Shown here: one piece after another, positions 1 through 64,000 of the stretch
Numbering within the stretch: position 1 is the first letter of the stretch
Layout: each line of letters opens with the position of its first letter
The notes under the pieces: generated by a model
Seen by the model: the letters and a program-made list of their open reading frames with translations, nothing else
Databases searched by the model: none
Told to the model about the DNA's origin: nothing
Assembly: GCF_041270065.1 (NCBI RefSeq)
Contig: NZ_CP065958.1
Span: forward strand, 372,001-436,000
Direction: 5' to 3'
Length of the DNA: 64,000 nucleotides
Origin: Streptomyces fradiae
Lineage (GTDB): Bacteria; Actinomycetota; Actinomycetes; Streptomycetales; Streptomycetaceae
Program-made: the position numbers and the translations under genes

Positions 1-58
1 CGCTCTGATCGCCGAAATCCCCGTGCCTGGGCCGCCGTTGTCCTGTGATACTCCCCCG

Positions 59-970
59 ATGACCACCCTGCCTGCCGCCGCACTCGACTCGCTGTCCGGG
101 CTCGCCTTCGGCGATGCCTTCGGTGACCGCTGGTTCGGCATCCTGCGCCGCGAGGGACCGGCGGCCCTGGAGACCCGGACCCCGCCCCCGGAGCCGCTGT
201 GGCGCTGGAGCGACGACACCGCCCAGGCGCTCGTCCTCGTCCGGGAACTCGCCGAGGGCGCCGGCACCGTCGACCAGGACCGCCTCGCCCAGCGGCTCGC
301 CGAGGCCTATTCCGCCGACACCCACCGCGGCTACGGGGCCTCGATGCACGACGTACTGCGCCGGATCGGCGCGGGCGAGGCGTGGCGTGAGGTGGTCGCC
401 GGGCAGTTCGAGGGCATGGGGTCCTGGGGGAATGGAGCGGCCATGCGGGTGGCTCCGCTCGGCGCCTGGCTCGGCGACGACCTCGACGCCGTCGCCGAGC
501 AGGCCGCCCGGCAGAGTGCCGTCTCGCACCACCACCCGGAGGCGGTCTCCGGGGCGGTGGCGGTCGCCGTCGCCGCCGCACTGGCCACCCGCAGCCGCGG
601 GGCCACCGCCCCCGCGCGCCCGGACTTCCTCCACGCCGTCGCCGAACGGCTCCCCGTCGGCGACGTCCGGTCCGGCGTACGGATCGCGGCCCGGATGACC
701 GCGCACACCTCCGTCCGGCACGCCGCCGAGGTCCTGGGCTCCGGTTACCGCATGTCGGGCCCCGACACCGTCCCGTACGCCCTCTGGTGCGCGGCGACCC
801 ACCTCGACGACCTCCACGAGGGCCTCTGGAGCACCGTCGCGGGCCGCGGCGACATCGACACCACCTGTGCCATCGCGGGCGGGATCATCGCCGCCCGCAC
901 CGGCGTCGCCGCCCTCCCGCCCGCCTGGCACGCGGCCCGCGAGCCGCTGCAGGTCGGCAATCCCTTGTGA
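59..970 (+). CDS. ADP-ribosylglycohydrolase (DraG/ARH family)
   Basis: 303-residue ADP-ribosylglycohydrolase fold protein, expected to remove ADP-ribose from proteins or small molecules in the cytoplasm with two metal ions. Visible motifs: GLAFGDAFGD near residues 14-23, the metal-binding SDDT at 51-54 (W-S-D-D-T), GNGAAMRVAPLG near 125-136, and the C-terminal GDIDTT metal motif followed by AIAGGI near 264-276. These are the family's conserved blocks in the right order and the length is typical. The ATG at 59 starts directly at the conserved region; an in-frame ATG at 23 would add an unconserved leader. It stands alone, 129 bp before an unrelated hydrolase. The substrate cannot be told from sequence. 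Confidence 0.9.
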   Translation: MTTLPAAALDSLSGLAFGDAFGDRWFGILRREGPAALETRTPPPEPLWRWSDDTAQALVLVRELAEGAGTVDQDRLAQRLAEAYSADTHRGYGASMHDVLRRIGAGEAWREVVAGQFEGMGSWGNGAAMRVAPLGAWLGDDLDAVAEQAARQSAVSHHHPEAVSGAVAVAVAAALATRSRGATAPARPDFLHAVAERLPVGDVRSGVRIAARMTAHTSVRHAAEVLGSGYRMSGPDTVPYALWCAATHLDDLHEGLWSTVAGRGDIDTTCAIAGGIIAARTGVAALPPAWHAAREPLQVGNPL

Positions 971-1099
971 GCTTCTCTTCAAACGGCCTGGCTTTCGCGG
1001 AAGTGCCGCTCGCCGGGAGACGGAAGTCCTGGCGATGCTCGGCCCCGTGACGACATTTGTACAAGACCGAGGGCCGGCAGCCCCGGCATCCTCCCGGGT

Positions 1100-1909
1100 A
1101 TGGCTATCTACGACGGTAAGCATGTGCACGGGATGCACGTGGCCCACGACGGCCCGCGGGAGGCGCCGCCGCTCGTGCTCATCCACGGATCGGGGGCCTC
1201 GGGCAGCTGCTGGGGCCCGATAATGCCGGCACTGGCCGGCCGGTATCACGTCATCCGGATCGACCTCCCGGGCCACGGTCAGTCCCCCCCCGCGCCGTCG
1301 TACGACGTGCCTGAGCAGGCAGCCAGGCTGGCCGAGGCGCTCGATGAGCTCGGCCTTCGTGCGGTCACCGTGGCCGGGCACTCCAGCGGCGGTTACATCG
1401 CCACCGCCCTCGCCGAACAGCGCCCGGACCTGGTGGGTTCGCTCGCACTGATCAGCACTGGCCCGAGTCCCGACGCGCTCCTTCCGCAGCCCGTCTTCCT
1501 TCGGGCCCTGATCGAGCCGCCGCTCGGCCCGCTTCTATGGAGGGTCCGTTCCGACGCGATGCTCCGCCGGGGGGTGACCGCGGTGTGCAACCGCCCGGTG
1601 GACGTCCCGAACGACCTGGTCGCCGACGTACGGGGCATCGGTTACCGCACGTTCAGGACGGTGCTGCGCCACAACAGCGCGTACATCGCCGAGCGGAGCG
1701 TACCCGCGCGCCTGACCGCACTCGACGTCCCGGTTCTGGTGATCTTCGGCGCTGCCGACCCCCGCTGGGATCCGTCTTCGGCGCACCACTACGACACGGT
1801 GCCGAACGCGCGAGTCGAGCAGCTGCCCGACGTCGGGCACTTCCCCATGCTCGAAGCGCCGCAGACGACCAGCGAGTTGCTGCTGCACTTCGCAGCGACG
1901 GGCCGCTGA
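1100..1909 (+). CDS. alpha/beta fold hydrolase
   Basis: 269-residue single-domain alpha/beta hydrolase. The oxyanion-hole loop is LIHGSGASGSCWG near residues 27-39, the nucleophile elbow is GHSSG with Ser95, the acid is probably the Asp in FGAADPRWDP near 218, and the His is in DVGHFPMLEAP near 247, so the full triad appears intact. No signal peptide or membrane segment is seen, so it is probably cytoplasmic. No strong Shine-Dalgarno lies before the ATG, but the N-terminus aligns well from here. A TTGTACAA-like palindrome lies just upstream around 1060. It ends 23 bp before the AraC-type gene, so the two may be co-transcribed. The substrate is unknown; esterase, lactonase or haloperoxidase-like activities are all possible. 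Confidence 0.85.
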   Translation: MAIYDGKHVHGMHVAHDGPREAPPLVLIHGSGASGSCWGPIMPALAGRYHVIRIDLPGHGQSPPAPSYDVPEQAARLAEALDELGLRAVTVAGHSSGGYIATALAEQRPDLVGSLALISTGPSPDALLPQPVFLRALIEPPLGPLLWRVRSDAMLRRGVTAVCNRPVDVPNDLVADVRGIGYRTFRTVLRHNSAYIAERSVPARLTALDVPVLVIFGAADPRWDPSSAHHYDTVPNARVEQLPDVGHFPMLEAPQTTSELLLHFAATGR

Positions 1910-1932
1910 CACCCATCGCCTAGCCTGGTGCT

Positions 1933-2824
1933 GTGAAGTCCGCCGAATCACCACCTGACTGGGCGTCGGTGGAGGTCGTCGTGCCCCGGCAACCGGGTCG
2001 GCTGCCGGGAGTCAGCATGGCTGGGTTCCGCCAGCGCGCTCCGGCGCGCGTGGATATCGCCATGGTCGTGCACCCCTCAGTCACTCTGTTCGTGGACCTG
2101 AGCGACGGAGACAGCCTTGTCCACGACGCCCACGGCCGGCGCGGATGCGGCAGCACGGTCGTTGGACTGGCACCGGGCGACCTTCGGCTCGGGGGCCGGG
2201 CGGCCGGGGGGGATCGAGTGCCTCCAGATCCGGTTGTCGCCGGTCCTGGCGGTTGCGGTGTTCGGAGCATCGACCGACCTCAGCGGGACGGTGGTCTCCT
2301 TGGAGGATGTCTGGGGCCGCGATGCCGGGAGAACCGAGGAGAGGCTGCGGGCCGCCGCGTCGTGGGACGAGCGGTTCACGATCGCAGCGGATGCCCTTGG
2401 CCGACGGATGAGCGCCCGCCCGTCGCTCGATCCAGAGGTCGCCGCTGCCTGGTGGCTGATGCGCACCGGCCGGGGACGGGTGCGCGTCGACAGCCTTGCG
2501 AGCGAGGTGGGATGGAGCCGTCAGCGCCTGTGGTCCCGCTTCCGGTCCCAGATCGGCCTCACGCCCAAGCACGCCGCCCGGCTGGTGCGCTTCGATCACG
2601 CCGCCCATCTCCTCGCGGCGGGTAACACCGCCGCCCAGGTGGCGGCCGAAGGCGGCTACGTCGATCAGGCCCACCTCCACCGCGAGGTCAAAGCGTTCAC
2701 CGGGGTGACACCCACCGCCGTAGCCGCTGCGCCGTGGCTCGCCATCGATGACGTCGCGTGGCCGACCTCGTTCGCGGACCTGACACCGTCGACGTCTCCG
2801 ATCCATCAGGTTCCGGCGAAGTGA
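1933..2824 (+). pseudogene. AraC-family transcriptional regulator, frameshifted
   Basis: The C-terminal part (frame from 2117) carries a clear AraC double helix-turn-helix: LASEVGWSRQRLWSRF, then GLTPKHAARLVR and AAEGGYVDQAHLHREV. The N-terminal ligand-sensing half lies in a different frame that opens at a GTG at 1933 (PGRLPGVSMAGF, then VHPSVTLFVDL, then GLAPGDLRLGGRAAGG). The two frames join exactly at a run of seven G (2206-2212): removing one G gives GRAAGGIECLQIRLSPV, a smooth full-length regulator of about 296 residues. This is therefore either a one-base insertion mutation or a homopolymer sequencing error. The shorter reading, starting at ATG 2117, would lack most of the sensing domain. 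The likely target is the adjacent hydrolase gene. Confidence 0.8.
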
Positions 2825-2883
2825 GCTGAGATCCCACGAGAGACGAGGCATCGTCTCTCAGCCCGTGCCCGGCCGGATGACCG

Positions 2884-4074
2884 TCAGCGGCGGACGCGGG
2901 GCATGCCCAGGCCGATCCAGGAGATGATCTCGCGCTGGATCTCGTTGTTGCCGCCGCCGAAGGTGAAGATGACGGCGGAGCGGTAGCCGCGTTCGAGTTC
3001 GCCGTGGAGGACCGCGCCGGCGGAGCCCTCCTTGAGTGCGCCGGCCGCGCCGGTGACCTCCATGAGGGCGGCGTAGGCGTCGCGGCGGGCCTCGGAGCCG
3101 TAGACCTTGACGGCGGAGGCGTCCTGGGGGGTGAGGGTGCCGTGCTGGACGGCGTTCACCATCTGCCAGTTGAGGAGTTTCATCGCGTCGAGGCGGGCGT
3201 GGGTGCGGGCCAGGGTGCGGCGGACCCAGCCGAGGTCGAGGACGCGACGGCCGTCGGCGAGTTTGGTGTCGGCGGCCCAGCGCTGGACGTCGTGGAGGGC
3301 GCGAATGGCCATGGTGCCGTGGGCGGCGAGCGTGACGCGCTCGTGGTTGAGCTGGTTGGTGATCAGCCGCCAGCCCTTGTTCTCCTCGCCGACCCGGCGC
3401 GAGCAGGGGACGCGGACGTTCTCGTAGTAGCTCGCGGTGGTGTCGTGGGAGGCGAGGGTGTTGATGAGGGTGCAGGAGTAGCCGGGGTCGCTGGTCGGCA
3501 CCAGCAGCATGGTGATGCCCTTGTGCGGCGGGGCGGCCGGGTCGGTGCGGACGGCGAGCCAGACCCAGTCGGCGGTGTCGCCGTTGGTGGTCCAGATCTT
3601 CTGCCCGTCGACCGTGTAGTGCCCGGTGATCTCGTCGCCCTCGCGGACGGCCCGGGTCTTGAGCGCGGCGAGGTCGGTGCCGGCGTCGGGCTCGCTGTAG
3701 CCGATCGCGAAGTCGATCTCGCCGGAGAGGATCTTCGGCAGGAAGGAGGCCTTCTGCTCGTCCGTGCCGAACTGCATGATCGTCGGCCCGACGGTGTTCA
3801 GGGCCATCAGCGGCAGCGGCACGCCGGCCTGGGCGGCCTCGTCGAAGAAGATGAACTGTTCCATCGGGGTCAGGCCGCGCCCGCCGTACTCGGTGGGCCA
3901 GCCGACCCCCAGCCAGCCGTCGGCGCCGAGCCGGCGCACGGTCTCGCGGTAGAAGCGCTTCTGGGAGGCGGGGTCGGCATACCGGGCGTGCACGTCCTCG
4001 GGGACCAGCTCGGCGAAGTACGCGCGCAGCTCGGCGCGGAGGCGGTGCTGGGCGGGCGTGTACTCGAGGTGCAT
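2884..4074 (-). CDS. acyl-CoA dehydrogenase family protein
   Basis: 396-residue flavin acyl-CoA dehydrogenase. The family order is visible: N-terminal helical domain (YTPAQHRLRAELRAYF), GWPTEYGG, the flavin/substrate block FAIGYSEPDAGTDLAALKT, QKIWTTNGDTADW, and the C-terminal FTFGGGNNEIQREIISWIGLG. The spacing and the GGGNNEIQRE ending resemble the actinobacterial FadE enzymes of sterol or branched-acyl degradation rather than short-chain ACADs. The ATG at 4074 is preceded by GGGAG at good distance; an upstream in-frame ATG at 4116 would only add an unconserved extension. It is a single gene, convergent with the AraC gene; no acyl-CoA partner is adjacent. The acyl substrate is unknown. Confidence 0.9.
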   Translation of the reverse strand: MHLEYTPAQHRLRAELRAYFAELVPEDVHARYADPASQKRFYRETVRRLGADGWLGVGWPTEYGGRGLTPMEQFIFFDEAAQAGVPLPLMALNTVGPTIMQFGTDEQKASFLPKILSGEIDFAIGYSEPDAGTDLAALKTRAVREGDEITGHYTVDGQKIWTTNGDTADWVWLAVRTDPAAPPHKGITMLLVPTSDPGYSCTLINTLASHDTTASYYENVRVPCSRRVGEENKGWRLITNQLNHERVTLAAHGTMAIRALHDVQRWAADTKLADGRRVLDLGWVRRTLARTHARLDAMKLLNWQMVNAVQHGTLTPQDASAVKVYGSEARRDAYAALMEVTGAAGALKEGSAGAVLHGELERGYRSAVIFTFGGGNNEIQREIISWIGLGMPRVRR

Positions 4075-4153
4075 GGCGTCTCCCGTGGCAGGTGGCTCCG
4101 CGCGGTGGTGCGCCACGGTAGAACGTGTTCCATAAATGCGGAAGGCCCGTGCG

Positions 4154-4228
4154 GGGCCGATCCCGGACGGGCCGATCCGGCACGGGCCCGTCTCGGACGG
4201 GCCGATGCCGGACGGGCCGATCCCGGAC
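4154..4228. repeat. 15-bp tandem repeat, five copies plus a partial
   Basis: Five consecutive imperfect copies of GGGCCGATCCCGGAC (4154, 4169, 4184, 4199, 4214) and a truncated sixth from 4229. Copies 1 and 5 are identical and the others differ at one to three positions. The repeat lies between the acyl-CoA dehydrogenase start and the end of the small gene at 4270, so it is intergenic upstream sequence for the dehydrogenase. Confidence 0.85.
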
Positions 4229-4269
4229 GGGCCGTTCCGCCGCCCCCGGGAGCGGGGGCCGAGCGCTCC

Positions 4270-4479
4270 TCAGGGGAGCAGCTCGTCCATGCAGGCCTGC
4301 CCCTTCTCCGCCATGCGCCGCTCGGCCCAGGCGATGTTCTTCGGATTCACGTCACGGCCGGACGCGAGGACGACGTCCTCGGCCGTGTACTCGCCCTCGG
4401 ACCCCGCGTGGAGCAGCCGGTCGGGTGTCGGGCGGTCCCCCCCGACCCCCCGGGACGTCTTGTCGGTGTCACCGTTCAT
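4270..4479 (-). CDS. conserved small hypothetical protein
   Basis: 69-residue soluble acidic protein starting MNGDTDKTSRG and ending RRMAEKGQACMDELLP. The core GSEGEYTAEDVVLASGRDV looks conserved and resembles small Streptomyces proteins with no assigned function. The ATG at 4479 has an excellent GAGGAGG ribosome site 9 bases upstream, which supports a real gene although no family function is recognised. It is divergent from the siderophore-interacting protein gene with 219 bp between starts. No signal peptide, membrane segment or cysteine cluster is present. Confidence 0.7.
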   Translation of the reverse strand: MNGDTDKTSRGVGGDRPTPDRLLHAGSEGEYTAEDVVLASGRDVNPKNIAWAERRMAEKGQACMDELLP

Positions 4480-4698
4480 GCCGCGAGCCTCCTCTTCTGC
4501 AATGTTCTGCAGGCACTCGCCATTCTCGTGTCCCGGTCGCGCCCCCGCATCCGGGCCCGGTCCCGGGCCCGGGACCCGGTCGTGTCGGTCGCGTGTCGGC
4601 GGCGTGTCGGTCGCGGCCGGGAGTGTGGGGGCACGAGAACGCGAGCCCGCGGAGACCGTGGAGACCGTGGAGTCCGCGAGCCCGGAAAGGGAGCCCCC

Positions 4699-5610
4699 AT
4701 GACGACACAACGCCGCGACACCGCCTTCCCCCTGCGCCGGGTGCGGGTGACGGGCGTCCGCGCGGTCACCCCGCGGATGGTACGGGTCACCCTCGGCGAC
4801 CCGTCGCTGACCGGCGCGCCGCTCGACCGGCCCGACGCGCAGGTGAAGCTGTACTTCCCGCGCCCGGGGCAGCCGGAGCCGGAGCTGCCGTCGCCGGACC
4901 CGGGCGGGGACGTGATGCGCTGGTACGGGGCCTTCGCGGCGATCCCGGAGGAGCGGCGGCCGTGGATGCGGAGCTACACGGTCCGGGCGCACGACGCGGA
5001 GGCCGGGACCGTCGACATCGACTTCCACCTCCATGGGGGTGGTGGCGCGGACGGGCCGGCGACACGGTGGGCGCGGGGTGCGCGGGTCGGGGACGTACTG
5101 GGGATGTTCGGGCCGTCGGACCTGTTCGCCGCGCCCGTCGACCCGGGGTCCGGCGACTGGGCGCTGCTCGTCGCCGACGCCTGCGCGCTGCCCGCCCTGG
5201 CCACGGTCGTCCGGGCCCTGCCGCCCGGGCACCGGGCCGTCGCCTTCGTCCAGGTCGCCGGGCCGGAGGAGCGGCAGCCGCTGCCGACGGCCGGGGACCT
5301 GACCGTGCACTGGCTGTACGGGGAGGGGCCCGGGCCCGCGGTGTCGGCGGTACGGGCGGCGGGCGGGCTGCCGGCGGGCGCGCCGTACGCGTGGCTGGCC
5401 GGCGAGGCCGGGGCCGTACGGGCACTGCGGCGGCACCTGGTCGCGGAGCGCGGGACCGACCGGCGGGCCATCGACTTCGCCGGGTACTGGCGCCGCCGCC
5501 TCACTCAGGACGACGCGCCGACCCCGGAGGACCTGGCGGAGGCCCGGGAACGGCTCGCGCTGCACGCCGAGCGGGCTCCCGGACCCGCCGGGCCGCCTCC
5601 CGTACGGTGA
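4699..5610 (+). CDS. siderophore-interacting FAD-binding protein
   Basis: 303-residue SIP/ViuB-type flavin reductase, which releases iron from Fe(III)-siderophores in the cytoplasm. The N-terminal FAD-binding barrel contains WMRSYTVR near residues 88-95 and VDIDFHLHGGGGADGPATRW, with the loop that contacts FAD. The C-terminal NAD(P)H-binding/SIP domain runs from DWALLVADACALPAL to about GYWRR near 260. The start ATG is preceded by GGAAAGGGAG. No siderophore synthase or importer is adjacent and no recognisable iron box was found in the 219-bp divergent region. Its 3' end overlaps the oppositely oriented SARP regulator by 110 bp. Confidence 0.88.
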   Translation: MTTQRRDTAFPLRRVRVTGVRAVTPRMVRVTLGDPSLTGAPLDRPDAQVKLYFPRPGQPEPELPSPDPGGDVMRWYGAFAAIPEERRPWMRSYTVRAHDAEAGTVDIDFHLHGGGGADGPATRWARGARVGDVLGMFGPSDLFAAPVDPGSGDWALLVADACALPALATVVRALPPGHRAVAFVQVAGPEERQPLPTAGDLTVHWLYGEGPGPAVSAVRAAGGLPAGAPYAWLAGEAGAVRALRRHLVAERGTDRRAIDFAGYWRRRLTQDDAPTPEDLAEARERLALHAERAPGPAGPPPVR

Positions 5611-8600
5611 GCGCCGCGCCCTCCTCGTACCGCACGGCGAACACCTCCGGCGCGAGGGCGGCGCGCAGGTCCCGCTCCGCGTGGGCGCGCACCGAGGTCT
5701 CGGTGGTGGCGGTGAGCGGGCGGATGCCCGCGCCGCCGGAGGTGCCGCGGTGGGCGTCGTACGCGCCGAGCAGCCGTGCGCCCTCCTCGGCGGCCCCGGA
5801 TCCGGCGAGGGCCCAGGCGGCGGTGGCGAACTGGGTGACGATCAGACAGGGCGCCACGAGGTACGCCAGCGCCTCCATCTCCCGTACGGCGCCCGCGAGT
5901 CGTGCCTCGGCCTCCGCGTACCGTCCGTCGACGCAGTCGAGCCAGCCGCCGAGGCCGTTCAGCATGCCCTGGAAGAGTCCGGGGGTGATGTCGTTGAACT
6001 CCTGCTGCATGTGGTGGAGTTGGTCGCGGGCGGGACCGGTGCGCCCCGTGTTGCCGTAGTGCTGGGCGAGCAGCAGTCGGGCGGTGCTGACCGCCTCGAC
6101 GCCCGACTCGCCGGACTCCGCGGCCGCTTCGACCAGCATCCGCTCGGCGGCCTCCCGCGCCGCCGGGTCCTCCGCCACCTCGGGGGTGCGGAGCCGTACG
6201 GCGGCGAGGAGCGCCCTGAACACGGGGATCTGCGAGCGGGCACCGAGGCGGGCGACCGCGTCGACGGCCCGCGCGAAGTCCGCGGCGGCCTCGGCGGTGC
6301 GCCCGGCCCGCTCATAGGTCTCGCCGCGCGCGGCCAGCGCCTCGGCGATCCCCCAGGAGTCCCCGGCCTCCTCGAACCGGGCCAGCGCCTCCTCCGCGTC
6401 GCGCTCCTGGCCGCCCAGCAGCTTGGCGCGCAGGAGAAGCGCGTACGCCAGATCCCAACCGGCGCCGTCGCCGTCACCCTCGCCGTGCGCGCGGGCGGCG
6501 GCGACCAGGGCGGCCAGCGTCTCGTCGAGGCCGGCGAACCGCCCCGTCATCAGCTGCGCGAAGAACCACATCGTCCCGGGATGCCGGGACACCTGCGGCA
6601 GCCCGGGCCGGTACGCGGCGATCACCGCGTCAAGGCGCGCCCGGGTCTCCGGCCGCTCCAGCGCAGTGGCCCCGGAACCGCCCTCCGTGGCGAGCGCGAG
6701 CAACCGCCCACCGCGCCGCGCCTCCCACAACCGCTCCCCCGTCCACGGCGGCGGCACATCCCAGCAGCGCCCCTCGAACGCCTCCGCGGGCCGCACCGGC
6801 GCCGCGAACGGGTCGGGCCCGAGCGCGGCAGCCGCCCGCGTCCAGCTCCGCGCGTCGTGATGATGGTTCCGCAACTGCCAGAACCAGCTCATCGCCTGCA
6901 CAAGACACAGCGCCTCCTCCTCCGCCCCCACCCGCACGGCCGTGCGCAACGCCCCCCGCACGTTGTCATGCTCGACCTCCAATCGCGCGAGCGCCGACGC
7001 CTGCCCAGGCCCGCGCAGTTCCGGATCGGTGAGCCGGGCGAGCTCCCGATAGTGCACCAGGTGCCGCCGCTCGGCCGCGCCCCGGTCGCCCGCTTCGTCG
7101 AGCCGCTCGGCGGCGTACTCGGCGACGGTCTCCAGGAGGCGGTAGCGCATCCCGGCGTCGGTGGGCGTGGCGACGACGAGTGACTTGTCGACGAGGGAAC
7201 CGAGGAGGTCGAGGACGTCGGCGGGGGTGGCGGCCGAGCCTCCGGCCGGCGCCTTCGGCGCCTCCGCGCAGACCGCCTCCGCCGCTTCCAGGTCGCAGCC
7301 GCCCGTGAAGACGGACAGGCGGCGCAGGACGGCGCGTTCGGGGGCGGTGAGGAGGTCCCAGGACCAGTCGACGACCGCGCGGAGGGTCTGCTGGCGGGGC
7401 AGGACGGTGCGGGCGCCGGAGGTGAGGAGGCGGAAGCGGTCGTCGAGGCGGTCGGCGATCTGGCGGGGGGTGAGCATGCGGAGGCGGGCGGCGGCGAGTT
7501 CGATGGCCAGGGGGAGGCCGTCGAGGCGGCGGACGATCTCCGCCGCGGCGTCCCGGTCGTCGTCGACCGTGAAGCCCGGGCGGGCCGCCGCGCCGCGGTC
7601 GGCGAAGAGCCGCAGCGCGGTCTCCTCCGGCAGCGGGCCCAGCGGCCGCAGCACCTCCCCCGGCACACCCAGCGGCTCACGGCTCGTCGCGAGGACGGTG
7701 ACACCCGGGCAGCGGGCAAGGAGGAGCGCGGCCAGTTCGGCCGCGGCGCCCACCAGGTGCTCGCAGTTGTCGAGGACCAGAAGCAGACGGCGGCGGGCGC
7801 AGTGGTCGACGAGGGTGGCAAGGGGGTTGTGGTCAGGGGCGTCCGGCAGGGTGGAGCCGCTCCAGATCTGGGTCTCGCGGGCTTCGAGGGCGGTGAGGAC
7901 GGCCGCCGGAACGTCGGACTCCTCGCGTACGGCGGCGAGTTCGGCGAGATGGACCCGAACCTCCGCGACGGCGCCGGCGGCCGCCAGCGCGAGGCGGGTC
8001 TTGCCGACACCGCCGGGGCCGGTGAGGGTGACGAGCCGTGACCGGGTCAACTCCTGTGCCAGTTCGCGTAGTTCCTCGTCCCGGCCCAGGAAGGAGGTCA
8101 GCGGCATCGGGAGCGGCCGCCGGACCTCCGAGGGCGGGGTCGCAGGAGCAGCGGCCCCGCCACCGGCCAGCAACTCCGCGTACAGCCCGATGAGTTCCGA
8201 CCCCGGTTCGGCGCCGAGGCGGTCGGCGAGTGTGCGGCGTACCGTCTCGTACGCCGCTAGGGCCTCCGCCGGGCGGCCCGCGGCGCGCAGGGCGCGGATC
8301 CGCAGCGCCTGCAGCGGCTCGTCGAGGGGGTGTTCGGCGGTGAGGGCGGCGAGCGGGGCGAGGGTGTCCTGCGCGTGGCCGAGGGCGACGTCCGCGGCGA
8401 GCCGGTCGCGCCGGGCGCGGTCGCGGCGCGCCTCGGCCCGTACGGCGAGCGGGTCGGCCGGGCGTCCGGGCAGATCGGCGAGGGCGGGGCCGTCCCAGAG
8501 CCCGAGGGCGAGGTCGAGCAGGTGCGCGGCACGCTCGGGGCGGGCGGCGGCCAGCTCCCGTACCGCCTCGTCGGCGAGCCGTTCGAAGCGGAAGAGGTCG

Positions 8601-8920
8601 ATGTCGTCGGGGGCGGCGGCAAGGCGGTAGCCGCCGGGCGCGGAGGCGACGGCGTCCCGGCCGAGGGCCCGGCGCAGCCGCCCGACCAGGGCGTGCAGGG
8701 CGGAGATACGGTCCTCGTCGGTGTCGTCGGCCCACACCTGGGCGATGAGGGTGTCGGGGGCGACGGCCCGGCCGCCGGCCGCGGCCAGCGCGGTGAACAG
8801 GGCCCGGAGCCGGGCGCCCCTGAGCGGGGCGTCGTCGCCGTCGGCGCGCACGGCCCGGGCGGGGCCGAGGACGCGATAGGGGACGTGGTGGAGCGGGGCG
8901 GGGTCCGGGGGCGACTGCAC
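5501..8920 (-). CDS. SARP/AfsR-type transcriptional regulator (OmpR-BTAD-NB-ARC-TPR)
   Basis: 1139-residue regulator. Residues about 10-95 form an OmpR-like winged helix (YRVLGPARAV through RISALHALVGRLRRALG), about 100-245 the bacterial transcriptional activation domain, about 270-560 an NB-ARC/STAND ATPase with Walker A GPGGVGKTRLAL near 300-310, Walker B LLLVLDNCEH and the GLPLAIELAAARLR motif, then a long TPR-like helical C-terminus. This is the AfsR large-SARP layout, which activates secondary-metabolism or stress genes. The GTG at 8920 matches the family N-terminus; translation could also be opened up to 8992. It is divergent from the SpoIIE gene (80 bp) and its last 110 bp run antisense through the siderophore-interacting gene. 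No biosynthetic cluster is visible nearby. Confidence 0.9.
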   Translation of the reverse strand: MQSPPDPAPLHHVPYRVLGPARAVRADGDDAPLRGARLRALFTALAAAGGRAVAPDTLIAQVWADDTDEDRISALHALVGRLRRALGRDAVASAPGGYRLAAAPDDIDLFRFERLADEAVRELAAARPERAAHLLDLALGLWDGPALADLPGRPADPLAVRAEARRDRARRDRLAADVALGHAQDTLAPLAALTAEHPLDEPLQALRIRALRAAGRPAEALAAYETVRRTLADRLGAEPGSELIGLYAELLAGGGAAAPATPPSEVRRPLPMPLTSFLGRDEELRELAQELTRSRLVTLTGPGGVGKTRLALAAAGAVAEVRVHLAELAAVREESDVPAAVLTALEARETQIWSGSTLPDAPDHNPLATLVDHCARRRLLLVLDNCEHLVGAAAELAALLLARCPGVTVLATSREPLGVPGEVLRPLGPLPEETALRLFADRGAAARPGFTVDDDRDAAAEIVRRLDGLPLAIELAAARLRMLTPRQIADRLDDRFRLLTSGARTVLPRQQTLRAVVDWSWDLLTAPERAVLRRLSVFTGGCDLEAAEAVCAEAPKAPAGGSAATPADVLDLLGSLVDKSLVVATPTDAGMRYRLLETVAEYAAERLDEAGDRGAAERRHLVHYRELARLTDPELRGPGQASALARLEVEHDNVRGALRTAVRVGAEEEALCLVQAMSWFWQLRNHHHDARSWTRAAAALGPDPFAAPVRPAEAFEGRCWDVPPPWTGERLWEARRGGRLLALATEGGSGATALERPETRARLDAVIAAYRPGLPQVSRHPGTMWFFAQLMTGRFAGLDETLAALVAAARAHGEGDGDGAGWDLAYALLLRAKLLGGQERDAEEALARFEEAGDSWGIAEALAARGETYERAGRTAEAAADFARAVDAVARLGARSQIPVFRALLAAVRLRTPEVAEDPAAREAAERMLVEAAAESGESGVEAVSTARLLLAQHYGNTGRTGPARDQLHHMQQEFNDITPGLFQGMLNGLGGWLDCVDGRYAEAEARLAGAVREMEALAYLVAPCLIVTQFATAAWALAGSGAAEEGARLLGAYDAHRGTSGGAGIRPLTATTETSVRAHAERDLRAALAPEVFAVRYEEGAALTVREAARRVREPARRAARAVPGPPPGPPGSARRPE

Positions 8921-9000
8921 CGGCCCATTCTGCCGAATCCGTCCGCGTGGCGCCGTCCGCGCCATGGCGTGCGCGGGGTGCCGGTTCGACAATGGGTGGG

Positions 9001-11139
9001 ATGACCGATGAGGAGCGGAACAGGCGCAGCGGCGAGATCGGGCCGACCGAGCGCCTGGCCATGAACCGCACCGGCAGTTTCGACTGGGATCTCGACACCG
9101 GAACCATCGATGTCGACGACGCGGGGCTGCTGGTCTTCGGCGTGGCGCCGGACGCGTTCGACGGGCGGCCGTCGACGCTCGTACAGGATCTGGACCCGGC
9201 GGAACGGACGCGCCTGGAGCGGGTGATCCGGGACGCGATCACCGGCGGCCGGTCCTCGTACACGGCCCATGTGCGCCTGGAGCGGGCCGACGGTACACCC
9301 CAATGGACGCATGTGCAGGCGCGGATCCTGCGCCGGGATTCGGGGATGGCGCACCGGATCGTGGGGATCGTGCGGGACGCGACGGCCGAGGTGACGCACT
9401 CGGCGTTCGTGCTCGATCTGGAGAAGCGGCGCGAGGCGCAGACGACGATCGTGGAGCGTACGACGCACGCGCTGTCGCGGGCGGTGACCGTGGACGACGT
9501 GACGGCCGCGCTGACCGGGCCCGGCGGGCTCGCGCGGCTCGGCGCGGAGGGTCTTGCGCTCGGTCTGGTGGAGCACGGTTCGCTCAATCTCATCGCGCTG
9601 ACCGGGGAATCCCTGGAGGCGTTCGAGGACTTCCGCAGCCGCCGGCTCGACCGGGGGCTGCCGCTCGCGGAGACGGTGCTGAGCGGCCGGCCGCGGTTCG
9701 TGCCCTCGTTCCTCAGCCTCGCGCAGGACTTCCCGGAGCTGGCCCCGTACGTGAACCGCATGCCGTTCCGGTCGGCCTGCTATCTGCCGCTGGTGGCGCA
9801 GGCCCGGTCGCTGGGCGGGATGGCGCTGTTCTACCGGCGCCGCAGCACCTTCAACGCCGACGAGCGCAATCTGCTGCTCGGTCTCGCGGCGATCGTGGCG
9901 CAGTCGCTGCAGCGGGCGATCCTCTTCGACGAGGAACGGGAGCTGGCGACGGGGCTGCAGGCCACGATGCTGCCGCGGCGGATCCCGGAGATCACCGGCG
10001 GCGAGATCGCGGTGCGCTATCACGCGGCGTGGAGCGGTCGGCAGGTCGGCGGCGACTGGTACGACGTGATCCCGCTGCCGCGCGGCCGGGTCGGCGTCGT
10101 GGTGGGCGACGTGCAGGGCCACGACACGCACGCCGCCGCGATCATGGGGCAGCTGCGGATCGCGCTGCGGGCGTACGCGGGCGAGGGCCACGCCCCGTCC
10201 ACGGTCCTGGCCCGGGCCTCCCGCTTCCTCGCGGAGCTGGACACCAACCGCTTCGCGACCTGCACCTACGCACAGGTGGATCTGGCCGGGGGCACGGTGC
10301 GCGGGGTGCGGGCCGGGCATCTGGGGCCGCTGATCCGGCACACCGACGGGCGGGTGGGACGGCCGAAGCTGCGCGGCGGGCTGCCGCTGGGCCTGGCGAC
10401 GGTCTTCGGCGACGAGGAGTTCCCGGAGACCCGGCTCGACCTGGTGCCGGGCGAGACGCTGGTGCTGTGCACGGACGGTCTGGTCGAGCAGCCCGGCACG
10501 GACATCGAGACGGGGCTGGCGGCGCTCGCGGAGGCGGTGGGCAGCGGGCCGCCGCAGGCGGAGGCGCTGGCCGACCATCTGTCGGAGCGGCTGTGGGAGC
10601 GGTGGGGTTCGGGCGACGACGTGGCGCTGCTTGTGCTGCGGCGCAGCCCGGACCCGGGCACGCCGAAGGCGCCGCGCATCCACCAGTACATCCACCAGGC
10701 CGACCCGCAGGGCCTGTCGGACGCGCGGGCGGCGGTGGGGCAGGCGCTTGTGGACTGGGGCATGCCCGAACTCGCCGACGACGCCGAGCTGTTGACGGGC
10801 GAGCTGCTGGTGAACGTGCTGCTGCACACGGAGGGCGGCGCGGTACTCACCCTGGAGGTGCTGCCCGAACCGGTGCGCCGGGTACGCCTGTCGGTGCAGG
10901 ACCGGTCGAGCGCCTGGCCGCGCCGCCGCACGCCCGGCGAGGCGGCGACCTCGGGACGCGGGCTGCTCCTGATGGACGCGATCGCCTCGCGGTGGGGCGT
11001 GGAGCCGCGTGGTGAGGGCAAGGCGGTCTGGTGCGAGATCGGGCCGGGCGCGGCGAACGGCAACGGAAACAGGCACGCGAGCGGGAACGGAAACGGGAAC
11101 GAAAGCCGTACGGCGAACGGTGCCACGGGCGGCCGGTAG
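9001..11139 (+). CDS. PAS-GAF-SpoIIE phosphatase-HATPase regulatory protein
   Basis: 712-residue multidomain switch protein. PAS domain about residues 15-125 (GSFDWDLDTGTIDVDD), GAF about 155-315, PP2C/SpoIIE phosphatase about 320-545 with metal-binding GGDWYD near 350, GDVQGHD near 370 and CTDGLVE near 489, then an RsbW/SpoIIAB-like ATPase about 570-700 (TGELLVNVLLHT and GRGLLLMDAI). It combines anti-anti-sigma phosphatase and anti-sigma kinase functions and probably controls a partner-switching sigma pathway in response to a small ligand or redox signal. The C-terminal tail is an Asn/Gly-rich repeat (NGNGNRHASGNGNGN). ATG at 9001 or 8992; the promoter must lie in the 80 bp shared with the SARP gene. 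No cognate STAS protein is adjacent. Confidence 0.9.
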   Translation: MTDEERNRRSGEIGPTERLAMNRTGSFDWDLDTGTIDVDDAGLLVFGVAPDAFDGRPSTLVQDLDPAERTRLERVIRDAITGGRSSYTAHVRLERADGTPQWTHVQARILRRDSGMAHRIVGIVRDATAEVTHSAFVLDLEKRREAQTTIVERTTHALSRAVTVDDVTAALTGPGGLARLGAEGLALGLVEHGSLNLIALTGESLEAFEDFRSRRLDRGLPLAETVLSGRPRFVPSFLSLAQDFPELAPYVNRMPFRSACYLPLVAQARSLGGMALFYRRRSTFNADERNLLLGLAAIVAQSLQRAILFDEERELATGLQATMLPRRIPEITGGEIAVRYHAAWSGRQVGGDWYDVIPLPRGRVGVVVGDVQGHDTHAAAIMGQLRIALRAYAGEGHAPSTVLARASRFLAELDTNRFATCTYAQVDLAGGTVRGVRAGHLGPLIRHTDGRVGRPKLRGGLPLGLATVFGDEEFPETRLDLVPGETLVLCTDGLVEQPGTDIETGLAALAEAVGSGPPQAEALADHLSERLWERWGSGDDVALLVLRRSPDPGTPKAPRIHQYIHQADPQGLSDARAAVGQALVDWGMPELADDAELLTGELLVNVLLHTEGGAVLTLEVLPEPVRRVRLSVQDRSSAWPRRRTPGEAATSGRGLLLMDAIASRWGVEPRGEGKAVWCEIGPGAANGNGNRHASGNGNGNESRTANGATGGR

Positions 11140-11171
11140 CGGGCCCGGGCGAGCGGAGGGCGGTGCGGGCG

Positions 11172-12182
11172 ATGGACCCGGTGGCGGCGCTGGAACGGAT
11201 CGCGTTCCTCCTGGAACGTTCACAGGCCCCGACCTATCGGGTACGGGCCTTCCGCACCGCGTCCGCCGCCGTCACCGCCCTCGGTGCGGAGGCGACCGCG
11301 GCACGCGCGGCGGCCGGCACCCTGGAGTCGGTCAAGGGCATCGGCCCGAAGACGGCGGCCGTGGTGCGCGAGGCGCTCGCCGGGCGGGTGCCCGAGTACC
11401 TGGAGCGCCTGGAGCGGGAGATCCCGGTGCCCGAGGCACAGGGCGGCGAGACGCTGCGGGCGGCGCTGCGCGGCGACTGCCACGTCCATTCGGACTGGTC
11501 GGACGGCGGCTCCACCATCGAGGACATGGGCCGCACCGCGGCCCGCATCGGCCACGCGTGGACGGTCCTCACGGACCACTCCCCCAGTCTGAAGGTCGCC
11601 CGCGGGCTCTCCCCGGACCGCCTGCGGGAGCAACTCGACGTGGTGGCCCGCCTCAACGAGGAGTGGGCGCCCTTCCGCCTCCTCACCGGCATCGAGTGCG
11701 ACATCCTGGAGGACGGCTCCCTCGACCAGGAGCCCGAGCTCCTCGGCCGGCTCGACCTGGTCGTCGGCTCGGTGCACTCCAAGCTCCGCATGGACTCCCG
11801 CGCCATGACGCGGCGCATGGAACGCGCCGTCCGCAACCCCCTGTTGGACGTCCTCGGCCACTGCACGGGCCGTCTGGTGAGCGGCGGCCGGCTGCGCCCC
11901 GAGTCGGATTTCGATGCGGAGCGGATCTTCGCCGCCTGCGCGGAGTCCGGCACGGCCGTCGAGATCAACAGCCGCCCCGAACGCCTCGACCCGCCACGGC
12001 GGTTGCTGCGCCGGGCGGTCGCCGCCGGTGTCCACTTCGCGATCGACACGGACGCCCACGCCCCGGGCCAGCTGGAGTGGCAGATCCTCGGCTGCGCGCG
12101 GGCGGAGGAGTGCGGGGTGCCCGCGGAGCGGGTCATCAACACATGGGACGTGGAGGCGCTGTTGGCGTGGACGCGGGAGTGA
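11172..12182 (+). CDS. PHP domain-containing protein (PolX-like HhH plus PHP)
   Basis: 336-residue protein. The N-terminal ~85 residues resemble the DNA polymerase X helical domain with a helix-hairpin-helix (VKGIGPKTAAVV). Residues about 100-330 form a PHP metallo-phosphoesterase: DCHVHSDWSDG, VLTDHS, GSVHSKLRM and DTDAHAPGQL supply the metal-binding His/Asp residues. The nucleotidyltransferase palm is absent, so this is the stand-alone form common in actinobacteria; it may be a DNA-associated nuclease or phosphatase. The start ATG at 11172 has GGAGGG 11 bases upstream; a GTG at 11163 is too close to that site. It follows the SpoIIE gene by 32 bp and may be co-transcribed. Confidence 0.88.
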   Translation: MDPVAALERIAFLLERSQAPTYRVRAFRTASAAVTALGAEATAARAAAGTLESVKGIGPKTAAVVREALAGRVPEYLERLEREIPVPEAQGGETLRAALRGDCHVHSDWSDGGSTIEDMGRTAARIGHAWTVLTDHSPSLKVARGLSPDRLREQLDVVARLNEEWAPFRLLTGIECDILEDGSLDQEPELLGRLDLVVGSVHSKLRMDSRAMTRRMERAVRNPLLDVLGHCTGRLVSGGRLRPESDFDAERIFAACAESGTAVEINSRPERLDPPRRLLRRAVAAGVHFAIDTDAHAPGQLEWQILGCARAEECGVPAERVINTWDVEALLAWTRE

Positions 12183-12225
12183 CGGCGGACCCCGCCCGGG
12201 CAGGAACGTACGGTCCGTCAGGCGC

Positions 12226-13617
12226 TCAGGCGCGCTGCCAGACCGTGGTGACGTTGCAGAACTCGCGGATGCCGTGGCCGGAGAGCTCCCGCCCGTAGCC
12301 CGAGCGCTTGACGCCGCCGAAGGGCAGGGCGGGGTGGGAGGCGGTCATGCCGTTGACGAAGACGCCGCCCGCCTCCAGGTCCCGTACGAAGAAGGCGATG
12401 TCCTCGTCCCGGCGGGTCCAGACGTTGGAACTCAGCCCGAAGGGAGAGTCGTTGGCGACGGTGACTGCCTCCTCGATGTCGGCGACCGGGTAGAGGGTGG
12501 CGACCGGGCCGAAGGTCTCCTCGCGGTGGACGCGCATCTCGGGGGTGATGGCGGTGAGGACGGTGGGGCGGTAGAACCAGCCGCGGGGCAGCTCGGGCGG
12601 GCGGCCGCCGCCGCACAGGACGGTGGCGCCCTTGTTCACGGCGTCGTCGACGAGGGCTTCGAGGTCGGTGCGGCCCTGCTCGGTGGCGAGCGGGCCGACG
12701 TCGGTGTCGTCGTCGAGGGGGTCGCCGACGGTGAGGGAGTTCATGGCGGCGGTGAAGCGCTCGGCGAAGTCGTCGTAGACGTCCCGGTGGACGATGAAGC
12801 GCTTGGCGGCGATGCAGGACTGCCCGTTGTTCTGTACGCGCGCGGTGACCGCGGTCTTCACGGCGCGGGGCAGATCGGCGGAGGGCATGACGATGTACGG
12901 GTCGCTGCCGCCGAGCTCCAGGACGGTCTTCTTGACCTCGTCGCCGGCGATGGCGGCGACGGAGCGGCCGGCGGGCTCGCTGCCGGTGAGGGTCGCGGCG
13001 GCGATCCGCGGGTCGCGCAGGACGCCCTCGACGGCGCCGGCGCCGATCAGGAGGGTCTGGAAGCAGCCGTCGGGGAAGCCGGCGCGGTGGAAGAGGTTGC
13101 CGAGGTAGAGGGCGGTCTGCGGCACGTTGGAGGCGTGCTTGAGCAGACCGGTGTTGCCGGCCATGAGCGCGGGCGCGGCGAACCGGATGACCTGCCAGAG
13201 CGGGAAGTTCCACGGCATGACGGCGAGGACGGTGCCGAGCGGCCGGTAGTGCACCCGGGCGCGGTCGGCGCCGGAGTCCTGGACGTCGTGGTCGGCGGGG
13301 TGCTCGTCGGCGAGCAGCGCCTCGGCGTGGTCGGCGTACCAGCGCATGGTCCTGGCGCACTTGGCGGCCTCGGCGCGGGCGGCGACGATCGGTTTGCCCA
13401 TCTCGGTCGTCATGGTGCGGGCGATGTCCTCGGCGTCCTCGTCGAGGAGCGACGCGGCGGCCCGCATCAGCCGGGCGCGCTCGGCGAAGGGGGTGGTGCG
13501 GTACTGGCGGTACGCCTCGTGGGCGGCGTCGATCCGGCGCTCGACCTCGGCGGGCCCGTGGGCCTCGTACGTCCGCAGCGTCTCGCCGGTCGCCGGGTTC
13601 ACGGTGGCGATGCCCAT
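12226..13617 (-). CDS. NAD(P)-dependent aldehyde dehydrogenase (succinate-semialdehyde type)
   Basis: 463-residue aldehyde dehydrogenase. Catalytic Glu234 lies in LELGGSDPY and catalytic Cys268 in NNGQSCIAAKR; cofactor-site blocks MPWNFPLWQVIRF (134-146) and TGSEPAGRSV (211-220) are intact, and the C-terminus has PFGGVKRSGYGRE. The closest named family is GabD/Sad succinate-semialdehyde dehydrogenase, but substrate assignment within this family is uncertain. The ATG at 13617 is preceded by AGGAGGAG. It is a single gene convergent with the PHP gene (44 bp between stops) and not next to a GABA aminotransferase. Confidence 0.88.
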   Translation of the reverse strand: MGIATVNPATGETLRTYEAHGPAEVERRIDAAHEAYRQYRTTPFAERARLMRAAASLLDEDAEDIARTMTTEMGKPIVAARAEAAKCARTMRWYADHAEALLADEHPADHDVQDSGADRARVHYRPLGTVLAVMPWNFPLWQVIRFAAPALMAGNTGLLKHASNVPQTALYLGNLFHRAGFPDGCFQTLLIGAGAVEGVLRDPRIAAATLTGSEPAGRSVAAIAGDEVKKTVLELGGSDPYIVMPSADLPRAVKTAVTARVQNNGQSCIAAKRFIVHRDVYDDFAERFTAAMNSLTVGDPLDDDTDVGPLATEQGRTDLEALVDDAVNKGATVLCGGGRPPELPRGWFYRPTVLTAITPEMRVHREETFGPVATLYPVADIEEAVTVANDSPFGLSSNVWTRRDEDIAFFVRDLEAGGVFVNGMTASHPALPFGGVKRSGYGRELSGHGIREFCNVTTVWQRA

Positions 13618-13797
13618 GTCGTCTCCTCCTGAGCTGGAGTCCCGCGCGCGAATCTCCCCACCCGTCACGCTTGCGCGGCCGGGCGCGGGCCGCAAATCGG
13701 GGCGGGGCGGCGGGGTGACCGCCGGACCGGCTCCGGGGGCCGCCGCTCCCGCCCGCCGCCGTCTCCCGCGGCTGCTCAGCCGCTGCTCAGTGCCCGG

Positions 13798-14475
13798 TCA
13801 GCGGCCTGCGACCCAGCGCAGGGCGCCGTCGAGGTGGGCACGGAAGACGGGGTCCGCGTACGCCTCGGTGGCGTGGCCGAGCGCGGTGAAGAGGATCCGT
13901 CCGTGGCCGGGCGCCGCCTCGCGGCACCACACCAGGGGGTGGTCGGCGCCGAGGGTACCGCCCTCGTAAGTGGTCTCGTCGGCGCCGGCAAGGACGTGGA
14001 CGCCCGCGTCCCGCGGGTGGCTGCTGTACTCGTACCACTCGTCGGTGCGGTCCCAGCGCTCCGGCAGCGGGGCGGTCGCCGGGTGGGCGGGGTCCTCGAC
14101 GAGGACGGTGCCGGGCTGGAGCGGCGGGTGGCCGGTGAAGCGGGTGCCGAGGAGTTCGCCGTAGAACGGCCAGTCGGGTTCGGCGTTGGCGGCGGCGTGC
14201 ACGACGAGGAGCCCGCCCCCGCCCCGTACGTACGCCTCGAAGGCGGCCCGGCCCGCGTCGGTGAGGACGGTGCCGGTGGTGGAGAGCAGCACGACGGCGG
14301 CACAGCGGGCGAGCCGGCCGGGGGCGAAGGCGGCGGGGTCCTCGGTGGTCTCGGGGGCGAGGCCGGCGGCGGTGGCGAGTTCGGCGAGCGCGGCGGCGCC
14401 GGCGGGGATGGAGTCGTGGCGGTAGCCGGCGGTACGGGCGTAGACGAGGACGTCCGTGGCGGTGCTGCGGGGCAC
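13798..14475 (-). CDS. ThuA domain-containing protein
   Basis: 225-residue ThuA/class I glutamine-amidotransferase-like fold protein: VLVYARTAGYRHDSIPAG at the N-terminus, GGGGLLVVHAAANAE in the middle and EWYEYSSHPRD then GRILFTALGHATEAYADP in the C-terminal half, all typical of ThuA. Such proteins act in sugar (trehalose, glucoside) metabolism, often as 3-keto-sugar hydrolases or isomerases, but this one has no sugar-gene neighbours. The GTG at 14475 has a near-perfect AGGGGGAGG site eight bases upstream, which decides the start. No signal peptide is seen. Confidence 0.88.
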   Translation of the reverse strand: MPRSTATDVLVYARTAGYRHDSIPAGAAALAELATAAGLAPETTEDPAAFAPGRLARCAAVVLLSTTGTVLTDAGRAAFEAYVRGGGGLLVVHAAANAEPDWPFYGELLGTRFTGHPPLQPGTVLVEDPAHPATAPLPERWDRTDEWYEYSSHPRDAGVHVLAGADETTYEGGTLGADHPLVWCREAAPGHGRILFTALGHATEAYADPVFRAHLDGALRWVAGR

Positions 14476-14642
14476 GTGGGCCCTCCCCCTGGTGGCGTGG
14501 TGGTCGCGTGGTGTGCGGCCGGGGCCGGTAAAGCCCGACCCGGCGCGGCCCGGTCCGGCCCGGAAAGCGCTTGCCGCACGGCCGGACCGTAGCCAGCGAA
14601 AAGCGCGCGACGCAAGGCCGGCCGCCACGGCAGACTGCGGCG

Positions 14643-15473
14643 ATGGACCTCCTGCCCCGGCCGCGCCGCGCCCTCGCCCATGTCTCCGCCCTGGCCACCG
14701 GCGCCGTGGCCGCGCCCGCGCCGCGCGTGACGCTCAACTTCCACCCCACCTTCCTCGACCGGCTGGCCGAGGACGGCGTGTACCGCTCCCAGTTCGTCAC
14801 CGGCACCAGCAACGGCGGGCTGACCGCGCACCCCGGCGGGGACCGGTGGCGGTGGGAGAGCCGGATCTTCGGCGGCGCGTACGACGCCGCCCCGGCGCAC
14901 GAGCGCCCCGTGTACGGCGCGCTCGACCACCGGGGCCGCCCCTACGGAGCCGCGCCGCGCTTCGGCTCGGCGCATCTGCGGCTGACCGCCGGCACGCTGG
15001 CCCGCACCACCTTCTGCTACCCGGACAGCGTCCTCGAACCGACGGACTTCGGCGTCGCCGAGCGCACGGCCGCCCTGATCGCGCTGGCCCTCGCCGACGA
15101 CCAGGACGCGCTCGACGACTACGTCGAGGCCCAGGTGCACGGCCCGGTCGAGCTCGGCCGGGACGTGGAGGCCCTTGTCCTCGACCCGTCCTTCCGCGGT
15201 ACGGAGGTGGAGGCCGCCGCCCGCGCGCTGCCGTGCCCGGTGGAGTGGCACGGCGGCTTCCGGCTGACGGTCGACGAACTGCGCCGGCACCCCGGCTACC
15301 GCGGCCCCGAGTTCGTCGAACTGGGCGCCGCGATCGCCGAGGACGGCCGGCTCGACCCGCGCATCGTCCAGTCGGCCGCCGAGTCGGGCCGGCACGACCG
15401 GCAGGCGGTGAAGCGGGTCTGGCACCTGCTCGCCCGGTTCGGGGCGCCGGAGACCGAGGAGGCGACCCGCTAG
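14643..15473 (+). CDS. DUF3626 domain-containing protein
   Basis: 276-residue protein of the DUF3626 family: VTLNFHPTFLDRLAEDGVYRSQF followed by GTSNGGLTAHPGGDRWRWE, then YGALDHRGRPYGAAPRFGSAH. The family has no established biochemical role; the pattern resembles a toxin or ADP-ribosyltransferase-like fold, which is inference. The start ATG at 14643 is 168 bp from the divergent ThuA start. Its TAG stop overlaps the TAG stop of the convergent gene at 15470, so the two stop codons share bases. Confidence 0.8.
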   Translation: MDLLPRPRRALAHVSALATGAVAAPAPRVTLNFHPTFLDRLAEDGVYRSQFVTGTSNGGLTAHPGGDRWRWESRIFGGAYDAAPAHERPVYGALDHRGRPYGAAPRFGSAHLRLTAGTLARTTFCYPDSVLEPTDFGVAERTAALIALALADDQDALDDYVEAQVHGPVELGRDVEALVLDPSFRGTEVEAAARALPCPVEWHGGFRLTVDELRRHPGYRGPEFVELGAAIAEDGRLDPRIVQSAAESGRHDRQAVKRVWHLLARFGAPETEEATR

Positions 15474-15832
15474 GCGGCGATGCGCCCCTGGTCACCCGTG
15501 TGGTCCGTGTGGTCCGTGTGCTCCTGCCGGTGGGCCTGATCGGCCCGGACCAGGGTGCAGACACCGTCGACGCATTCGCGCCGCAGACGGTCGCGGGAGA
15601 GCGTCTGCACCAGGCCGACCGCCCAGCAGGTCGGGCAGCCGCGGAAGGCGATCAGGCTCAGCGGGGCCGCGAGCAGCACGAGCGGGCCGAGCGTGGGCAC
15701 CAGGGCGATCGGTACGGCGATCAGGCCGAGGCCGAGGGCGCCGCGGGCCAGGTGGCGCGGGACGGAGCTGCTCGCGTAGCTGCGCTCCGCCGGCTTCGCC
15801 GGGGTGGGGGTGCGGGTGGGGGTGGTGGTCAC
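15470..15832 (-). CDS. two-helix membrane protein with Cys pairs, coupled to ECF sigma factor
   Basis: 120-residue protein. After a Thr/Pro-rich N-terminus, two hydrophobic stretches (GALGLGLIAVPIALVPTLG and PLVLLAAPLSLIAF, about residues 31-62) form one hairpin or two short membrane helices. A cysteine-rich C-terminal part follows with CPTC (about 66-69) and CVDGVC (about 87-92), then a His-rich tail (HRQEHTDHTDHTGDQ). The GTG start overlaps the sigma-factor stop as GTGA, so translation is coupled, and a GAAGGAGG site precedes it. Coupling to an ECF sigma factor suggests a membrane regulator or sensor; the Cys and His residues could bind metal or respond to thiol oxidation. This is inference; no classical zinc anti-sigma motif is present. 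Confidence 0.8.
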   Translation of the reverse strand: MTTTPTRTPTPAKPAERSYASSSVPRHLARGALGLGLIAVPIALVPTLGPLVLLAAPLSLIAFRGCPTCWAVGLVQTLSRDRLRRECVDGVCTLVRADQAHRQEHTDHTDHTGDQGRIAA

Positions 15833-16434
15833 GGGCGTCGTCCTCCTTCACGGAGCGCTTCACGGTGTGATGCAGGGTGTGCTTCACGGGGCGGGGCGAG
15901 GGAGCCGCGCAGGGTCGTACGGGCCCGGTGCAGCCGGGACTTCATGGCCGGGGTGGTCAGGCCGAGGGCGCGGGCGACGGTCTTGCCCGGCAGACCCTGG
16001 AGGTCGCGCAGGATCAGGACCCGCCGCAGGTCCTCGGGCAGGGCGCCGATCGCGGCCGCGATCCGCTCCACCTCAAGGGCCTGCAGCGCCGCCTCCTCGG
16101 CCGACGGCTCGGCGCACTCCTCCGGTTCGGACGGCGGCAGCTCGCCGCGCCGGGCGAGCTGCCGCACCTGCCGGAGGCATTCGTGCCGCACGATCCGGAA
16201 CATCCAGGAGGCGAGCGCGCCCGTGGCCCGCAGGGTGCCGATCTTCCGGTAGAGGACGATCAGCGCCTCCTGCGCCGCGTCCTCCGCGTCCTGCGGCGAG
16301 GCGCAGAGCGTCCGGGCGAACTTCCGTACGTGCGGCTGCGATTCCCTGACGACCGTGGTGAGCGAACCGACGTCGCCGTCCTGGGCGGCCCTGATCAGGC
16401 GCTCGTCGGGCCAGCTGTAGGCCGCTCTGCTCAT
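15829..16434 (-). CDS. ECF-type RNA polymerase sigma factor
   Basis: 201-residue sigma-70 family extracytoplasmic-function factor. Region 2 spans about residues 12-85 (CASPQDAEDAAQEALIVLY and ASWMFRIVRHECLR), and region 4 about 120-180 (LPEDLRRVLILRDLQGL then ARALGLTTPAMKSRLHRAR). The ATG at 16434 has a GGGGAAG ribosome site. It is the middle gene of a three-gene unit with the 30-residue membrane peptide upstream and the Cys-rich membrane protein downstream (GTGA overlap). No consensus autoregulatory promoter could be identified by eye. Confidence 0.92.
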   Translation of the reverse strand: MSRAAYSWPDERLIRAAQDGDVGSLTTVVRESQPHVRKFARTLCASPQDAEDAAQEALIVLYRKIGTLRATGALASWMFRIVRHECLRQVRQLARRGELPPSEPEECAEPSAEEAALQALEVERIAAAIGALPEDLRRVLILRDLQGLPGKTVARALGLTTPAMKSRLHRARTTLRGSLAPPREAHPASHREALREGGRRP

Positions 16435-16468
16435 GTCTTCCCCATCCCCCTCGCGCTCCGGATCGGCG

Positions 16469-16561
16469 TCATCGGTTCGCACGCTTCCTGCGCTGCGTCA
16501 GGTGCCAGGTGCAGGCCCCCATGAGCAGAACGCCGATCACCACGATGCCCGCGATCATCAT
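16469..16561 (-). CDS. 30-residue single-pass membrane peptide
   Basis: Short reading frame MMIAGIVVIGVLLMGACTWH followed by a strongly basic tail (LTQRRKRANR). It is one hydrophobic helix with a positive C-terminus, so N-out/C-in insertion is predicted; the Cys at position 17 follows L-M-G-A and could in principle be lipidated. A ribosome site GGAG lies 9 bases before the first ATG. It ends 34 bp before the sigma factor start on the same strand and is probably the first gene of that operon. Too short for family recognition. Confidence 0.6.
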   Translation of the reverse strand: MMIAGIVVIGVLLMGACTWHLTQRRKRANR

Positions 16562-16657
16562 CTGCTTTTCTCCGTCCTCCGGGCCGGCCCGAGCGGCCGG
16601 CTGTGTGGACAAGAGGCGGGCGGACCCGAAAAGGATTCACCGGGGTTCTACGGGCGG

Positions 16658-17290
16658 TCAGGCGCCGTCCCGCGCGGCGCCGCCCTCCGGCCGGGTGAGG
16701 GCTGCGAGGAGCGGGGCCAGGAAGTCCCGTTCGAGGGTGCCGGGCGGCAGGGCGTCGGGTTCGACATAGCTCTGCGCGAGGCCGCCCTCGCGCAGGGCGA
16801 CCACGAGCCGGGCGAACCGGTCGGTGTCCACGGTGAGTTCGCGTCCCGAGCGGCGTACGACGAGCTCGATGCCACGGGCGAGTTCGGCGCGCAGCCGGGC
16901 GTCGTGCCGGGCGAGCGCCCGGGCGGCCTGCGGGTCGCGGATGGCGTGCAGGGTGAATTCCATGCTCACCAGGTACCAGTCGCGTTCGTCCGGCTCGACC
17001 CGCGAGGCGAGTTCGGCGAGCTGTTCCAGGGTGTAGTCCTCGGGCGCGAGCGTGTCGATCTCTTCGGCGAGGCGGCGCACGATCCGTTCGCCGTGCTCGT
17101 CGAAGAGGGCGAGGAAGAGCTCTTCCTTGCTGGCGAAGTTCGAGTAGTAGGCGCCGCGCGTGAAGCCGGCACGCTCACAGATCTGCTCGATGGACGTCGC
17201 GTGGAAGCCGTGCTCGGCGAAGGTCTCCAGGGCCGCCCGCAACAGGGCCGCGCGGGTGCGCGGCCGGCGCTTGGTGACACCTTTCGGCAC
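16658..17290 (-). CDS. TetR family transcriptional regulator
   Basis: 210-residue TetR repressor. The helix-turn-helix is at residues about 8-55 (RTRAALLRAALETFAEHGF, then TSIEQICERAGFTRGAYYSNF), followed by an all-helical ligand domain. The GTG start at 17290 is fixed by a strong AAGGAGG site. Its promoter region contains four copies of an 11-bp tandem repeat immediately upstream. It is divergent from the FHA-ABC transporter gene (182 bp), which is its most likely target; the ligand is unknown. Confidence 0.9.
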   Translation of the reverse strand: MPKGVTKRRPRTRAALLRAALETFAEHGFHATSIEQICERAGFTRGAYYSNFASKEELFLALFDEHGERIVRRLAEEIDTLAPEDYTLEQLAELASRVEPDERDWYLVSMEFTLHAIRDPQAARALARHDARLRAELARGIELVVRRSGRELTVDTDRFARLVVALREGGLAQSYVEPDALPPGTLERDFLAPLLAALTRPEGGAARDGA

Positions 17291-17301
17291 GGGTGCTTCC
17301 T

Positions 17302-17345
17302 CCTTCTCGAGCCCTTCTCGGGACCTTCTCGGGACCTTCTCGGGA
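17302..17345. repeat. 11-bp tandem repeat in the TetR promoter region
   Basis: Four head-to-tail copies of CCTTCTCGGGA (17302, 17313, 17324, 17335); the first copy reads CCTTCTCGAGC and the last three are identical. On the minus strand each reads TCCCGAGAAGG. The 11-bp period places each copy on about the same face of the helix, 12-55 bp before the TetR start codon and within its leader or promoter. Confidence 0.85.
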
Positions 17346-17472
17346 CCGTGTGCGCCCCGCCCCGGGCCGGTCGGCCGCCCACGATACCGGCGCGGCTCCG
17401 CACGGCCGCTCGGGGCTCGTGCCCCCGGTGCTCGCCCGGGCACGCGGCGGCCCGCGACGTTAAGATTCACGC

Positions 17473-19971
17473 ATGGGACAGCGGCCCGTCGCACCCGCGG
17501 CACCCGAGCTGGTCCTCGAGATCGACGGGGACGCGACCGTGATGAACCCGGGCCGCGTCTATCGCATCGGGCGCGACCCCACCAGTGACTTCGTCCTCGC
17601 CGACGCCCGGACGTCCTGGCACCACGCGGTGCTGCGGGCGGTGGGCGACCACTGGACCCTGGAGGACGAGGGCAGCACCAACGGCACCTTCGCCGACGAC
17701 CGCCGGGTGGCGCTGAGCGCCGTCGGCCCGGGCACGGTCATCCGCTTCGGGCACCCGGCCGACGGCCCCCGCGCGCGGCTGCTCCCCGCCGCTCACCCGG
17801 CGCCCGAGCCGCCGCCCCCGGCCGCGCCGCCCCCGGCGCCCCCGCCGCCCGCACCCGTGCCGGAGCCCGCGCCCGTACCCGTATCCGAGCCCGCTCTCCC
17901 ACCCGTACCGCCCGAGGAGCACCGGCCCGACGTGCCGGCCGCGGCTCCCCCGCGTCCGTCCTCCGTCTCGTACCCCGCCCTGACCGGCACCTTCCGGCAG
18001 CCGACGTCCGTACGTCCGCTCCCCACCCGCAGCATCCGGATCGGCCGGGCGCCCGACAACGACCTGGTGGTGGACGATCTGACGGTCTCCCGCCGGCATG
18101 CCGAGCTGCGGGCGGCGCCGGACGGCACGTACTGGATCCAGGACCTCGGCAGTCACAACGGCACCTTCCTGAACGGGCGCCGCGTGGCGGAGGCCCGGGT
18201 GACGGCGGAGGACATCGTCGGGATCGGGCACTGCGCGTTCTGTCTGATCGGCGGGAACCTGGTCGAGTTCACCGACACCGGCGAGGTCTCGCTGGACGTG
18301 CAGGAGCTGGCGGTGACCGTCGACCACGGCCGGAAGACCCTGCTCGACGGCGTGTCGTTCCCGGTGGGGCAGAAGTGCCTGCTCGCCGTCGTCGGCCCGT
18401 CCGGGGCGGGCAAGTCGACCCTGCTCGGCGCGCTGACCGGGCAGCGGCCGGCCGACCGGGGCACCGTGCTCTACGACGGCCGCGACCTCTACCGGGACTA
18501 CGCCGAGCTGCGCCAGCGCATCGGCCTGGTCCCGCAGGACGACATCCTGCACCTCCAGCTCACCGTCCGGCGCGCCCTCGCGTACGCCGCCGAGCTGCGC
18601 TTCCCCGAGGACACCGCGCCCGCCGAGCGGCGCGCCCGGGTCGACGAGGTGATCCGCGAACTGGGTCTGGAGGAGCGGGCCGAGCAGCCGATCCACAGTC
18701 TGTCCGGCGGCCAGCGCAAGCGGGTGAGCGTGGCGCTCGAACTGCTCACCAAGCCCTCCTTGCTCTTCCTCGACGAGCCGACCTCCGGGCTGGACCCGGG
18801 CATGGACCGCTCGGTGATGCACATGCTGCGCGGGCTCGCGGACGACGGGCGGACGGTCGTGGTCGTCACCCACAGCGTGCTCAGCCTGGATGTCTGCGAC
18901 CGGCTGCTCGTGCTCGCGCCGGGCGGGCGGGTCGCCTACTACGGCCCGCCCGGCGACACCCTGGACTTCTTCGGGTTCGCGCAGTGGCCGGAGGCCTTCG
19001 AGGCCTTCGAGAACGACCGCGAGCGCGACTGGGCGGGCCGCTTCCGGTCCTCGCGCTTCCACCGGCAGTACATCGAGGACCCCTCGGTCCGGCCGCCCGC
19101 ACCGGGCCCGGGTGCCGGAGGCGGGGAGCCGCGGACGCCGGAGCCGCCGCCGAAGGCGCAGAGCTGGGGCGCCCAGCTCCGTACCCTCGTCCGGCGGTAC
19201 GCGGCGGCGCTCTCCGCCGACCGCACCTTCCTGGCCATCATGGTGGCGCTGCCGTTCGTCATGGGCGCGATGGCGCGGGCCCTCTCGGAGGGCAGCCTCA
19301 ACCCCGAGTCGACGCTGAACGTGCTGCTCATCCTGTGCGTCGGCGGCGTCCTGACGGGCGCGGCGAACGCGGTGCGCGAGCTGGTCAAGGAGCGGACGAT
19401 CTACCGCCGCGAGAGAGCCGTCGGCCTGTCGCGCTCCGCGTATCTGATGTCCAAGGTCGTTGTCCTCGGCACGATCACCGTCGTGCAGGCGGTGGTGCTG
19501 ACCCTGGTGGCGCTGATCGGGGTGCCGCTGAACGTGCCGGGCGGCAAGGGCGTGCTGATGCCCCCGCTCGTCGAGATCACCCTGGCCGTGGCACTGCTGG
19601 CGTTCACGGCCATGATGCTCGGCCTGTTCGTCTCCGCCCTGGTGCGCAAGGAGGAGGTGACGATGCCGCTGCTCGTCCTCCTCGCCATCGTGCAGGTGGT
19701 GTTCTGCGGCGCGCTACTGAACGTGCGCGGTACGCCGGTCCTGGAGCAGCTGGCCTGGCTGGTGCCGTCGCGGTGGGCGTTCGCGGCGATGGGCGCGACG
19801 ATCGACATCGGCAAGACGGTGCCGGGCGAGAAGACGGCCGATCCGCTGATGGCCCACACGGTGGGCGCGTGGCTCTTCGACATGGGCATGCTGGTGGTGC
19901 TGTGTGTCGTCCTCGGTGTCGTGGTGTCGCGGCTGCTGCGCCGGCACGAGCCGGTCGTGATGCGCCGGTAG
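17473..19971 (+). CDS. FHA domain-containing ABC-2 type transporter (fused ATPase/permease)
   Basis: 832 residues. FHA1 about 10-90 (VYRIGRDPTSDFVLAD, GSTNGTF), Pro-rich linker about 105-165, FHA2 about 185-255 (IRIGRAPDNDLVVDD, SRRHAEL, GSHNGTF), ABC ATPase about 275-490 with Walker A GPSGAGKST near 309-317, signature LSGGQRKR near 409 and Walker B LLFLDEPTSGLD near 431-442, and an ABC-2 permease with about six helices from 585 to 828. FHA domains bind phosphothreonine, so export is probably gated by a Ser/Thr kinase; a kinase gene lies two genes downstream. The closest described system is mycobacterial Rv1747 with kinase PknF. No clear Shine-Dalgarno precedes the ATG. The substrate is unknown. 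Confidence 0.93.
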   Translation: MGQRPVAPAAPELVLEIDGDATVMNPGRVYRIGRDPTSDFVLADARTSWHHAVLRAVGDHWTLEDEGSTNGTFADDRRVALSAVGPGTVIRFGHPADGPRARLLPAAHPAPEPPPPAAPPPAPPPPAPVPEPAPVPVSEPALPPVPPEEHRPDVPAAAPPRPSSVSYPALTGTFRQPTSVRPLPTRSIRIGRAPDNDLVVDDLTVSRRHAELRAAPDGTYWIQDLGSHNGTFLNGRRVAEARVTAEDIVGIGHCAFCLIGGNLVEFTDTGEVSLDVQELAVTVDHGRKTLLDGVSFPVGQKCLLAVVGPSGAGKSTLLGALTGQRPADRGTVLYDGRDLYRDYAELRQRIGLVPQDDILHLQLTVRRALAYAAELRFPEDTAPAERRARVDEVIRELGLEERAEQPIHSLSGGQRKRVSVALELLTKPSLLFLDEPTSGLDPGMDRSVMHMLRGLADDGRTVVVVTHSVLSLDVCDRLLVLAPGGRVAYYGPPGDTLDFFGFAQWPEAFEAFENDRERDWAGRFRSSRFHRQYIEDPSVRPPAPGPGAGGGEPRTPEPPPKAQSWGAQLRTLVRRYAAALSADRTFLAIMVALPFVMGAMARALSEGSLNPESTLNVLLILCVGGVLTGAANAVRELVKERTIYRRERAVGLSRSAYLMSKVVVLGTITVVQAVVLTLVALIGVPLNVPGGKGVLMPPLVEITLAVALLAFTAMMLGLFVSALVRKEEVTMPLLVLLAIVQVVFCGALLNVRGTPVLEQLAWLVPSRWAFAAMGATIDIGKTVPGEKTADPLMAHTVGAWLFDMGMLVVLCVVLGVVVSRLLRRHEPVVMRR

Positions 19972-19990
19972 GGAGCAGAGGTAGGGATCC

Positions 19991-20716
19991 GTGGTGGCTG
20001 TGGACGGGATGCCGGAGTACGGGGCGGCGGGCGCCCCGGGCGCCGAGGAGGGCGTGCCGGACTTCCGGCCCACGCATGTGGTGCCGGGCGACGGACTGCC
20101 GGCCTGGGAGGCGCCTGATCCGGCGGTGCCGACGCAGTCCCTCGACGCGTATCTGCCGGTGCGGCTGACCGCGCGGGTCGGCGACTGGGGCCAGGTGCTG
20201 TGCTCCAACGGCTGGTCGGCGTGGGTGGACGCGCGGCTGCTCGTCTCCGTACCGGTCGATCCGCCGGCCGCGGGCCGTCCGCCGGCCCGTACCGCCGATC
20301 CCCGGCCGCTGATGGCCCGGGCCGAGGACGCCCTCGGACGCTACCGGCGGGCGGCGGAGGAGCTCGCGGCGGGCGGGGCGGACGGGGAGACCTTCCGGAC
20401 CCGGACCCGGGGGCTGCGCGTGGGCATGGTCGTGGACGGCGAGTCGCTGTGGCTGTACGACGCGGAGCACGAGCGCTGGGTCTACTGCGACGGCACCGGT
20501 CTGAGCACCTACGCCGCGTCGTCCACCCCGTCGGCGGCGGCTGCTGCGGCGGCGCCCGGTCTCGGGCACGAGCCGACGCAGGTGGTGCCGCAGCTCCGCC
20601 AGGACGGGCCGGAGGAAGGCCCTCCGGAGGCACCGGCCCCGGCCCCGGAGCCCACGCGGGTCGTCGCACCGCCGCCGCCCCAGGCGGCGGACGGGCCGAA
20701 GCCGGGTGAGGGCTGA
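19991..20716 (+). CDS. hypothetical protein between FHA-ABC transporter and Ser/Thr kinase
   Basis: 241 residues with a GTG start, 19 bp after the transporter; its TGA overlaps the kinase ATG by one base (TGATG), so all three genes are coupled. The middle part contains a possible beta-rich unit (LPVRLTARVGDWGQVLCSNGWSAWVDARLLV) that looks like a short SH3/bacterial-SH3-type fold, then a helical segment and a second beta motif (GMVVDGESLWLYDAEHERWVYCDG). The C-terminal 55 residues are Ala/Pro-rich and disordered. Repeated short motifs PTHVVPG, PTQVVPQ and PTRVVAP contain Thr in similar settings and could be kinase targets recognised by the FHA domains; that is inference. Confidence 0.75.
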   Translation: MVAVDGMPEYGAAGAPGAEEGVPDFRPTHVVPGDGLPAWEAPDPAVPTQSLDAYLPVRLTARVGDWGQVLCSNGWSAWVDARLLVSVPVDPPAAGRPPARTADPRPLMARAEDALGRYRRAAEELAAGGADGETFRTRTRGLRVGMVVDGESLWLYDAEHERWVYCDGTGLSTYAASSTPSAAAAAAAPGLGHEPTQVVPQLRQDGPEEGPPEAPAPAPEPTRVVAPPPPQAADGPKPGEG

Positions 20717-21750
20717 TGGCGCAGGAGCACCGCGATACGGCCCCCGGCACCGAGGCGCATCCCGCCACCCATCCCGGCCTGCCGGCCGCCGGCCGGGACT
20801 CGGGGCTGCTCGGCAAGCGGATCGCGGGCTATCTGGTGGAGGAGGAGATCGGGCGCGGCGGCATGGCCGTGGTGTACCGGGCCTTCGACGTACGCCTTGA
20901 GCGCACGGTGGCGCTGAAGCTGCTCGCCCCGGAGCTGGCCCGCAACGACACCTTCCGCAAGCGCTTCGCGCACGAGTCGCGGGTCGCCGCGGCGATCGAC
21001 CATCCGCATATCGTGCCGGTCTTCGAGGCGGGCGAGACGGAGGGGGTGCTGTACATCGCGATGCGCTACGTGCCCGGCCAGGACCTGCGGGCCCTGCTCG
21101 ACCGGGAGGGCCCCCTGGAGCCGGTGGCGGCGGGCCGGATCGCCGCGCAGGTGGCCTCGGCGCTCGACGCGGCGCACGCTCACGACCTGGTGCACCGGGA
21201 CGTGAAGCCGGGCAACATCCTGGTGGCCGAGGGCACCGACCGCGACCATCCGGAGCACGTCTATCTGACCGACTTCGGCCTGACGAAGAAGTCCCTGTCC
21301 CTGACGGGGTTCACCACCGTCGGGCAGTTCGTGGGCACGCTCGACTACGTGGCCCCGGAACAGATCTCGGGCAAGCCGGTGGACGGCCGCTGCGACGTCT
21401 ACAGCCTGGGCTGTGTGGTCTTCGAGACCCTGACCGGGGTGCCGCCGTTCCGCAGGGACGACGACATGGCCCTGCTGTGGGCCCACCAGTACGACCCGCC
21501 GCCGCCGCTCTCGGAGGAGCGGAAGGGCCTGCCGGAGGCGGCGGACGGGATCTTCGCCCGCGCCCTTGCGAAGGCCCCCGAGGAGCGGTACGGCACCTGT
21601 CTGGAGTTCGTCGCGGAACTGCGGGCGGCCCTGGAGCGCGGCGAGCGCACGCGGAGCCCGTACCGGGGCGGCAGCGAGGAACGCCCGGTGAGCCCGCCAC
21701 CGGAGCCGCCGGAGTGGGCGCGGCCGGTGTTCAAGTCCCTGGGGGCGTAG
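20716..21750 (+). CDS. Ser/Thr protein kinase (PknB family)
   Basis: 344 residues. The Hanks kinase domain spans about 36-305: glycine loop GRGGMAVVY near 46-54, catalytic Lys in VALKLL, HRDVKPGNIL near 160, DFG near 185, the activation segment with GTLDYVAPEQ, and the DVYSLGCVVFE block. The N-terminus has a 35-residue disordered extension; unlike PknB there is no transmembrane segment or PASTA sensor, so it is a soluble kinase. Thr-rich activation loop residues (SLTGFTTVGQFVGT) are candidates for autophosphorylation. It is third in the operon with the FHA-ABC transporter, its likely substrate. A GGGGGC/GCCCCC hairpin at 21741-21755 overlaps the stop codon. Confidence 0.93.
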   Translation: MAQEHRDTAPGTEAHPATHPGLPAAGRDSGLLGKRIAGYLVEEEIGRGGMAVVYRAFDVRLERTVALKLLAPELARNDTFRKRFAHESRVAAAIDHPHIVPVFEAGETEGVLYIAMRYVPGQDLRALLDREGPLEPVAAGRIAAQVASALDAAHAHDLVHRDVKPGNILVAEGTDRDHPEHVYLTDFGLTKKSLSLTGFTTVGQFVGTLDYVAPEQISGKPVDGRCDVYSLGCVVFETLTGVPPFRRDDDMALLWAHQYDPPPPLSEERKGLPEAADGIFARALAKAPEERYGTCLEFVAELRAALERGERTRSPYRGGSEERPVSPPPEPPEWARPVFKSLGA

Positions 21751-21771
21751 CCCCCGGGGCGAGGCGAGGCC

Positions 21772-23151
21772 TCAGTCCTCGGTGGATTCCTCGGTGGCCT
21801 TGGTGACCGGCACTTCGCCGTGCCGCCGCACCCGGGTGGCCAGGAAGCCGCCGATGATGCCCGCGACCATGCCCCACAGCACGGCGAGGCCGAACATCGC
21901 CCAGATGTGGGGGCGCAGGATCACCTCGGCGCCGAGGGCGCCCAGGTCGCCGATGCCGAGGATCGACAGGCCGAAGCGGGCTTCGACGAGGGTGAGCGGC
22001 ATGACCACCAGGACGGCGAGGCCGAAGGCGACGCCGAGGTGGAGGCCGTGCTGCCAGGGCTTGACGCCGGCCGGGGAGCGGACGGCCATGACGAAGGCGG
22101 CGCCGAGGATCAGGACGGCGGCGACCGGAAGCAGCCACCAGGCGCGGGCGTCGTAGGAGGCGAGGGAGCCGAGGTCGACGGTGGACAGGTCCTTGCCGCC
22201 GTCGCCGCCGCGCAGGACGGAGTCGAGGATCTGCGGCATGGGCAGGCCGAAGGGGCCTTCGGCGCGGCCGTCCCAGGCTCCGCCGATGCCGACGCCGAGG
22301 GCCAGCCAGGCGATGTTGGGCAGGCCGAGGAGGAGCACGGCGAAGGTCTCGGCGGTGTGCCCCTTGGTGGCGGCGACGACCAGGCCGATGACGAGGGCGA
22401 CGCCCACGTAGGCGAGGAGCAGGAGCAGCACGGCGGAGGCGGCGGGGCGGATGGCCTGGTGGCGGCGGACGTAGCGGGTGGGCAGCGGGGAGCTGCGGGA
22501 GACCAGGAGGGCGACGACGAGGACGCCGAGGATCCAGAGGAGGCCGTAGAAGAGGGTGGGGCCGACGTCGGTGGTGAAGCCCACCTTGGGGTTGGCGGCG
22601 TCCAGGAGGTCCTTGAAGAGGTCTCCGAGGTCGCCGAGGTCCCCGGTGTCCTCCGTGGTGCCGCCGCTGAGGCTGATCGGGAAGTCGTGCCGGGCGAGGG
22701 CGGAGAGCCCGCCGAGCGCGGCCAGCCAGAGCAGGACGGTGGGGACGGCGAGGGCGAGGAGCGCGCGGGCGGGGGCGACGGCGTGGTGGCGCAGCGGGCG
22801 CAGGAACACGGCGCCGGTGACGAGTGCGCCCACCAGGGTGACGGAGAGCGGCATGGCGGTGAGTTCGGCCTGGGTGCCGGCGAGGTCGCCGGCGTCGCCG
22901 GAGAGGGCGACCTGCCCGCCCGCCGCCATGACCACGACGGCGGCGAGGACGGCGACGAACGCGCCGGTGCCGCCGGGCAGATCGGCCGCGCCGGCGGCCC
23001 ACAGGCCGAGGCCGGCGGTGACGCCCATCGCGAGGACGCCCGCGACGACGGCCGCGAGGGCCCACAGGGCGCCACGGGCCAGCTGACCGGTGGCGTCGGA
23101 GGGCGCGGCCTGGCGGGGTGGGGTGGGGAGCCGATTACTCACGGTGCCCAC
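21772..23151 (-). CDS. streptophobe family integral membrane protein
   Basis: 459-residue polytopic membrane protein with roughly 9-11 hydrophobic helices, a soluble loop around residues 165-195 (GGTTEDTGDLGDLGDLFKDLLD), a second loop near 310-335, and a charged C-terminus (ATRVRRHGEVPVTKATEESTED). It matches the streptophobe family, widespread in Streptomyces and without known function. Starts at GTG 23151 or GTG 23142 (MSNRLP). No Shine-Dalgarno is seen and CATTAG lies immediately upstream, so leaderless translation is possible. It is divergent from the DUF6777 gene and convergent with the kinase. Confidence 0.85.
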   Translation of the reverse strand: MGTVSNRLPTPPRQAAPSDATGQLARGALWALAAVVAGVLAMGVTAGLGLWAAGAADLPGGTGAFVAVLAAVVVMAAGGQVALSGDAGDLAGTQAELTAMPLSVTLVGALVTGAVFLRPLRHHAVAPARALLALAVPTVLLWLAALGGLSALARHDFPISLSGGTTEDTGDLGDLGDLFKDLLDAANPKVGFTTDVGPTLFYGLLWILGVLVVALLVSRSSPLPTRYVRRHQAIRPAASAVLLLLLAYVGVALVIGLVVAATKGHTAETFAVLLLGLPNIAWLALGVGIGGAWDGRAEGPFGLPMPQILDSVLRGGDGGKDLSTVDLGSLASYDARAWWLLPVAAVLILGAAFVMAVRSPAGVKPWQHGLHLGVAFGLAVLVVMPLTLVEARFGLSILGIGDLGALGAEVILRPHIWAMFGLAVLWGMVAGIIGGFLATRVRRHGEVPVTKATEESTED

Positions 23152-23235
23152 GCTAATGCCGACGGGGGCCGTCCGCTTGCGGGCGGCCCCTCATCGGCGC
23201 ACACAATAGGCGCGGAACGGAAGAAAGGGAAAAAC

Positions 23236-24642
23236 GTGACTTCCCACCCGCCGTCCGGCCAGCCTTCGGTACCTCCCACCGGCCCGCCCTCGGGGCCCCT
23301 CTCGGGCCCCTCGACGCGCCCCGGCCAGACCGCTCCCCCGACACCGCCTCCGCCCACGCCTCCGCCGGGCGGCGGTGGCGGCGGAGGTGGCGGGGGCGGC
23401 TCCGGCGGCGGTGATTCCGGCGGTACGGGCGGGGGCGCGCCGAGCGGCGGGGGCGGCGGCGGTCCGTGGTACCGCTCCATCCCCAAGGTCGCCTCGCTGA
23501 CGGCCGTCGTGGTGGCGGCCGTGGCCCTGGTCGTCGTCCTCACGCAGAGCGGCGGCGACAAGTCGAACCAGGGCGGCGGTGCGGGCGGCGGCGAGGTGTT
23601 CCTGCAGAACACCTCGGCGAGCGGCCCCGATCCCTTCACCCGCTCCACCGCCCGCACGGGCGGCGCCACCGTCTCGCCGCCCGCGCTACCCAGCGAGACC
23701 GGCGGGGACCCCAACGCGACGCGCAGCGTGACCGGTTCGACCCCGGGCCTGTACGGCGGCACGCACCGCACCGCGGCCTGCGACGTGGAGCAGCAGATCC
23801 GCTTCCTCGGCGAGGAGCCCGCCAAGAACGCGGCCTTCGCCTCTGTCGTCGGCGTCTCCGCCAACGAAGTCCCGGGCTTCCTGCGCTCCCTGACGTCGGT
23901 TCAGCTCCGGGTGGACACCCGGGTCACCAACCACGGCTTCAGCGGCGGCAAGGCGGCCCCGTTCCAGTCGGTGCTGCAGGCGGGCACCGCGGTCCTGGTG
24001 GACGACCACGGGGTGCCGCGGGTGCGCTGCGCGTGCGGAAACCCGCTGACCCCGCCGGTGGCGCAGAAGTCGCCGAAGCCGGTCGGCCAGGCCTGGTCGG
24101 GCTACCGCGCGAACAATGTCGTGTACGTGCAGCCCTCGGTGACCGTGATCAACGTCTTCGTGATCTACGACCCGAACACCGACCGCTGGATCGCCCGCAA
24201 GCCGGGCGACTCGGGCAAGCACGACCACCACACCACTCCCCCGCCGCAGCCCACGCCGACCCCGTCGAAGTCTCCCTCGACGTCGACCTCGCCGTCGTCG
24301 CCGGTGCCGTGCGTGACGGTGACGGGTACGCAGACGCCGACGCCGAGCGGTGGCGTCACGCCCTCGCCGTGCCCGTCGACGCTCACCCCGACCTCGCCGA
24401 CCCCGTCCACGTCGACGCCGACCCCCTCGACCTCGCCCCCCTCGTCGCCGGCGACGCCTTCGTCGCCCACGGAGTCGACGGCCTCGGAGTCGACCCCGGC
24501 CACCGACCTGACCTCGGACGGCGCCACCACCGACGGCGGCACGACCGACGGCTCCGCGAGCGCCTCGGCGAGCCTGTCGCCGAGTGTGTCCTCCTCCGCG
24601 CCGCCGGCGCCGGGCGCACCCGGCCGTCAGCCGCTGATCTGA
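23236..24642 (+). CDS. DUF6777 domain-containing membrane-anchored protein
   Basis: 468 residues. The cytoplasmic N-terminus is Pro-rich then a Gly-rich tract (about residues 45-76); one transmembrane helix follows at about 86-103 (ASLTAVVVAAVALVVVL); the extracellular DUF6777 domain is about 115-320, with Cys in AACDVEQQI and a CACG motif; and a long Thr/Ser/Pro-rich tail runs from about 330 to the end, as in cell-wall-spanning linkers. The GTG at 23236 has AAGAAAGGG six bases upstream. The domain's function is unknown. Its 3' end overlaps the small convergent gene at 24627 by 16 bp. The GGGGCCG/CGGCCCC hairpin near 23164-23190 lies in the divergent promoter region shared with the streptophobe gene. 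Confidence 0.85.
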   Translation: MTSHPPSGQPSVPPTGPPSGPLSGPSTRPGQTAPPTPPPPTPPPGGGGGGGGGGGSGGGDSGGTGGGAPSGGGGGGPWYRSIPKVASLTAVVVAAVALVVVLTQSGGDKSNQGGGAGGGEVFLQNTSASGPDPFTRSTARTGGATVSPPALPSETGGDPNATRSVTGSTPGLYGGTHRTAACDVEQQIRFLGEEPAKNAAFASVVGVSANEVPGFLRSLTSVQLRVDTRVTNHGFSGGKAAPFQSVLQAGTAVLVDDHGVPRVRCACGNPLTPPVAQKSPKPVGQAWSGYRANNVVYVQPSVTVINVFVIYDPNTDRWIARKPGDSGKHDHHTTPPPQPTPTPSKSPSTSTSPSSPVPCVTVTGTQTPTPSGGVTPSPCPSTLTPTSPTPSTSTPTPSTSPPSSPATPSSPTESTASESTPATDLTSDGATTDGGTTDGSASASASLSPSVSSSAPPAPGAPGRQPLI

Positions 24643-24851
24643 GCGGGCGCCGCGCAGCTCTCCGGCCCGGATCTTGCGGCGCTACGGGCGTACCGCCGCA
24701 GGGTCCGGGCTCCTGCGCGGGCGCGGCGGCGGATGCGCAGTGACCGGAGCCGGGCTCCGAGGGCCCACGGTTCGGCGATCCGCTCCTCGGTCCGCCGCTG
24801 CCAGGTCCTTTCGTCGCGATCGGTGAAGTGCTCGGTGAAGTGTCCGGACAT
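24627..24851 (-). CDS. small basic hypothetical protein divergent from MocR regulator
   Basis: 74 residues, beginning MSGHFTEHFTDRDERTWQRR and continuing with an Arg-rich segment (RLRSLRIRRRARAGARTLRR). No membrane segment. A clear GGGAAGGAG site lies upstream of the ATG at 24851, and the gene is divergent from the MocR-type regulator with only 92 bp between starts, so the shared promoter and the ATTGGC/GCCAAT sites probably control both. No family is recognised; DNA- or RNA-binding is possible from charge alone. Confidence 0.6.
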   Translation of the reverse strand: MSGHFTEHFTDRDERTWQRRTEERIAEPWALGARLRSLRIRRRARAGARTLRRYARSAARSGPESCAAPAQISG

Positions 24852-24905
24852 GTTCCACGCTCCTTCCCCAGGGCCATCAGGCCACTGAGGGGAGTCTGTA
24901 GCCTT

Positions 24906-24943
24906 ATTGGCCTGGAGAGCACAGCCAATGAGGAGTGATTGGC
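24906..24943. promoter_or_regulatory. candidate MocR operator (ATTGGC repeats)
   Basis: ATTGGC at 24906-24911, its inverse complement GCCAAT at 24924-24929 and a further direct ATTGGC at 24938-24943 that ends at the MocR start codon. The first two form a perfect 6-bp inverted repeat with a 12-bp spacer. Many MocR regulators bind repeated half-sites in their own divergent promoter; that this one does is inference. Confidence 0.55.
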
Positions 24944-26425
24944 ATGGCAGACGGTCGAGTGGTCCGCTCCGTGGGCACCGTGTCGGACCGCACCCTGAGC
25001 GGGCGCCAGCTGGCGGCCCTGCTCACCCCGCCGGCCGACGGCCGGTTCGGCTATCGCGAGCTGGCCCGGGCAGTGCGGCAGGCGCTGCTCGACGGGCGGG
25101 TCGCGCTGCGGCTCCGGCTGCCCGCCGAGCGGGAGCTCGCGGTGGCCCTCGGGGTGTCCCGTACGACCGTCACCGGCGCGTACGACCTGCTGCGGGAGAG
25201 CGGATACGCGCACAGCCGGCAGGGCGCGGGCACCTGGACCGCGCTGCCCGAGGGGCAGCCGCCGGTCGGCCCGGCCGCGCTGCAGGGCGACTCGGGCACG
25301 GTGATCGACCTCGCGCTCGCCGCGCCCGAGGCGCCCGCCGACGTACTGTCCGACGCGCTGGCGCGGGCCGCCGCCGAGCTGCCGCGCTACGCGGCGAGCC
25401 AGGGCTACCACCCGTACGGGCTGCCGGAGCTGCGGGCGGCGATCGCGGACCGGTACACCGCGCGTGGGCTGCCCACCCGGCCCGAACAGATCCTGGTCAC
25501 CACCGGCGCGCAGCAGGCGCTTGCCCTCGCCTTCGCGCTGCTCGGCGGGCCCGGGGACCGCGTGCTCGCCGAGAACCCCTCGTACACCAACGCCCTGGAC
25601 GCGATGCGCGGGCAGCGGATGCGGATCACCCCGGTGCCGGTCACCGAGTCCGGCTGGGACAGCGGGCTTGTCGACGCGGCACTGCGGCAGACGGCGCCCC
25701 GGCTCGCGTATCTGATCCCTGACTTCCACAATCCGACCGGGCGGCTGATGCCGGAGGAGCAGCGGCGGGAGGTGGCACGGGCGGCGCGGGCCACCGGAAC
25801 CTGGCTGGTGGTGGACGAGACGCTGTCCGACATCGCGCTCGACGTGCCGGCGCCGCGGCCGTTCGCCGCCTCGGCGGGGCCGGGGGCCGGGGAGCAGATC
25901 ATCGGCGTGGGCTCGCTGAGCAAGAGCTGCTGGGGCGGGCTCCGGGTCGGCTGGGTGCGGGCCTCGGCGCGGGTGGTGACGGAGCTGGCGCGGGTGCGGA
26001 TCACCCACGACCTGGCGGGTTCCGTCCTGGACCAGCTGGTGGCCGTGGCGCTGATGGACCGGATCGATCCGCTGCTGCCGGGGCGGGCGGCGGAGCTGCG
26101 GCGGCGCCGTGAGGCGCTGGTGGCGGCGCTCGCCACGCATCTGCCGGAATGGCGGTGGACGCTGCCGCCGGGCGGTCTGTGCCTCTGGATCGATCTGGGC
26201 CGGCCGATGGCCTCGCAGCTCGCGGCACAGGCCCTGCGGCACGGGGTACGGGTGGAGGGCGGTGCCCGGTTCGGGGTGGACCCGGGCACCCATGAGCACC
26301 GGCTGCGGATCCCGTACGCGCTGCCGGCCGAGGTGTACGGGGCGGCGGCGGAGCGGCTCGCGGCGGCGCTCGCCGGGGCGCCGGCCCCGTTCGCGGACCC
26401 GGCGCTGCCGGACTGGGTGGCCTGA
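24944..26425 (+). CDS. MocR-type PLP-dependent transcriptional regulator
   Basis: 493 residues. An N-terminal GntR winged helix spans about 30-105 (LPAERELAVALGVSRTTVTGAYDLLRESG), followed by a class I aminotransferase fold about 125-480 with the PLP-binding Lys327 in GSLSKSCWGG, the Asp/Tyr contacts in IPDFHNPTG, and the C-terminal Arg in HRLRIPYA. Such proteins sense PLP or an amino compound; the YczR subgroup is the nearest by architecture. The ATG at 24944 has GAGGAG eight bases upstream; a GTG nine bases earlier is less well placed. It is divergent from a small basic gene rather than from a pyridoxal synthase or YczE gene, so the target pathway is unclear. Confidence 0.9.
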   Translation: MADGRVVRSVGTVSDRTLSGRQLAALLTPPADGRFGYRELARAVRQALLDGRVALRLRLPAERELAVALGVSRTTVTGAYDLLRESGYAHSRQGAGTWTALPEGQPPVGPAALQGDSGTVIDLALAAPEAPADVLSDALARAAAELPRYAASQGYHPYGLPELRAAIADRYTARGLPTRPEQILVTTGAQQALALAFALLGGPGDRVLAENPSYTNALDAMRGQRMRITPVPVTESGWDSGLVDAALRQTAPRLAYLIPDFHNPTGRLMPEEQRREVARAARATGTWLVVDETLSDIALDVPAPRPFAASAGPGAGEQIIGVGSLSKSCWGGLRVGWVRASARVVTELARVRITHDLAGSVLDQLVAVALMDRIDPLLPGRAAELRRRREALVAALATHLPEWRWTLPPGGLCLWIDLGRPMASQLAAQALRHGVRVEGGARFGVDPGTHEHRLRIPYALPAEVYGAAAERLAAALAGAPAPFADPALPDWVA

Positions 26426-26535
26426 GCCGTACGCCTGAGACGTACGCCTCGGCCTCACGCCTGAGCCGTACGAAACGGGCTTTCCGCACCGATAATCGGA
26501 TGCCCGGGGCAGGTGCCGTGTGTACGGTCGAGCGA

Positions 26536-27039
26536 GTGGAACCACTGACCGAGAAAGAGATCCGCGCGTCCTTCGTGAACTGCACGAAGGGTGACGCGGC
26601 CCGGATGAAGCTGCCGCTCGACTTCGCCGAGCTGCCCTGGCCCGACCTGGACTTCCTGGGCTGGGTCGACCCGGGCGCGCCGCTGCGCGCCCATGTCGTG
26701 GTGCCGGGCCCCGAGGGGCCGGTCGGCGTGACGCTGCGGGTGCCGGCGGTCGGCCGCACCAGCGCGATGAAGTCCAGCATGTGCCAGATCTGTCTGACCT
26801 CCCACGCCTCCTCGGGCGTGACGCTGCTGGCCGCGCCGCTGGCCGGCCCCCGGGGCCGGGAGGGCAACACGGTCGGCACGTACATCTGCGCCGACCTGGC
26901 CTGCCCGCTGTACGTGCGGGGCAAGCGGCAGCCGAAGCTGCGCGGGCAGCGGCACGAGGAGTCCCTGACGCCCGACGAGCAGGTCGCGCGCATGATGGGC
27001 AACCTGAACGGCTTCGTCGGCCGGGTCACGGCGGGCTGA
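26536..27039 (+). CDS. FBP domain-containing zinc-finger protein
   Basis: 167-residue protein matching the FBP family, a treble-clef zinc-binding domain named for its similarity to the C-terminus of elongation-factor/fibronectin-binding proteins. Visible: MEPLTEKEIRASFVNCTKGDAARM at the start, then the zinc ligands in MCQICLTSHASSGV and ICADLACPLYVRGK, and a C-terminal helix ERMMGNL-like segment (QVARMMGNLNGFV). It may bind the ribosome or EF-G, as fusidic-acid-resistance proteins of this fold do; that is family knowledge, not proven here. The GTG at 26536 matches the conserved N-terminus. A strong hairpin follows the stop. Confidence 0.85.
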   Translation: MEPLTEKEIRASFVNCTKGDAARMKLPLDFAELPWPDLDFLGWVDPGAPLRAHVVVPGPEGPVGVTLRVPAVGRTSAMKSSMCQICLTSHASSGVTLLAAPLAGPRGREGNTVGTYICADLACPLYVRGKRQPKLRGQRHEESLTPDEQVARMMGNLNGFVGRVTAG

Positions 27040-27050
27040 ACCCCGGGGGG

Positions 27051-27078
27051 GGGGGAACGCCGAGCCCGGCGTTCCCCC
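27051..27078. terminator. bidirectional hairpin terminator
   Basis: Perfect 11-bp stem GGGGGAACGCC / GGCGTTCCCCC with a 6-base loop, between the stop codons of the FBP gene (27039) and the convergent glutaryl-CoA dehydrogenase (27099). A run of eleven G begins at 27045. Confidence 0.85.
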
Positions 27079-27098
27079 GTCCGTCTCCGTACCGTGGC

Positions 27099-28301
<1,203 letters not shown>

Positions 28302-28357
28302 TGACGGCCTCCTGGCGGCTGTGGCGGCGACTCGGCGAGCGGAAGCCTAGCGGCGGA

Positions 28358-28417
28358 CCGGATATTGGATCCAGTATTGAATATCCGGCCGAGGCCCTCT
28401 ATGGTCCGCTTGGATCC
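28358..28417. promoter_or_regulatory. candidate GntR operator region between gcdH and CoA-transferase
   Basis: The 138-bp divergent region holds an inverted repeat CCGGATAT (28358-28365) / ATATCCGG (28381-28388), and two direct copies of TTGGATCC at 28365-28372 and 28410-28417. ATTGGATCCAGT around the first copy is itself a 10-of-12 palindrome. Position and symmetry suit a GntR/FCD dimer; the gene for such a regulator is the last one of the rightward operon. Binding is inferred. Confidence 0.6.
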
Positions 28418-28439
28418 GATCACCGACGAGGGAGGCGGA

Positions 28440-29669
28440 ATGCACGCGCAGCAGCCGGCACCGGCCGGCCCGGCCGGTGCCCTGTCCGGGATCGTCGTGG
28501 CGGACTTCGGCCGGGTGCTCGCCGGGCCGTACATGACGATGCTCCTCGCCGACCTGGGCGCCGAGGTCGTGAAGATCGAGCGGCCCGGCGCGGGCGACGA
28601 CACGCGCGCATGGGGCCCGCCGTTCGCCGACGGGCAGGCCACCTACTTCCTCGGGGTGAACCGCAACAAGCGTTCCGTGGCCCTGGATTTGGGCGACCCG
28701 GCCGGTCTGGAGGCCGCCCGGGCCCTCGTGGACCGGGCCGACGTCCTGGTGGAGAACTTCCGCCCCGGCACCATGGAACGCCTCGGCCTCGGCTACGAAC
28801 GGGTGCGGAAGACCAACCCCGGCCTGGTCTACTGCTCGGTGACCGGGTTCGGCTCGGCGGAGGGTGCCGCGCTGCCCGGCTACGACCTCCTCGTGCAGGC
28901 GGTGGGCGGGCTGATGAGCGTCACCGGCGAGCCCGGCGGACCCGGCACCAAGGCGGGCGTCGCGCTTGTCGACGTCATCACCGGCCTGCACGCGGGCATG
29001 GGCGTGCTCGCCGCGCTGCGGCACCGCGAACGCACCGGCGAGGGCCAGCGGATCGAGGTCTCGCTGCTGACCTCGCTGCTCTCCGCGCTCACCAACCAGT
29101 CCGCCGCGCACCTCGCCGCCGGGGTCGTGCCGCGCGCCCTGGGCAACCGCCACCCGAGCATCACCCCGTACGAGGTGTTCGAGGCGAGCGACCGGCCGCT
29201 GGTCCTGGCCGTCGGCAACGACCGCCAGTTCCGCGCCCTGTGCGGGCGGATCGGCGCACCCGCACTCGCCGACGACCCCCGGTTCGCCACCAACACGGCC
29301 CGGGTCGCGCACCGGGAGGAGCTGGGCGCCGAGCTGTCCCGGCGGCTCGCGGAACGCACCGCCGACGCCTGGTTCGAGGAGCTCACGGCGGCCGGGGTGC
29401 CGTGCGGGCCGATCAACGACCTGGGCGGCGCCTTCGCGCTGGCCGAACGCCTGGGACTCGCGCCGCGGGTCCCGGCGGAGGCGGCGGGACCGGGGCAGGT
29501 GGCCCACCCCGTCGCCTTCGGCGCCACGCCCGCCGCGTACCGCTCCGCTCCGCCGCGCCTCGGCGAGCACACCGCGGAGGTGCTCGCCGAACTCGCGGAA
29601 CTCGCGGAAACGGCGGGGCCGTCCGGGGAAGGGACGGAACGTTCCGAGGAGAGGACGGCCGGGCGATGA
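28440..29669 (+). CDS. CaiB/BaiF (class III) CoA-transferase, probable glutarate CoA-transferase
   Basis: 409 residues. Class III CoA-transferase: VVADFGRVLAGPYMTMLLADLGAEVVKIE at the N-terminus, NRNKRSVALDL, ADVLVENFRPGTMERLGL, and catalytic Asp149 in the GYDLLVQAVGG motif. With glutaryl-CoA dehydrogenase divergent from it, a succinyl-CoA:glutarate CoA-transferase role (as for SUGCT/GcdG) is likely. The ATG at 28440 has GGGAGGCGG upstream. Its last four bases overlap the start of the GntR gene (ATGA). Confidence 0.88.
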   Translation: MHAQQPAPAGPAGALSGIVVADFGRVLAGPYMTMLLADLGAEVVKIERPGAGDDTRAWGPPFADGQATYFLGVNRNKRSVALDLGDPAGLEAARALVDRADVLVENFRPGTMERLGLGYERVRKTNPGLVYCSVTGFGSAEGAALPGYDLLVQAVGGLMSVTGEPGGPGTKAGVALVDVITGLHAGMGVLAALRHRERTGEGQRIEVSLLTSLLSALTNQSAAHLAAGVVPRALGNRHPSITPYEVFEASDRPLVLAVGNDRQFRALCGRIGAPALADDPRFATNTARVAHREELGAELSRRLAERTADAWFEELTAAGVPCGPINDLGGAFALAERLGLAPRVPAEAAGPGQVAHPVAFGATPAAYRSAPPRLGEHTAEVLAELAELAETAGPSGEGTERSEERTAGR

Positions 29670-30334
29670 GCGGCGACACCGTGGAGCGGCGACGGCCCCC
29701 GACCGCCCAGCAGTTCGTGCTCACCGAGCTGCGACGGGCCATCACCACCGGGGAGTTGCGGCCGGGCGACCCGATCCGGCAGGACGCCCTGGCGGCCCGG
29801 CTCGACGTGAGCCGGGTGCCACTGCGCGAGGCCCTGAAGACCCTGGAGGCCGAGGGCCTCGTCGTACACCACGTCCACCGGGGCTACTACGTCGCCGAGT
29901 TGTCCCTGGCGGACCTGGAGGAGATCTACCGGATCCGCCGGCTCCTGGAGACGGAGGCGGTGCGCACCGCGCTCGTCCGCTCCCCCGACGGACTCGCCGA
30001 CGCCCTCGAACGGATCCAGGAGGAGGTGGAGCGAGCGGCCGAGGCCGGTGACGTGACCGTGATGGCCGAGGCCAACCGACGCTTCCACTTCACCCTGATC
30101 GAGGCCTCCGGGATGCCCCGCCTGGTGCGCCTGATCGCCACCCTGTGGGACGCGACCGACGCGTACCGGGCGCTGTACTACGCCGAGGACCCGCACCGCG
30201 AGCGGGCCGTCCACGAGCACCGGGCGGTCGTCTCGGCGGTCGCCGAGAGCGACGAGGCGGCGGCGCTGCGCTGGCTCGACGAACACCGCGACCACGCGGT
30301 GGCGGCCCTGCGCCGGGTGCTCGACCGGGCCTGA
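29666..30334 (+). CDS. GntR family transcriptional regulator (FCD subfamily)
   Basis: 222 residues. Winged helix about residues 10-75 (PGDPIRQDALAARLDVSRVPLREALKTLEAEGLV) and an all-helical FCD effector domain about 80-215 with the metal/ligand residues in ANRRFHFTLIEASG and VHEHRAVVSAV. It starts by ATGA overlap with the CoA-transferase and is the expected regulator of the gcdH/CoA-transferase region, probably responding to glutarate or a CoA ester. Confidence 0.9.
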   Translation: MSGDTVERRRPPTAQQFVLTELRRAITTGELRPGDPIRQDALAARLDVSRVPLREALKTLEAEGLVVHHVHRGYYVAELSLADLEEIYRIRRLLETEAVRTALVRSPDGLADALERIQEEVERAAEAGDVTVMAEANRRFHFTLIEASGMPRLVRLIATLWDATDAYRALYYAEDPHRERAVHEHRAVVSAVAESDEAAALRWLDEHRDHAVAALRRVLDRA

Positions 30335-30439
30335 GGCCCGGCCCGGGCCCGGCCCCGGGGACGGGCGCGGGTGCGGGGTGCGGGGCCGGGAGGGGCGGCC
30401 GAGGATGGAGGAGGGGCGTCCTCCAGGAAGGCACCGACC

Positions 30440-32299
30440 ATGCGCAACGACCGCGCCACGCTCCGTGGCGGCCTGTCGTCCGAGCTGTCCGGCCTGTCCG
30501 TCCCGTCCGACCCGTCCGACCCGTCCGTCCTGGACGTTCTCGTCGTCGGCGCCGGACCGGTGGGGCTCACCGCCGCCGCCGAACTGCGCCGACAGGGCAC
30601 GGCGGTGCGGATCGTGGACCGGCTGCCCGAGCGCCTGCCGTACGCGAAGGCGGTCGGCGTCCAGCCGCGCACCCTGGAGATCTGGGACCGGATGGGCTGT
30701 GCGCGGGAGGCCATGGAGGCGGCGGTGCCGATGCGCGGCCAGATCGTGTACGCCGACGGCAAGGAGCAGATGCGGTTCGAGCTGCGCCTGCCGGACGAGG
30801 TGCCGTACCGCTTCGCGGCGCTGCCGCAGTACGAGACGGAGCGGATCCTCGAAGAGCTCCTGGGCCGGTACGGCACGCGCATCGAGCGCGAGACGGAGCT
30901 GGTCGGCCTCGACCAGGACGCGGACGGCGTGACGGCGCGGCTGCGGCATGTCAGTGAGGCCGGTACGGACGGCGGGTCACCGGTCGAGGAGGAGGTCCGC
31001 TGCCGGTATCTGGTGGGCTGCGACGGCGCGCACAGCACGGTGCGCAAGGCGCTCGGGCTGGGTTTCGAGGGCGGGGCGTTCCCCGAGGAGTTCATGCTCG
31101 GCGACGTCGAGGTGGACTGGGACCTGCCGCCGGAGTACGGGATCCGGTCGATGCACCACGGGCCGGACGGCGCCGTGGACGACGTCCTGGTGTGCATCCC
31201 GCTGCCGGGCCGGGGCCGCTACCGGATGTCCATGAAGGTCCCGCCCGCCCTGTCCGTCGCGCGTAACGGCGCGGCCGGGACCGGCGGCTCGGGCGATGCG
31301 GTGGCGCACGGTCTGGAGACCGGCCCGCGCGCACCCGGCCTCGCGGACATCCAGGAGGTGCTCGACCGCCTCTCGCCGCGCCCGGTGACGGCCTCGGCGC
31401 TGCGCTGGTCGTCCGTCTTCCGGATCAGTCACCGGCTTGTCGACCGGTACGGCGTGGGGCGGGTGTTCGTGGCCGGCGACGCGGCGCACATCCATCCGCC
31501 GACCGGCGCGCAGGGCATGAACACCGGCATCCAGGACGCCTACAACCTGGCCTGGAAGCTGTCGCTCGCGGTACGCGGCACGGCGGGACCCGGGCTGCTC
31601 GCGAGCTATCACGCCGAGCGGCACCCGGTGGGCGAGGAGGTCGTGGGGCGCACCCTGCGGCACTCCGCCGAGGGCGTGCAGGCCGACCGCGAGGACCCGC
31701 ACACGCTGCTGCTGCGCGAGGCGCAGCTGCTCGTCGGCTATCGCGGCAGCCCGGTCGTCGCCGGGAACGGCGCGAGCGGCACGAGCGGCAGGAGTGGCAG
31801 GAGTGGCAGGAGTGGGCGCGAAGGGCCGCTCGCCGGGGACCGGGCGCCGGACTGCGGCGGGCTCACCGGCCCGCTCACCGCGTTCCCGCTGCGTCTGTAC
31901 GACGTGCTGCGCGGCCGGGGTCATGTCCTGCTCCTGTACGGGGACGGCCGACCCGGAGCCGAACTGGCGGCGCGGGCGGCCGAGTTGTCGGGCGGCGCGG
32001 TCGAGGTGTGCGCGGTGCTGCCGGGTACGGCGGCGGACGGCGACGCCCCGGCGGCGGGGGTCGCCGTGTACCTGGACGCGCGGGGCGAGTTCGCCCGGCA
32101 GTACTCCGTAACGACGCCGACGGCCTTCCTCGTACGGCCCGACGGGTATCTCGGGGCGCGGCTCGCACCGGACGGGGCGGGTGCGCTCGACGCCTATCTG
32201 GCAGGGGTGTTCGGCGAGCGAGCGGGCACCGGCCCCGCCCCCCGACCGGCGCGGCTGCCCCCGACCTCTTCCCCGTCCCCATCCCCATCCCCGTCCTGA
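30440..32299 (+). CDS. FAD-dependent monooxygenase (aromatic hydroxylase type)
   Basis: 619 residues. Dinucleotide-binding VVGAGPVGLTAA near 35-46, CDGAHSTVRKALG near 194-206, and the second FAD motif GDAAHIHPPTGAQGMNTGIQDAYNLAWKL near 346-374, as in class A flavoprotein hydroxylases. A thioredoxin-like C-terminal domain spans about 500-590. Low-complexity inserts are present: SDPSDPS in the N-terminal 30 residues, a GTSGRSGRSGRSGRE linker encoded by direct repeats near 31780-31820, and an SPSPSPS tail. AGGAAGG precedes the ATG. It lies 105 bp after the GntR gene in the same direction. The phenolic or polyketide substrate cannot be predicted. Confidence 0.88.
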   Translation: MRNDRATLRGGLSSELSGLSVPSDPSDPSVLDVLVVGAGPVGLTAAAELRRQGTAVRIVDRLPERLPYAKAVGVQPRTLEIWDRMGCAREAMEAAVPMRGQIVYADGKEQMRFELRLPDEVPYRFAALPQYETERILEELLGRYGTRIERETELVGLDQDADGVTARLRHVSEAGTDGGSPVEEEVRCRYLVGCDGAHSTVRKALGLGFEGGAFPEEFMLGDVEVDWDLPPEYGIRSMHHGPDGAVDDVLVCIPLPGRGRYRMSMKVPPALSVARNGAAGTGGSGDAVAHGLETGPRAPGLADIQEVLDRLSPRPVTASALRWSSVFRISHRLVDRYGVGRVFVAGDAAHIHPPTGAQGMNTGIQDAYNLAWKLSLAVRGTAGPGLLASYHAERHPVGEEVVGRTLRHSAEGVQADREDPHTLLLREAQLLVGYRGSPVVAGNGASGTSGRSGRSGRSGREGPLAGDRAPDCGGLTGPLTAFPLRLYDVLRGRGHVLLLYGDGRPGAELAARAAELSGGAVEVCAVLPGTAADGDAPAAGVAVYLDARGEFARQYSVTTPTAFLVRPDGYLGARLAPDGAGALDAYLAGVFGERAGTGPAPRPARLPPTSSPSPSPSPS

Positions 32300-32374
32300 A
32301 CCGGGGTCGGCTCCCGCCGTCCGGGCTTCGTGAGGGATCATGGACAAAGGAGTCGAGAAGGGACGGGACGAACA

Positions 32375-32983
32375 ATGAGGCACCGCAGTGTCGCCGACCT
32401 CATGACGCCGACCGCGGTCGCCGTGCAGCCGGGAACGCCGTTCAAGGAGATCGCCCGGCTGCTCGACGAGTACGGCATCACCGCCGTGCCGGTCGTCGAC
32501 GCCGAGAACCGGCCGGTGGGCGTGGTCTCGGAGGCGGACCTGCTGCGGCGGCACACCGCCAAGGACGGCCCGAGCACCGCCGAGGCGATGATGACCAGCC
32601 CCGTGGTCAGCGCCCGCCCCTCATGGACGGCGGTCGAGGCGGCCCGGCACATGGAACGGCACCGGGTGAAGCGGCTGCCGGTGGTGGACGCGGACGGACG
32701 CCTCATCGGCGTGCTCAGCCGCACCGACCTGCTGCAGCTCTTCCTGCGCCGCGACCGCGCGATCCAGGAGGAGATCGTGGAGGACGTGGTCACCCGGATC
32801 CTGCGGCTCTCCCCCGCCTCCCTGCACATCGACGTGGCCGAGGGCCGGGTCACCCTCACCGGCACCCTGCCGCGCCGGAGCCTCGCGCCGATCTTCGTAC
32901 GCCTCTGCGAGGACGTGGACGGGGTCGTGGAGGTCGTGGACCGCCTGACCTACGAGGACGGACCGGCGCCGGCGGAGGAGTGA
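32375..32983 (+). CDS. CBS-pair and BON domain protein
   Basis: 202 residues: CBS1 about 6-60 (VADLMTPTAVAVQPGT, GITAVPVVDAENRPVGVVSEADLL), CBS2 about 70-122 (HRVKRLPVVDADGRLIGVLSRTDLL) and a BON domain about 135-195 (ASLHIDVAEGRVTLTGTLPRRSL). CBS pairs sense adenine nucleotides and BON domains contact membranes or lipids. This type is commonly part of the Streptomyces osmotic/general stress set. The ATG at 32375 is preceded by a GGGACGGGAC stretch. A strong terminator hairpin follows. Confidence 0.9.
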   Translation: MRHRSVADLMTPTAVAVQPGTPFKEIARLLDEYGITAVPVVDAENRPVGVVSEADLLRRHTAKDGPSTAEAMMTSPVVSARPSWTAVEAARHMERHRVKRLPVVDADGRLIGVLSRTDLLQLFLRRDRAIQEEIVEDVVTRILRLSPASLHIDVAEGRVTLTGTLPRRSLAPIFVRLCEDVDGVVEVVDRLTYEDGPAPAEE

Positions 32984-33007
32984 CTGCGCGCTGGGGCCGG
33001 GACGGGC

Positions 33008-33032
33008 GCCTGGCCCGAGCGTCGGGCCAGGC
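33008..33032 (+). terminator. terminator of the CBS-BON gene
   Basis: Perfect 11-bp stem GCCTGGCCCGA / TCGGGCCAGGC with a three-base loop, 25 bases after the CBS-BON stop codon. Confidence 0.8.
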
Positions 33033-33212
33033 AGGGGCTGGGCCGGGTCCGGGCCAGGCCCGTGCCTGACAGACGCTGGGCCGGGCACGGGCGGTTCGTA
33101 CCGACGATGTGCACGGCGCACGGAGTCCGGCGCACGGAGACCGGGCTCCCGTCGGGAAGCGGTCGCCCGCCACGGATCGGCCGTGCCCGTCCACGCGGAT
33201 CCCAGCACGCCG

Positions 33213-33247
33213 CCGGCCCGCCGGTGCGGGTGGCACCGGCGGGCCGG
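33213..33247 (-). terminator. terminator of the DUF1876 gene
   Basis: Perfect 15-bp stem (33213-33227 pairing with 33233-33247, CCGGCCCGCCGGTGC and its complement) with a 5-base loop, 28 bases past the stop codon of the leftward DUF1876 gene. Confidence 0.8.
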
Positions 33248-33274
33248 GGGGTTTGGTCAACCGACGGCGGCCGG

Positions 33275-33574
33275 TCACTCGACCGCCTCGGGCCAGCCGT
33301 ATCCGGGTCCGGTGCGCCGGGGCACGGTGTCGGCGCCCACGGCCTCCATCTCCCGGTTGGCCTCCCTCATCAGCTTTCCGGCCAGATCCTTCATGGCCCG
33401 GCTCGCGGCGAGGTCGTCACCGATCACCGGTACGTCCACGTCCGCCGGGTTGCAGCGGGCGCTGCCGTGACCGGTGAGGGTGGACGTGCCGGTTTCCAGG
33501 CGGGCCTCCGCCTTGGTCCTGCCGCTCTCCTCGACCAGATCCAGGCCGACCTTCCACTCCAGGTGCCGTGTCAT
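33275..33574 (-). CDS. DUF1876 domain-containing protein (dsRBD-like)
   Basis: 99 residues of the DUF1876 family: MTRHLEWKVGLDLVEESGRT, then a conserved middle (TSTLTGHGSARCNPADVDVP) and IGDDLAASRAMKDLAGKLM. The fold is double-stranded-RNA-binding-domain-like and the family is associated with stress responses in actinobacteria; no mechanism is established. The ATG at 33574 has GAGGAGG upstream. It is a single gene with its own terminator. Confidence 0.85.
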   Translation of the reverse strand: MTRHLEWKVGLDLVEESGRTKAEARLETGTSTLTGHGSARCNPADVDVPVIGDDLAASRAMKDLAGKLMREANREMEAVGADTVPRRTGPGYGWPEAVE

Positions 33575-34015
33575 GGCCTGCCTCCTCGTACGGGCGGCCA
33601 CGCGGAGGCACCGCGCGGCCCTCCTCCTACCAGCATCCCGCCCGCACGGCCCGTGCGCCACGGGCGTTCCCGCGGCGGCCGCCGCCCGGGCCGGGGCGGA
33701 ACCCCGGGGAACCGCTCGCCCGGGCGCCGGCACGGGCGAGCGGGCCGTCGGCCCCGAGCCGGATCCGGCCCTCGCCCTCGCCTCCGGCTGTCGGCAGGCC
33801 GAGGTCCGTGGCGCGGGGCGCGCGGCCGGTGCGCCCGCCGCTGCCCGCGCTCCTCGGCGCCGGCCGGTTGTTCCGGGTGGCAGCACGGCCCAGGACCGGG
33901 CGGCGGAGGGTGTCCGGCCCGCGGCCGGACTGCGCTCACCCGCCGTTCGGCCGCGGCCCAGGACCGGACCAGGGCGCCCGTCCGCGCCGCCCGCCCCGCG
34001 CCACGGCGCTCGGGG
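33575..34015. other. 441-bp intergenic region, no gene seen
   Basis: Between the DUF1876 start and the HemY-like stop. All open frames here lack codon bias, homology or ribosome sites. The only structure noticed is the 11-mer GCCCAGGACCG occurring twice (near 33889 and 33956). Confidence 0.6.
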
Positions 34016-35428
34016 TCACTCGGTGCCCAGCACCTCGTCGGCCGCCCGGCGGCCGCTCGCCACGCAGTGGGCGATGCCGACGCCGTCGTACGCGGCTCCG
34101 CAGACCCGTAGCCGCGGCAGCTTCGCGACCGCCTCGCGGATCCGCGTGGTCCGCGCGGTGTGCCCGACCGCGTACTGGGGCAGTCCGTTCTGCCAGCGGC
34201 TGACCCGCGAGGCCACCGGGGCGGCGGTCAGCCCCAGGATCTCGCCCAGGTCGCGGCGGACGGCCGCGACGAGCTCGGCGTCGTCCAGGTGCAGCGCGCG
34301 TTCGTCCCCGTGGCGGCCGACGGACGCGCGCAGCACGAAAAGACCGGGGGCCGTCTCGCGCAGCCAGCGCCACTTGTGGGAGAGCAGGGTGGCGGCCTTG
34401 ATCGTGCGCCCTTCCACCGGCGGTACGAGGAATCCGCTGCCGCCGGGCAGGACGGTCATCTCGGCGCGGCGGAAGGCCAGCGTCACGAGGGCGGGTGAGG
34501 CGTACTCGATGCCGGACAGGTCGGCCGCGGCGGCCGGGCTCTCGGCTTCAAGCAGGTGCGCCGCCGCGCCGGCGGGGGCGGCGAGGACCACGCCGTCCGC
34601 GGTGAGCACGCGATCGGGCGTACGGATCCGCCAGCCGTCCTCGGTACGAGTGAGCCCGAGGACCCGGCTGTCGGTCAGGACCTCGCCGCCCCGGTCGCGC
34701 ACGGCTCCGGCGACGGCGCCCGGCAGCCGGCCGATGCCGCCCGAGACGCCCATGAACACCGGACCGGAGGGCGCGGCGGGTCCGGAGGGTTCAGGCTTGC
34801 GGTGCAGGGCGGCGACGGCGTCGAGCAGCGAGCCGTGCCGCCGGATCTCCTCGTAGAGCGCGGGCAGGGTCGCGCGCAGGGAGATGCGGTACGCGTCTCC
34901 CGCGTACACGCCGTCGAGCAGCGGCTCCAGGAGCCGGTCGACGACCTCCCGGCCGTACCGTTCGGCCACGTACGCGCCGATCGCGACGTCCTCGCCGACG
35001 GCGGTACGCGGCAGGGCACGGTCCTGCCTCATGCGCGCGATGCCCTCCGGGGAGACCAGGCCCTCAAGCCCCGCCCAGTCGCCCGGCACGCCCATGAGGT
35101 GACCGCGGGGCACGCGGCGGTGGGCGCCGTGGCTCCATATCGTCGTGGAGGTCGTCACGACCGGCTCCAGGCACTCGCCGAGCCCGACGGCACGGGCCAG
35201 GTCGACCGCCTCGGGCCGGAGCGCGAACAGGGCCTCCGCTCCCAGGTCCACGGGCACGCCCGCGATCTCCCCGGCCCACAACGTGCCGCCCAGCCGCCCG
35301 GACGCCTCCAGGAGCGTCACGCGCGCGCCCGCCTCGACGAGCCGGTGGGCGGCCGCGAGACCGGAGACGCCCCCTCCGACCACGACGACGTGTCCCGGTA
35401 CCGGTGCCGGTGTGATCTGACCAGCCAT
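34016..35428 (-). CDS. hemG: protoporphyrinogen/coproporphyrinogen oxidase (HemY/CgoX type)
   Basis: 470-residue FAD amine-oxidase-fold enzyme. Dinucleotide motif VVVGGGVSGLAAAHRL near residues 15-30, LLEASGRLGGTLW, DLGAEALFALRPE, and the C-terminal GAAYDGVGIAHCVASGRRAAD flavin motif identify the HemY/CgoX family, which oxidises coproporphyrinogen III or protoporphyrinogen IX in heme synthesis. Two in-frame ATGs (35434 and 35428) follow GCGAAAGG; the second is better spaced. No other heme genes are nearby, so it may be a paralogue. The symbol is by family only. Confidence 0.85.
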   Translation of the reverse strand: MAGQITPAPVPGHVVVVGGGVSGLAAAHRLVEAGARVTLLEASGRLGGTLWAGEIAGVPVDLGAEALFALRPEAVDLARAVGLGECLEPVVTTSTTIWSHGAHRRVPRGHLMGVPGDWAGLEGLVSPEGIARMRQDRALPRTAVGEDVAIGAYVAERYGREVVDRLLEPLLDGVYAGDAYRISLRATLPALYEEIRRHGSLLDAVAALHRKPEPSGPAAPSGPVFMGVSGGIGRLPGAVAGAVRDRGGEVLTDSRVLGLTRTEDGWRIRTPDRVLTADGVVLAAPAGAAAHLLEAESPAAAADLSGIEYASPALVTLAFRRAEMTVLPGGSGFLVPPVEGRTIKAATLLSHKWRWLRETAPGLFVLRASVGRHGDERALHLDDAELVAAVRRDLGEILGLTAAPVASRVSRWQNGLPQYAVGHTARTTRIREAVAKLPRLRVCGAAYDGVGIAHCVASGRRAADEVLGTE

Positions 35429-35604
35429 GTGCATGCCTTTCGCGGGAGAACTGCTCGGCAGATCCCCGGCCCGCGTCCCGGAGCGTCGGCCGGCCGGAGA
35501 TCCACGAGCAGTGAACGCGCACCGTCCACCCCGGCAGAAGGGCCGAACGGCCCCGTCGGTCCCCGCGACGGACCGGTGACGCACACCACGGGATCGATCG
35601 CGTC

Positions 35605-36141
35605 TCAGGCGAGCGGGAACGAGGCCCGTTCCTGCCACTTCACCCCGTCATGGACGATGAGTTCGACCGACGAGACGCGGCAGGTGAACGGAAGCCTGCC
35701 CGCGAGGTCGGCCTCGATCTCCTCCGTGACGGCCTCCTGCTGCCCCTGAGCGACGGTCAGGTGCGGAACGATCTCGGTGAATCGGCCCCCGTACGGCGGG
35801 GCCTCGGGCCAGCGATCGGCGATCGCCTCGGTGAGCTGCCGCAACGGCGTGTCGGGTTCGGGGACGAGCAGGAGCACTCCCGGAAGCCGTCCGCATCTCT
35901 CGAACCGCAGGTCGAAGGCCGGGTGGCCGCCCAGCACCTCCGCGAGCGCGGAGTGGACGAGCGCGTCAAGCCGGCTTTCGTCGAGGAACGGGAAGAGCAC
36001 GGTGACGTGGGCGGGAACCCCGGCCCGGGCCGAGGGGTCGAACCGTTCACGCCACCTGCGGACGGCCGGCTCCGCCTCCGGTATCCGGACGATGAGGGCC
36101 GTCTGGCCCGCCTGAAATCCACTGGTGCTGTCCTCTGCCAT
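35605..36141 (-). CDS. 2'-5' RNA ligase / 2H phosphoesterase family protein
   Basis: 178 residues with the two catalytic HxT motifs of the 2H phosphoesterase superfamily: His45 in PAHVTVLFPF and His127 in VPHLTVAQG, about 80 residues apart as expected. Members hydrolyse cyclic phosphates of RNA or nucleotides. The ATG at 36141 is the first well-placed start. It lies 177 bp past the start of the HemY gene on the same strand and may share a transcript. Confidence 0.88.
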   Translation of the reverse strand: MAEDSTSGFQAGQTALIVRIPEAEPAVRRWRERFDPSARAGVPAHVTVLFPFLDESRLDALVHSALAEVLGGHPAFDLRFERCGRLPGVLLLVPEPDTPLRQLTEAIADRWPEAPPYGGRFTEIVPHLTVAQGQQEAVTEEIEADLAGRLPFTCRVSSVELIVHDGVKWQERASFPLA

Positions 36142-36227
36142 GCCACCGCATGGTGTCAGCTCCGCCGCGGGCACCGCGGCCTGTTTTTGCGCGGAACGAT
36201 CGCGTCGGCCCATCGAGCCCGCCCCTG

Positions 36228-36365
36228 GTGCAGTTCGCCCTGGCCTTCGTCCTCGACCGCATCGACAAGTTGATCCCGCCGGGCGTGAAGCTCTCCGCCC
36301 GGGACGGCGGTTACCCCCCGCCCACCCTCACGGACCCGGCGCTGCGCCGCCGCGGCCGGGCCTGA
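36228..36365 (+). CDS. possible short hypothetical gene or remnant
   Basis: 45-residue frame from a GTG: VQFALAFVLDRIDKLIPPG then KLSARDGGYPPPTLTDPALRRRGRA. The composition and third-position GC look coding, but no ribosome site or family is recognised; it may be the tail of a lost gene. It sits between two leftward genes in the opposite orientation. Confidence 0.3.
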   Translation: MQFALAFVLDRIDKLIPPGVKLSARDGGYPPPTLTDPALRRRGRA

Positions 36366-36387
36366 CGCAGACCCGGCCGCGACAGCC

Positions 36388-37656
36388 CTACTCGGCCCCG
36401 GCGGCCACGGCGACGATCGCCCGCACCTGCGCGATGATGTCGAGCCGGTTCCGTACGAACTCGGGGTCGGTGACCGTGCCCGTCGCCGGGTCGGTGTTCC
36501 CGGGGCCGAACTGAAGGACCGGCGTGTGTACATGGCCGCCGGGCAGCCGCGTCAGGCCGAGGCGGTCGCGCAGCAGGGTGGCCCGGTAGGCGATCTCGTT
36601 GGAGAGGTAGTCCCCGCCGCCGCCCGCCCGGGCGACGGAGCCGGGCGTCGGCCCGTCGGGGCGGACCACGGGCCGGTCCGCGCCGGCCGGGAGCTCGGTG
36701 ACCGAGGTGTTGTCGTACACCGGGAAGCGGCCGGTGGACGCCACCGTGATCGCCGCGTACGGCAGGGTCGTCGACGTCCACTGGGGCTGCGTGGCCGGAT
36801 CGTCGACGGGCACCGTCTCCGTACGGGACAGGTTCTCGTTGTCCGGGAAGCCGCCGCGCCAGGCGCCGTTGGTCCGCTCGATGTCGAACCTGCCGGGCCG
36901 GCCCTGGCTCACCGTGGTGAAGAGGTCCACCTCCGGCAGGTGCGGGCGCAGGGTCCGCTCGACCGTGCCGTCGGCGAAGTCCTGCCAGCGGACCGGGAAG
37001 ACGGCCGTCTCGACCCGGGCGAGGGAGCCGTCGGAGGTGCGCAGCCAGGTGCCGTCCAGGGCGAGCGCGGTGGCCCCGGAGGGGTTGCTGATGCGGGTGT
37101 CCCGGTCGAGCGTGAACGGGTCGAAGCCGGTCAGCAGGATCCGCTTCACGCCCTTGCCGGCCTTCCCGGCGGGGTAGCGGATCGAGTCCTGTCCGCGCGA
37201 GGAACGTTCGAGCCGGTCGAGCAGCCTGGCCCGGCCCTCCTCGGTGATCCGGAACTCGGGCTGCCAGGCGCGGAGTTCGCGGGTGAGCGCGAGTCGCGCC
37301 CAGTACAGCGGCCGGTCGTCGTCCCGCGACAGGTCCCCGCCCGCGTCCCCCCGCCCCTGCGCCCGGTCCACGGCCCGCCGCCAGAGCCCCGCCCCGTACC
37401 GGGCCACCGTCCGCTCGGCCGCGGCGAAGGACCCGGCCCGGTCGAGGTCATCGGCGAACTCCGGTGCCATGGAGGCGAATCCGCTGCGCCGCAGGATCTC
37501 CTGGGGCGCGGCCCGGTCGAGCCGAGCCTCCTCGGCGGTGACGGTGACGGCGCCTCCCGTGTCTGCCGCCGCCGAGGCGACCGGGGTCGTCGCCAGGGCC
37601 AGGGCCAGGGAGGCGGCGGCGAGAGGAAGGGCGAGCGCGGCACGTAAGGAAGCCAC
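36388..37656 (-). CDS. secreted pyroglutamyl-peptidase-like protein (Cys nucleophile replaced)
   Basis: 422 residues with a signal peptide (LRAALALPLAAASLALALA, likely cut after VASA). The C-terminal ~270 residues match peptidase family C15: ILLTGFDPFTLDRDTRISNPSGA at the start, Glu260 in DIERTNGAWRGGFPDNE as the general acid position, and His375/His377 in GGHVHTP. The position of the catalytic Cys (normally in a G-x-[FY]-V-C-N setting) is GDYLSN with Ser352. So Glu and His are kept but Cys is Ser. The GTG at 37656 has GAAAGGA upstream. The exported location is also unusual for this normally cytosolic family. It may be an altered hydrolase or a binding protein. Confidence 0.85.
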   Translation of the reverse strand: MASLRAALALPLAAASLALALATTPVASAAADTGGAVTVTAEEARLDRAAPQEILRRSGFASMAPEFADDLDRAGSFAAAERTVARYGAGLWRRAVDRAQGRGDAGGDLSRDDDRPLYWARLALTRELRAWQPEFRITEEGRARLLDRLERSSRGQDSIRYPAGKAGKGVKRILLTGFDPFTLDRDTRISNPSGATALALDGTWLRTSDGSLARVETAVFPVRWQDFADGTVERTLRPHLPEVDLFTTVSQGRPGRFDIERTNGAWRGGFPDNENLSRTETVPVDDPATQPQWTSTTLPYAAITVASTGRFPVYDNTSVTELPAGADRPVVRPDGPTPGSVARAGGGGDYLSNEIAYRATLLRDRLGLTRLPGGHVHTPVLQFGPGNTDPATGTVTDPEFVRNRLDIIAQVRAIVAVAAGAE

Positions 37657-37796
37657 TGGTGTCCTTTCACGCGTGTGCGACGGTGGTCGGGAACCGCCGG
37701 GAACGGTGGGCAGTCTTCCGCACCCGCCTCGAAACGTCGACGGGGCGTTCGGGGGGGCCGAACCAGCGCGCACGGACGCGATGACAGGATGACCGC

Positions 37797-38321
37797 ATGG
37801 TGACGAGTGAGCTGTGGACGGGCCTTCACGACGACCTGTCGGCGGCGAAGGCACGGGTGTACGACCCGAGCGGCTTCGTCTGCTCCCTTCCGGCGCCCGA
37901 ACCGGAGAGCGCCGAGTACGCGGCGTGCGCGTTCACGCTCGATGACCGCTCGGTCCGGTTCCGCGTGGCCAAGACCACCCCCACGAAGGCGGGCCAGTTC
38001 GTCACCGTGTGGCAGCGCTCCGAAGCGGGCCCGATCCGGCCTTTCGACGTCGAGGACGGAGTAGACCTCTTCGTCATCAGCAGCCGCGACACCGACGGCT
38101 TCGGACAGTTCGTGTTCCCGCGCGAGGTGTTGTGCGAGCACGGCATCGTCTCCCGCGACGGCTCCGGCGGGAAGCGCGGATTCCGCGTCTACCCGCCGTG
38201 GGTGACCACGACCAACCGGCAGGCCCGCAGCACCCAGGCATGGCAGGTGAACCACTTCCTCGACCTCGGCCGGCACGGGCCGGCCGACCTGACACGCGCC
38301 CACGCGCTCTACCACCCGTAG
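37797..38321 (+). CDS. MepB family protein
   Basis: 174 residues of the MepB family: AACAFTLDDRSVRFRVAKTTPTKAGQFVTVW, DGVDLFVISSRD, GQFVFPREVLCEHGIVS, and the C-terminal QAWQVNHFLDL. MepB was named from the staphylococcal mepRAB locus; its function remains undefined. ATG start; divergent from the pyroglutamyl-peptidase-like gene with 140 bp between starts. Confidence 0.88.
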   Translation: MVTSELWTGLHDDLSAAKARVYDPSGFVCSLPAPEPESAEYAACAFTLDDRSVRFRVAKTTPTKAGQFVTVWQRSEAGPIRPFDVEDGVDLFVISSRDTDGFGQFVFPREVLCEHGIVSRDGSGGKRGFRVYPPWVTTTNRQARSTQAWQVNHFLDLGRHGPADLTRAHALYHP

Positions 38322-38436
38322 GCGCCGCGCAGCCCGCCACGGGCGCCGCCGAGCGGGAGCGCGCGATCGGGTGAGGCCGCGGCGCGGGCGGCCCCGCGTC
38401 GCGGCACCCGGTGGCCCGCACGGGCAGAGTGAGGGC

Positions 38437-38847
38437 ATGTCGACACCTCTGCGTGCGGCGGCCGGTGCGCTGCTGGTCGCGGCCTTCCTGTGCGGGTGCG
38501 GCGCGTCCGCCGCTCGTGAGGACGGCGCCTCCGCCGCCGGCCGGCGGTTCGCCGCGGCGCTGGCCGCCGGGGACTACCGCGCCGGCTGCGAGCTGCTCGC
38601 CCCCGAGACCCGGGACGAGGTCGAGGAGGACGCGAAGGGTCCCTGCGGCCCGGCCCTGCGTGACCTCGACCTGCCGCCCGCCGGCCCGGCGCGCGGCGTC
38701 GATCTGTACGGGCGCGACGCGTTGCTGCGGATGACGGGCGACACGCTGTTCCTGTCGCAGTTCGACAGCGGGTGGCTGGTCACCGCGGCGGGCTGTGTCC
38801 CGCAGGCGGCGGACGAGCCGTACCGCTGCTCGCTGAAGGGCGGGTGA
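38437..38847 (+). CDS. putative small lipoprotein
   Basis: 136 residues. N-terminal STPLRAAAGALLVAAFLCG followed by Cys (lipobox L-C-G-C, lipidated Cys near 20) indicates membrane anchoring by lipid. The mature part is a compact domain with three further Cys (CELLAPETRDE, GPCGPAL, AAGCVPQ) and a QFDSGWLVTAAGC beta hairpin, resembling small DUF4878/NTF2-like lipoprotein domains. It is followed after 4 bp by a 27-residue membrane peptide and then DUF6766, all in one operon. Confidence 0.8.
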   Translation: MSTPLRAAAGALLVAAFLCGCGASAAREDGASAAGRRFAAALAAGDYRAGCELLAPETRDEVEEDAKGPCGPALRDLDLPPAGPARGVDLYGRDALLRMTGDTLFLSQFDSGWLVTAAGCVPQAADEPYRCSLKGG

Positions 38848-38851
38848 CGGA

Positions 38852-38935
38852 GTGAAGTCCCTGTTCATCGGCCTCGTCCTGACGGTCCTGGGCGGCCTCG
38901 CCTACTTCACGGCGATCGGAGCGATGCACCGGTGA
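38852..38935 (+). CDS. 27-residue membrane peptide
   Basis: GTG-started frame encoding (M)KSLFIGLVLTVLGGLAYFTA followed by IGAMHR, a single hydrophobic helix. It begins 4 bases after the lipoprotein stop and its TGA overlaps the GTG start of the DUF6766 gene (GTGA), so it fits exactly between two coupled genes. It is too short for homology. Confidence 0.65.
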   Translation: MKSLFIGLVLTVLGGLAYFTAIGAMHR

Positions 38936-39639
38936 CGCGCGGACGCGGTTCGGACCGCGCCGAACACCCCGCCTTCTGGCGCTCCAACAGCCTGACCCTC
39001 GTCTTCGGCGGGGCCTTCCTCGTGGTGCTCGCCGCCCAGGCCGTCGCCGGGCGGGCGGAGTTCAACGAACAGATGGCCGTCGAGGGGCTCCAGCAGATCG
39101 GGTTCGGCGCCTATCTGATGTCCTCGGACTTCGCGGTCGACGTCACCGAGAACTGGCAGTCCGAGTTCCTGCAGTTCTTCCTGTACGTGTTCGGTACCGT
39201 CCACCTCCTGCAGCGCGGCTCGCCGGAGTCGAAGTCCCTCGACCGGGCAGGCGCGGAGAGCGATCGCGAACAACGGATGGGCGACCACGCCGGCTCTGAC
39301 TCGCCACGCTGGGCCGGCACCAAGGACTGGCGCCAGGCGCTCTACTCCCGCTCCCTGGGCCTGGCGATGGCGGTGTTCTTCTTCCTGTCGTGGTTCGCCC
39401 AGTCCGTCGCCGGCGTCGCCGCGTACAACGGGGAGCGGCTGCGCCAACTCCAGGCGCCAATCGACTGGGGCGCCTACCTCGCGTCCTCCGACTTCTGGAA
39501 CCGCTCGCTGCAGAACTGGCAGTCGGAGCTGCTCGCCGTCGCCGCGATGGCCATCCTCTCCGTCTATCTCCGCCAGCGCGGCTCCCCGGAGTCCAAGCCG
39601 GTCGGTTCCCCGCACTCCGCGACCGGTGTGGAGGGCTGA
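38932..39639 (+). CDS. DUF6766 family membrane protein
   Basis: 235 residues, two similar halves. Each half has a hydrophobic helix (SLTLVFGGAFLVVLAAQAVAG; SLGLAMAVFFFLSWFAQSVAG), then an extracytoplasmic part ending in SSDF-x-NWQSE, a second helix, and LRQRGSPESK (LLQRGSPESKSL near 94-105; LRQRGSPESKPV near 218-229). Four membrane helices in total. The family is typical of Streptomyces stress regions and has no known function. Its start overlaps the 27-residue peptide gene. Confidence 0.85.
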   Translation: MTRGRGSDRAEHPAFWRSNSLTLVFGGAFLVVLAAQAVAGRAEFNEQMAVEGLQQIGFGAYLMSSDFAVDVTENWQSEFLQFFLYVFGTVHLLQRGSPESKSLDRAGAESDREQRMGDHAGSDSPRWAGTKDWRQALYSRSLGLAMAVFFFLSWFAQSVAGVAAYNGERLRQLQAPIDWGAYLASSDFWNRSLQNWQSELLAVAAMAILSVYLRQRGSPESKPVGSPHSATGVEG

Positions 39640-39901
39640 AGCCGACGGGAACGGGGAAGTCTCCCGGTCCTGCCCTCGGCGGCCACCGCGCGCCTCACGG
39701 GCGTGGAGTGCGGTGGCGGAAAGCCCTCCCGCGCCGTCCGCATCGTGCGTGCGACAGGTCGCCCAGCCGGTCACCGACCGGGCGTTCGCACTCTACGAGT
39801 TGCCGGTCTCCGGCCCCGACCCCGCCTGAATCCGCCGAACCGGCGTCAGCGGCCGACCGGCCGACACCGACAGCTCCGCTCCGCCGCGCGGCGCCAAGGC
39901 G

Positions 39902-40255
39902 ATGCCGGCCGTTCCGCTTGTCGCTTCCGACGAATCCGACTGGACGTTCCTGACGAATCACGCCCGCGTCCCGCTGGCCATCGCCCGCGACCCGGGCGTC
40001 CGGCTCCGCGACGTGGCGGCTCTGTGCGGACTGACCGAGCGCACGGTCCAGACGATCGTCTCGGACCTCGAAGCTGCCGGATACCTCACACGCAGCCGGG
40101 CGGAGGACGCGCGCCGAAACCGCTACACGATCGCTTCCGACTCCCCCTTCCGCCACCCTGCCGAAGCCGGCCATGAGATCGCCGGCCTCCTGCGGCTCCT
40201 CGTCGAACCTCAGGCCGAGGCAGACCGCTCCGCTCCCCGACGTGCGCAGAAGTGA
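39902..40255 (+). CDS. MarR-like winged-helix regulator
   Basis: 117 residues with a single winged helix-turn-helix: WTFLTNHARVPLAIARDPGV, then LRDVAALCGLTERTVQTIVSDLEAAGYL and the wing RSRAEDARRNRYTI, and a C-terminal helix FRHPAEAGHEIAGLLRLL. Small one-domain regulators of this type are common in Streptomyces and have no known ligand. The preceding 262 bp hold no recognisable gene. Confidence 0.85.
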   Translation: MPAVPLVASDESDWTFLTNHARVPLAIARDPGVRLRDVAALCGLTERTVQTIVSDLEAAGYLTRSRAEDARRNRYTIASDSPFRHPAEAGHEIAGLLRLLVEPQAEADRSAPRRAQK

Positions 40256-40363
40256 GAGCGCTCGGCAAACGCGAACGGGCGGCCCCGAAGGCCGTCCCCG
40301 TCCGAGGCGTCCCGGCACGCGCAACAAGGAGCGTGCCGGGACGCAAGCGGTCTGGGTCCCTCA

Positions 40364-40519
40364 TCACCAGCGATACCAGCGGCCACGCGCACCATGGACG
40401 AAGAAGCCCAGCACCCAGAGCACCAGCACAGCGAGGGCGATGTACCACAGCACGTCCACGGCGAAGCCGGCTCCGAAAAGTACAAGAATGAGAAGCAATA
40501 CGAGCAGAAGCGGGATCAT
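40364..40519 (-). CDS. 51-residue hydrophobic membrane protein
   Basis: MIPLLLVLLLILVLFGAGFA begins a two-helix protein ending in VLGFFVHGARGRWYRW. It matches the short 'hydrophobic protein' (Lmo0937/DUF5670-like) type commonly annotated in Streptomyces stress loci. A very strong AGGAGG site lies 7 bases before the ATG. It is divergent from the F420-dependent oxidoreductase operon with 224 bp between starts. Confidence 0.8.
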   Translation of the reverse strand: MIPLLLVLLLILVLFGAGFAVDVLWYIALAVLVLWVLGFFVHGARGRWYRW

Positions 40520-40664
40520 GGCGAAACCTCCTCAGGCCCCCCGCGATGCCGGTCGCCCACCGCGCAACTGCCCGCGCCACGCCCGAACGATGCCGTTCGG
40601 CCCCCAGGAAATTCCGGCGAGGCCGCAACCGTCCTGGACGACCTGAACCACGCCGCGAGCCCAC

Positions 40665-40689
40665 GTTTCCCTCTCGGTCACCCGGGCAG
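40665..40689 (+). promoter_or_regulatory. possible SigB-like promoter of the redox operon
   Basis: GTTT (40665-40668), 15-base spacer, GGGCAG (40684-40689). The Streptomyces SigB-type consensus is GNNT-N14-16-GGGTAY, so the -10 has one mismatch (C for T). It is about 55 bp before the oxidoreductase start codon. Confidence 0.3.
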
Positions 40690-40743
40690 CCGCATCGACG
40701 GAACTCAGGGAATGGAGCGGCGACCCGCACTCATGGAGGCGTC

Positions 40744-41760
40744 ATGACCGAGTTCGGCTACTTCCTGTCCTGCGAGGAGTTCGGGCCCGGCGACCTCGTC
40801 GAGCAGGCCCGAATGGCGGAGGACGCGGGCTTCCGCTCGATATGGATCTCTGACCATTTCCACCCGTGGAACGACGAGCAGGGCGAGAGCCCCTTCGTCT
40901 GGTCGGTGATCGGGGCGCTCTCCCAGGTGAGCGGGCTGCCTGTCGAGACCGCCGTGACCTGCCCGACCGTTCGCATCCACCCCGCGCTGGTGGCTCAGGC
41001 GGCCGCGACCTCCCAGATCATGCTCGACGGGCGGTTCCGGCTCGGGCTCGGCAGCGGCGAGGCGCTCAACGAGCACATCCTCGGTGACACCTGGCCGTCC
41101 GCAGACGTGCGCCTGGAGATGCTGGACGAGGCCGTCGCGGTGATCCGGCTGCTGTTCACCGGCGAGGAGGTCAGCCATCGTGGCAGGCACTACACGGTCG
41201 AGAACGCCCGCCTCTACACGCTCCCCGAGACCCCGCCCCCCATCGATGTCTCCGCCTTCGGGCCGAAGGCGGCCGATGTCGCGTCCCGGATCGCCGACGG
41301 CTTCGTCAGCACCGCCCCGGACGCCGGTCTGGTCGCACGGTTCCGGGCCCGCGCCCCCGAGCGCCCCGCGTACGCGTCGACCAAGGTGTGCTGGGCCGCA
41401 TCACGTGAGGCAGCGGTCCGCTCGGCTCACCGGCTCTGGGCGATCGAACACCTCCCGGGAGAACTGGGCCAGATCCTTCCCACTCCGCGCCACTTCGAGC
41501 AGGCCGCCGAGCTGGTGACCGAGCGGGCCGTCGGCGCGGCCGTACCCTGCGGCCCCGACCCGGAGGAACACGCCCGCCGCCTGCAGGAATACGTGGACGC
41601 CGGCTTCGACCGGGTCCACATCGGCCAGATCGGCCCCGAGCAGCGCGGCTTCTTCGACTTCTACCGCACAGAGGTGCTCCCGCTGCTGGCCGGCGCCGAC
41701 AAGAGCCCGACCGCTGGAACCGCCGCGCGGGGCAACCTCGAGGGAGGGGAACAACCGTGA
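40744..41760 (+). CDS. LLM-class F420-dependent oxidoreductase (G6PDH-like family)
   Basis: 338 residues. Luciferase-like TIM barrel with the signature of the F420-dependent G6PDH-related subfamily: MTEFGYFLSCEEFGPGDLVEQ, ISDHFHPWNDEQGESPFVW, and GLGSGEALNEHILGDTWP. F420 is a deazaflavin cofactor of actinobacteria; the substrate of this subgroup is mostly unknown. GGAGG precedes the ATG at good distance. It is first in an operon; its TGA overlaps the next GTG (41757). Confidence 0.9.
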   Translation: MTEFGYFLSCEEFGPGDLVEQARMAEDAGFRSIWISDHFHPWNDEQGESPFVWSVIGALSQVSGLPVETAVTCPTVRIHPALVAQAAATSQIMLDGRFRLGLGSGEALNEHILGDTWPSADVRLEMLDEAVAVIRLLFTGEEVSHRGRHYTVENARLYTLPETPPPIDVSAFGPKAADVASRIADGFVSTAPDAGLVARFRARAPERPAYASTKVCWAASREAAVRSAHRLWAIEHLPGELGQILPTPRHFEQAAELVTERAVGAAVPCGPDPEEHARRLQEYVDAGFDRVHIGQIGPEQRGFFDFYRTEVLPLLAGADKSPTAGTAARGNLEGGEQP

Positions 41761-43556
41761 CGAAACAGACCGTCGGAGACCATCTGCTCGAAAGGCTCCG
41801 CGCCTGGGACGTGAGCCATGTCTTCGGCTACCCCGGTGACGGGATCAGCGGCCTGCTCATGGCCTGGGCGAAAGCCGCCGACGACCCCTTGTTCATCCAG
41901 GCCCGGCACGAGGAGATGGCGGCTTTCGAAGCGGTCGGCTACGCCAAGTTCTCCGGACGTCTCGGTGTGTGTGCGGCGACCTCCGGCCCTGGTGCCGTCC
42001 ACCTCCTCAATGGTCTGTACGACGCGAAGCTCGACCACGTTCCTGTCGTGGCCCTCGTCGGCCAGACCGACCGCAGCGCCATGGGCGGCTCCTACCAGCA
42101 GGAGGTCGATCTGCACACGCTGTTCAAGGACGTGGCGAGCGCCTATCTGGAGACCGTCACCGTCTCCGAACAACTCCCCAACGTCCTCGACCGGGCCGTC
42201 CGGACCGCCTGTGCCCGCCGCGCCCCGACCGCCGTGATCATTCCGGCGGACGTCCAGGAACTGCCGTACTCCGCCCCGGCGCACGCCCACAAGATGGTGC
42301 CCTCCAGCCTCGACGCCAGCGGCTGGGCGCCCGTTCCCGACGACGCGGCCCTCGCCCGCGCCGCCGACGTCCTGAACGCGGGCACCCGGGTGGCCGTGCT
42401 GATCGGCCAGGGCGCGGCGGGCGCGGCCCGCGAGGTCGAGGGGATCGCCGAGCTCCTCGGCGCGGGCGTGGCGAAGGCCCTGCTCGGCAAGGACGCCCTC
42501 AGCGACGAACTACCGTATGTGACGGGCGCGATCGGCCTGCTCGGCACCCGCCCCTCGTACGAGCTGATGCGGGACTGCGACACCCTGCTCACGATCGGGT
42601 CCAACTTCCCCTACTCGGAGTTCCTGCCGCCGTACGGGCAGGCTCGCGCCGTCCAGATCGACATCGACGCGCACATGGTGGGCCTGCGCTATCCCTACGA
42701 GGTCAACCTGGTCGGGGACGCGGCAGCCACCCTGCGCCGGCTGCTTCCCCTGCTCCTGCGCAACGACGACCGCGGCTGGCAACGGACCGTGACCGCCGGA
42801 GTGCGCCGCTGGAAGAAGGTCATGGACCGCCGAGCCGCCCTCTCGGCGGACCCGGTCAACCCCGAGTACGTGGCTCACGCGCTCGCCCCGCTCCTGCCCG
42901 ACGACTCGATGATCACCGCAGACGCGGGCTCGGTCGCCAACTGGTACGCGCGCCACATCACGATGCGCCCAGGCATGCGTGGCTCGCTGTCGGGCACCCT
43001 CGCCACCATGGGCAGCGGCGTCCCGTACGCGATCGGTGCCAAGTTCGCCCACCCGGACCGGCCGGCGATCGCTCTCGTCGGCGACGGCGCCATGCAGATG
43101 AACGGGATGGCGGAGCTGATCACGGCGGCCAAGTACGCCCTTGAGTGGGCCGATCCCCGGCTCGTGGTGGCCGTCTGGAACAACCAGGACCTCAATCAGG
43201 TCAGCTGGGAACTGCGGGCCATGGAGGGAATGCCTCCCTTCGCAGCCTCCCAGTCCATCCCCGACGTGCCCTACGCCGCCTTCGCCCGCTCCCTCGGCCT
43301 GACGGGCCTCCGCATCACCGATCCAGGCGACGTCGAGGACGCCTGGCGGCAGGCCCTGACGGCGGACGGGCCCGCCGTCCTGGACTTCCGCACCGACCCG
43401 GCCGTGCCGCCCATCCCGCCGCACGCGACCTGGGAACAGATCGAGGCCACCCTCGCCTCCCTGGCCCGCGGCAACGGCCACCGCGGTCACGTGGTGCTGC
43501 AGGGCCTCAAGGCCAAGGCGCAGGAGTTGTTGCCGCATCGTCCCGGCGGGAGGTGA
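41757..43556 (+). CDS. thiamine-pyrophosphate enzyme (pyruvate oxidase-like)
   Basis: 599 residues with the full three-domain TPP layout: PYR domain 1-180 with catalytic Glu52 in ARHEEMAAFEAVGYA, central FAD/NAD-type domain 190-340, and PP domain 360-560 with the TPP/Mg motif GDGAMQMNGM near 442 through WNNQDL near 472. Closest to pyruvate oxidase (PoxB) and related enzymes; the substrate may be pyruvate or another 2-keto acid. The GTG start overlaps the preceding stop (GTGA) and has GGGAGGGG upstream. Confidence 0.9.
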   Translation: MTKQTVGDHLLERLRAWDVSHVFGYPGDGISGLLMAWAKAADDPLFIQARHEEMAAFEAVGYAKFSGRLGVCAATSGPGAVHLLNGLYDAKLDHVPVVALVGQTDRSAMGGSYQQEVDLHTLFKDVASAYLETVTVSEQLPNVLDRAVRTACARRAPTAVIIPADVQELPYSAPAHAHKMVPSSLDASGWAPVPDDAALARAADVLNAGTRVAVLIGQGAAGAAREVEGIAELLGAGVAKALLGKDALSDELPYVTGAIGLLGTRPSYELMRDCDTLLTIGSNFPYSEFLPPYGQARAVQIDIDAHMVGLRYPYEVNLVGDAAATLRRLLPLLLRNDDRGWQRTVTAGVRRWKKVMDRRAALSADPVNPEYVAHALAPLLPDDSMITADAGSVANWYARHITMRPGMRGSLSGTLATMGSGVPYAIGAKFAHPDRPAIALVGDGAMQMNGMAELITAAKYALEWADPRLVVAVWNNQDLNQVSWELRAMEGMPPFAASQSIPDVPYAAFARSLGLTGLRITDPGDVEDAWRQALTADGPAVLDFRTDPAVPPIPPHATWEQIEATLASLARGNGHRGHVVLQGLKAKAQELLPHRPGGR

Positions 43557-43562
43557 CGCGTC

Positions 43563-43982
43563 GTGCGCGAGCTGCTCGAAACGGTGCGCGAAGGGCGTGT
43601 GCAGCGCGTCCTCTCCCTCGCCACGGGCCTCGGCGCCGCGGTCAGCGGCGCGGAGATCTTCCTGGAACACGACCGGGCCTCTTTCGGCAACCGTGTCATG
43701 TGGTGGCCGGTCTGGCTCGGCCCGCTCGGACTCGCCGCCGGAATCGCCGGCTGGGCCGACCCGCGGGCCGCCCGTACCATCCTGCCCGCCGTCTCCGCCG
43801 CGCTCGTCCTCAACGGGCTGCAGGGCACCTGGCTGCACATCCGCGGGATCGCCGCCAAACCCGGCGGCTGGCGCATGGCCCGCTACAACCTGGAGCTCGG
43901 CCCGCCGCTCTTCGCTCCGCTCATGGTCAGCGGAGTGGGCGCGCTCGGCCTGCTCGCCGCGGTGTCCCGGAGGGAGCGATGA
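43563..43982 (+). CDS. small integral membrane protein of the redox operon
   Basis: 139 residues with three or four hydrophobic segments (LSLATGLGAAVSGAEIFL, VWLGPLGLAAGIAGWA, ILPAVSAALVLNGLQG, LFAPLMVSGVGALGLLAAV). No family is recognised. Its GTG starts 6 bp after the TPP enzyme and its TGA overlaps the next ATG (ATGA). Position between a TPP oxidase and a GMC dehydrogenase suggests a membrane anchor or electron-transfer partner; no heme ligand motif is seen. Confidence 0.75.
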   Translation: MRELLETVREGRVQRVLSLATGLGAAVSGAEIFLEHDRASFGNRVMWWPVWLGPLGLAAGIAGWADPRAARTILPAVSAALVLNGLQGTWLHIRGIAAKPGGWRMARYNLELGPPLFAPLMVSGVGALGLLAAVSRRER

Positions 43983-44602
43983 ACCCCCGGCGCCCTCAAC
44001 CGCGCGCGATGCGGCAGGCGCATGCCTGGGATCCGCACACGCGGGCGGTTGTTCAGGCCCGGCTGGCCCCGCCGTCCTGCCGCTTCCTCACCCCGGCCGA
44101 ACAGGCCATCGCCGGGCCGCTCCTCGACCTGCTCACCGGGCAGGCGCACACCCCCGGCCGAGTGCCCCTGCTCGCTCTCGTCGACCGGCGGCTCGCCGAA
44201 GGCCCCGCCGACGGCTGGCGCCACGCCGACCTCCCCGAGGACGCCCTCGCCTGGCGGCTCACGCTGGGCGCCCTCGATGCCGAGGCGCGACTCCGCCACC
44301 ACGGCACGGGGTTCGCCGACCTCACGACCGGTGACCGCCACCGGCTGTTGCACGTGCTGTGCACCAGGGCCCGCAGCACCCTGCCCGCTCGACCCTGGCA
44401 CGGCCTGCCGCTCCGCCACGTCTGGGAGCTGTGGATGCGCCACGCCTGCGCCGCCTACTACTCCCATCCGCTCGCCTGGGACGAGACCGGGTTCGGCGGA
44501 CCCGCCTACCCCCGCGGCTATGTCCGCCTCGGCCGCGGCACACGCGAGGTCTGGGAGGTGCCGCACCCGGCGCCGGCCGCACCGACGGAGTCCCCGCCGT
44601 GA
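43979..44602 (+). CDS. gluconate 2-dehydrogenase subunit 3-like protein
   Basis: 207 residues resembling the small (gamma/subunit 3) component of membrane gluconate/sorbitol-type dehydrogenases: RFLTPAEQAIAGPLLDLL, and the C-terminal YYSHPLAWDETGFGGPAYPRGYV. In known systems this subunit accompanies the flavin-containing GMC subunit, which is the next gene here. No Tat signal is seen. Start by ATGA overlap; its TGA overlaps the GMC start (GTGA). Confidence 0.8.
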   Translation: MNPRRPQPRAMRQAHAWDPHTRAVVQARLAPPSCRFLTPAEQAIAGPLLDLLTGQAHTPGRVPLLALVDRRLAEGPADGWRHADLPEDALAWRLTLGALDAEARLRHHGTGFADLTTGDRHRLLHVLCTRARSTLPARPWHGLPLRHVWELWMRHACAAYYSHPLAWDETGFGGPAYPRGYVRLGRGTREVWEVPHPAPAAPTESPP

Positions 44603-46308
44603 TCCGGCGGCCCGGCGCCCCCATCGGTCGCCCCACCGGTCTCCGCGCCGCCTGGGGCGCAGCCGCGGGCACCCTCCGGGAGACCCTGCGCCCCCAGGGC
44701 GCACTGCGCGCCCGCAACGCCTCCGCATGGCTGCCTCCCGCGCACGAACTCCTGCCCGCGATGCGCCGGTTCGCCGACGCCGACGAGGTGGACCTCGTCG
44801 TCGTCGGCTGCGGCGCAGGCGGTGCCGTGCTCACCCAGCGCCTGGCGCGGGCCGGCTGGCGGGTGGCGTGCCTGGAGGCCGGGCCGTTCTGGGACCCGGG
44901 GCGGGACTGGGTGAGCGATGAAGAGGGCTCCCGCGGGCTGCACTGGACCGGGCCGAGGGTCGTGGACGGACCCGACCCGGTGCCGCTCGGCGCCAACAAC
45001 TCCGGTCGGGGCGTGGGCGGTTCCATGGTCCACTTCGCCGGCTACGCACCCCGGCTGCACCCCTCCGACCTGCGTACCCGCACCGCCGACGGGGTCGGCG
45101 CCGACTGGCCCCTCGACTACGCCGACCTGGCCCCGCGCTACGCCCGCCTCGAACAGGAACTGCCCGTCGCCGGCCAGTACTGGCCCTGGGGCGCCCCGCA
45201 CCCCTACCCGCACGCCCCGCACCCGGTCGGCGGCAACGGCCAGGTCATGCTGGAGGGCTGCGCCGCGCTCGGCATCGAGGCGCGAGTCGGCCCCGTCGCC
45301 ATCGTCAACGGGCGCTTCGGCGCCCGCCCGCACTGCGTCTATCGCGGCTTCTGCCTCCAGGGCTGCACCGTCGGCGCCAAGGCGAGCCCGCTCAACACCC
45401 ACGTCCCCGACGCCCTCGCACACGGCGCCGAGATCCGCGCCGACGCCATGGCCACCGAGGTCGTCACCGACCGCGGCCGGGCCACCGGGGTACGGTACGT
45501 GCGCGGCGGCCGCGAACACCTCCAGCGCGCCCGGGCCGTGGCCCTCGCCTGCTACGCGATCGAGTCCCCGCGCCTGCTCCTCAACTCCGGCCTGTGCAAC
45601 GAACACGACCAGGTCGGCCGCTATGTGATGGTGCAGGGCGCGCCCCAGGTCGCGGGCCGGTTCGACGACGAGATCCGGATGTACAAGGCGCCGCCGCCCG
45701 AGGTGACGAGCGAGCAGTTCTACGAGACCGACCCGGCCCGCCCGTACCGGCGCGGCTTCTCGGTGCAGACCGTCTCCCCGCTGCCGGTCGTCTTCGCCCG
45801 GCACCTCGCCGAAGCCGGCCACTGGGGTGCCGGTCTGCGCGAACGGATGCGTGGCTACCCGTACTGGGCCACCCTCGGCGCGCTGTGCGAGTACCTGCCG
45901 CAGGCCGGCAACCGGGTCACCCTGGACGCCGAGACCGACGCGTACGGACTGCCCGTCGCCCGCTTCACCCACGGCCGCTGCGCCAACGACCGGCTCGTCA
46001 CCGAGGCCGCCACCCGCACCATGGCCGACATCCTCACCGCCGCGGGCGCCCGGGAACTCGTCGCCGTCGAGCGCTACGCCCATCTGGTCGGCGGCTGCCG
46101 GATGGCCGACCGGCCCGAACACGGGGTCGTCGACGCCGACCTGCGCACCTTCGCCGTACCCAATCTGCTCGTGACCGACGGCAGCGTCCTGCCCACCCAG
46201 GGTGCCGCCAACCCCGCCCTCACGATCATGGCCCTCGCCGACCGGGCCGCCGCCCGCCTGGTGGCCGGATCCCGGTCCGGCCTCCCGCTCGCCCGGAGCC
46301 CGCGCTGA
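44599..46308 (+). CDS. GMC family oxidoreductase (gluconate-dehydrogenase-like flavoprotein)
   Basis: 569 residues. FAD-binding LVVVGCGAGGAVLTQRLARA near 64-83, GVGGSMVHFAGYAPRLHP, a cysteine-rich CVYRGFCLQGC motif, and the C-terminal HLVGGCRMADRPEHGVVD and GAANPALTIMALADRAA (active-site and FAD blocks). It belongs to the GMC group of gluconate/sorbitol dehydrogenases. Unlike the periplasmic enzymes it lacks a Tat signal; a 60-residue N-terminal extension is present instead. It is last in the coupled operon. Confidence 0.88.
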   Translation: MIRRPGAPIGRPTGLRAAWGAAAGTLRETLRPQGALRARNASAWLPPAHELLPAMRRFADADEVDLVVVGCGAGGAVLTQRLARAGWRVACLEAGPFWDPGRDWVSDEEGSRGLHWTGPRVVDGPDPVPLGANNSGRGVGGSMVHFAGYAPRLHPSDLRTRTADGVGADWPLDYADLAPRYARLEQELPVAGQYWPWGAPHPYPHAPHPVGGNGQVMLEGCAALGIEARVGPVAIVNGRFGARPHCVYRGFCLQGCTVGAKASPLNTHVPDALAHGAEIRADAMATEVVTDRGRATGVRYVRGGREHLQRARAVALACYAIESPRLLLNSGLCNEHDQVGRYVMVQGAPQVAGRFDDEIRMYKAPPPEVTSEQFYETDPARPYRRGFSVQTVSPLPVVFARHLAEAGHWGAGLRERMRGYPYWATLGALCEYLPQAGNRVTLDAETDAYGLPVARFTHGRCANDRLVTEAATRTMADILTAAGARELVAVERYAHLVGGCRMADRPEHGVVDADLRTFAVPNLLVTDGSVLPTQGAANPALTIMALADRAAARLVAGSRSGLPLARSPR

Positions 46309-46504
46309 ACGCGACGCCCGGCAGCGGCGCCGTAGCTCGCCGGGCACGGTCATGACGGCGCGGGCCGCATGGTTCGAGGGCCCGGTCCGCCGCCCGGTCC
46401 GCATACCCGCACCGATATGGGGCACTCGTGACCGCGAGGTGACATGACCCGACCGGGCCGCCACCGACCGCTTCCGTCGGCCGGCTCGGTGGGAGGAGGA
46501 CACG

Positions 46505-47194
46505 ATGACTGCGCATGGGGCGCGGTCCCGGGGCGCTGCCCTGTTCGACGTCGACGGGACCCTGGTGGACACCAACTACCTCCACACCCTCGCCTGGTGG
46601 CAGGCGCTGCGCCGACACGGTCATGACGTACCGATGGCCCGCATCCACCGCGCCATCGGCATGGGCGCCGACCGACTCCTCGACGCGGTCCTCGGAGAAC
46701 GGCGCCGACGCACCGAGGACAGAGCGATCGCCGACGCGCACGGGGCTCTCTACGCCGCCTGGTACGAGAATCTCCGGCCGTTCGAGGGCGCGACGGAGCT
46801 GCTGCGCGCGGTGGCCGCACGCGGATGGCGGGTCGTGCTCGCCAGTTCGGCCTCCGAGGAGGAGGTCGCCGCCGTCCGCGGACTGCTCGACGCCGACGAG
46901 GTGATCGAGGCGGCCACCTCGGGCGGAGACGTGGACGCCACCAAACCCGCACCCGACCTCGTGGAGACGGCCCTGGAAGCGGTGGGCGCCGAGCCCGAGG
47001 ACGCCGTCTTCGTGGGCGACACCGTCTGGGACGTGGAAGCCGCCGGGCGTGCCGGACTGCCGTGCATCGGCCTGTTGACCGGCGGCACGACGCGCGCCGA
47101 GCTGGAGGACGCGGGTGCGGTGCTCGTCTGCGAGGACGCCATGGCCCTGCTGAGGAGGATCGACACGAGTCCGCTCCGCCGGCCATCGCGGTGA
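46505..47194 (+). CDS. HAD family hydrolase (phosphoglycolate phosphatase-like)
   Basis: 229 residues. HAD motif I FDVDGTLVD with nucleophile Asp15 and Asp17; motif II VVLASSAS; motif III Lys in ATKPAPD; motif IV FVGDTVWDVEAA. The cap helices between motifs I and II mark a C1-cap phosphatase of the phosphoglycolate/beta-phosphoglucomutase class. GGGAGGAGG lies upstream of the ATG. It is 196 bp after the redox operon and may serve it; substrate unknown. Confidence 0.9.
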   Translation: MTAHGARSRGAALFDVDGTLVDTNYLHTLAWWQALRRHGHDVPMARIHRAIGMGADRLLDAVLGERRRRTEDRAIADAHGALYAAWYENLRPFEGATELLRAVAARGWRVVLASSASEEEVAAVRGLLDADEVIEAATSGGDVDATKPAPDLVETALEAVGAEPEDAVFVGDTVWDVEAAGRAGLPCIGLLTGGTTRAELEDAGAVLVCEDAMALLRRIDTSPLRRPSR

Positions 47195-47209
47195 CCGCGT
47201 CCACCGGCA

Positions 47210-47622
47210 TCAGCCGTGCGTGTACGGGGCCGCGGCCCAGAAAGGTGCCGCTCGCGGGGACCACCGCCCTGCGGGATCAGTGCGTAGGTGTGCGGCGAGG
47301 CGGTCAGGAACCGGTCCGGGACGAAGCGGTACGGATCGTCCCACAGAGCGAGGTCGTGGTTCCTCCCGTACACATCGAGCAGCAGCAGGGTGCCGCGCGA
47401 CACCCGCTCCCCGTCCAGCACGAGCCCGTCCGGCGCGAGGGCGCCGACGAACGGGACGAACGGACAGAAGCGGCGCACCTCATGCGCGAAGGACCGGGCG
47501 AGCCCGGTCGGTTCCTCCTCAGCGAGCCGCCTCCGCAGACGGGGCCGCAGGCTCATCGCGTGGGCGGCGAAGGTCAGGAACCACGTGATCGCCACCGTGG
47601 GTCGCGCGAGGCGTCGGGACTC
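47210..47622 (-). pseudogene. remnant of a CYP152-type cytochrome P450 (fatty-acid peroxygenase)
   Basis: An open stretch on the minus strand reads RRLARPTVAITWFLTFAAHA, RRFCPFVPFVGALAPDGLVL, GTLLLLDVYGRNHDLALWDDP, RFVPDRFL and YALIPQGGG, which is the C-terminal third of a CYP152 hydroxylase/peroxygenase. After PQGGG the frame is lost; a second frame gives FLGRGPVHARLM where the heme-ligand loop should be, and no Cys ligand is visible. The N-terminal two-thirds are absent: the reading is closed by TGA at 47640. So this is a decayed, non-functional fragment. Confidence 0.75.
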
Positions 47623-47850
47623 ACGACGGCGAGTGCGTCAGGGCGCTTCGGCAGTACGTCGGCGAGCCGAAGCGCCTCGGTCCGGGCCCGGACCGTGCCG
47701 TCGAGGGAGTCGTCCACCACCGCCGCGAGGGTGCCCGTCCTCGCTCACCACGACGAGCGCCGGAGCCCGCTCATGGACCAGTACTTCCGCGGCTTCCCGC
47801 AGGGTGGCGTCCAGGTGCGCACAGGTGCGCACAGGTGCAGGGCCAGGCCA
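47574..47850 (-). pseudogene. remnant of a CBS-domain protein
   Basis: One frame reads PVRTCAHLDATLREAAEVLV then APALVVVSEDG; a second frame continues GTLAAVVDDSLDGTVRARTE then LRLADVLPKRPDALAVVSP and stops at 47574. Together these make one CBS motif plus a linker, joined at GAGGACGGGCACC where one extra base breaks the frame. There is no start codon or ribosome site. It immediately follows the antiporter gene, and overlaps the P450 remnant. A 10-bp repeat (GGTGCGCACA, three near copies) occurs at 47814-47838. Confidence 0.6.
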
Positions 47851-47852
47851 GG

Positions 47853-49103
47853 TCACGCTCGCGCACGGGCCGGGGTCTCCGCGGTCGTCGTTCCGTCCAC
47901 GGAGCGTGGTTCGGTTGCCGCGCCGGTGTCGACGATGTCGTCGACGTGGAAGAGGCGGGCGATGGGGACGTCGGTGCTGCTGTGGGCGATGATCGAGAAG
48001 GCGATGCAGACCGCGATCAGCGTGTACGCCTCCGGCCCCTGAGGAATGCCGGCCTGGAGGACCAGCAGGCCGTAGACGACCGAGGCGAAACCCTTCGGCC
48101 CGAACCAGGCCGCGACCAGCTTCTCCCTGCGGTCGATCCGCGTCCCCCACAGCGACAGCAGCAGCGACGCCGGCCGGATGAGCACGATCGCCAGGACCAC
48201 CGCGACATAGCCACCGATGGACAGGTCTCCGAACAGCTGCGGAGTGAGCAGCGCGCCGAAGACGAGCAGGGCGGCGAACTTGGCCAGTTCGGCCAGCGAC
48301 TCGCCCAGCGGCTCGAACGCCTTCTGGGACTCCGATGAGACGGCGGCGAGGACCGCGCCCGCGGAGAAGGCGGCCAGGTAGGGGTTGGCGTGGGTCAGGT
48401 GGCAGGCGCCGTACAGGATGATCCCGGTGGCCAGCGGCAGCAGCGGCTGGAGCTTCGGCTCGGCGCCGAGCAGCGGAAGCCGTACGAGCCCGTTGACGAG
48501 CAGCGGGAGCAGCACGCCGAAGGCCAGGCCGAGGCCCAGCTCAAGACCGATCTGCCCGAAGGACGCCTCCGCATGGCCCGCGGTCGGTCCCGCGGCGGCG
48601 ATGAGGATCAGCACCACCGGCAGAGCGAGGCCGTCGTTGATACCGCTCTCGACGTTCAGCAACTCGCGCAGCCGGGACGGCACCTCCTTGCGGCCCACGA
48701 TCGCCGACGCGAACACCGGGTCCGTCGGCGCCAGGACCGCGCCGACGAGGAAAGAGGTCGTCCAGTCCAGGCCGACCAGGTAGTGGGTGATCAGGGCCAT
48801 GCCCACGCACGCGAGCGGCATGCCCAGACCGAGCGCGCGCGCCGGGTTGCGCCAGTTGGCCCGCAGCTTGGCGAACGAGACATGCATGCCGTCGGTGAAC
48901 AGCACGGCGAACAGCGCGAGATCGGCGGTCACCGACACGATCTCGCTCTCCGGCGAGATGTGGATCAGGCCCAGGAAGCCGTCGCTCACCAGCGCCCCGC
49001 CAAGGAGGAAGAGCAGCGAGGTGGACAGGACGGTACGGGCGGCAAGCCCGGACAGCAGCACCGCGACAAGCAGTGCGGCCCCGAAGACAGCGACGAGCAG
49101 CAT
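47853..49103 (-). CDS. CPA1-type cation:proton antiporter
   Basis: 416 residues with about 12 membrane helices. Family landmarks: LFTDGMHVSFAKLRANWRNP, VLAPTDPVFASAIVGRKEVP and NVESGINDGLALPVVL (the ND ion-binding pair), typical of NhaP/CPA1 Na+(K+)/H+ exchangers. The C-terminal ~25 residues are cytoplasmic and Thr-rich. Start ATG 49103 with GGAG ten bases upstream; longer in-frame starts would only add the leader. Its transcript is predicted to start about 70 bases upstream and to carry the shared 19-nt leader element. Confidence 0.9.
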   Translation of the reverse strand: MLLVAVFGAALLVAVLLSGLAARTVLSTSLLFLLGGALVSDGFLGLIHISPESEIVSVTADLALFAVLFTDGMHVSFAKLRANWRNPARALGLGMPLACVGMALITHYLVGLDWTTSFLVGAVLAPTDPVFASAIVGRKEVPSRLRELLNVESGINDGLALPVVLILIAAAGPTAGHAEASFGQIGLELGLGLAFGVLLPLLVNGLVRLPLLGAEPKLQPLLPLATGIILYGACHLTHANPYLAAFSAGAVLAAVSSESQKAFEPLGESLAELAKFAALLVFGALLTPQLFGDLSIGGYVAVVLAIVLIRPASLLLSLWGTRIDRREKLVAAWFGPKGFASVVYGLLVLQAGIPQGPEAYTLIAVCIAFSIIAHSSTDVPIARLFHVDDIVDTGAATEPRSVDGTTTAETPARARA

Positions 49104-49146
49104 GACGGAAGTACTCCGATCGGTAGAAGAGACACGTATCCCTTGT

Positions 49147-49187
49147 TCGCCGACCAGACTTCCCGGCACTCCGCAACGGACCTTACA
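49147..49187 (-). promoter_or_regulatory. leader element A: -10 box and 19-nt conserved sequence, antiporter
   Basis: On the minus strand, -10-like TGTAAG (49187-49182), 12 bases, then GTGCCGGGAAGTCTGGTCGG continuing C-G-A (GCCGGGAAGTCTGGTCGGC is 49167-49149). The ends GCCG/CGGC can pair, leaving a conserved 11-base loop. It is about 45 bases from the antiporter start codon. The same 23 bases and the same -10 spacing occur in the CBS/permease leader. Confidence 0.75.
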
Positions 49188-49230
49188 CGTTCCTTACGCG
49201 GCATTGACAGGGCCTTGACGGGCACCCGGG

Positions 49231-49269
49231 CGCGGCTCCGATTGCCGGGTTCCGGCAATCGGAGCCGCG
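49231..49269 (-). terminator. very strong hairpin after the ArsB/NhaD-type gene
   Basis: Perfect 18-bp stem (49231-49248 with 49252-49269, CGCGGCTCCGATTGCCGG and its complement) with a three-base loop. It lies between the permease stop (49362) and the antiporter promoter, and isolates the two units. Confidence 0.9.
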
Positions 49270-49361
49270 CAGCGCGGTCGTGCTGGGGAGCCATCCAGCG
49301 GTACTGGTCCCGCGCGAACGGTGGCTGACGGAACTCATGCGCGTACCCGCACGGCGGGCGC

Positions 49362-50660
49362 TCAGGCCAGGGCGAAGTAGCGCAGCCACAGATAGAGCGC
49401 GGACACGGCGACCGTGACGGCGGTGACGACCAGTCCGTACTTGGTGAACTGCCAGAAGGAGATGGGCTGGCGGTTGCGTTCGGCGATGCCGAGGACGACG
49501 ACGTTGGCGGAGGCGCCGATGGCGGTGGCGTTGCCGCCGAGGTCGGCGCCGAGGGCCAGGGCCCACCACATCACGTGGTCGGGGTCCCCGCCCATGTCGG
49601 CGACGAGTTCGCTGGTGATCGGCGCCATCGTGGCGACGTAGGGGATGTTGTCGACGATCGCGGAGAGCACGGCCGAGCCGCCGAGCAGCAGCATGGATCC
49701 GCCGAGTTCGGCGCCTCCGATGGCGTCCGCCAGCCAACCGGCCAGCTCGCCGATGACGCCCGTCTCGATCAGTGCCCCCACCATGACGAACAGGCCTGCG
49801 AAGAAGGCCAGCGTGGGCCACTCGACCTCACCGAGCACCTCGCCCGTCTCGACCTTGGACACGGCCACCAGCAGGCCGGCGCCGAGGAGCGCGACCACGC
49901 TCGGCTCGTAGTGCAGGACGGGGTGCAGGACGAATCCGGCGACGACGAGGGCGAGGACGCCCAGGCCGAGGGCCAGCAGGCGGGGGTCGGTGATGGCCTC
50001 GCGCTCGCGCAGCTCCATGACCTCGGCGGCGCGCTTCTCGTCGTAGACGAAGTACTTCGCGAACATCACCCGGCACAGCAGGACGAGGACGCATATCAGG
50101 ACCACGCACAACGGCGCGAGGTGCACGAGGAAGTCGTTGAAGGTGAGGCCGGCCCGGCTGGCGATGATGATGTTGGGCGGGTCACCGACGAGCGTGGCGG
50201 TGCCGCCCACGTTGGACGCGAAGACCTCGGCGAGCAGGAACGGCATGGCCGGCAGTTTCAGCCGGTCGCACACCAGGAGCGTGACCGGGGCCACCAGCAG
50301 GACGGTCGTGACGTTGTCGAGCAGCGCGGACGCCACGGCGGTGATGACGACCAGCATGGTCATCACCCGAAAGGGCCGGGCCCTGGCCTTCTTCACCGAC
50401 CAGATGGCCAGGTACTCGAAGAGCCCGGTCCGCTTCAGCACACCGACGATCATCATCATGCCCATGAGGAGGAAGATGACGTTCCAGTCGATGCCGGTCT
50501 CCTCCGAGTGGAAGGCAGAGACGTCGTCGGTGGCGCCGATGGCCAGCATCAGCCCGGCGCCGCCCAGGGCCGCGGCCACCCGGTGGACCCATTCGGTGAC
50601 GATCAGGACGTACACGCCCGCGAAGACGGCGACCGCCGCCCAGCTCTGCCAGTCATTCAC
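49362..50660 (-). CDS. ArsB/NhaD-family (SLC13-like) ion permease
   Basis: 432 residues, about 10-12 membrane helices. ArsB/NhaD signature: MGMMMIVGVLKRTGLFEYLA, SALLDNVTTVLLVAPVTLLV, FASNVGGTATLVGDPPNIII, and a second pseudo-repeat SAIVDNIPYVATMAPI then DLGGNATAIGASANVVVLG. Members move arsenite, Na+/H+ or dicarboxylates; the NhaD-like Na+/H+ role is plausible here because a CPA1 antiporter lies next door, but is not proven. The GTG start overlaps the CBS gene stop (GTGA), so the two are co-translated. Confidence 0.88.
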   Translation of the reverse strand: MNDWQSWAAVAVFAGVYVLIVTEWVHRVAAALGGAGLMLAIGATDDVSAFHSEETGIDWNVIFLLMGMMMIVGVLKRTGLFEYLAIWSVKKARARPFRVMTMLVVITAVASALLDNVTTVLLVAPVTLLVCDRLKLPAMPFLLAEVFASNVGGTATLVGDPPNIIIASRAGLTFNDFLVHLAPLCVVLICVLVLLCRVMFAKYFVYDEKRAAEVMELREREAITDPRLLALGLGVLALVVAGFVLHPVLHYEPSVVALLGAGLLVAVSKVETGEVLGEVEWPTLAFFAGLFVMVGALIETGVIGELAGWLADAIGGAELGGSMLLLGGSAVLSAIVDNIPYVATMAPITSELVADMGGDPDHVMWWALALGADLGGNATAIGASANVVVLGIAERNRQPISFWQFTKYGLVVTAVTVAVSALYLWLRYFALA

Positions 50661-51124
50661 GCCTGACCGCCCGCCGCGAGCAGGTGCCGCATGAGCCCGG
50701 CCGCCGAGACGACCCCGAGCAGCCGGCTTGCGGGACCGTCCCGCTCGACCACCGCCACCAGGGGTACGTGGCTACGGGCCATGGCCGCCGCGATCTCCAG
50801 CGTGCCCGCGTCCGGGCCGACGTACGGCGGCTTGAAGGCACGGGCGGGCAGCCACTGGGACACCGTCTTGCCCGTCAGGTCCTCGACGAGCGCTTCGGCG
50901 TGCCGTTCGTCGATGACCGGGGCGAGGAGCGGGTCCTCCATCACGTACTCGGGGACGAGCTGGCGCACGACCTGGGAGCCGGGCACGACGGCGTACGGAA
51001 TCCCGTCGGCGTCAAGCACCAGAAGCGCGGGCAGATCGTGTTCGGCCAGCAGCCGGACCGCGTCCACGGCACGGTCGTCGGTCGTGATGTGGGGAAACGG
51101 CTCGGCGAGATCACGGGCGGACAT
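50657..51124 (-). CDS. CBS-pair protein coupled to the ArsB/NhaD-type permease
   Basis: 155 residues with two CBS motifs: CBS1 about 1-55 (MSARDLAEPFPHITTDDRAV, LPALLVLDADGIPYAVV) and CBS2 about 95-150 (KPPYVGPDAGTLEIAAAMAR, VPLVAVVERDG, LGVVSAAGLMRHLLA). CBS pairs bind AMP/ATP/SAM or cyclic nucleotides, so it probably gates the coupled permease. AGGAG precedes the ATG at 51124. The leader carries the shared 19-nt element. Confidence 0.9.
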   Translation of the reverse strand: MSARDLAEPFPHITTDDRAVDAVRLLAEHDLPALLVLDADGIPYAVVPGSQVVRQLVPEYVMEDPLLAPVIDERHAEALVEDLTGKTVSQWLPARAFKPPYVGPDAGTLEIAAAMARSHVPLVAVVERDGPASRLLGVVSAAGLMRHLLAAGGQA

Positions 51125-51172
51125 GGGGCGGCTCCTGACCGGGGTCGTCAAAAAACGGGAACGCAAAAGAAC

Positions 51173-51213
51173 TCGCCGACCAGACTTCCCGGCACACCGC
51201 CGGCAACTTTATA
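51173..51213 (-). promoter_or_regulatory. leader element B: -10 box and 19-nt conserved sequence, CBS/permease operon
   Basis: On the minus strand, -10-like TATAAA (51213-51208), 12 bases, then GTGCCGGGAAGTCTGGTCGG continuing C-G-A (51195-51173). The 19-nt core is identical to leaders A and C. CCGGC just upstream can pair with the GCCGG at the start of the element, an alternative to the GCCG/CGGC pairing within it. About 48 bases separate it from the CBS start codon. Confidence 0.75.
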
Positions 51214-51280
51214 GGTTTCTTACGGCTTCCTGGCGAGCTTCTGACGGCGGCCTGTCGTGCGGTACCCACAGGCCATCGGA

Positions 51281-54200
51281 TCAGGCGTCGTCGGGACGGC
51301 CGCCGGCCGGCCGGGAGGCATGCCGCCCGGCGGGGCGTGCCAGCAGGTGGCGGGGGTCGGATGCCCGTGTGATGGCCGCCTCCACGGCCGTGAGGCGGTC
51401 GGCGAGCAGGCCGAGGGCGGCGATCGCGCGGCCGGTGGGGTCGTCACCGGCGGTTCCGAGCGTCCGGGTGCGGGTGAAGGCGGTGGTGATCTCGGTCCAG
51501 CGGGTGGCCTGCTCGGGGGTGAGGGTGCCGCGGAGGGCCGCGAGCTTGAGGAGGTTGGCCTCGGCGTCGCCGGTGAGGGTCTGCGCCTCCGCCGTGTAGT
51601 GGTCGTCGATGAGAGCGGCGAGTTCGGCCTCGTTCATGGCGGGCGAGATGCGGGCCACGATCTTGTTCATGTTGCGGTACGAGCCCTGGAGCCGGAACGG
51701 CGGCTCGGTGCGGGCGTCGTCGGTCTGCGCGGCGGAGGCGATGTAGGCCTCGTTGACCGCGAGCACGGTGGTACGGGCGGTCAGCAGGTGGCGCAGGACG
51801 GCGAGGATCCGGTCGAGTTCCGCCGGGGTGTACGGGTGGGTGAGCCGTTCCCGGTTCGCCAGCGGGTCTCCGGATGCCAGGCCGGTCAGCAGCTCCAGGT
51901 CGGCGCGGTCCCGGCCGGCGAGCGGCGCGAGGTCCGGGTGGGAGGTCAGGGCGTTCTCGACGAAGCTGAGGGCGAACGCGTCCTCCTTGCCGGTGAGCAC
52001 GTCGCCGAGGTTCCACACGTCGGCGCGGTTGGCGAGCATGTCGGGGACGCGGAAGCGCGTACCGGACTCGGTGTAGGGGTTGCCGGCCATGCAGACGGCG
52101 AAGCGCTTGCCGCGCAGATCGTGCCCGGCCAGGCTGCGGGTGGCGTCGCACAGCGGGATGAACTTCTGCAGGAACTCCGGCGAGCAGTGCTGGATGTCGT
52201 CCACGTACAGCAGCACGTTGTTGCCCGCCTCCAGGGCGAAGGCGATCTTCTCCAGTTCGCGCCGGGCCGCCGCGTCGGGGGCCTCGGCCGGGTCGAGGGA
52301 GGTCGTGGCCCGGCCGAGGGCGGGGCCGTCGACCTTGACCAGGAGCAGGCCGAGGCGGTCGGCGACGTACTCGACGAGGGTCGTCTTGCCGTATCCGGGC
52401 GGTGAGAGGAGCAGGAGCAGTCCGTGGCTGTCGACCCGCTTGGCGTCGCCCGCAGCACCGAGCTGCTTGGCCAGGTTGTCGCCGATCAGCGGCAGGTAGA
52501 CCTCGTCGACGAGCCGGTTGCGGACGAACGAGGACATCACCCGCGGGCGGTACTCGTCCACCCGCAGCCGGGTGCGTTCGGCCACGACGAGTTCGGCCCT
52601 GCCTGCCTGGAAGGACCGGAACCCCGGCACGTCGTGGGCGGCGAACTCGGCCGTCCGGTGCAGGAATTCGTCGATCCCGAGCTCCAGCGAGCCGCCGCTC
52701 AGGCGTGGGTGGCTGCCGAGCAGTCCGGTGAGCGTGCAGCCGGTCGGTCCGTCGACGTCGTAGCGGTCGAGCGCGGGGCACAGCTCGATGGCGACGGCCT
52801 CGGTGAGCACCCCGTCCCCGGCCCGCTCGCCGGAGGCGGCCGCGTAGGCGTGCAGCCAGCCCTCGACGAGCCGGCGACGGGCCGCGAGGTCGTCAAGCGC
52901 GCCGAGGTCGTCGTCGTACGCCCGGGTCCCCACGGCCCTGCGGAACTTGTCGAGGAGGGTTCGGGCCTCCGCAGAGACGGCGAACCCGGCCGGGGCCGTG
53001 GCCAGTTCGTCGACGAGGTACGCAGCGGCCGACGGGTCGCCGATCCGCTCGGCCAGTTCGCGGCGGAGCGCGTCGAGGCCCGGCGCGGCCCCGAACAGGT
53101 CGCGGGCGCGGTGCAGGGAGACGGCGGTACGAGTCCACGCGGCGCGGGCCTGGTCGCTCGCCGCGTGCGCCCAGAACAGCTGGGCGTTCGCTCTGGCGGT
53201 CGCCGGGTGACGGAGGAGTCCGGCGCCCTCGCGCAGCCGCAGCACGGCGGCCAGGATCTCCGTCGCGTCGTGGTCGTGGACCCCGCGCTCGTACCCCTCG
53301 TCGTACGCGGCTTCGGCGGCCCGCCGGACCAGGGCCGGCAGTTCGGCGGCGGCCAGGGCGTCGGAGAGGGCGTCGGCGCCGTGTTCGGCGAGGAGCCGGG
53401 CGGCAAGGTATTCGGAGCGGTAGACGTCCGGGGACTCCGAGGGCAGGGTCCGTCCCCAGTGCGGGCGGGTGGCCTCGAACGCGGGGTCGGTGACCCGGCG
53501 GCGGTAGTCGGTACCGGTGAGGACGAAGGCGAGCGTGTCGCCGTGCGGGACGAGGGTGAGCTCGGGCGACTGGCGCTGGACGGCGAAGCGGTACCGGCCG
53601 AGGCGAATGGTGTCGCCGCCGTCGGCGTACAGCTCGGTACGGTCGCGCAGGGCGCGGCCCGCCTCCTGACGGGCGGCGGCGAGCCGGCCCTCCAGTTCCT
53701 CCGCCCGCACCTGGTCGCCCAGGTCCCGCAGTTCGGTGGCGGTGCGCCGGACCTTGGTCACCATGGGGTCGGAGGCGAAGTACGCGTGGACGTCGTCGTC
53801 ACTGTCCAGGCCGGCGGCGCGGCGGGCGATCGCTTCGAGGACGCGGCCGGCCGACTCGGTGAGGCGCTGCGCGCGGCGGGCACGGGCATCGGTGAGGGTC
53901 TGGCGGCGTGCGGTGAAGGCGTCGTGGATCTCGGTCCGCTTCTCGGCGAGTCCGCCGAGGAAGGCGTCGTGATCGGCGAACCGGGCTTCGAGGTTCTCCA
54001 ACTGGAGAAGTAGTCTGCCGAGTTGTGCGTCGCAGTCCTCCGGGGTGGCCGCGGCGGCGAGTGCGCCGGTGACCGCCTCGGCGAGCAGGGCGAACTCGGC
54101 GGTGAAGGCGGCCCGCCCCTCGCGGTCGAGGAGATCGGCGCGTCGCGAAGCCAGGGTGGCCCGGGCCCGGTTGAGGCCGCCCAGGACGTCGGCGACGCGC

Positions 54201-56200
54201 TCCAGGATGGAGGTGCGCACGGTGGCGTCGGCGATGTCGAGGCCGGCGACGACCTCGCTGAGGGTCCGAAGCCCGTGGGCGTGGGTGTCGAGGCGGTCGC
54301 CGAGGTCACGGGTCGCGGCGACGCTGTCCGCCTCGGCCGCGGCGGCGGTGAGCCGTTCGGCCTCGGCCTGGTGGGCGGCGAAGGCGTCGTCGCGCTGGAG
54401 GAAGGCGACCGCCCGCTGGGCGGCGGCGACGAGGTCCTCCTCGGCCTGCCGGGCGAGAGTGTCGACGGCGTCGGTGTCGGCGTACCGCAGCTCCTTCACC
54501 GTCAGGAGGTGCCCCTGGGCGCGGCGCAGCGCGGTGAGCCGGTCGATCCACTCCTCGGCCGTGGCGGGCGACTCGCCGCGGATCTGCCGGGCGAGACGGG
54601 TGAGGCTCCGCTCGGCCTCCGTGAGAGCCTCCGCGGCCCGGGCGGTGAGGGCGGCCACCGTCTCGAACTCGGTGAGCACCTGCTCCGCGGTGGTACGCAG
54701 CGCGGCGAGGGGTACGCCCAGGTCACCGGTCTCCGGGTCGCCGAGCCAGTGGTGGGTGTCGGCGGCGCGGTCGCAGGCGGCGAGCAGCGCTGCGTACACC
54801 TCGCCGGTCGGGGTCGTCTCGCCGGCCTGCCGGGCGATGGCGAGGCAGTCGGAAATGCCGCGGACGAGGTCGGCGTCGCCGATACGGGCGAGCGGCCCGC
54901 TCCCGGCCGGTGCGAGGTGGGTGTCGGCCGCGAAGGGGGTGTTCCAGAGCTGGACCGGGTGGACGCGGCCCGTCTCGGTGCCGGTCCCGCGCAGTACGAC
55001 CAGGGTGCCGTCGTCGAGCAGCGCGTACGCGCGTCCGGTGACAGGGTGGGCGGCCTGCTCCCGGACCCGGTGGTACGGGAGCAGGAGGGTCCGCGCGTCG
55101 CCCGGGGCGCCGGGCGACCGGAAGCTGTAGAGGACGTCTCCGCCGTGCGGTGAGACGACGGATCCGTCGTGGGCGAGTCCGGCGAGGTCCGTGGCGGTGT
55201 CGAAGGTCCGCACCGTGCCGTCGGCGAGGCAGTACCCACCGGGAAACACGACGCCGCGGTCCTCCGGGAGGCGCAGACACGCCTGGCCGAGGCCGTCGAG
55301 TCGGACGACGGCTCCGGTGAGGGAGTGGAAGACCAGATGGCGTACGGTCTCCTCCCGGTACGGGAGAACGCGGACCAGGACGAGCGGGCCGACGACGGCG
55401 TGGGCGACCTCGGCGTCGGCGAGGGACTGCAGCGGTTCGTCGACCGGCTCTGCGTACACGCCGTCGCCGGTGTCGGTGTCGTTCCGCGTCTTGACGGTGA
55501 GCGCGCCACCGGCCGTGGAGACGAACAGCCGCCCGCCGAGCGAGATGTGCGGGTGTCGGCCGGGCACGTGGTCCTCGCGGGTGGCGGCCACCCAGTCGAC
55601 GTCTTGGCCGGGCGGCGTGACCAGGTCCCGTTCGCCCTGGGCGTCCAGGAACCGGCACGCGCCGGACGGGGTGAGTGCCCAGCGCAGAACCCGCAGGTCG
55701 TCGGCCTTCTCGCCGGTCTGGAAGACGGCGAGCAGCCGTCCCTCGGTGCGGCGGAACCGGACCAGACGCGCGCCGCGGAAGTAGCGGTGCAGGGCGGCGA
55801 ACTCACGGACGAAGCCGGGGTCGTCGAGCAGTCCGGGCACGGCGTCCTCGGACTGAGCGGTGAACTCCCGGTCGTACAGGGCGAAGACGTCGGCGACGCG
55901 CGGCTGCCCGTCGAGGGTTGCGGGCGGGCGGGTGCGGCCGAAGAGCAGCAGGCCGCCGACGGCCACCACGTCCGTCAGCACGCAGGCGTCCTCGGTCCGC
56001 ACCTGCCCGGTCCCGGTCAACTCCAGCTCGCCCGAGCCGAATTCGCGCGTCCTGGCCTCGTTCAGCGCCTGGGCGCGTGCGGCCAGTTCGGCCGCCTGCG
56101 CCGCGAGCCGGTCGCGCAGCACCGCGTAGGCGTCGTCGTCGACGCCATGCGCCTCGGTTGGCGTGCTGGTGTTGGTGCCGTTCCCGCTGTCGGTGTTCAT
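51281..56200 (-). CDS. giant AAA ATPase with N-terminal propeller-like region ('DNA repair ATPase' family)
   Basis: 1639 residues. Residues about 60-430 have repeating short beta units (LFGRTRPPATLDGQPRVADVF, GGRLFVSTAGGALTVK, GDVLYSFRSPGAPGD) suggesting a beta-propeller; about 470-880 are helical, coiled-coil rich; the C-terminal AAA ATPase has Walker A LSPPGYGKTTLVEYVA near 1265-1280, Walker B VLLYVDDIQHC near 1330, then CMAGNPYTESGTRFRVPDM. It is 102 bp downstream of a flotillin gene on the same strand. The family is often labelled DNA repair ATPase, but no DNA-binding motif is seen. A 7-bp stem hairpin (51249-51274) follows the stop. Mechanism unknown; membrane-linked remodelling is inferred from the partner. 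Confidence 0.85.
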   Translation of the reverse strand: MNTDSGNGTNTSTPTEAHGVDDDAYAVLRDRLAAQAAELAARAQALNEARTREFGSGELELTGTGQVRTEDACVLTDVVAVGGLLLFGRTRPPATLDGQPRVADVFALYDREFTAQSEDAVPGLLDDPGFVREFAALHRYFRGARLVRFRRTEGRLLAVFQTGEKADDLRVLRWALTPSGACRFLDAQGERDLVTPPGQDVDWVAATREDHVPGRHPHISLGGRLFVSTAGGALTVKTRNDTDTGDGVYAEPVDEPLQSLADAEVAHAVVGPLVLVRVLPYREETVRHLVFHSLTGAVVRLDGLGQACLRLPEDRGVVFPGGYCLADGTVRTFDTATDLAGLAHDGSVVSPHGGDVLYSFRSPGAPGDARTLLLPYHRVREQAAHPVTGRAYALLDDGTLVVLRGTGTETGRVHPVQLWNTPFAADTHLAPAGSGPLARIGDADLVRGISDCLAIARQAGETTPTGEVYAALLAACDRAADTHHWLGDPETGDLGVPLAALRTTAEQVLTEFETVAALTARAAEALTEAERSLTRLARQIRGESPATAEEWIDRLTALRRAQGHLLTVKELRYADTDAVDTLARQAEEDLVAAAQRAVAFLQRDDAFAAHQAEAERLTAAAAEADSVAATRDLGDRLDTHAHGLRTLSEVVAGLDIADATVRTSILERVADVLGGLNRARATLASRRADLLDREGRAAFTAEFALLAEAVTGALAAAATPEDCDAQLGRLLLQLENLEARFADHDAFLGGLAEKRTEIHDAFTARRQTLTDARARRAQRLTESAGRVLEAIARRAAGLDSDDDVHAYFASDPMVTKVRRTATELRDLGDQVRAEELEGRLAAARQEAGRALRDRTELYADGGDTIRLGRYRFAVQRQSPELTLVPHGDTLAFVLTGTDYRRRVTDPAFEATRPHWGRTLPSESPDVYRSEYLAARLLAEHGADALSDALAAAELPALVRRAAEAAYDEGYERGVHDHDATEILAAVLRLREGAGLLRHPATARANAQLFWAHAASDQARAAWTRTAVSLHRARDLFGAAPGLDALRRELAERIGDPSAAAYLVDELATAPAGFAVSAEARTLLDKFRRAVGTRAYDDDLGALDDLAARRRLVEGWLHAYAAASGERAGDGVLTEAVAIELCPALDRYDVDGPTGCTLTGLLGSHPRLSGGSLELGIDEFLHRTAEFAAHDVPGFRSFQAGRAELVVAERTRLRVDEYRPRVMSSFVRNRLVDEVYLPLIGDNLAKQLGAAGDAKRVDSHGLLLLLSPPGYGKTTLVEYVADRLGLLLVKVDGPALGRATTSLDPAEAPDAAARRELEKIAFALEAGNNVLLYVDDIQHCSPEFLQKFIPLCDATRSLAGHDLRGKRFAVCMAGNPYTESGTRFRVPDMLANRADVWNLGDVLTGKEDAFALSFVENALTSHPDLAPLAGRDRADLELLTGLASGDPLANRERLTHPYTPAELDRILAVLRHLLTARTTVLAVNEAYIASAAQTDDARTEPPFRLQGSYRNMNKIVARISPAMNEAELAALIDDHYTAEAQTLTGDAEANLLKLAALRGTLTPEQATRWTEITTAFTRTRTLGTAGDDPTGRAIAALGLLADRLTAVEAAITRASDPRHLLARPAGRHASRPAGGRPDDA

Positions 56201-56228
56201 CCCGCCGTACCTCTCCCTGTTTCTCCGC

Positions 56229-56273
56229 GGGAGGGCCGGCGCCGGGACCCCCGTACCCGGCGCCGGCCCTCCC
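56229..56273 (-). terminator. intergenic hairpin between flotillin and AAA ATPase
   Basis: Perfect 18-bp stem (56229-56246 with 56256-56273, GGGAGGGCCGGCGCCGGG and its complement) with a nine-base loop, between the flotillin stop and the ATPase start. It is immediately upstream of the ATPase ribosome site, so it may act as an attenuator or mRNA-processing barrier. A four-copy 7-bp repeat (GTCGCCC) lies at 56281-56305. Confidence 0.8.
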
Positions 56274-56302
56274 GGCCCCCGTCGCCCGTCGCCCGTCGTC
56301 CG

Positions 56303-58315
56303 TCAGCTCGCGCTCGCGGCCGTGCCGTTCAGTACGGCGGTGGTGTCCGCCGGCGCGGGCGCATCCAGCAGGCCGGACTTCATGACTTTCGCGAGCAGCG
56401 CGGAGACGCTGAGGTTCTGCACGTCGGCGGTGGACAGCGAGCCGAGCACCTTCGTCAGGTCCTCGGTGAACGAGCCGTCGCCGTTCAGCCACGGGCCGGC
56501 GAGGGTCTGCGCGGTCTGCGAGTGGTCCAGGAAGCCGTCGACCGACTTGCCCAGCGAGACCGACTGCACGAGCCGGTCGAGGAAGACGGACTCCCCTCCG
56601 ACGATGTTGATGTCGGCGTGCTCCAGACCGGTGGCCAGGACGGTGGCCTGTGCTTCGGCGACCTGCCGCTGGACGTCGAGGCCGGCCAGCCGGATGTCCT
56701 TCTCGGCCTCCAGGCGCAGCCGGTACTCCTCGTGAGTACGGGAGGCCTCGTCGAAGGCGGCGACGGCGATGGCCTTCTGGTTGAGGCCCTCGGCCTCCGC
56801 CTTCAGCTTCTCGCCGATCGCGGTGGCCTCGGCGAGCGCCTTCGCGCGCAGGCCCTCCGCCTCCGCGCGCAGCCGGGCCTCGGTGGCCTCGGCCTCGGCG
56901 CGGCCGGTCTTCTCGATGGCAGCGGCCTCCTTCTCCCGTACCTGCGCGGCGGCGAGGCCCTCGGCGGCGGCTTCCGCCTGGAGGCCCTCGGCGAGGCGGA
57001 TCTTGGCGCGGGCGTCGAGGTCGGCGGCCTTGTTGCGGGCCTCGGCGAGGGTGAGTTCCTCCGCGGCCCGGTGCACGGCCGCCTGCTCGGCGGCCTCGGC
57101 GGCCTTGATGTCCTTGACCAGCTTCTCCTGCGCCTCGGCCTCGGCGGCGATGACGAGGGCCTGCCGGTCGCGCTCGGCCTCCTCCACTGCCCGGAGCCGC
57201 TTGATGGACTCCTCCTGCTCGGCGACCGTCCGGTCCACCGCGACCCGCTCCCGGATCACCTCGGCGATCTCGCGGCGCTCGGCCTCGACCTCCTTGTCGG
57301 CGGCGATCCTGGTCAGCTCCGTCTCCCGGTCCCGGGCGATGACCTCAAGGAGCCGGTCCTTCTCGATGCGCTCGTTCTCGATCGCGATGACCCGCTCACG
57401 GTTCTTCTGCGCGACCGCCACCTCGCGGGTCTGGTTCTCCCGCTGGACGCCGAGCTGCTCCTCGGTGCGCAGGAAGGCGCTCTGCGCCCGCAGCCGCTCC
57501 TCCTCCACGACCTTGGCGGTCTCGGCCTCCTCCCTCGCCCGTACGGTCTCGATCTCACGCCGCTGCTTGATCTCGGCGTCCGCCTGCCGCCGCTCCAACT
57601 CCAGGATCGCCTCGCGGGCATCCACGTTCTGCCGGGTGATCTCCTTCTGCTCGTTCTGCCGCAGCTCGTTGGTGCGCACGTTCTCGACGGCCGTGAGCTC
57701 GGTGATCTTGCGGATGCCCTGGGCGTCCAGGATGTTCGCGGCGTCGAGGTGCGACAGCGGCGTCTGCTCCAGGTGGTCGATGGCCGCGTCCTCCAGGCTG
57801 TAGCCGTTGAGGTCGATACCGATGAGCTCGATGATCCGGAAGCGCAGCTCCTCGCGCTTGGTGTACAGGTCGGTGAAGTCCATCTGCTTGCCGACCGACT
57901 TCAGCGCCTCGGAGAACTTCGCGTTGAACAGCTCCTGCAGCGTCGCCTGGTCGCTGGCCCGCGCCGTACCGATCGCCTGGGCGACCTTGATGACGTCCTC
58001 GACGGTCTTGTTCACCCGGACGAAGAACGAGATCCGGATGTCCGCGCGGATGTTGTCGCGGCAGATCAGACCGTCCCGGCCGGTCCGGGAGATCTCGATG
58101 GTCTTCACCGAGATGTCCATGACCTCGGCCTTGTGCAGCACGGGCAGGACCACCTGCCCGGTGAAGGTGACGTCGACCTTGCGCATCTTCGACACGATCA
58201 GCGCCTTGCCCTGCTCCACCTTGCGGAACAGCCGGCTGACCGCGAACAGCACAACGGCGGTGAGGAGGAGGACGACGGCGACGAGCACGCCGATGCCCAC
58301 GGTGATGGCATCCAT
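56303..58315 (-). CDS. flotillin family protein (SPFH domain)
   Basis: 670 residues. One N-terminal membrane helix (ITVGIGVLVAVVLLLTAVVL), an SPFH/Band 7 domain about 30-225 (KVEQGKALIVSKMRKVDVTF, SRTGRDGLICRDNIRADIR, FNAKFSEALKSVGKQMDF), then a long Ala/Glu-rich coiled coil about 250-560 with the flotillin EA repeats (AEAEAQEKLVKDI, AEATEARLRAEAEGLRAKA), and a C-terminal region about 570-670. Flotillins build membrane microdomains. ATG 58315 is the natural start. It is upstream of the giant ATPase in the same direction; a 549-bp gap precedes it. Confidence 0.92.
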   Translation of the reverse strand: MDAITVGIGVLVAVVLLLTAVVLFAVSRLFRKVEQGKALIVSKMRKVDVTFTGQVVLPVLHKAEVMDISVKTIEISRTGRDGLICRDNIRADIRISFFVRVNKTVEDVIKVAQAIGTARASDQATLQELFNAKFSEALKSVGKQMDFTDLYTKREELRFRIIELIGIDLNGYSLEDAAIDHLEQTPLSHLDAANILDAQGIRKITELTAVENVRTNELRQNEQKEITRQNVDAREAILELERRQADAEIKQRREIETVRAREEAETAKVVEEERLRAQSAFLRTEEQLGVQRENQTREVAVAQKNRERVIAIENERIEKDRLLEVIARDRETELTRIAADKEVEAERREIAEVIRERVAVDRTVAEQEESIKRLRAVEEAERDRQALVIAAEAEAQEKLVKDIKAAEAAEQAAVHRAAEELTLAEARNKAADLDARAKIRLAEGLQAEAAAEGLAAAQVREKEAAAIEKTGRAEAEATEARLRAEAEGLRAKALAEATAIGEKLKAEAEGLNQKAIAVAAFDEASRTHEEYRLRLEAEKDIRLAGLDVQRQVAEAQATVLATGLEHADINIVGGESVFLDRLVQSVSLGKSVDGFLDHSQTAQTLAGPWLNGDGSFTEDLTKVLGSLSTADVQNLSVSALLAKVMKSGLLDAPAPADTTAVLNGTAASAS

Positions 58316-58864
58316 GAGAGAACCCCGTGTCGATCGAAGTGAGAGGGCGGAACAGCAAGGCACGTATCCGCTCGGGCGGTGGTGCACGGCAAACGCGTCC
58401 CGGGCACGGCGCTCCGGCGACTCTTCCGGAACCCGGCATCGGCCGCGCTGAGCGCACCTTCGCGGAGCCATTCTGATGCGCCGCCCTACTCAGGCGCATT
58501 GCCGATTCCCGGCAGGCTTTGATGTCTTCTTGATGCCGGGGTCTTCCGACTGGCCGAAGGCATCTCTGACAGCGCCCTCGACCGGATCGGCGGGGGAAGG
58601 GCATGGAAAGTACGGCACGATGCTCGGCTCCAGCCAGGAGAGCCGGGCTCTGCTGGACTGCACCCTCTCCTGGGGCGAAGGGTCGCTGGGAGCCCGAGGT
58701 ACTGGTTCGGGTACGAGTGGGGGCGCTGATCGCGGCGCAGGTCGCGGCGGTTGACGCGGGTGACCGATCCATCGGCGACTTCCCGATGCCTCTGCCACCC
58801 GGCGCGAGGGGCAGCACCGCCGCCACGACCGGGTCAACGGCAGTGAGGCGAGTGCCTCGTTGCA
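58316..58864. other. 549-bp intergenic region
   Basis: Divergent region between flotillin and the 58865 gene. No convincing gene on either strand. It contains a 7-bp stem hairpin (ATGCGCC at 58476-58482 with GGCGCAT at 58493-58499). Promoters for both flanking units should lie here, but no clear consensus was found. Confidence 0.55.
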
Positions 58865-59812
58865 GTGCGGCCCACCACTGCGCCGCCTCTGCCACGCCCA
58901 CGACAACCACCGCACGCTGATGGAGGGAGAACCGCAATCGGACGACGAGCCGAGGCGGCAGCGGGAGCGCTCGTCCTGACGCTCACCGCCGGCCGGTTGA
59001 TCCGGGGATTCGGCCTGCGGGATGACGACGCGAGCGAGGTCTCCGCAGACACCTGCCGGGGCGCGCTGGCGGTCGAGGAGGCCAGGGCGTTCTTCGGCGG
59101 CGCCGACCTGGGATCCGACGGCAACACCGCGGAATGGGTGGGCTATCAGACGGAGTACTGCTCGGCATGGGCCCGTGGCCAGGAATCCAGCGGCGTACGG
59201 CTCAGCCTGGACGTCCGTCCCGCAGCGGCCCATGTCCTGGCCGAAGCACGCCAGGACATCGAGGAGCTCTCCGACGCCCAGGTGCTTCAAGTGGCCCGGT
59301 TCGCCACCGAGTCGGCCCGCCGTGCGGCTCAGCGCTTCGGGTGCGAGGGCCCGCTGGGGCAGCGGCCGCCCACCGTCGATCGCACCCCGTGGCAGACACG
59401 CCCCGCAGCCCAGGCCAGGGGAACCTGTCGTGGCGTCGTCAGCTCGCAGGACGCGGCCCGGCTACAGATCGTGACGGTCTCGGAGAAGCCGGACGGACGC
59501 GCACTCACGGAGGAGTGCGCCTTGAACATGCCTGCCGAGGGCCACCACATCAGGCTGAACGCCTACTACGGGCCCTCCGCGCAGCATGAGATGTACCTGG
59601 ACGGCCGCTATCCCGGCAGCGTGAAGGGCGCCGTCACGCAGTCGCACGACTGCAAGGGCAGCTTGGGGACGGCCTACTTCAAGTTCGAGGAGTTCCCGAA
59701 GCCGGAAGCCGAGAAGGGAGCGCGGAGCAGCGCAGGAAGTGAGGACGCGCATCGATTGCTGACGGCCTTCGCCTCCGCCTCCGGGAGCCGACATGGTTGT
59801 CCCCTGGCCTGA
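58865..59812 (+). CDS. hypothetical protein with N-terminal membrane anchor; start uncertain
   Basis: Up to 315 residues. A hydrophobic segment (AAAGALVLTLTAGRLIRGFG) followed by a mature domain rich in paired cysteines (DTCRGALAVEEARAFFGG, TEYCSAW, GCEGPLG-like FGCEGP, RGTCRGVVSS, EECALNMPAE, SHDCKGSLG): a common Streptomyces membrane-anchored secreted-domain type without known function. The frame opens at GTG 58865, but a perfect GGAGGGAGA site (58922-58930) is spaced for a start at 58937, where the codon is ATC, not ATG. Alternatively, ATG 58920 in another frame encodes MEGEPQSDDEPRRQRER, and a one-base frameshift would join it to the hydrophobic segment. Confidence 0.65.
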   Translation: MRPTTAPPLPRPRQPPHADGGRTAIGRRAEAAAGALVLTLTAGRLIRGFGLRDDDASEVSADTCRGALAVEEARAFFGGADLGSDGNTAEWVGYQTEYCSAWARGQESSGVRLSLDVRPAAAHVLAEARQDIEELSDAQVLQVARFATESARRAAQRFGCEGPLGQRPPTVDRTPWQTRPAAQARGTCRGVVSSQDAARLQIVTVSEKPDGRALTEECALNMPAEGHHIRLNAYYGPSAQHEMYLDGRYPGSVKGAVTQSHDCKGSLGTAYFKFEEFPKPEAEKGARSSAGSEDAHRLLTAFASASGSRHGCPLA

Positions 59813-59926
59813 CCAAGGCCTCTGATCACCGGGCCGACCGACAAAGACTCCGGAGACCGCTCAGGCACCGGGATACCTCGCGGTGGGGTAGTTGTCCGCC
59901 TGCTCCGATCGGCGCGGGATGCGTAG

Positions 59927-59951
59927 GTTCTGTCCTGGTTCAGCAGGGTAG
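59927..59951 (+). promoter_or_regulatory. SigB-like promoter of the nfeD-SPFH operon
   Basis: GTTC (59927-59930), 15-base spacer, GGGTAG (59946-59951), which fits the Streptomyces SigB-type consensus GNNT-N14-16-GGGTAN. It lies 36 bases before the NfeD start codon. Assigned by eye only. Confidence 0.5.
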
Positions 59952-59986
59952 GTGATGGATTAGGCGTCCAGAGGGAGGCTGCTTCC

Positions 59987-60424
59987 ATGCCGTGGCTCAT
60001 TTGGCTGCTCGCCGCCGCGGCACTCGGTGTCGCGGAGTTCTTCACCCTGACGCTCGTCTTCGGGCTGCTGGCGGGCGCCGCCTTGGTTGCCGCCGTGGTC
60101 GCTGGTATGGGCGTCGGCCTTCTCGGCCAGCTCGTGGCGCTCGGGGTGGCAGCGGCAGCGGGTCTTGCCCTGGTGCGTCCTGTCGCATTGCGGCACATGG
60201 CGCAGGCGCCCCTCACGCGCGAGGGCAGCGATGCGCTGATCGGCAAGCGGGCCGAGGTCATGCAAGAGGTCACCGCGAGCCGCGGCCTGATCAAGGTCTC
60301 CGGCGAAGAATGGTCCGCCCGTGCCCTCGACGAAAGCCAGGTGATCCCGGTGGGAACGCTGGTGGACGTCATGGAGATCAAAGGCGCTACGGCTGTCGTC
60401 TATCCGCGCGAGCTCCTTCCGTGA
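59987..60424 (+). CDS. NfeD family membrane protein
   Basis: 145 residues, short-form NfeD: two or three N-terminal membrane helices (WLIWLLAAAALGVAEFFTL, GLLAGAALVAAVVAGMG, LVALGVAAAAGLALV) and a C-terminal OB fold about 80-143 (EGSDALIGKRAEVMQEV, GLIKVSGEEWSARA). NfeD proteins pair with stomatin-like SPFH proteins; the next gene is one. Ribosome site GAGGGAGG lies upstream. Confidence 0.92.
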   Translation: MPWLIWLLAAAALGVAEFFTLTLVFGLLAGAALVAAVVAGMGVGLLGQLVALGVAAAAGLALVRPVALRHMAQAPLTREGSDALIGKRAEVMQEVTASRGLIKVSGEEWSARALDESQVIPVGTLVDVMEIKGATAVVYPRELLP

Positions 60425-60453
60425 ACGGCTGAACACATCCCAACGGAGGAATT

Positions 60454-61563
60454 GTGGATCCGGTTGTCATCCCGATTCTTGTGGCGGCGATTGTGGTGGT
60501 CTTCCTCGTGGTGGCCACGGTGCGTATCGTCCCGCAGGCGCGCCGCTACAACATCGAGCGCTTCGGCCGGTACCGGCGGACGCTGCAACCCGGCCTCAAC
60601 TTCGTCGTGCCGGTGGCGGACCGTGTCAACACCAAACTCGACGTACGCGAGCAGGTGTATTCGTCAGCGCCCAAACCGGTGATCACCGAGGACAACCTCG
60701 TGGTCAACATCGACACCGTGCTCTACTACCAGATCACCGACCCGCGGGCGGCGGCCTACGAGGTCGCCGACTACCTGCAGGCGATCGATCAGCTCACCGT
60801 GACCACGCTGCGGAACGTCATCGGCAGCATGGACCTGGAGGAGACGCTCACCTCACGCGAGGAGATCAACGCCCGCCTCCGCGCCGTACTCGACGACGCC
60901 ACGGGCAAGTGGGGCATCCGGGTCAACCGCGTGGAGATCAAGGAAATCGATCCGCCGAACACCATCAAAGAGGCGATGGAGAAGCAGATGCGGGCCGAGC
61001 GTGACAAGCGCGCGGCCATCCTGCACGCCGAAGGGGAGCGGCAGGCCAAGATCCTTACCGCGGAGGGCACGAAGCAGAAGGACCTCCTGGAAGCGCAGGG
61101 GACGCAGCAGGCCATGATCCTGCGAGCGGACGGCGAGGCGAAGGCGGTGGAGCGCGTCTTCCAGGCCGTTCATCGCAACAATGCCGACCCGAAGGTCCTG
61201 GCCTACAAATACCTCGAGACGCTCCCGCATCTGGCGAAGAGCGACAACAACACGTTCTGGGTGATCCCGGGCGAGCTGACCGAGGCGGTTCGCGCCGTCA
61301 CCCACGCGTTCGGCGACCGGTCGTCGATGGGGCTTCCCGAATCCGCCCAAGCGGAGGAAGCAACCACTACCGATACCGACAGCTCGCCGGACGAAGGCGG
61401 TGCACCGGAGCTCCAGGCAGGCGCGCCGCTTCCACTCGACGCCGCTGCGGCCGCCGATGAGGTCGCGAAGCAGGCCGCCGCCGTGGTGAGCGACGCCAAG
61501 GCCGAGGCCGAAGCCGCAAGGGCGGCCCAGGTACCCGGCCGGGGGCAGGCGTCCGGAGACTGA
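60454..61563 (+). CDS. stomatin-like SPFH/Band 7 protein
   Basis: 369 residues. N-terminal membrane helix (PVVIPILVAAIVVVFLVVATV), SPFH domain about 25-190 (RIVPQARRYNIERFGRYRRT, NFVVPVADRVNTKLDVREQV, VNIDTVLYYQITDPRAAAYE), helical tail (QKDLLEAQGTQQAMILRADG) and an acidic/Ala-rich disordered C-terminus. It is the paraslipin/QmcA/HflK-C-like type. GTG start with CGGAGGA; it follows NfeD by 29 bp, a classic nfeD-stomatin pair thought to stabilise membrane domains. Confidence 0.92.
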   Translation: MDPVVIPILVAAIVVVFLVVATVRIVPQARRYNIERFGRYRRTLQPGLNFVVPVADRVNTKLDVREQVYSSAPKPVITEDNLVVNIDTVLYYQITDPRAAAYEVADYLQAIDQLTVTTLRNVIGSMDLEETLTSREEINARLRAVLDDATGKWGIRVNRVEIKEIDPPNTIKEAMEKQMRAERDKRAAILHAEGERQAKILTAEGTKQKDLLEAQGTQQAMILRADGEAKAVERVFQAVHRNNADPKVLAYKYLETLPHLAKSDNNTFWVIPGELTEAVRAVTHAFGDRSSMGLPESAQAEEATTTDTDSSPDEGGAPELQAGAPLPLDAAAAADEVAKQAAAVVSDAKAEAEAARAAQVPGRGQASGD

Positions 61564-61722
61564 GCCCCGACGACGAGGCCTTCCGACTTCCCCGCCGTTC
61601 CTGTGGCTCTGGGCCACCATTCAAAAGCAATGGCCGGCGGGCGATGGTATCCCCTCGGCACAGCGATACCCGGTAGAACCGAAGACGGTCAGTAGATCGG
61701 AGGCCGCTTTCCGGAGCGCGGA

Positions 61723-61776
61723 TATACCTGCCGGCGCGCACCCTCCGTTTCAGGTGCGCCGGGAAGTCTGGTCGGC
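61723..61776 (+). promoter_or_regulatory. leader element C: 19-nt conserved sequence, STAS gene
   Basis: GCCGGGAAGTCTGGTCGGC at 61758-61776, identical in all 19 bases to leaders A and B, 29 bases before the STAS start codon. A hairpin GCGCACC (61736-61742) / GGTGCGC (61753-61759) overlaps its first two bases, so it competes with the GCCG/CGGC pairing inside the element. A weak -10-like TATACC is at 61723-61728. Unlike A and B, the -10 is about 30 bases upstream. Confidence 0.7.
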
Positions 61777-61805
61777 AATAGCCGCCGCCTGCCCTCGGAG
61801 CCCCG

Positions 61806-62165
61806 ATGCCGACGATGTCACCCTCACGGAAGCTCCGGCAGGGCCGCCACGCCTTGCTGCGAATGCTCCACCCTCGTCGCGATCTCGTCGTCATCCGCCT
61901 GAGGGGCAACCTCGACGCCGAGCGGGTGAAGGAAACCACCCGGGTCCTGCGCCGTGTGCTCCGCAACGGTCCGAGAGCACTGGAAGTGGACCTCTCCGGC
62001 GTCACACACCTCAGCCCTGAGGGAGCCCTCCCACTGTTCCTCGCCGCCCGTGGGGCTCGCGGCCAAGGAGTCCGGTTCACCATCACCCACGCGGATCCAC
62101 AGGCACAGGCCATGATGCATCGACTCGGCCTTGAGCGATATCTGTCGAACGGCGCCTCAAGCTAG
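61806..62165 (+). CDS. STAS domain anti-sigma factor antagonist
   Basis: 119 residues. STAS fold: RRDLVVIRLRGNLDAERVKE, then ALEVDLSGVTHLSPEGALPL with the phospho-acceptor position at the Ser of HLSPEG, and GQGVRFTITHADPQAQAMM. Such proteins release an anti-sigma factor when dephosphorylated. No anti-sigma kinase or sigma gene is adjacent; the nearest SpoIIE phosphatase in the window is at 9-11 kb. ATG at 61806 (or 61815) after CGGAG. It is preceded by leader element C. Confidence 0.88.
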   Translation: MPTMSPSRKLRQGRHALLRMLHPRRDLVVIRLRGNLDAERVKETTRVLRRVLRNGPRALEVDLSGVTHLSPEGALPLFLAARGARGQGVRFTITHADPQAQAMMHRLGLERYLSNGASS

Positions 62166-62269
62166 AGTTCCGTGACACTGCATCGGCCGGGGAGTCGGCT
62201 CGCTACTTTCCGGGCAACAGGCCACCACGCACCTGCCTCGATGTCGTGCCCCGCTTCTATGCTCCTGCG

Positions 62270-62788
62270 ATGACGTCTCACGAAGGAACGCATCGCACCG
62301 TTCTCGTCCGGGTGGGTAGCCGCCATGCCCAGATCGACGAACAGCTCGCACCCACGATCCAGGCGATCTGGGAGTGTGGCCTCGACACGTTCACCTGCTG
62401 CCAGGACCTGGCAGAGAGCAACGCGGACTGGCCGGAGAAGCTGCCGCACATGGCGGAGTGGGTCGAGTCCCGCCGTGGGTGGATGCTCATCGACTTCCCG
62501 GTCGACAGCGGCCTCGCCTTCCTCTCGGCCGCGGCGAACGCCGGCCCGCGAGACGCCTTCTACGTGCGGATGACTCACTGGGCCGCCCCGGACGCCTGGG
62601 ATGTGAAAATCAAGCCGATGGACGCGGCGATGTTCCAGGAGGACCAGCCATCGCACTTCGGCCTGCGCCTCCTCCAGGTGAGCTTCCCCGCCTACGACCT
62701 GCCGGAACTGACCCGCCGTCTCCGCGAACACGCCGCAGGCCGTACGGTGCCGCCCGCCCCCGCCGATTGGAGCAGCGTCGGCCGCTAG
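62270..62788 (+). CDS. hypothetical protein
   Basis: 172 residues, soluble. Visible features: HRTVLVRVGSRHAQIDEQLA, GLDTFTCCQDLAESN with a CC pair, a Trp-rich middle (MTHWAAPDAWDVKIKPMD) and a C-terminal helix. The beta/helix alternation suggests one compact domain, but no family is recognised. It lies between the STAS gene and a decayed transposase and may be part of a mobile or accessory segment. Confidence 0.7.
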   Translation: MTSHEGTHRTVLVRVGSRHAQIDEQLAPTIQAIWECGLDTFTCCQDLAESNADWPEKLPHMAEWVESRRGWMLIDFPVDSGLAFLSAAANAGPRDAFYVRMTHWAAPDAWDVKIKPMDAAMFQEDQPSHFGLRLLQVSFPAYDLPELTRRLREHAAGRTVPPAPADWSSVGR

Positions 62789-62872
62789 CTTCTGGGTCGG
62801 GCCGGTCTGCACCGCAAGCTCCGGCTGAGTACCTGCGTGACCAGGCTGGCCAACTGCAGCGTTCAGTCACCG

Positions 62873-64000
62873 CTAGGTGGCCGCTTGCCGTTGGTAGTGG
62901 CAGTTTCGGGCGCGGGCCTGGTGGCGGCGTCGCCAATGCGACCAGCGGAGTCGGTGCGCGAGGTCGTGGACCCGGCTGGTGAAGGTGGTGAACAGGCGCT
63001 GGATCTCGTTGCAGGTCAAGGGGATCAGGTCGTCTGGGGCGGGGTGGTCGCGGCCTTCGGCGGCCGCGGTGACGACGAGGAAGGCGAGGGCGAGCATCGC
63101 GAGGGTGACCCAGCGGTGCCAGGAGGTCCAGCGGCGGACCTGGTGCTCGTGCAGGCCCGCCAGGCCCTTGCCGGCCTGGAACGTCTCCTCGACCGTCCAA
63201 CGTCGTCCGGCCACCCGCACCAGGTCGGACAACGGGACGGGGCGGGCGAGAAGCAGCGGTAGAAGGCGAGTTCGCCACTTCGCCGATTGCGGGCGGACCA
63301 GCAGCCACCAGTGCCCGGGCCGATCGGCAGGGCCATGGATGTCGGCCTGGGCCCAGTCGTAGTACCGCTCGCCTAAGGCCCCCGCTCGGGCCGAGCGCCG
63401 CTGCCATGCCCGCCCCGGGATCTTCGCCACGATGGCCTTGGCCGGGAACTTCCCCGCCGCCGTGGTGACTTGGTGGTGCTGGAGACCGCCAGGACGTAGC
63501 CGGTCCAGCGTTTCCAGCGGGGCCCGCAGGTGCGGGTTGTCGCCGTAGACCTCGTCGCCCGCGACCCAGCGGGCGGGAGAGCCCGTGTCGAGGGCCCGGC
63601 CGATCATCCGGGCCGCCTGCACTGGCTTCGTCGCGAAGGCGAGGTCGTCGGGGATGCCGGCGGCCCAGCAGCGGTCGACATCGTCGGTCAACGGGCGCGG
63701 CACGTACAGGGCCGGTCGATCGCAGCGTGCCCGCAGGCGGCGGAGTAGACAAGGTAGACGGCGACCTGGGAGTTCTCGATCCGTCCGGCCGTGCCGGTGT
63801 ACTGGCGCTGGATGCTGACCGTGGCGGTGCCCTTCTTCAGGTCGCCGGTCTCGTCGACCACCAGCACGGCCGCGTCGTCGGCCAGGTGCTCGACCACGTA
63901 GGCGCGCACGTCGTCACGGACCGCGTCGGCATCCCACTTCGCGCGGTGCAGCAGGTGCTGCATGCCGTCAGGGGTGGCGTCGCCCGCGTGCTCGGCCAGG
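62873..64000 (-). pseudogene. IS701-like DDE transposase, frameshifted, 5' end beyond the window
   Basis: Minus-strand reading has VLVVDETGDLKKGTATVSIQ, GDEVYGDNPHLR and WTVEETFQAGKGLAGLHEHQ (the DDE residues and partners), and LIPLTCNEIQRLF at the C-terminus, all IS701-family features. It is broken: at about 63713 GACCGGCCCTG lacks one base (needed: GACCGGGCCCTG), so the frame ends in a short TGA tail; a second pair of compensating indels turns the expected GYVLAVSSTTK into RLRPGGLQHHQ between about 63465 and 63510. The start lies past the right edge. Not functional as read. Confidence 0.85.

Follow-up and report, generated by a model that had tools for sequence, protein, structure and literature searches.

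Within 64 kb of the Streptomyces fradiae chromosome, one and the same 19-nt sequence stands ahead of three genes. An earlier note on this DNA (the window, that is, the whole 64-kb stretch that was analysed) had drawn attention to the sequence. We asked what kind of element it is, whether it acts as RNA or as DNA, and which genes it serves.

The element in the window and in the own genome

Our search of the window confirmed all three exact copies of the 19-mer GCCGGGAAGTCTGGTCGGC that the earlier note had placed in gene leaders, at 49149-49167 (minus strand), 51175-51193 (minus strand) and 61758-61776 (plus strand). The number expected by chance was 0.14, and none of 100 shuffles reached three copies. 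Beyond the exact copies, the window held no further match to the 19-mer at up to 3 mismatches. Every copy lies upstream of a gene and on the same strand, that is, in the leader position. The 19-mer is directly preceded by GG-N-G-N in all three copies, and the unit is longer than 19 nt. The copies are called A, B and C in the following, and their features are listed in Table 1. The closing pair of element A is U(49168).G(49148), and that of element C is C(61757).A(61777). The 23 bases common to A and B and the -10-like boxes ahead of both, which had been pointed out before, can be read directly from the sequence. The ion-exchanger targets are also borne out. Pfam identified the CPA1 and the CitMHS/ArsB proteins; elsewhere, NhaA forms the majority.

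Table 1. Positions of the features of the three element-bearing leaders in the window
Feature	Positions	Strand	Basis and remarks
Element A: GGAGTG + CCGGGAAGTCTGGTCGG + C	49149..49172	-	model R1, 45.5 bits
-10-like box TAAGGT	49180..49185	-	sequence match; ends 7 nt before GG of element A
CPA1 Na+/H+ exchanger gene, downstream of element A	47853..49103	-	PF00999, E 1.8e-45
CCGATCGGAG, predicted partner of element A's UCUGGUCGG	49114..49123	-	minimum-energy fold, z -1.91; runs into Shine-Dalgarno site
Element B: GGTGTG + core + C	51175..51198	-	model R1, 47.8 bits; closing pair U.G
-10-like box TAAAGT	51206..51211	-	sequence match; ends 7 nt before GG of element B
CBS-domain protein gene, downstream of element B	50657..51124	-	PF00571
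CitMHS/ArsB/NhaB-like permease gene, operon of CBS gene	49362..50660	-	PF03600, PF02040, PF06450
CGACC, complement of element B's GGUCG	51143..51147	-	sequence; just upstream of AGGAG Shine-Dalgarno site
Element C: GGTGCG + core + C	61753..61776	+	model R1, 47.2 bits
Weak -10-like box TATACC	61723..61728	+	sequence match; ends 24 nt before GG of element C
STAS (anti-sigma antagonist-like) gene, downstream of element C	61806..62165	+	PF13466, PF01740

Two observations concern the surroundings of these leaders. At 49180-49219 (minus strand) there are four 7-base repeats (GTCAAGG, GTCAATG, GTAAGGA and GTAAGGT) with an exact spacing of 11 bases, and the series runs into the -10-like box ahead of the CPA1 gene; these repeats resemble an OmpR/PhoB-family site, which would be a second layer of control. 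A gene for an SPFH/Band 7 protein (PF01145) lies at 60454-61563 (plus strand), directly upstream of leader C.

In the own genome (7.88 Mb), the 19-mer occurs exactly five times; that is, the three copies reported earlier are those of the window, and they are not the whole set. When a whole-genome search at up to 3 mismatches was made, as the earlier note had proposed, we obtained 11 matches, compared with 10 for a reversed control. Near matches alone are therefore not above chance; the full-motif copies, by contrast, are concentrated in leaders. Model R1, which was built from 109 sequences, found seven copies in the own genome, namely the five exact ones, one at C1:285666 (1 mismatch) and one at C1:436887 (2 mismatches). 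Five of the seven fall within about 19 kb at the right end of the window, and one copy belongs to the core nhaA gene (C1:3612958). Both imperfect copies front truncated frames, one NhaA-like (L031, C1:436500-443500) and the other CPA1-like (L033, C1:283000-287500). We therefore think that degenerate versions of these genes are present on the chromosome arm. A trans-acting small RNA with full complementarity to the element was rejected, since all five exact copies in the own genome, searched on both strands, are leaders.

Reach of the element and the genes behind it

When up to 2 mismatches were allowed, all of the 61 genomes of the genus contained the 17-nt core, and most of them also matched the reversed control. 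The exact core was found in 246 of the 394 genomes of the class and in 82 of the 137 genera; no genome contained the reversed pattern. Scanning named genome contigs for the core gave at least 119 stretches. Among the matches listed, 190 of 205 exact core matches were preceded by G-N-G-N-G, and after duplicates were removed, all of the 189 copies read GG-N-G-N-G before the core. The full unit is therefore GGNGN-GCCGGGAAGNCUGGUCGGC-R. The 15 core matches without the preceding motif (12 in viral contigs, one in Rhizobium and two actinobacterial) were regarded as chance matches.

At E <=0.01, model R1 detected the element in 81 of the 296 phylum genomes. Outside the own class it was present in 56 of about 270 genomes, a figure for which 25 of the 81 matching genomes were counted as the own class and the 195 unlisted genomes were taken as other classes. 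Two full-motif stretches among the matches listed are labelled Chloroflexota, and in one of these MAGs (Ktedonobacteraceae) a further copy precedes a Na+/H+ exchanger; these stretches are MAG-derived and may reflect contamination.

Within the unit, GGNG and the loop triplets GGA/GGU lack symmetry but are invariant or nearly so, and position 9 tolerates any base. The variable positions (-4, -2, 9 and +2) show no three-base period, and position -4 is T in 0.76 of the copies, meaning that the GTG of GGTG is not kept. These two features disfavour the idea that the element is kept as a short coding sequence of a leader peptide starting at this GTG. We consider this idea very improbable, even though the GTG at 49169 in leader A is in frame with the antiporter.

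A dispersed repeat, or matching by chance, would be in keeping with the near-match count of the own genome. This explanation is refuted by the reversed control, which gave 0, by the flanks, which are not shared among exact and full-motif copies, and by the association of the copies with leaders of one functional class; moreover, all 12 core matches in viral contigs lack GGNGNG. We give it practically no credence. The earlier note had allowed that the 19-mer might prove to be scattered regardless of genes; we found the opposite, the full-motif copies being concentrated in cation-homeostasis leaders across the phylum. The sequence is a real, phylum-wide regulatory element.

Clustering of the downstream ORFs (n=186, >=60 aa) gave 121 NhaA, 15 CPA1-type, 9 CBS and 6 ABC proteins, then smaller groups of 4 APC-like proteins, 3 PPDK-like proteins, 3 alpha/beta hydrolases and 2 STAS proteins, and finally 23 singletons, some of which were probably mis-called. 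The Pfam run, which was confined to cluster representatives, detected PF06965, PF00999, PF00571, PF03600, PF16980, TrkH, TrkA_N and Na_Ca_ex, and in addition SpoIIE, PP2C, DUF2254 and others; one APC-like representative had no Pfam match. The phylum loci add a Mrp-type antiporter subunit, a H+-PPase, a cation ATPase and further exchangers. That is, the element occupies the leaders of alkali-cation transport genes, as would be expected of an alkali-ion riboswitch (NhaA in 121 of 186, others being CPA1, CitMHS, Trk and Na_Ca_ex). These proportions are descriptive, because the sampling favours exact copies and Streptomyces. Seen from the side of the gene, the element was upstream in only 16 of 30 NhaA loci.

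Some element-bearing genes have names that do not point to an ion function (PPDK-like, alpha/beta hydrolase, DrrA-like ABC, glycosyltransferase, acyltransferase and LCM). The loci with PPDK-like enzymes, alpha/beta hydrolases and DrrA-like ABC ATPases are L102, L128, L139, L113, L122, L156, L059, L060, L086, L115 and L182, and genes of these three kinds may be unrecognised members of the regulon. STAS genes are preceded by the element in three copies (window copy C, L002 and L025). At the divergent gene pairs of L139, L084 and L224, each gene has one copy in its own orientation; such pairs join, for example, NhaA with an alpha/beta hydrolase and an ABC protein with a PPDK-like enzyme.

Promoter distance and pairing of the element

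Promoter boxes were taken as sequence matches to TANNNT, and Streptomyces-type nhaA genes were grouped by N-terminal protein words. In 103 of the 137 leaders other than Streptomyces-type nhaA, TANNNT ends 6-9 nt (mode 7) before the GG, and the element would therefore sit at +1 or +2 of the mRNA. Elements A and B fit the 7-nt spacing, and C has its weak box 24 nt up. For Streptomyces-type nhaA, only 8 of 52 leaders have the box 6-9 nt before the GG, and the boxes cluster 20-39 nt up. Thus, the earlier claim that the element lies at the very 5' end of the mRNA holds, at or next to the presumed end, for most leaders outside Streptomyces-type nhaA. Many Streptomyces nhaA leaders (L005, L009, L011, L014 and L023) also contain TTAGGTAAACTAA-like stretches 35-60 nt before the element, which we take to be either iron-box-like or a -10 region.

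A -10 box at a fixed spacing would also suit a DNA operator. According to this explanation, a transcription factor would bind the imperfect dyad GCCGnnnAGnCTnnnCGGC, which follows shortly after the -10 box, and would block or time initiation in response to Na+ or pH. The dyad symmetry around a free central base at position 9 is consistent with such binding. However, the promoter distance varies in Streptomyces-type nhaA, each of two divergent genes has its own copy, and GGNG and the loop triplets are asymmetric in spite of being nearly invariant. A homodimeric repressor would be expected to use half-sites that are symmetric including their flanks. We found that GCCG/CGGC and AG/CT are symmetric, whereas GGA/GGT and GGNG are not.

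The bases around the core bear on the same question. Positions -2 and +2 gave the strongest corrected association outside the -10 columns among the 189 copies, with U.G in 79, C.A in 51, U-A in 18, C-G in 1 and other combinations in 40 (Fisher's test on the four -2/+2 cells, 2.8e-23). The 77 copies of the phylum search gave U.G in 30, C.A in 22, U-A in 1, C-G in 2 and others in 22. U.G and C.A are isosteric wobble pairs. This preference speaks against a DNA dyad, because a dyad would favour symmetric, Watson-Crick combinations, and the closing positions avoid symmetric bases.

Inside the closing pair, the pairing of the ends GCCG and CGGC, proposed in the earlier note, is backed by compensatory changes. 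The double change C1U/G17A was found in seven genomes, namely five of the class, from five families, and two outside it (L266 and L300). Among the 394 class genomes, single mutants at this pair numbered 0 for U1/G17 and 1 for C1/A17; that is, five doubles stand against one single, which is the kind of compensatory structure that an alkali-ion riboswitch should show. A double change C2U/G16A was found in L198, and L307 (C1G/G17C) was excluded from the main count because no recognisable gene follows. The half-sites of a DNA operator would also yield symmetric double changes. Counts of standard pairs over the whole five-pair helix do not beat shuffles, since the closing pair is not a standard one and there is little variation in the inner pairs.

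Three other structures were considered. A two-tier G-quadruplex of four GG tracts was rejected, because the gene context is unchanged in copies whose positions 16-17 read GA instead of GG. An alternative hairpin CCGG/CUGG is not favoured, since changes at C1 accompany changes at G17 and not at G13. Pairing of N-4 with N9 showed no visible correlation.

The element also has a complement farther down the leader. GACC was found 10-24 nt before the start in 62 of 150 element leaders, compared with 15 of 237 control leaders from the same loci (p 7e-17). Downstream of the element, CGACC was present in 21 of 49 Streptomyces-type leaders (7.5 expected), in 40 of 101 leaders of the other class set (16.9 expected) and in 23 of 72 phylum leaders (10.0 expected). 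Similarly, CCGAC was present in 22 of the 49 Streptomyces-type leaders (7.0 expected) and GACCA in 17 of the 72 phylum leaders (5.0 expected). The clearly enriched five-letter complements are those of the 3' half of the element; CCCGG, a complement of the 5' half, is mildly enriched (16 of 49 Streptomyces-type leaders, compared with 9.0 expected). The earlier note had looked for the alternative partner in an upstream half. The enriched complement lies instead downstream, beside the ribosome-binding site, and it fits GGUC. A DNA operator would leave GACC beside the Shine-Dalgarno site without a role. This explanation, which had been held equally possible, is thus weakened by the asymmetry, the closing pair, the promoter distance and GACC, and we now think it unlikely.

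Among six folded leaders, only A (z -1.91) and the own nhaA leader (z -1.33) were more than 1 sd more stable than the shuffle mean, and both are predicted to fold with an anti-element helix running into the Shine-Dalgarno site. Leaders B, C, L002 and L025 had no such advantage over their shuffles (z 0.24, 0.46, 0.05 and -0.05, respectively). The CGACC of leader B takes no part in the minimum-energy fold of that leader, and GACC is absent from the leader of the window STAS gene. In partition functions of 124 leaders, the sensor stem had a probability of 0.001 on average, and the value for downstream pairing of the 3' arm was 0.81. Forcing the sensor stem in these 124 leaders did not open the Shine-Dalgarno site and left it slightly less accessible (0.40 to 0.35, and 0.34 to 0.33 in the shuffled-spacer control). 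A duplex test of the element against the whole leader was weak (mean z -0.48), and when seven stem-variant cases were checked for covariation of the anti-element, some had GACC or GATC and others had neither. The competing helix is supported by sequence statistics, and it may act on translation.

The predictions for free RNA, in which the stem is not formed unaided, look as if a partner were needed. This would suit a phylum-wide protein that, once bound to the 5' hairpin, regulates how the mRNA is translated or how stable it is, with no small ligand; the hairpin has a nearly invariant loop, and the signal could be any ionic stress. The anti-element points to a switch intrinsic to the RNA, yet it is compatible with a protein. 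We regard a protein site of this kind as distinctly unlikely.

Proposed switch and comparison with known systems

The element is most likely a cis-acting leader RNA of a cation regulon. We consider it probable that this RNA is compact, lies at the start of the mRNA or close to it, and regulates Na+/cation-homeostasis genes of Actinomycetota in cis as a translational switch. Its conservation, its gene association, the compensation in its stem, the correlated closing pair and the enriched anti-element are established as statistical properties of the sequences. The sensor would consist of GGNG, a 4-bp stem (G-1 C1 C2 G3 with C15 G16 G17 C+1), a wobble-like pair that closes this stem (-2 with +2), and the nearly invariant loop GGAAGNCUGGU. 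The 3' half, GGUC (positions 12-15, often extended), could, alternatively, form a helix with a (C)GACC strand next to the Shine-Dalgarno site. Since both pairings share this 3' half, the sensor fold and the leader fold would exclude each other, and the leader would work as a translational switch. Both folds would form and interconvert, and the sensor fold is presumably the ON state.

Na+ appears to be the likeliest signal. The next candidates are alkaline pH, Li+ and a protein that binds the RNA and conveys one of these signals. The NhaA protein SCO3564 of S. coelicolor is described as acting in alkaline stress (PMC12892944), and pH therefore stays a rival signal. We suggest tentatively, and with some doubt, that the element represents a new class of alkali-ion riboswitch and the main RNA sensor of Na+ in Actinomycetota. 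Its aptamer of about 24 nt would start no more than 1-2 bases from the mRNA 5' end in most lineages, would coordinate NhaA, CPA1, Mrp, NhaD-like, Trk and Na+/Ca2+ exchangers with STAS/SpoIIE/PP2C stress-switch genes, and would reach into Chloroflexota.

A 24-nt mark of the cation regulon across the phylum makes Na+ sensing in actinobacteria directly testable, and the reading as an RNA switch would add an unusually short sensor RNA. The element also suggests roles in ion homeostasis for those DUF2254, DUF6653 and APC-like permease genes that it precedes.

As the earlier note had suspected, the element matches no known Rfam family. No family reached the gathering score in the window, and none was found in seven loci at E <=5, where chance-level matches lay elsewhere only, or in 20 loci at E <=2. 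In the open-licence PMC literature searched, that is, in the best-ranked part of longer listings, the element is undescribed; it may have appeared in print elsewhere. The ydaO c-di-AMP riboswitch of rpfA is likewise a Streptomyces leader RNA tied to ion and osmotic signalling, as described in PMC10117811, but it belongs to a different gene, and the element loci scanned gave no Rfam match.

The dauA motif (SRC-36-1) resembles the element in being a leader of Streptomyces STAS genes with the Shine-Dalgarno site in its structure. According to the description in PMC11109978, it has 57 Streptomyces copies before STAS genes and a three-stem junction, with sulfate offered as a guess. It differs in that nhaA goes unmentioned in that description. 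Compared by this description, the dauA motif may coincide with element C, L002 and L025.

The alkali-ion riboswitches are leader RNAs too. Li+-I (nhaA-I, RF03057) and Li+-II (nhaA-II) occur mainly at nhaA and switch cation antiporters, according to PMC9646797, the main text of which contains neither Streptomyces nor actinobacteria. In contrast to our element, the Li+-I model has 55 positions, and the own genome gave 0 matches above its gathering score of 37 bits, whereas the control Caulobacter was matched. Li+-II and Na+-I (DUF1646) differ from the element in having no Rfam match in the window or the 27 loci. The paper on Na+-I, PMC9337991, the main text of which names neither Streptomyces nor actinobacteria, counts a single Na+-sensing bacterial protein before this riboswitch. 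As described there, Na+-I resembles the element in its Na+-related gene set, which spans several unrelated transporter families.
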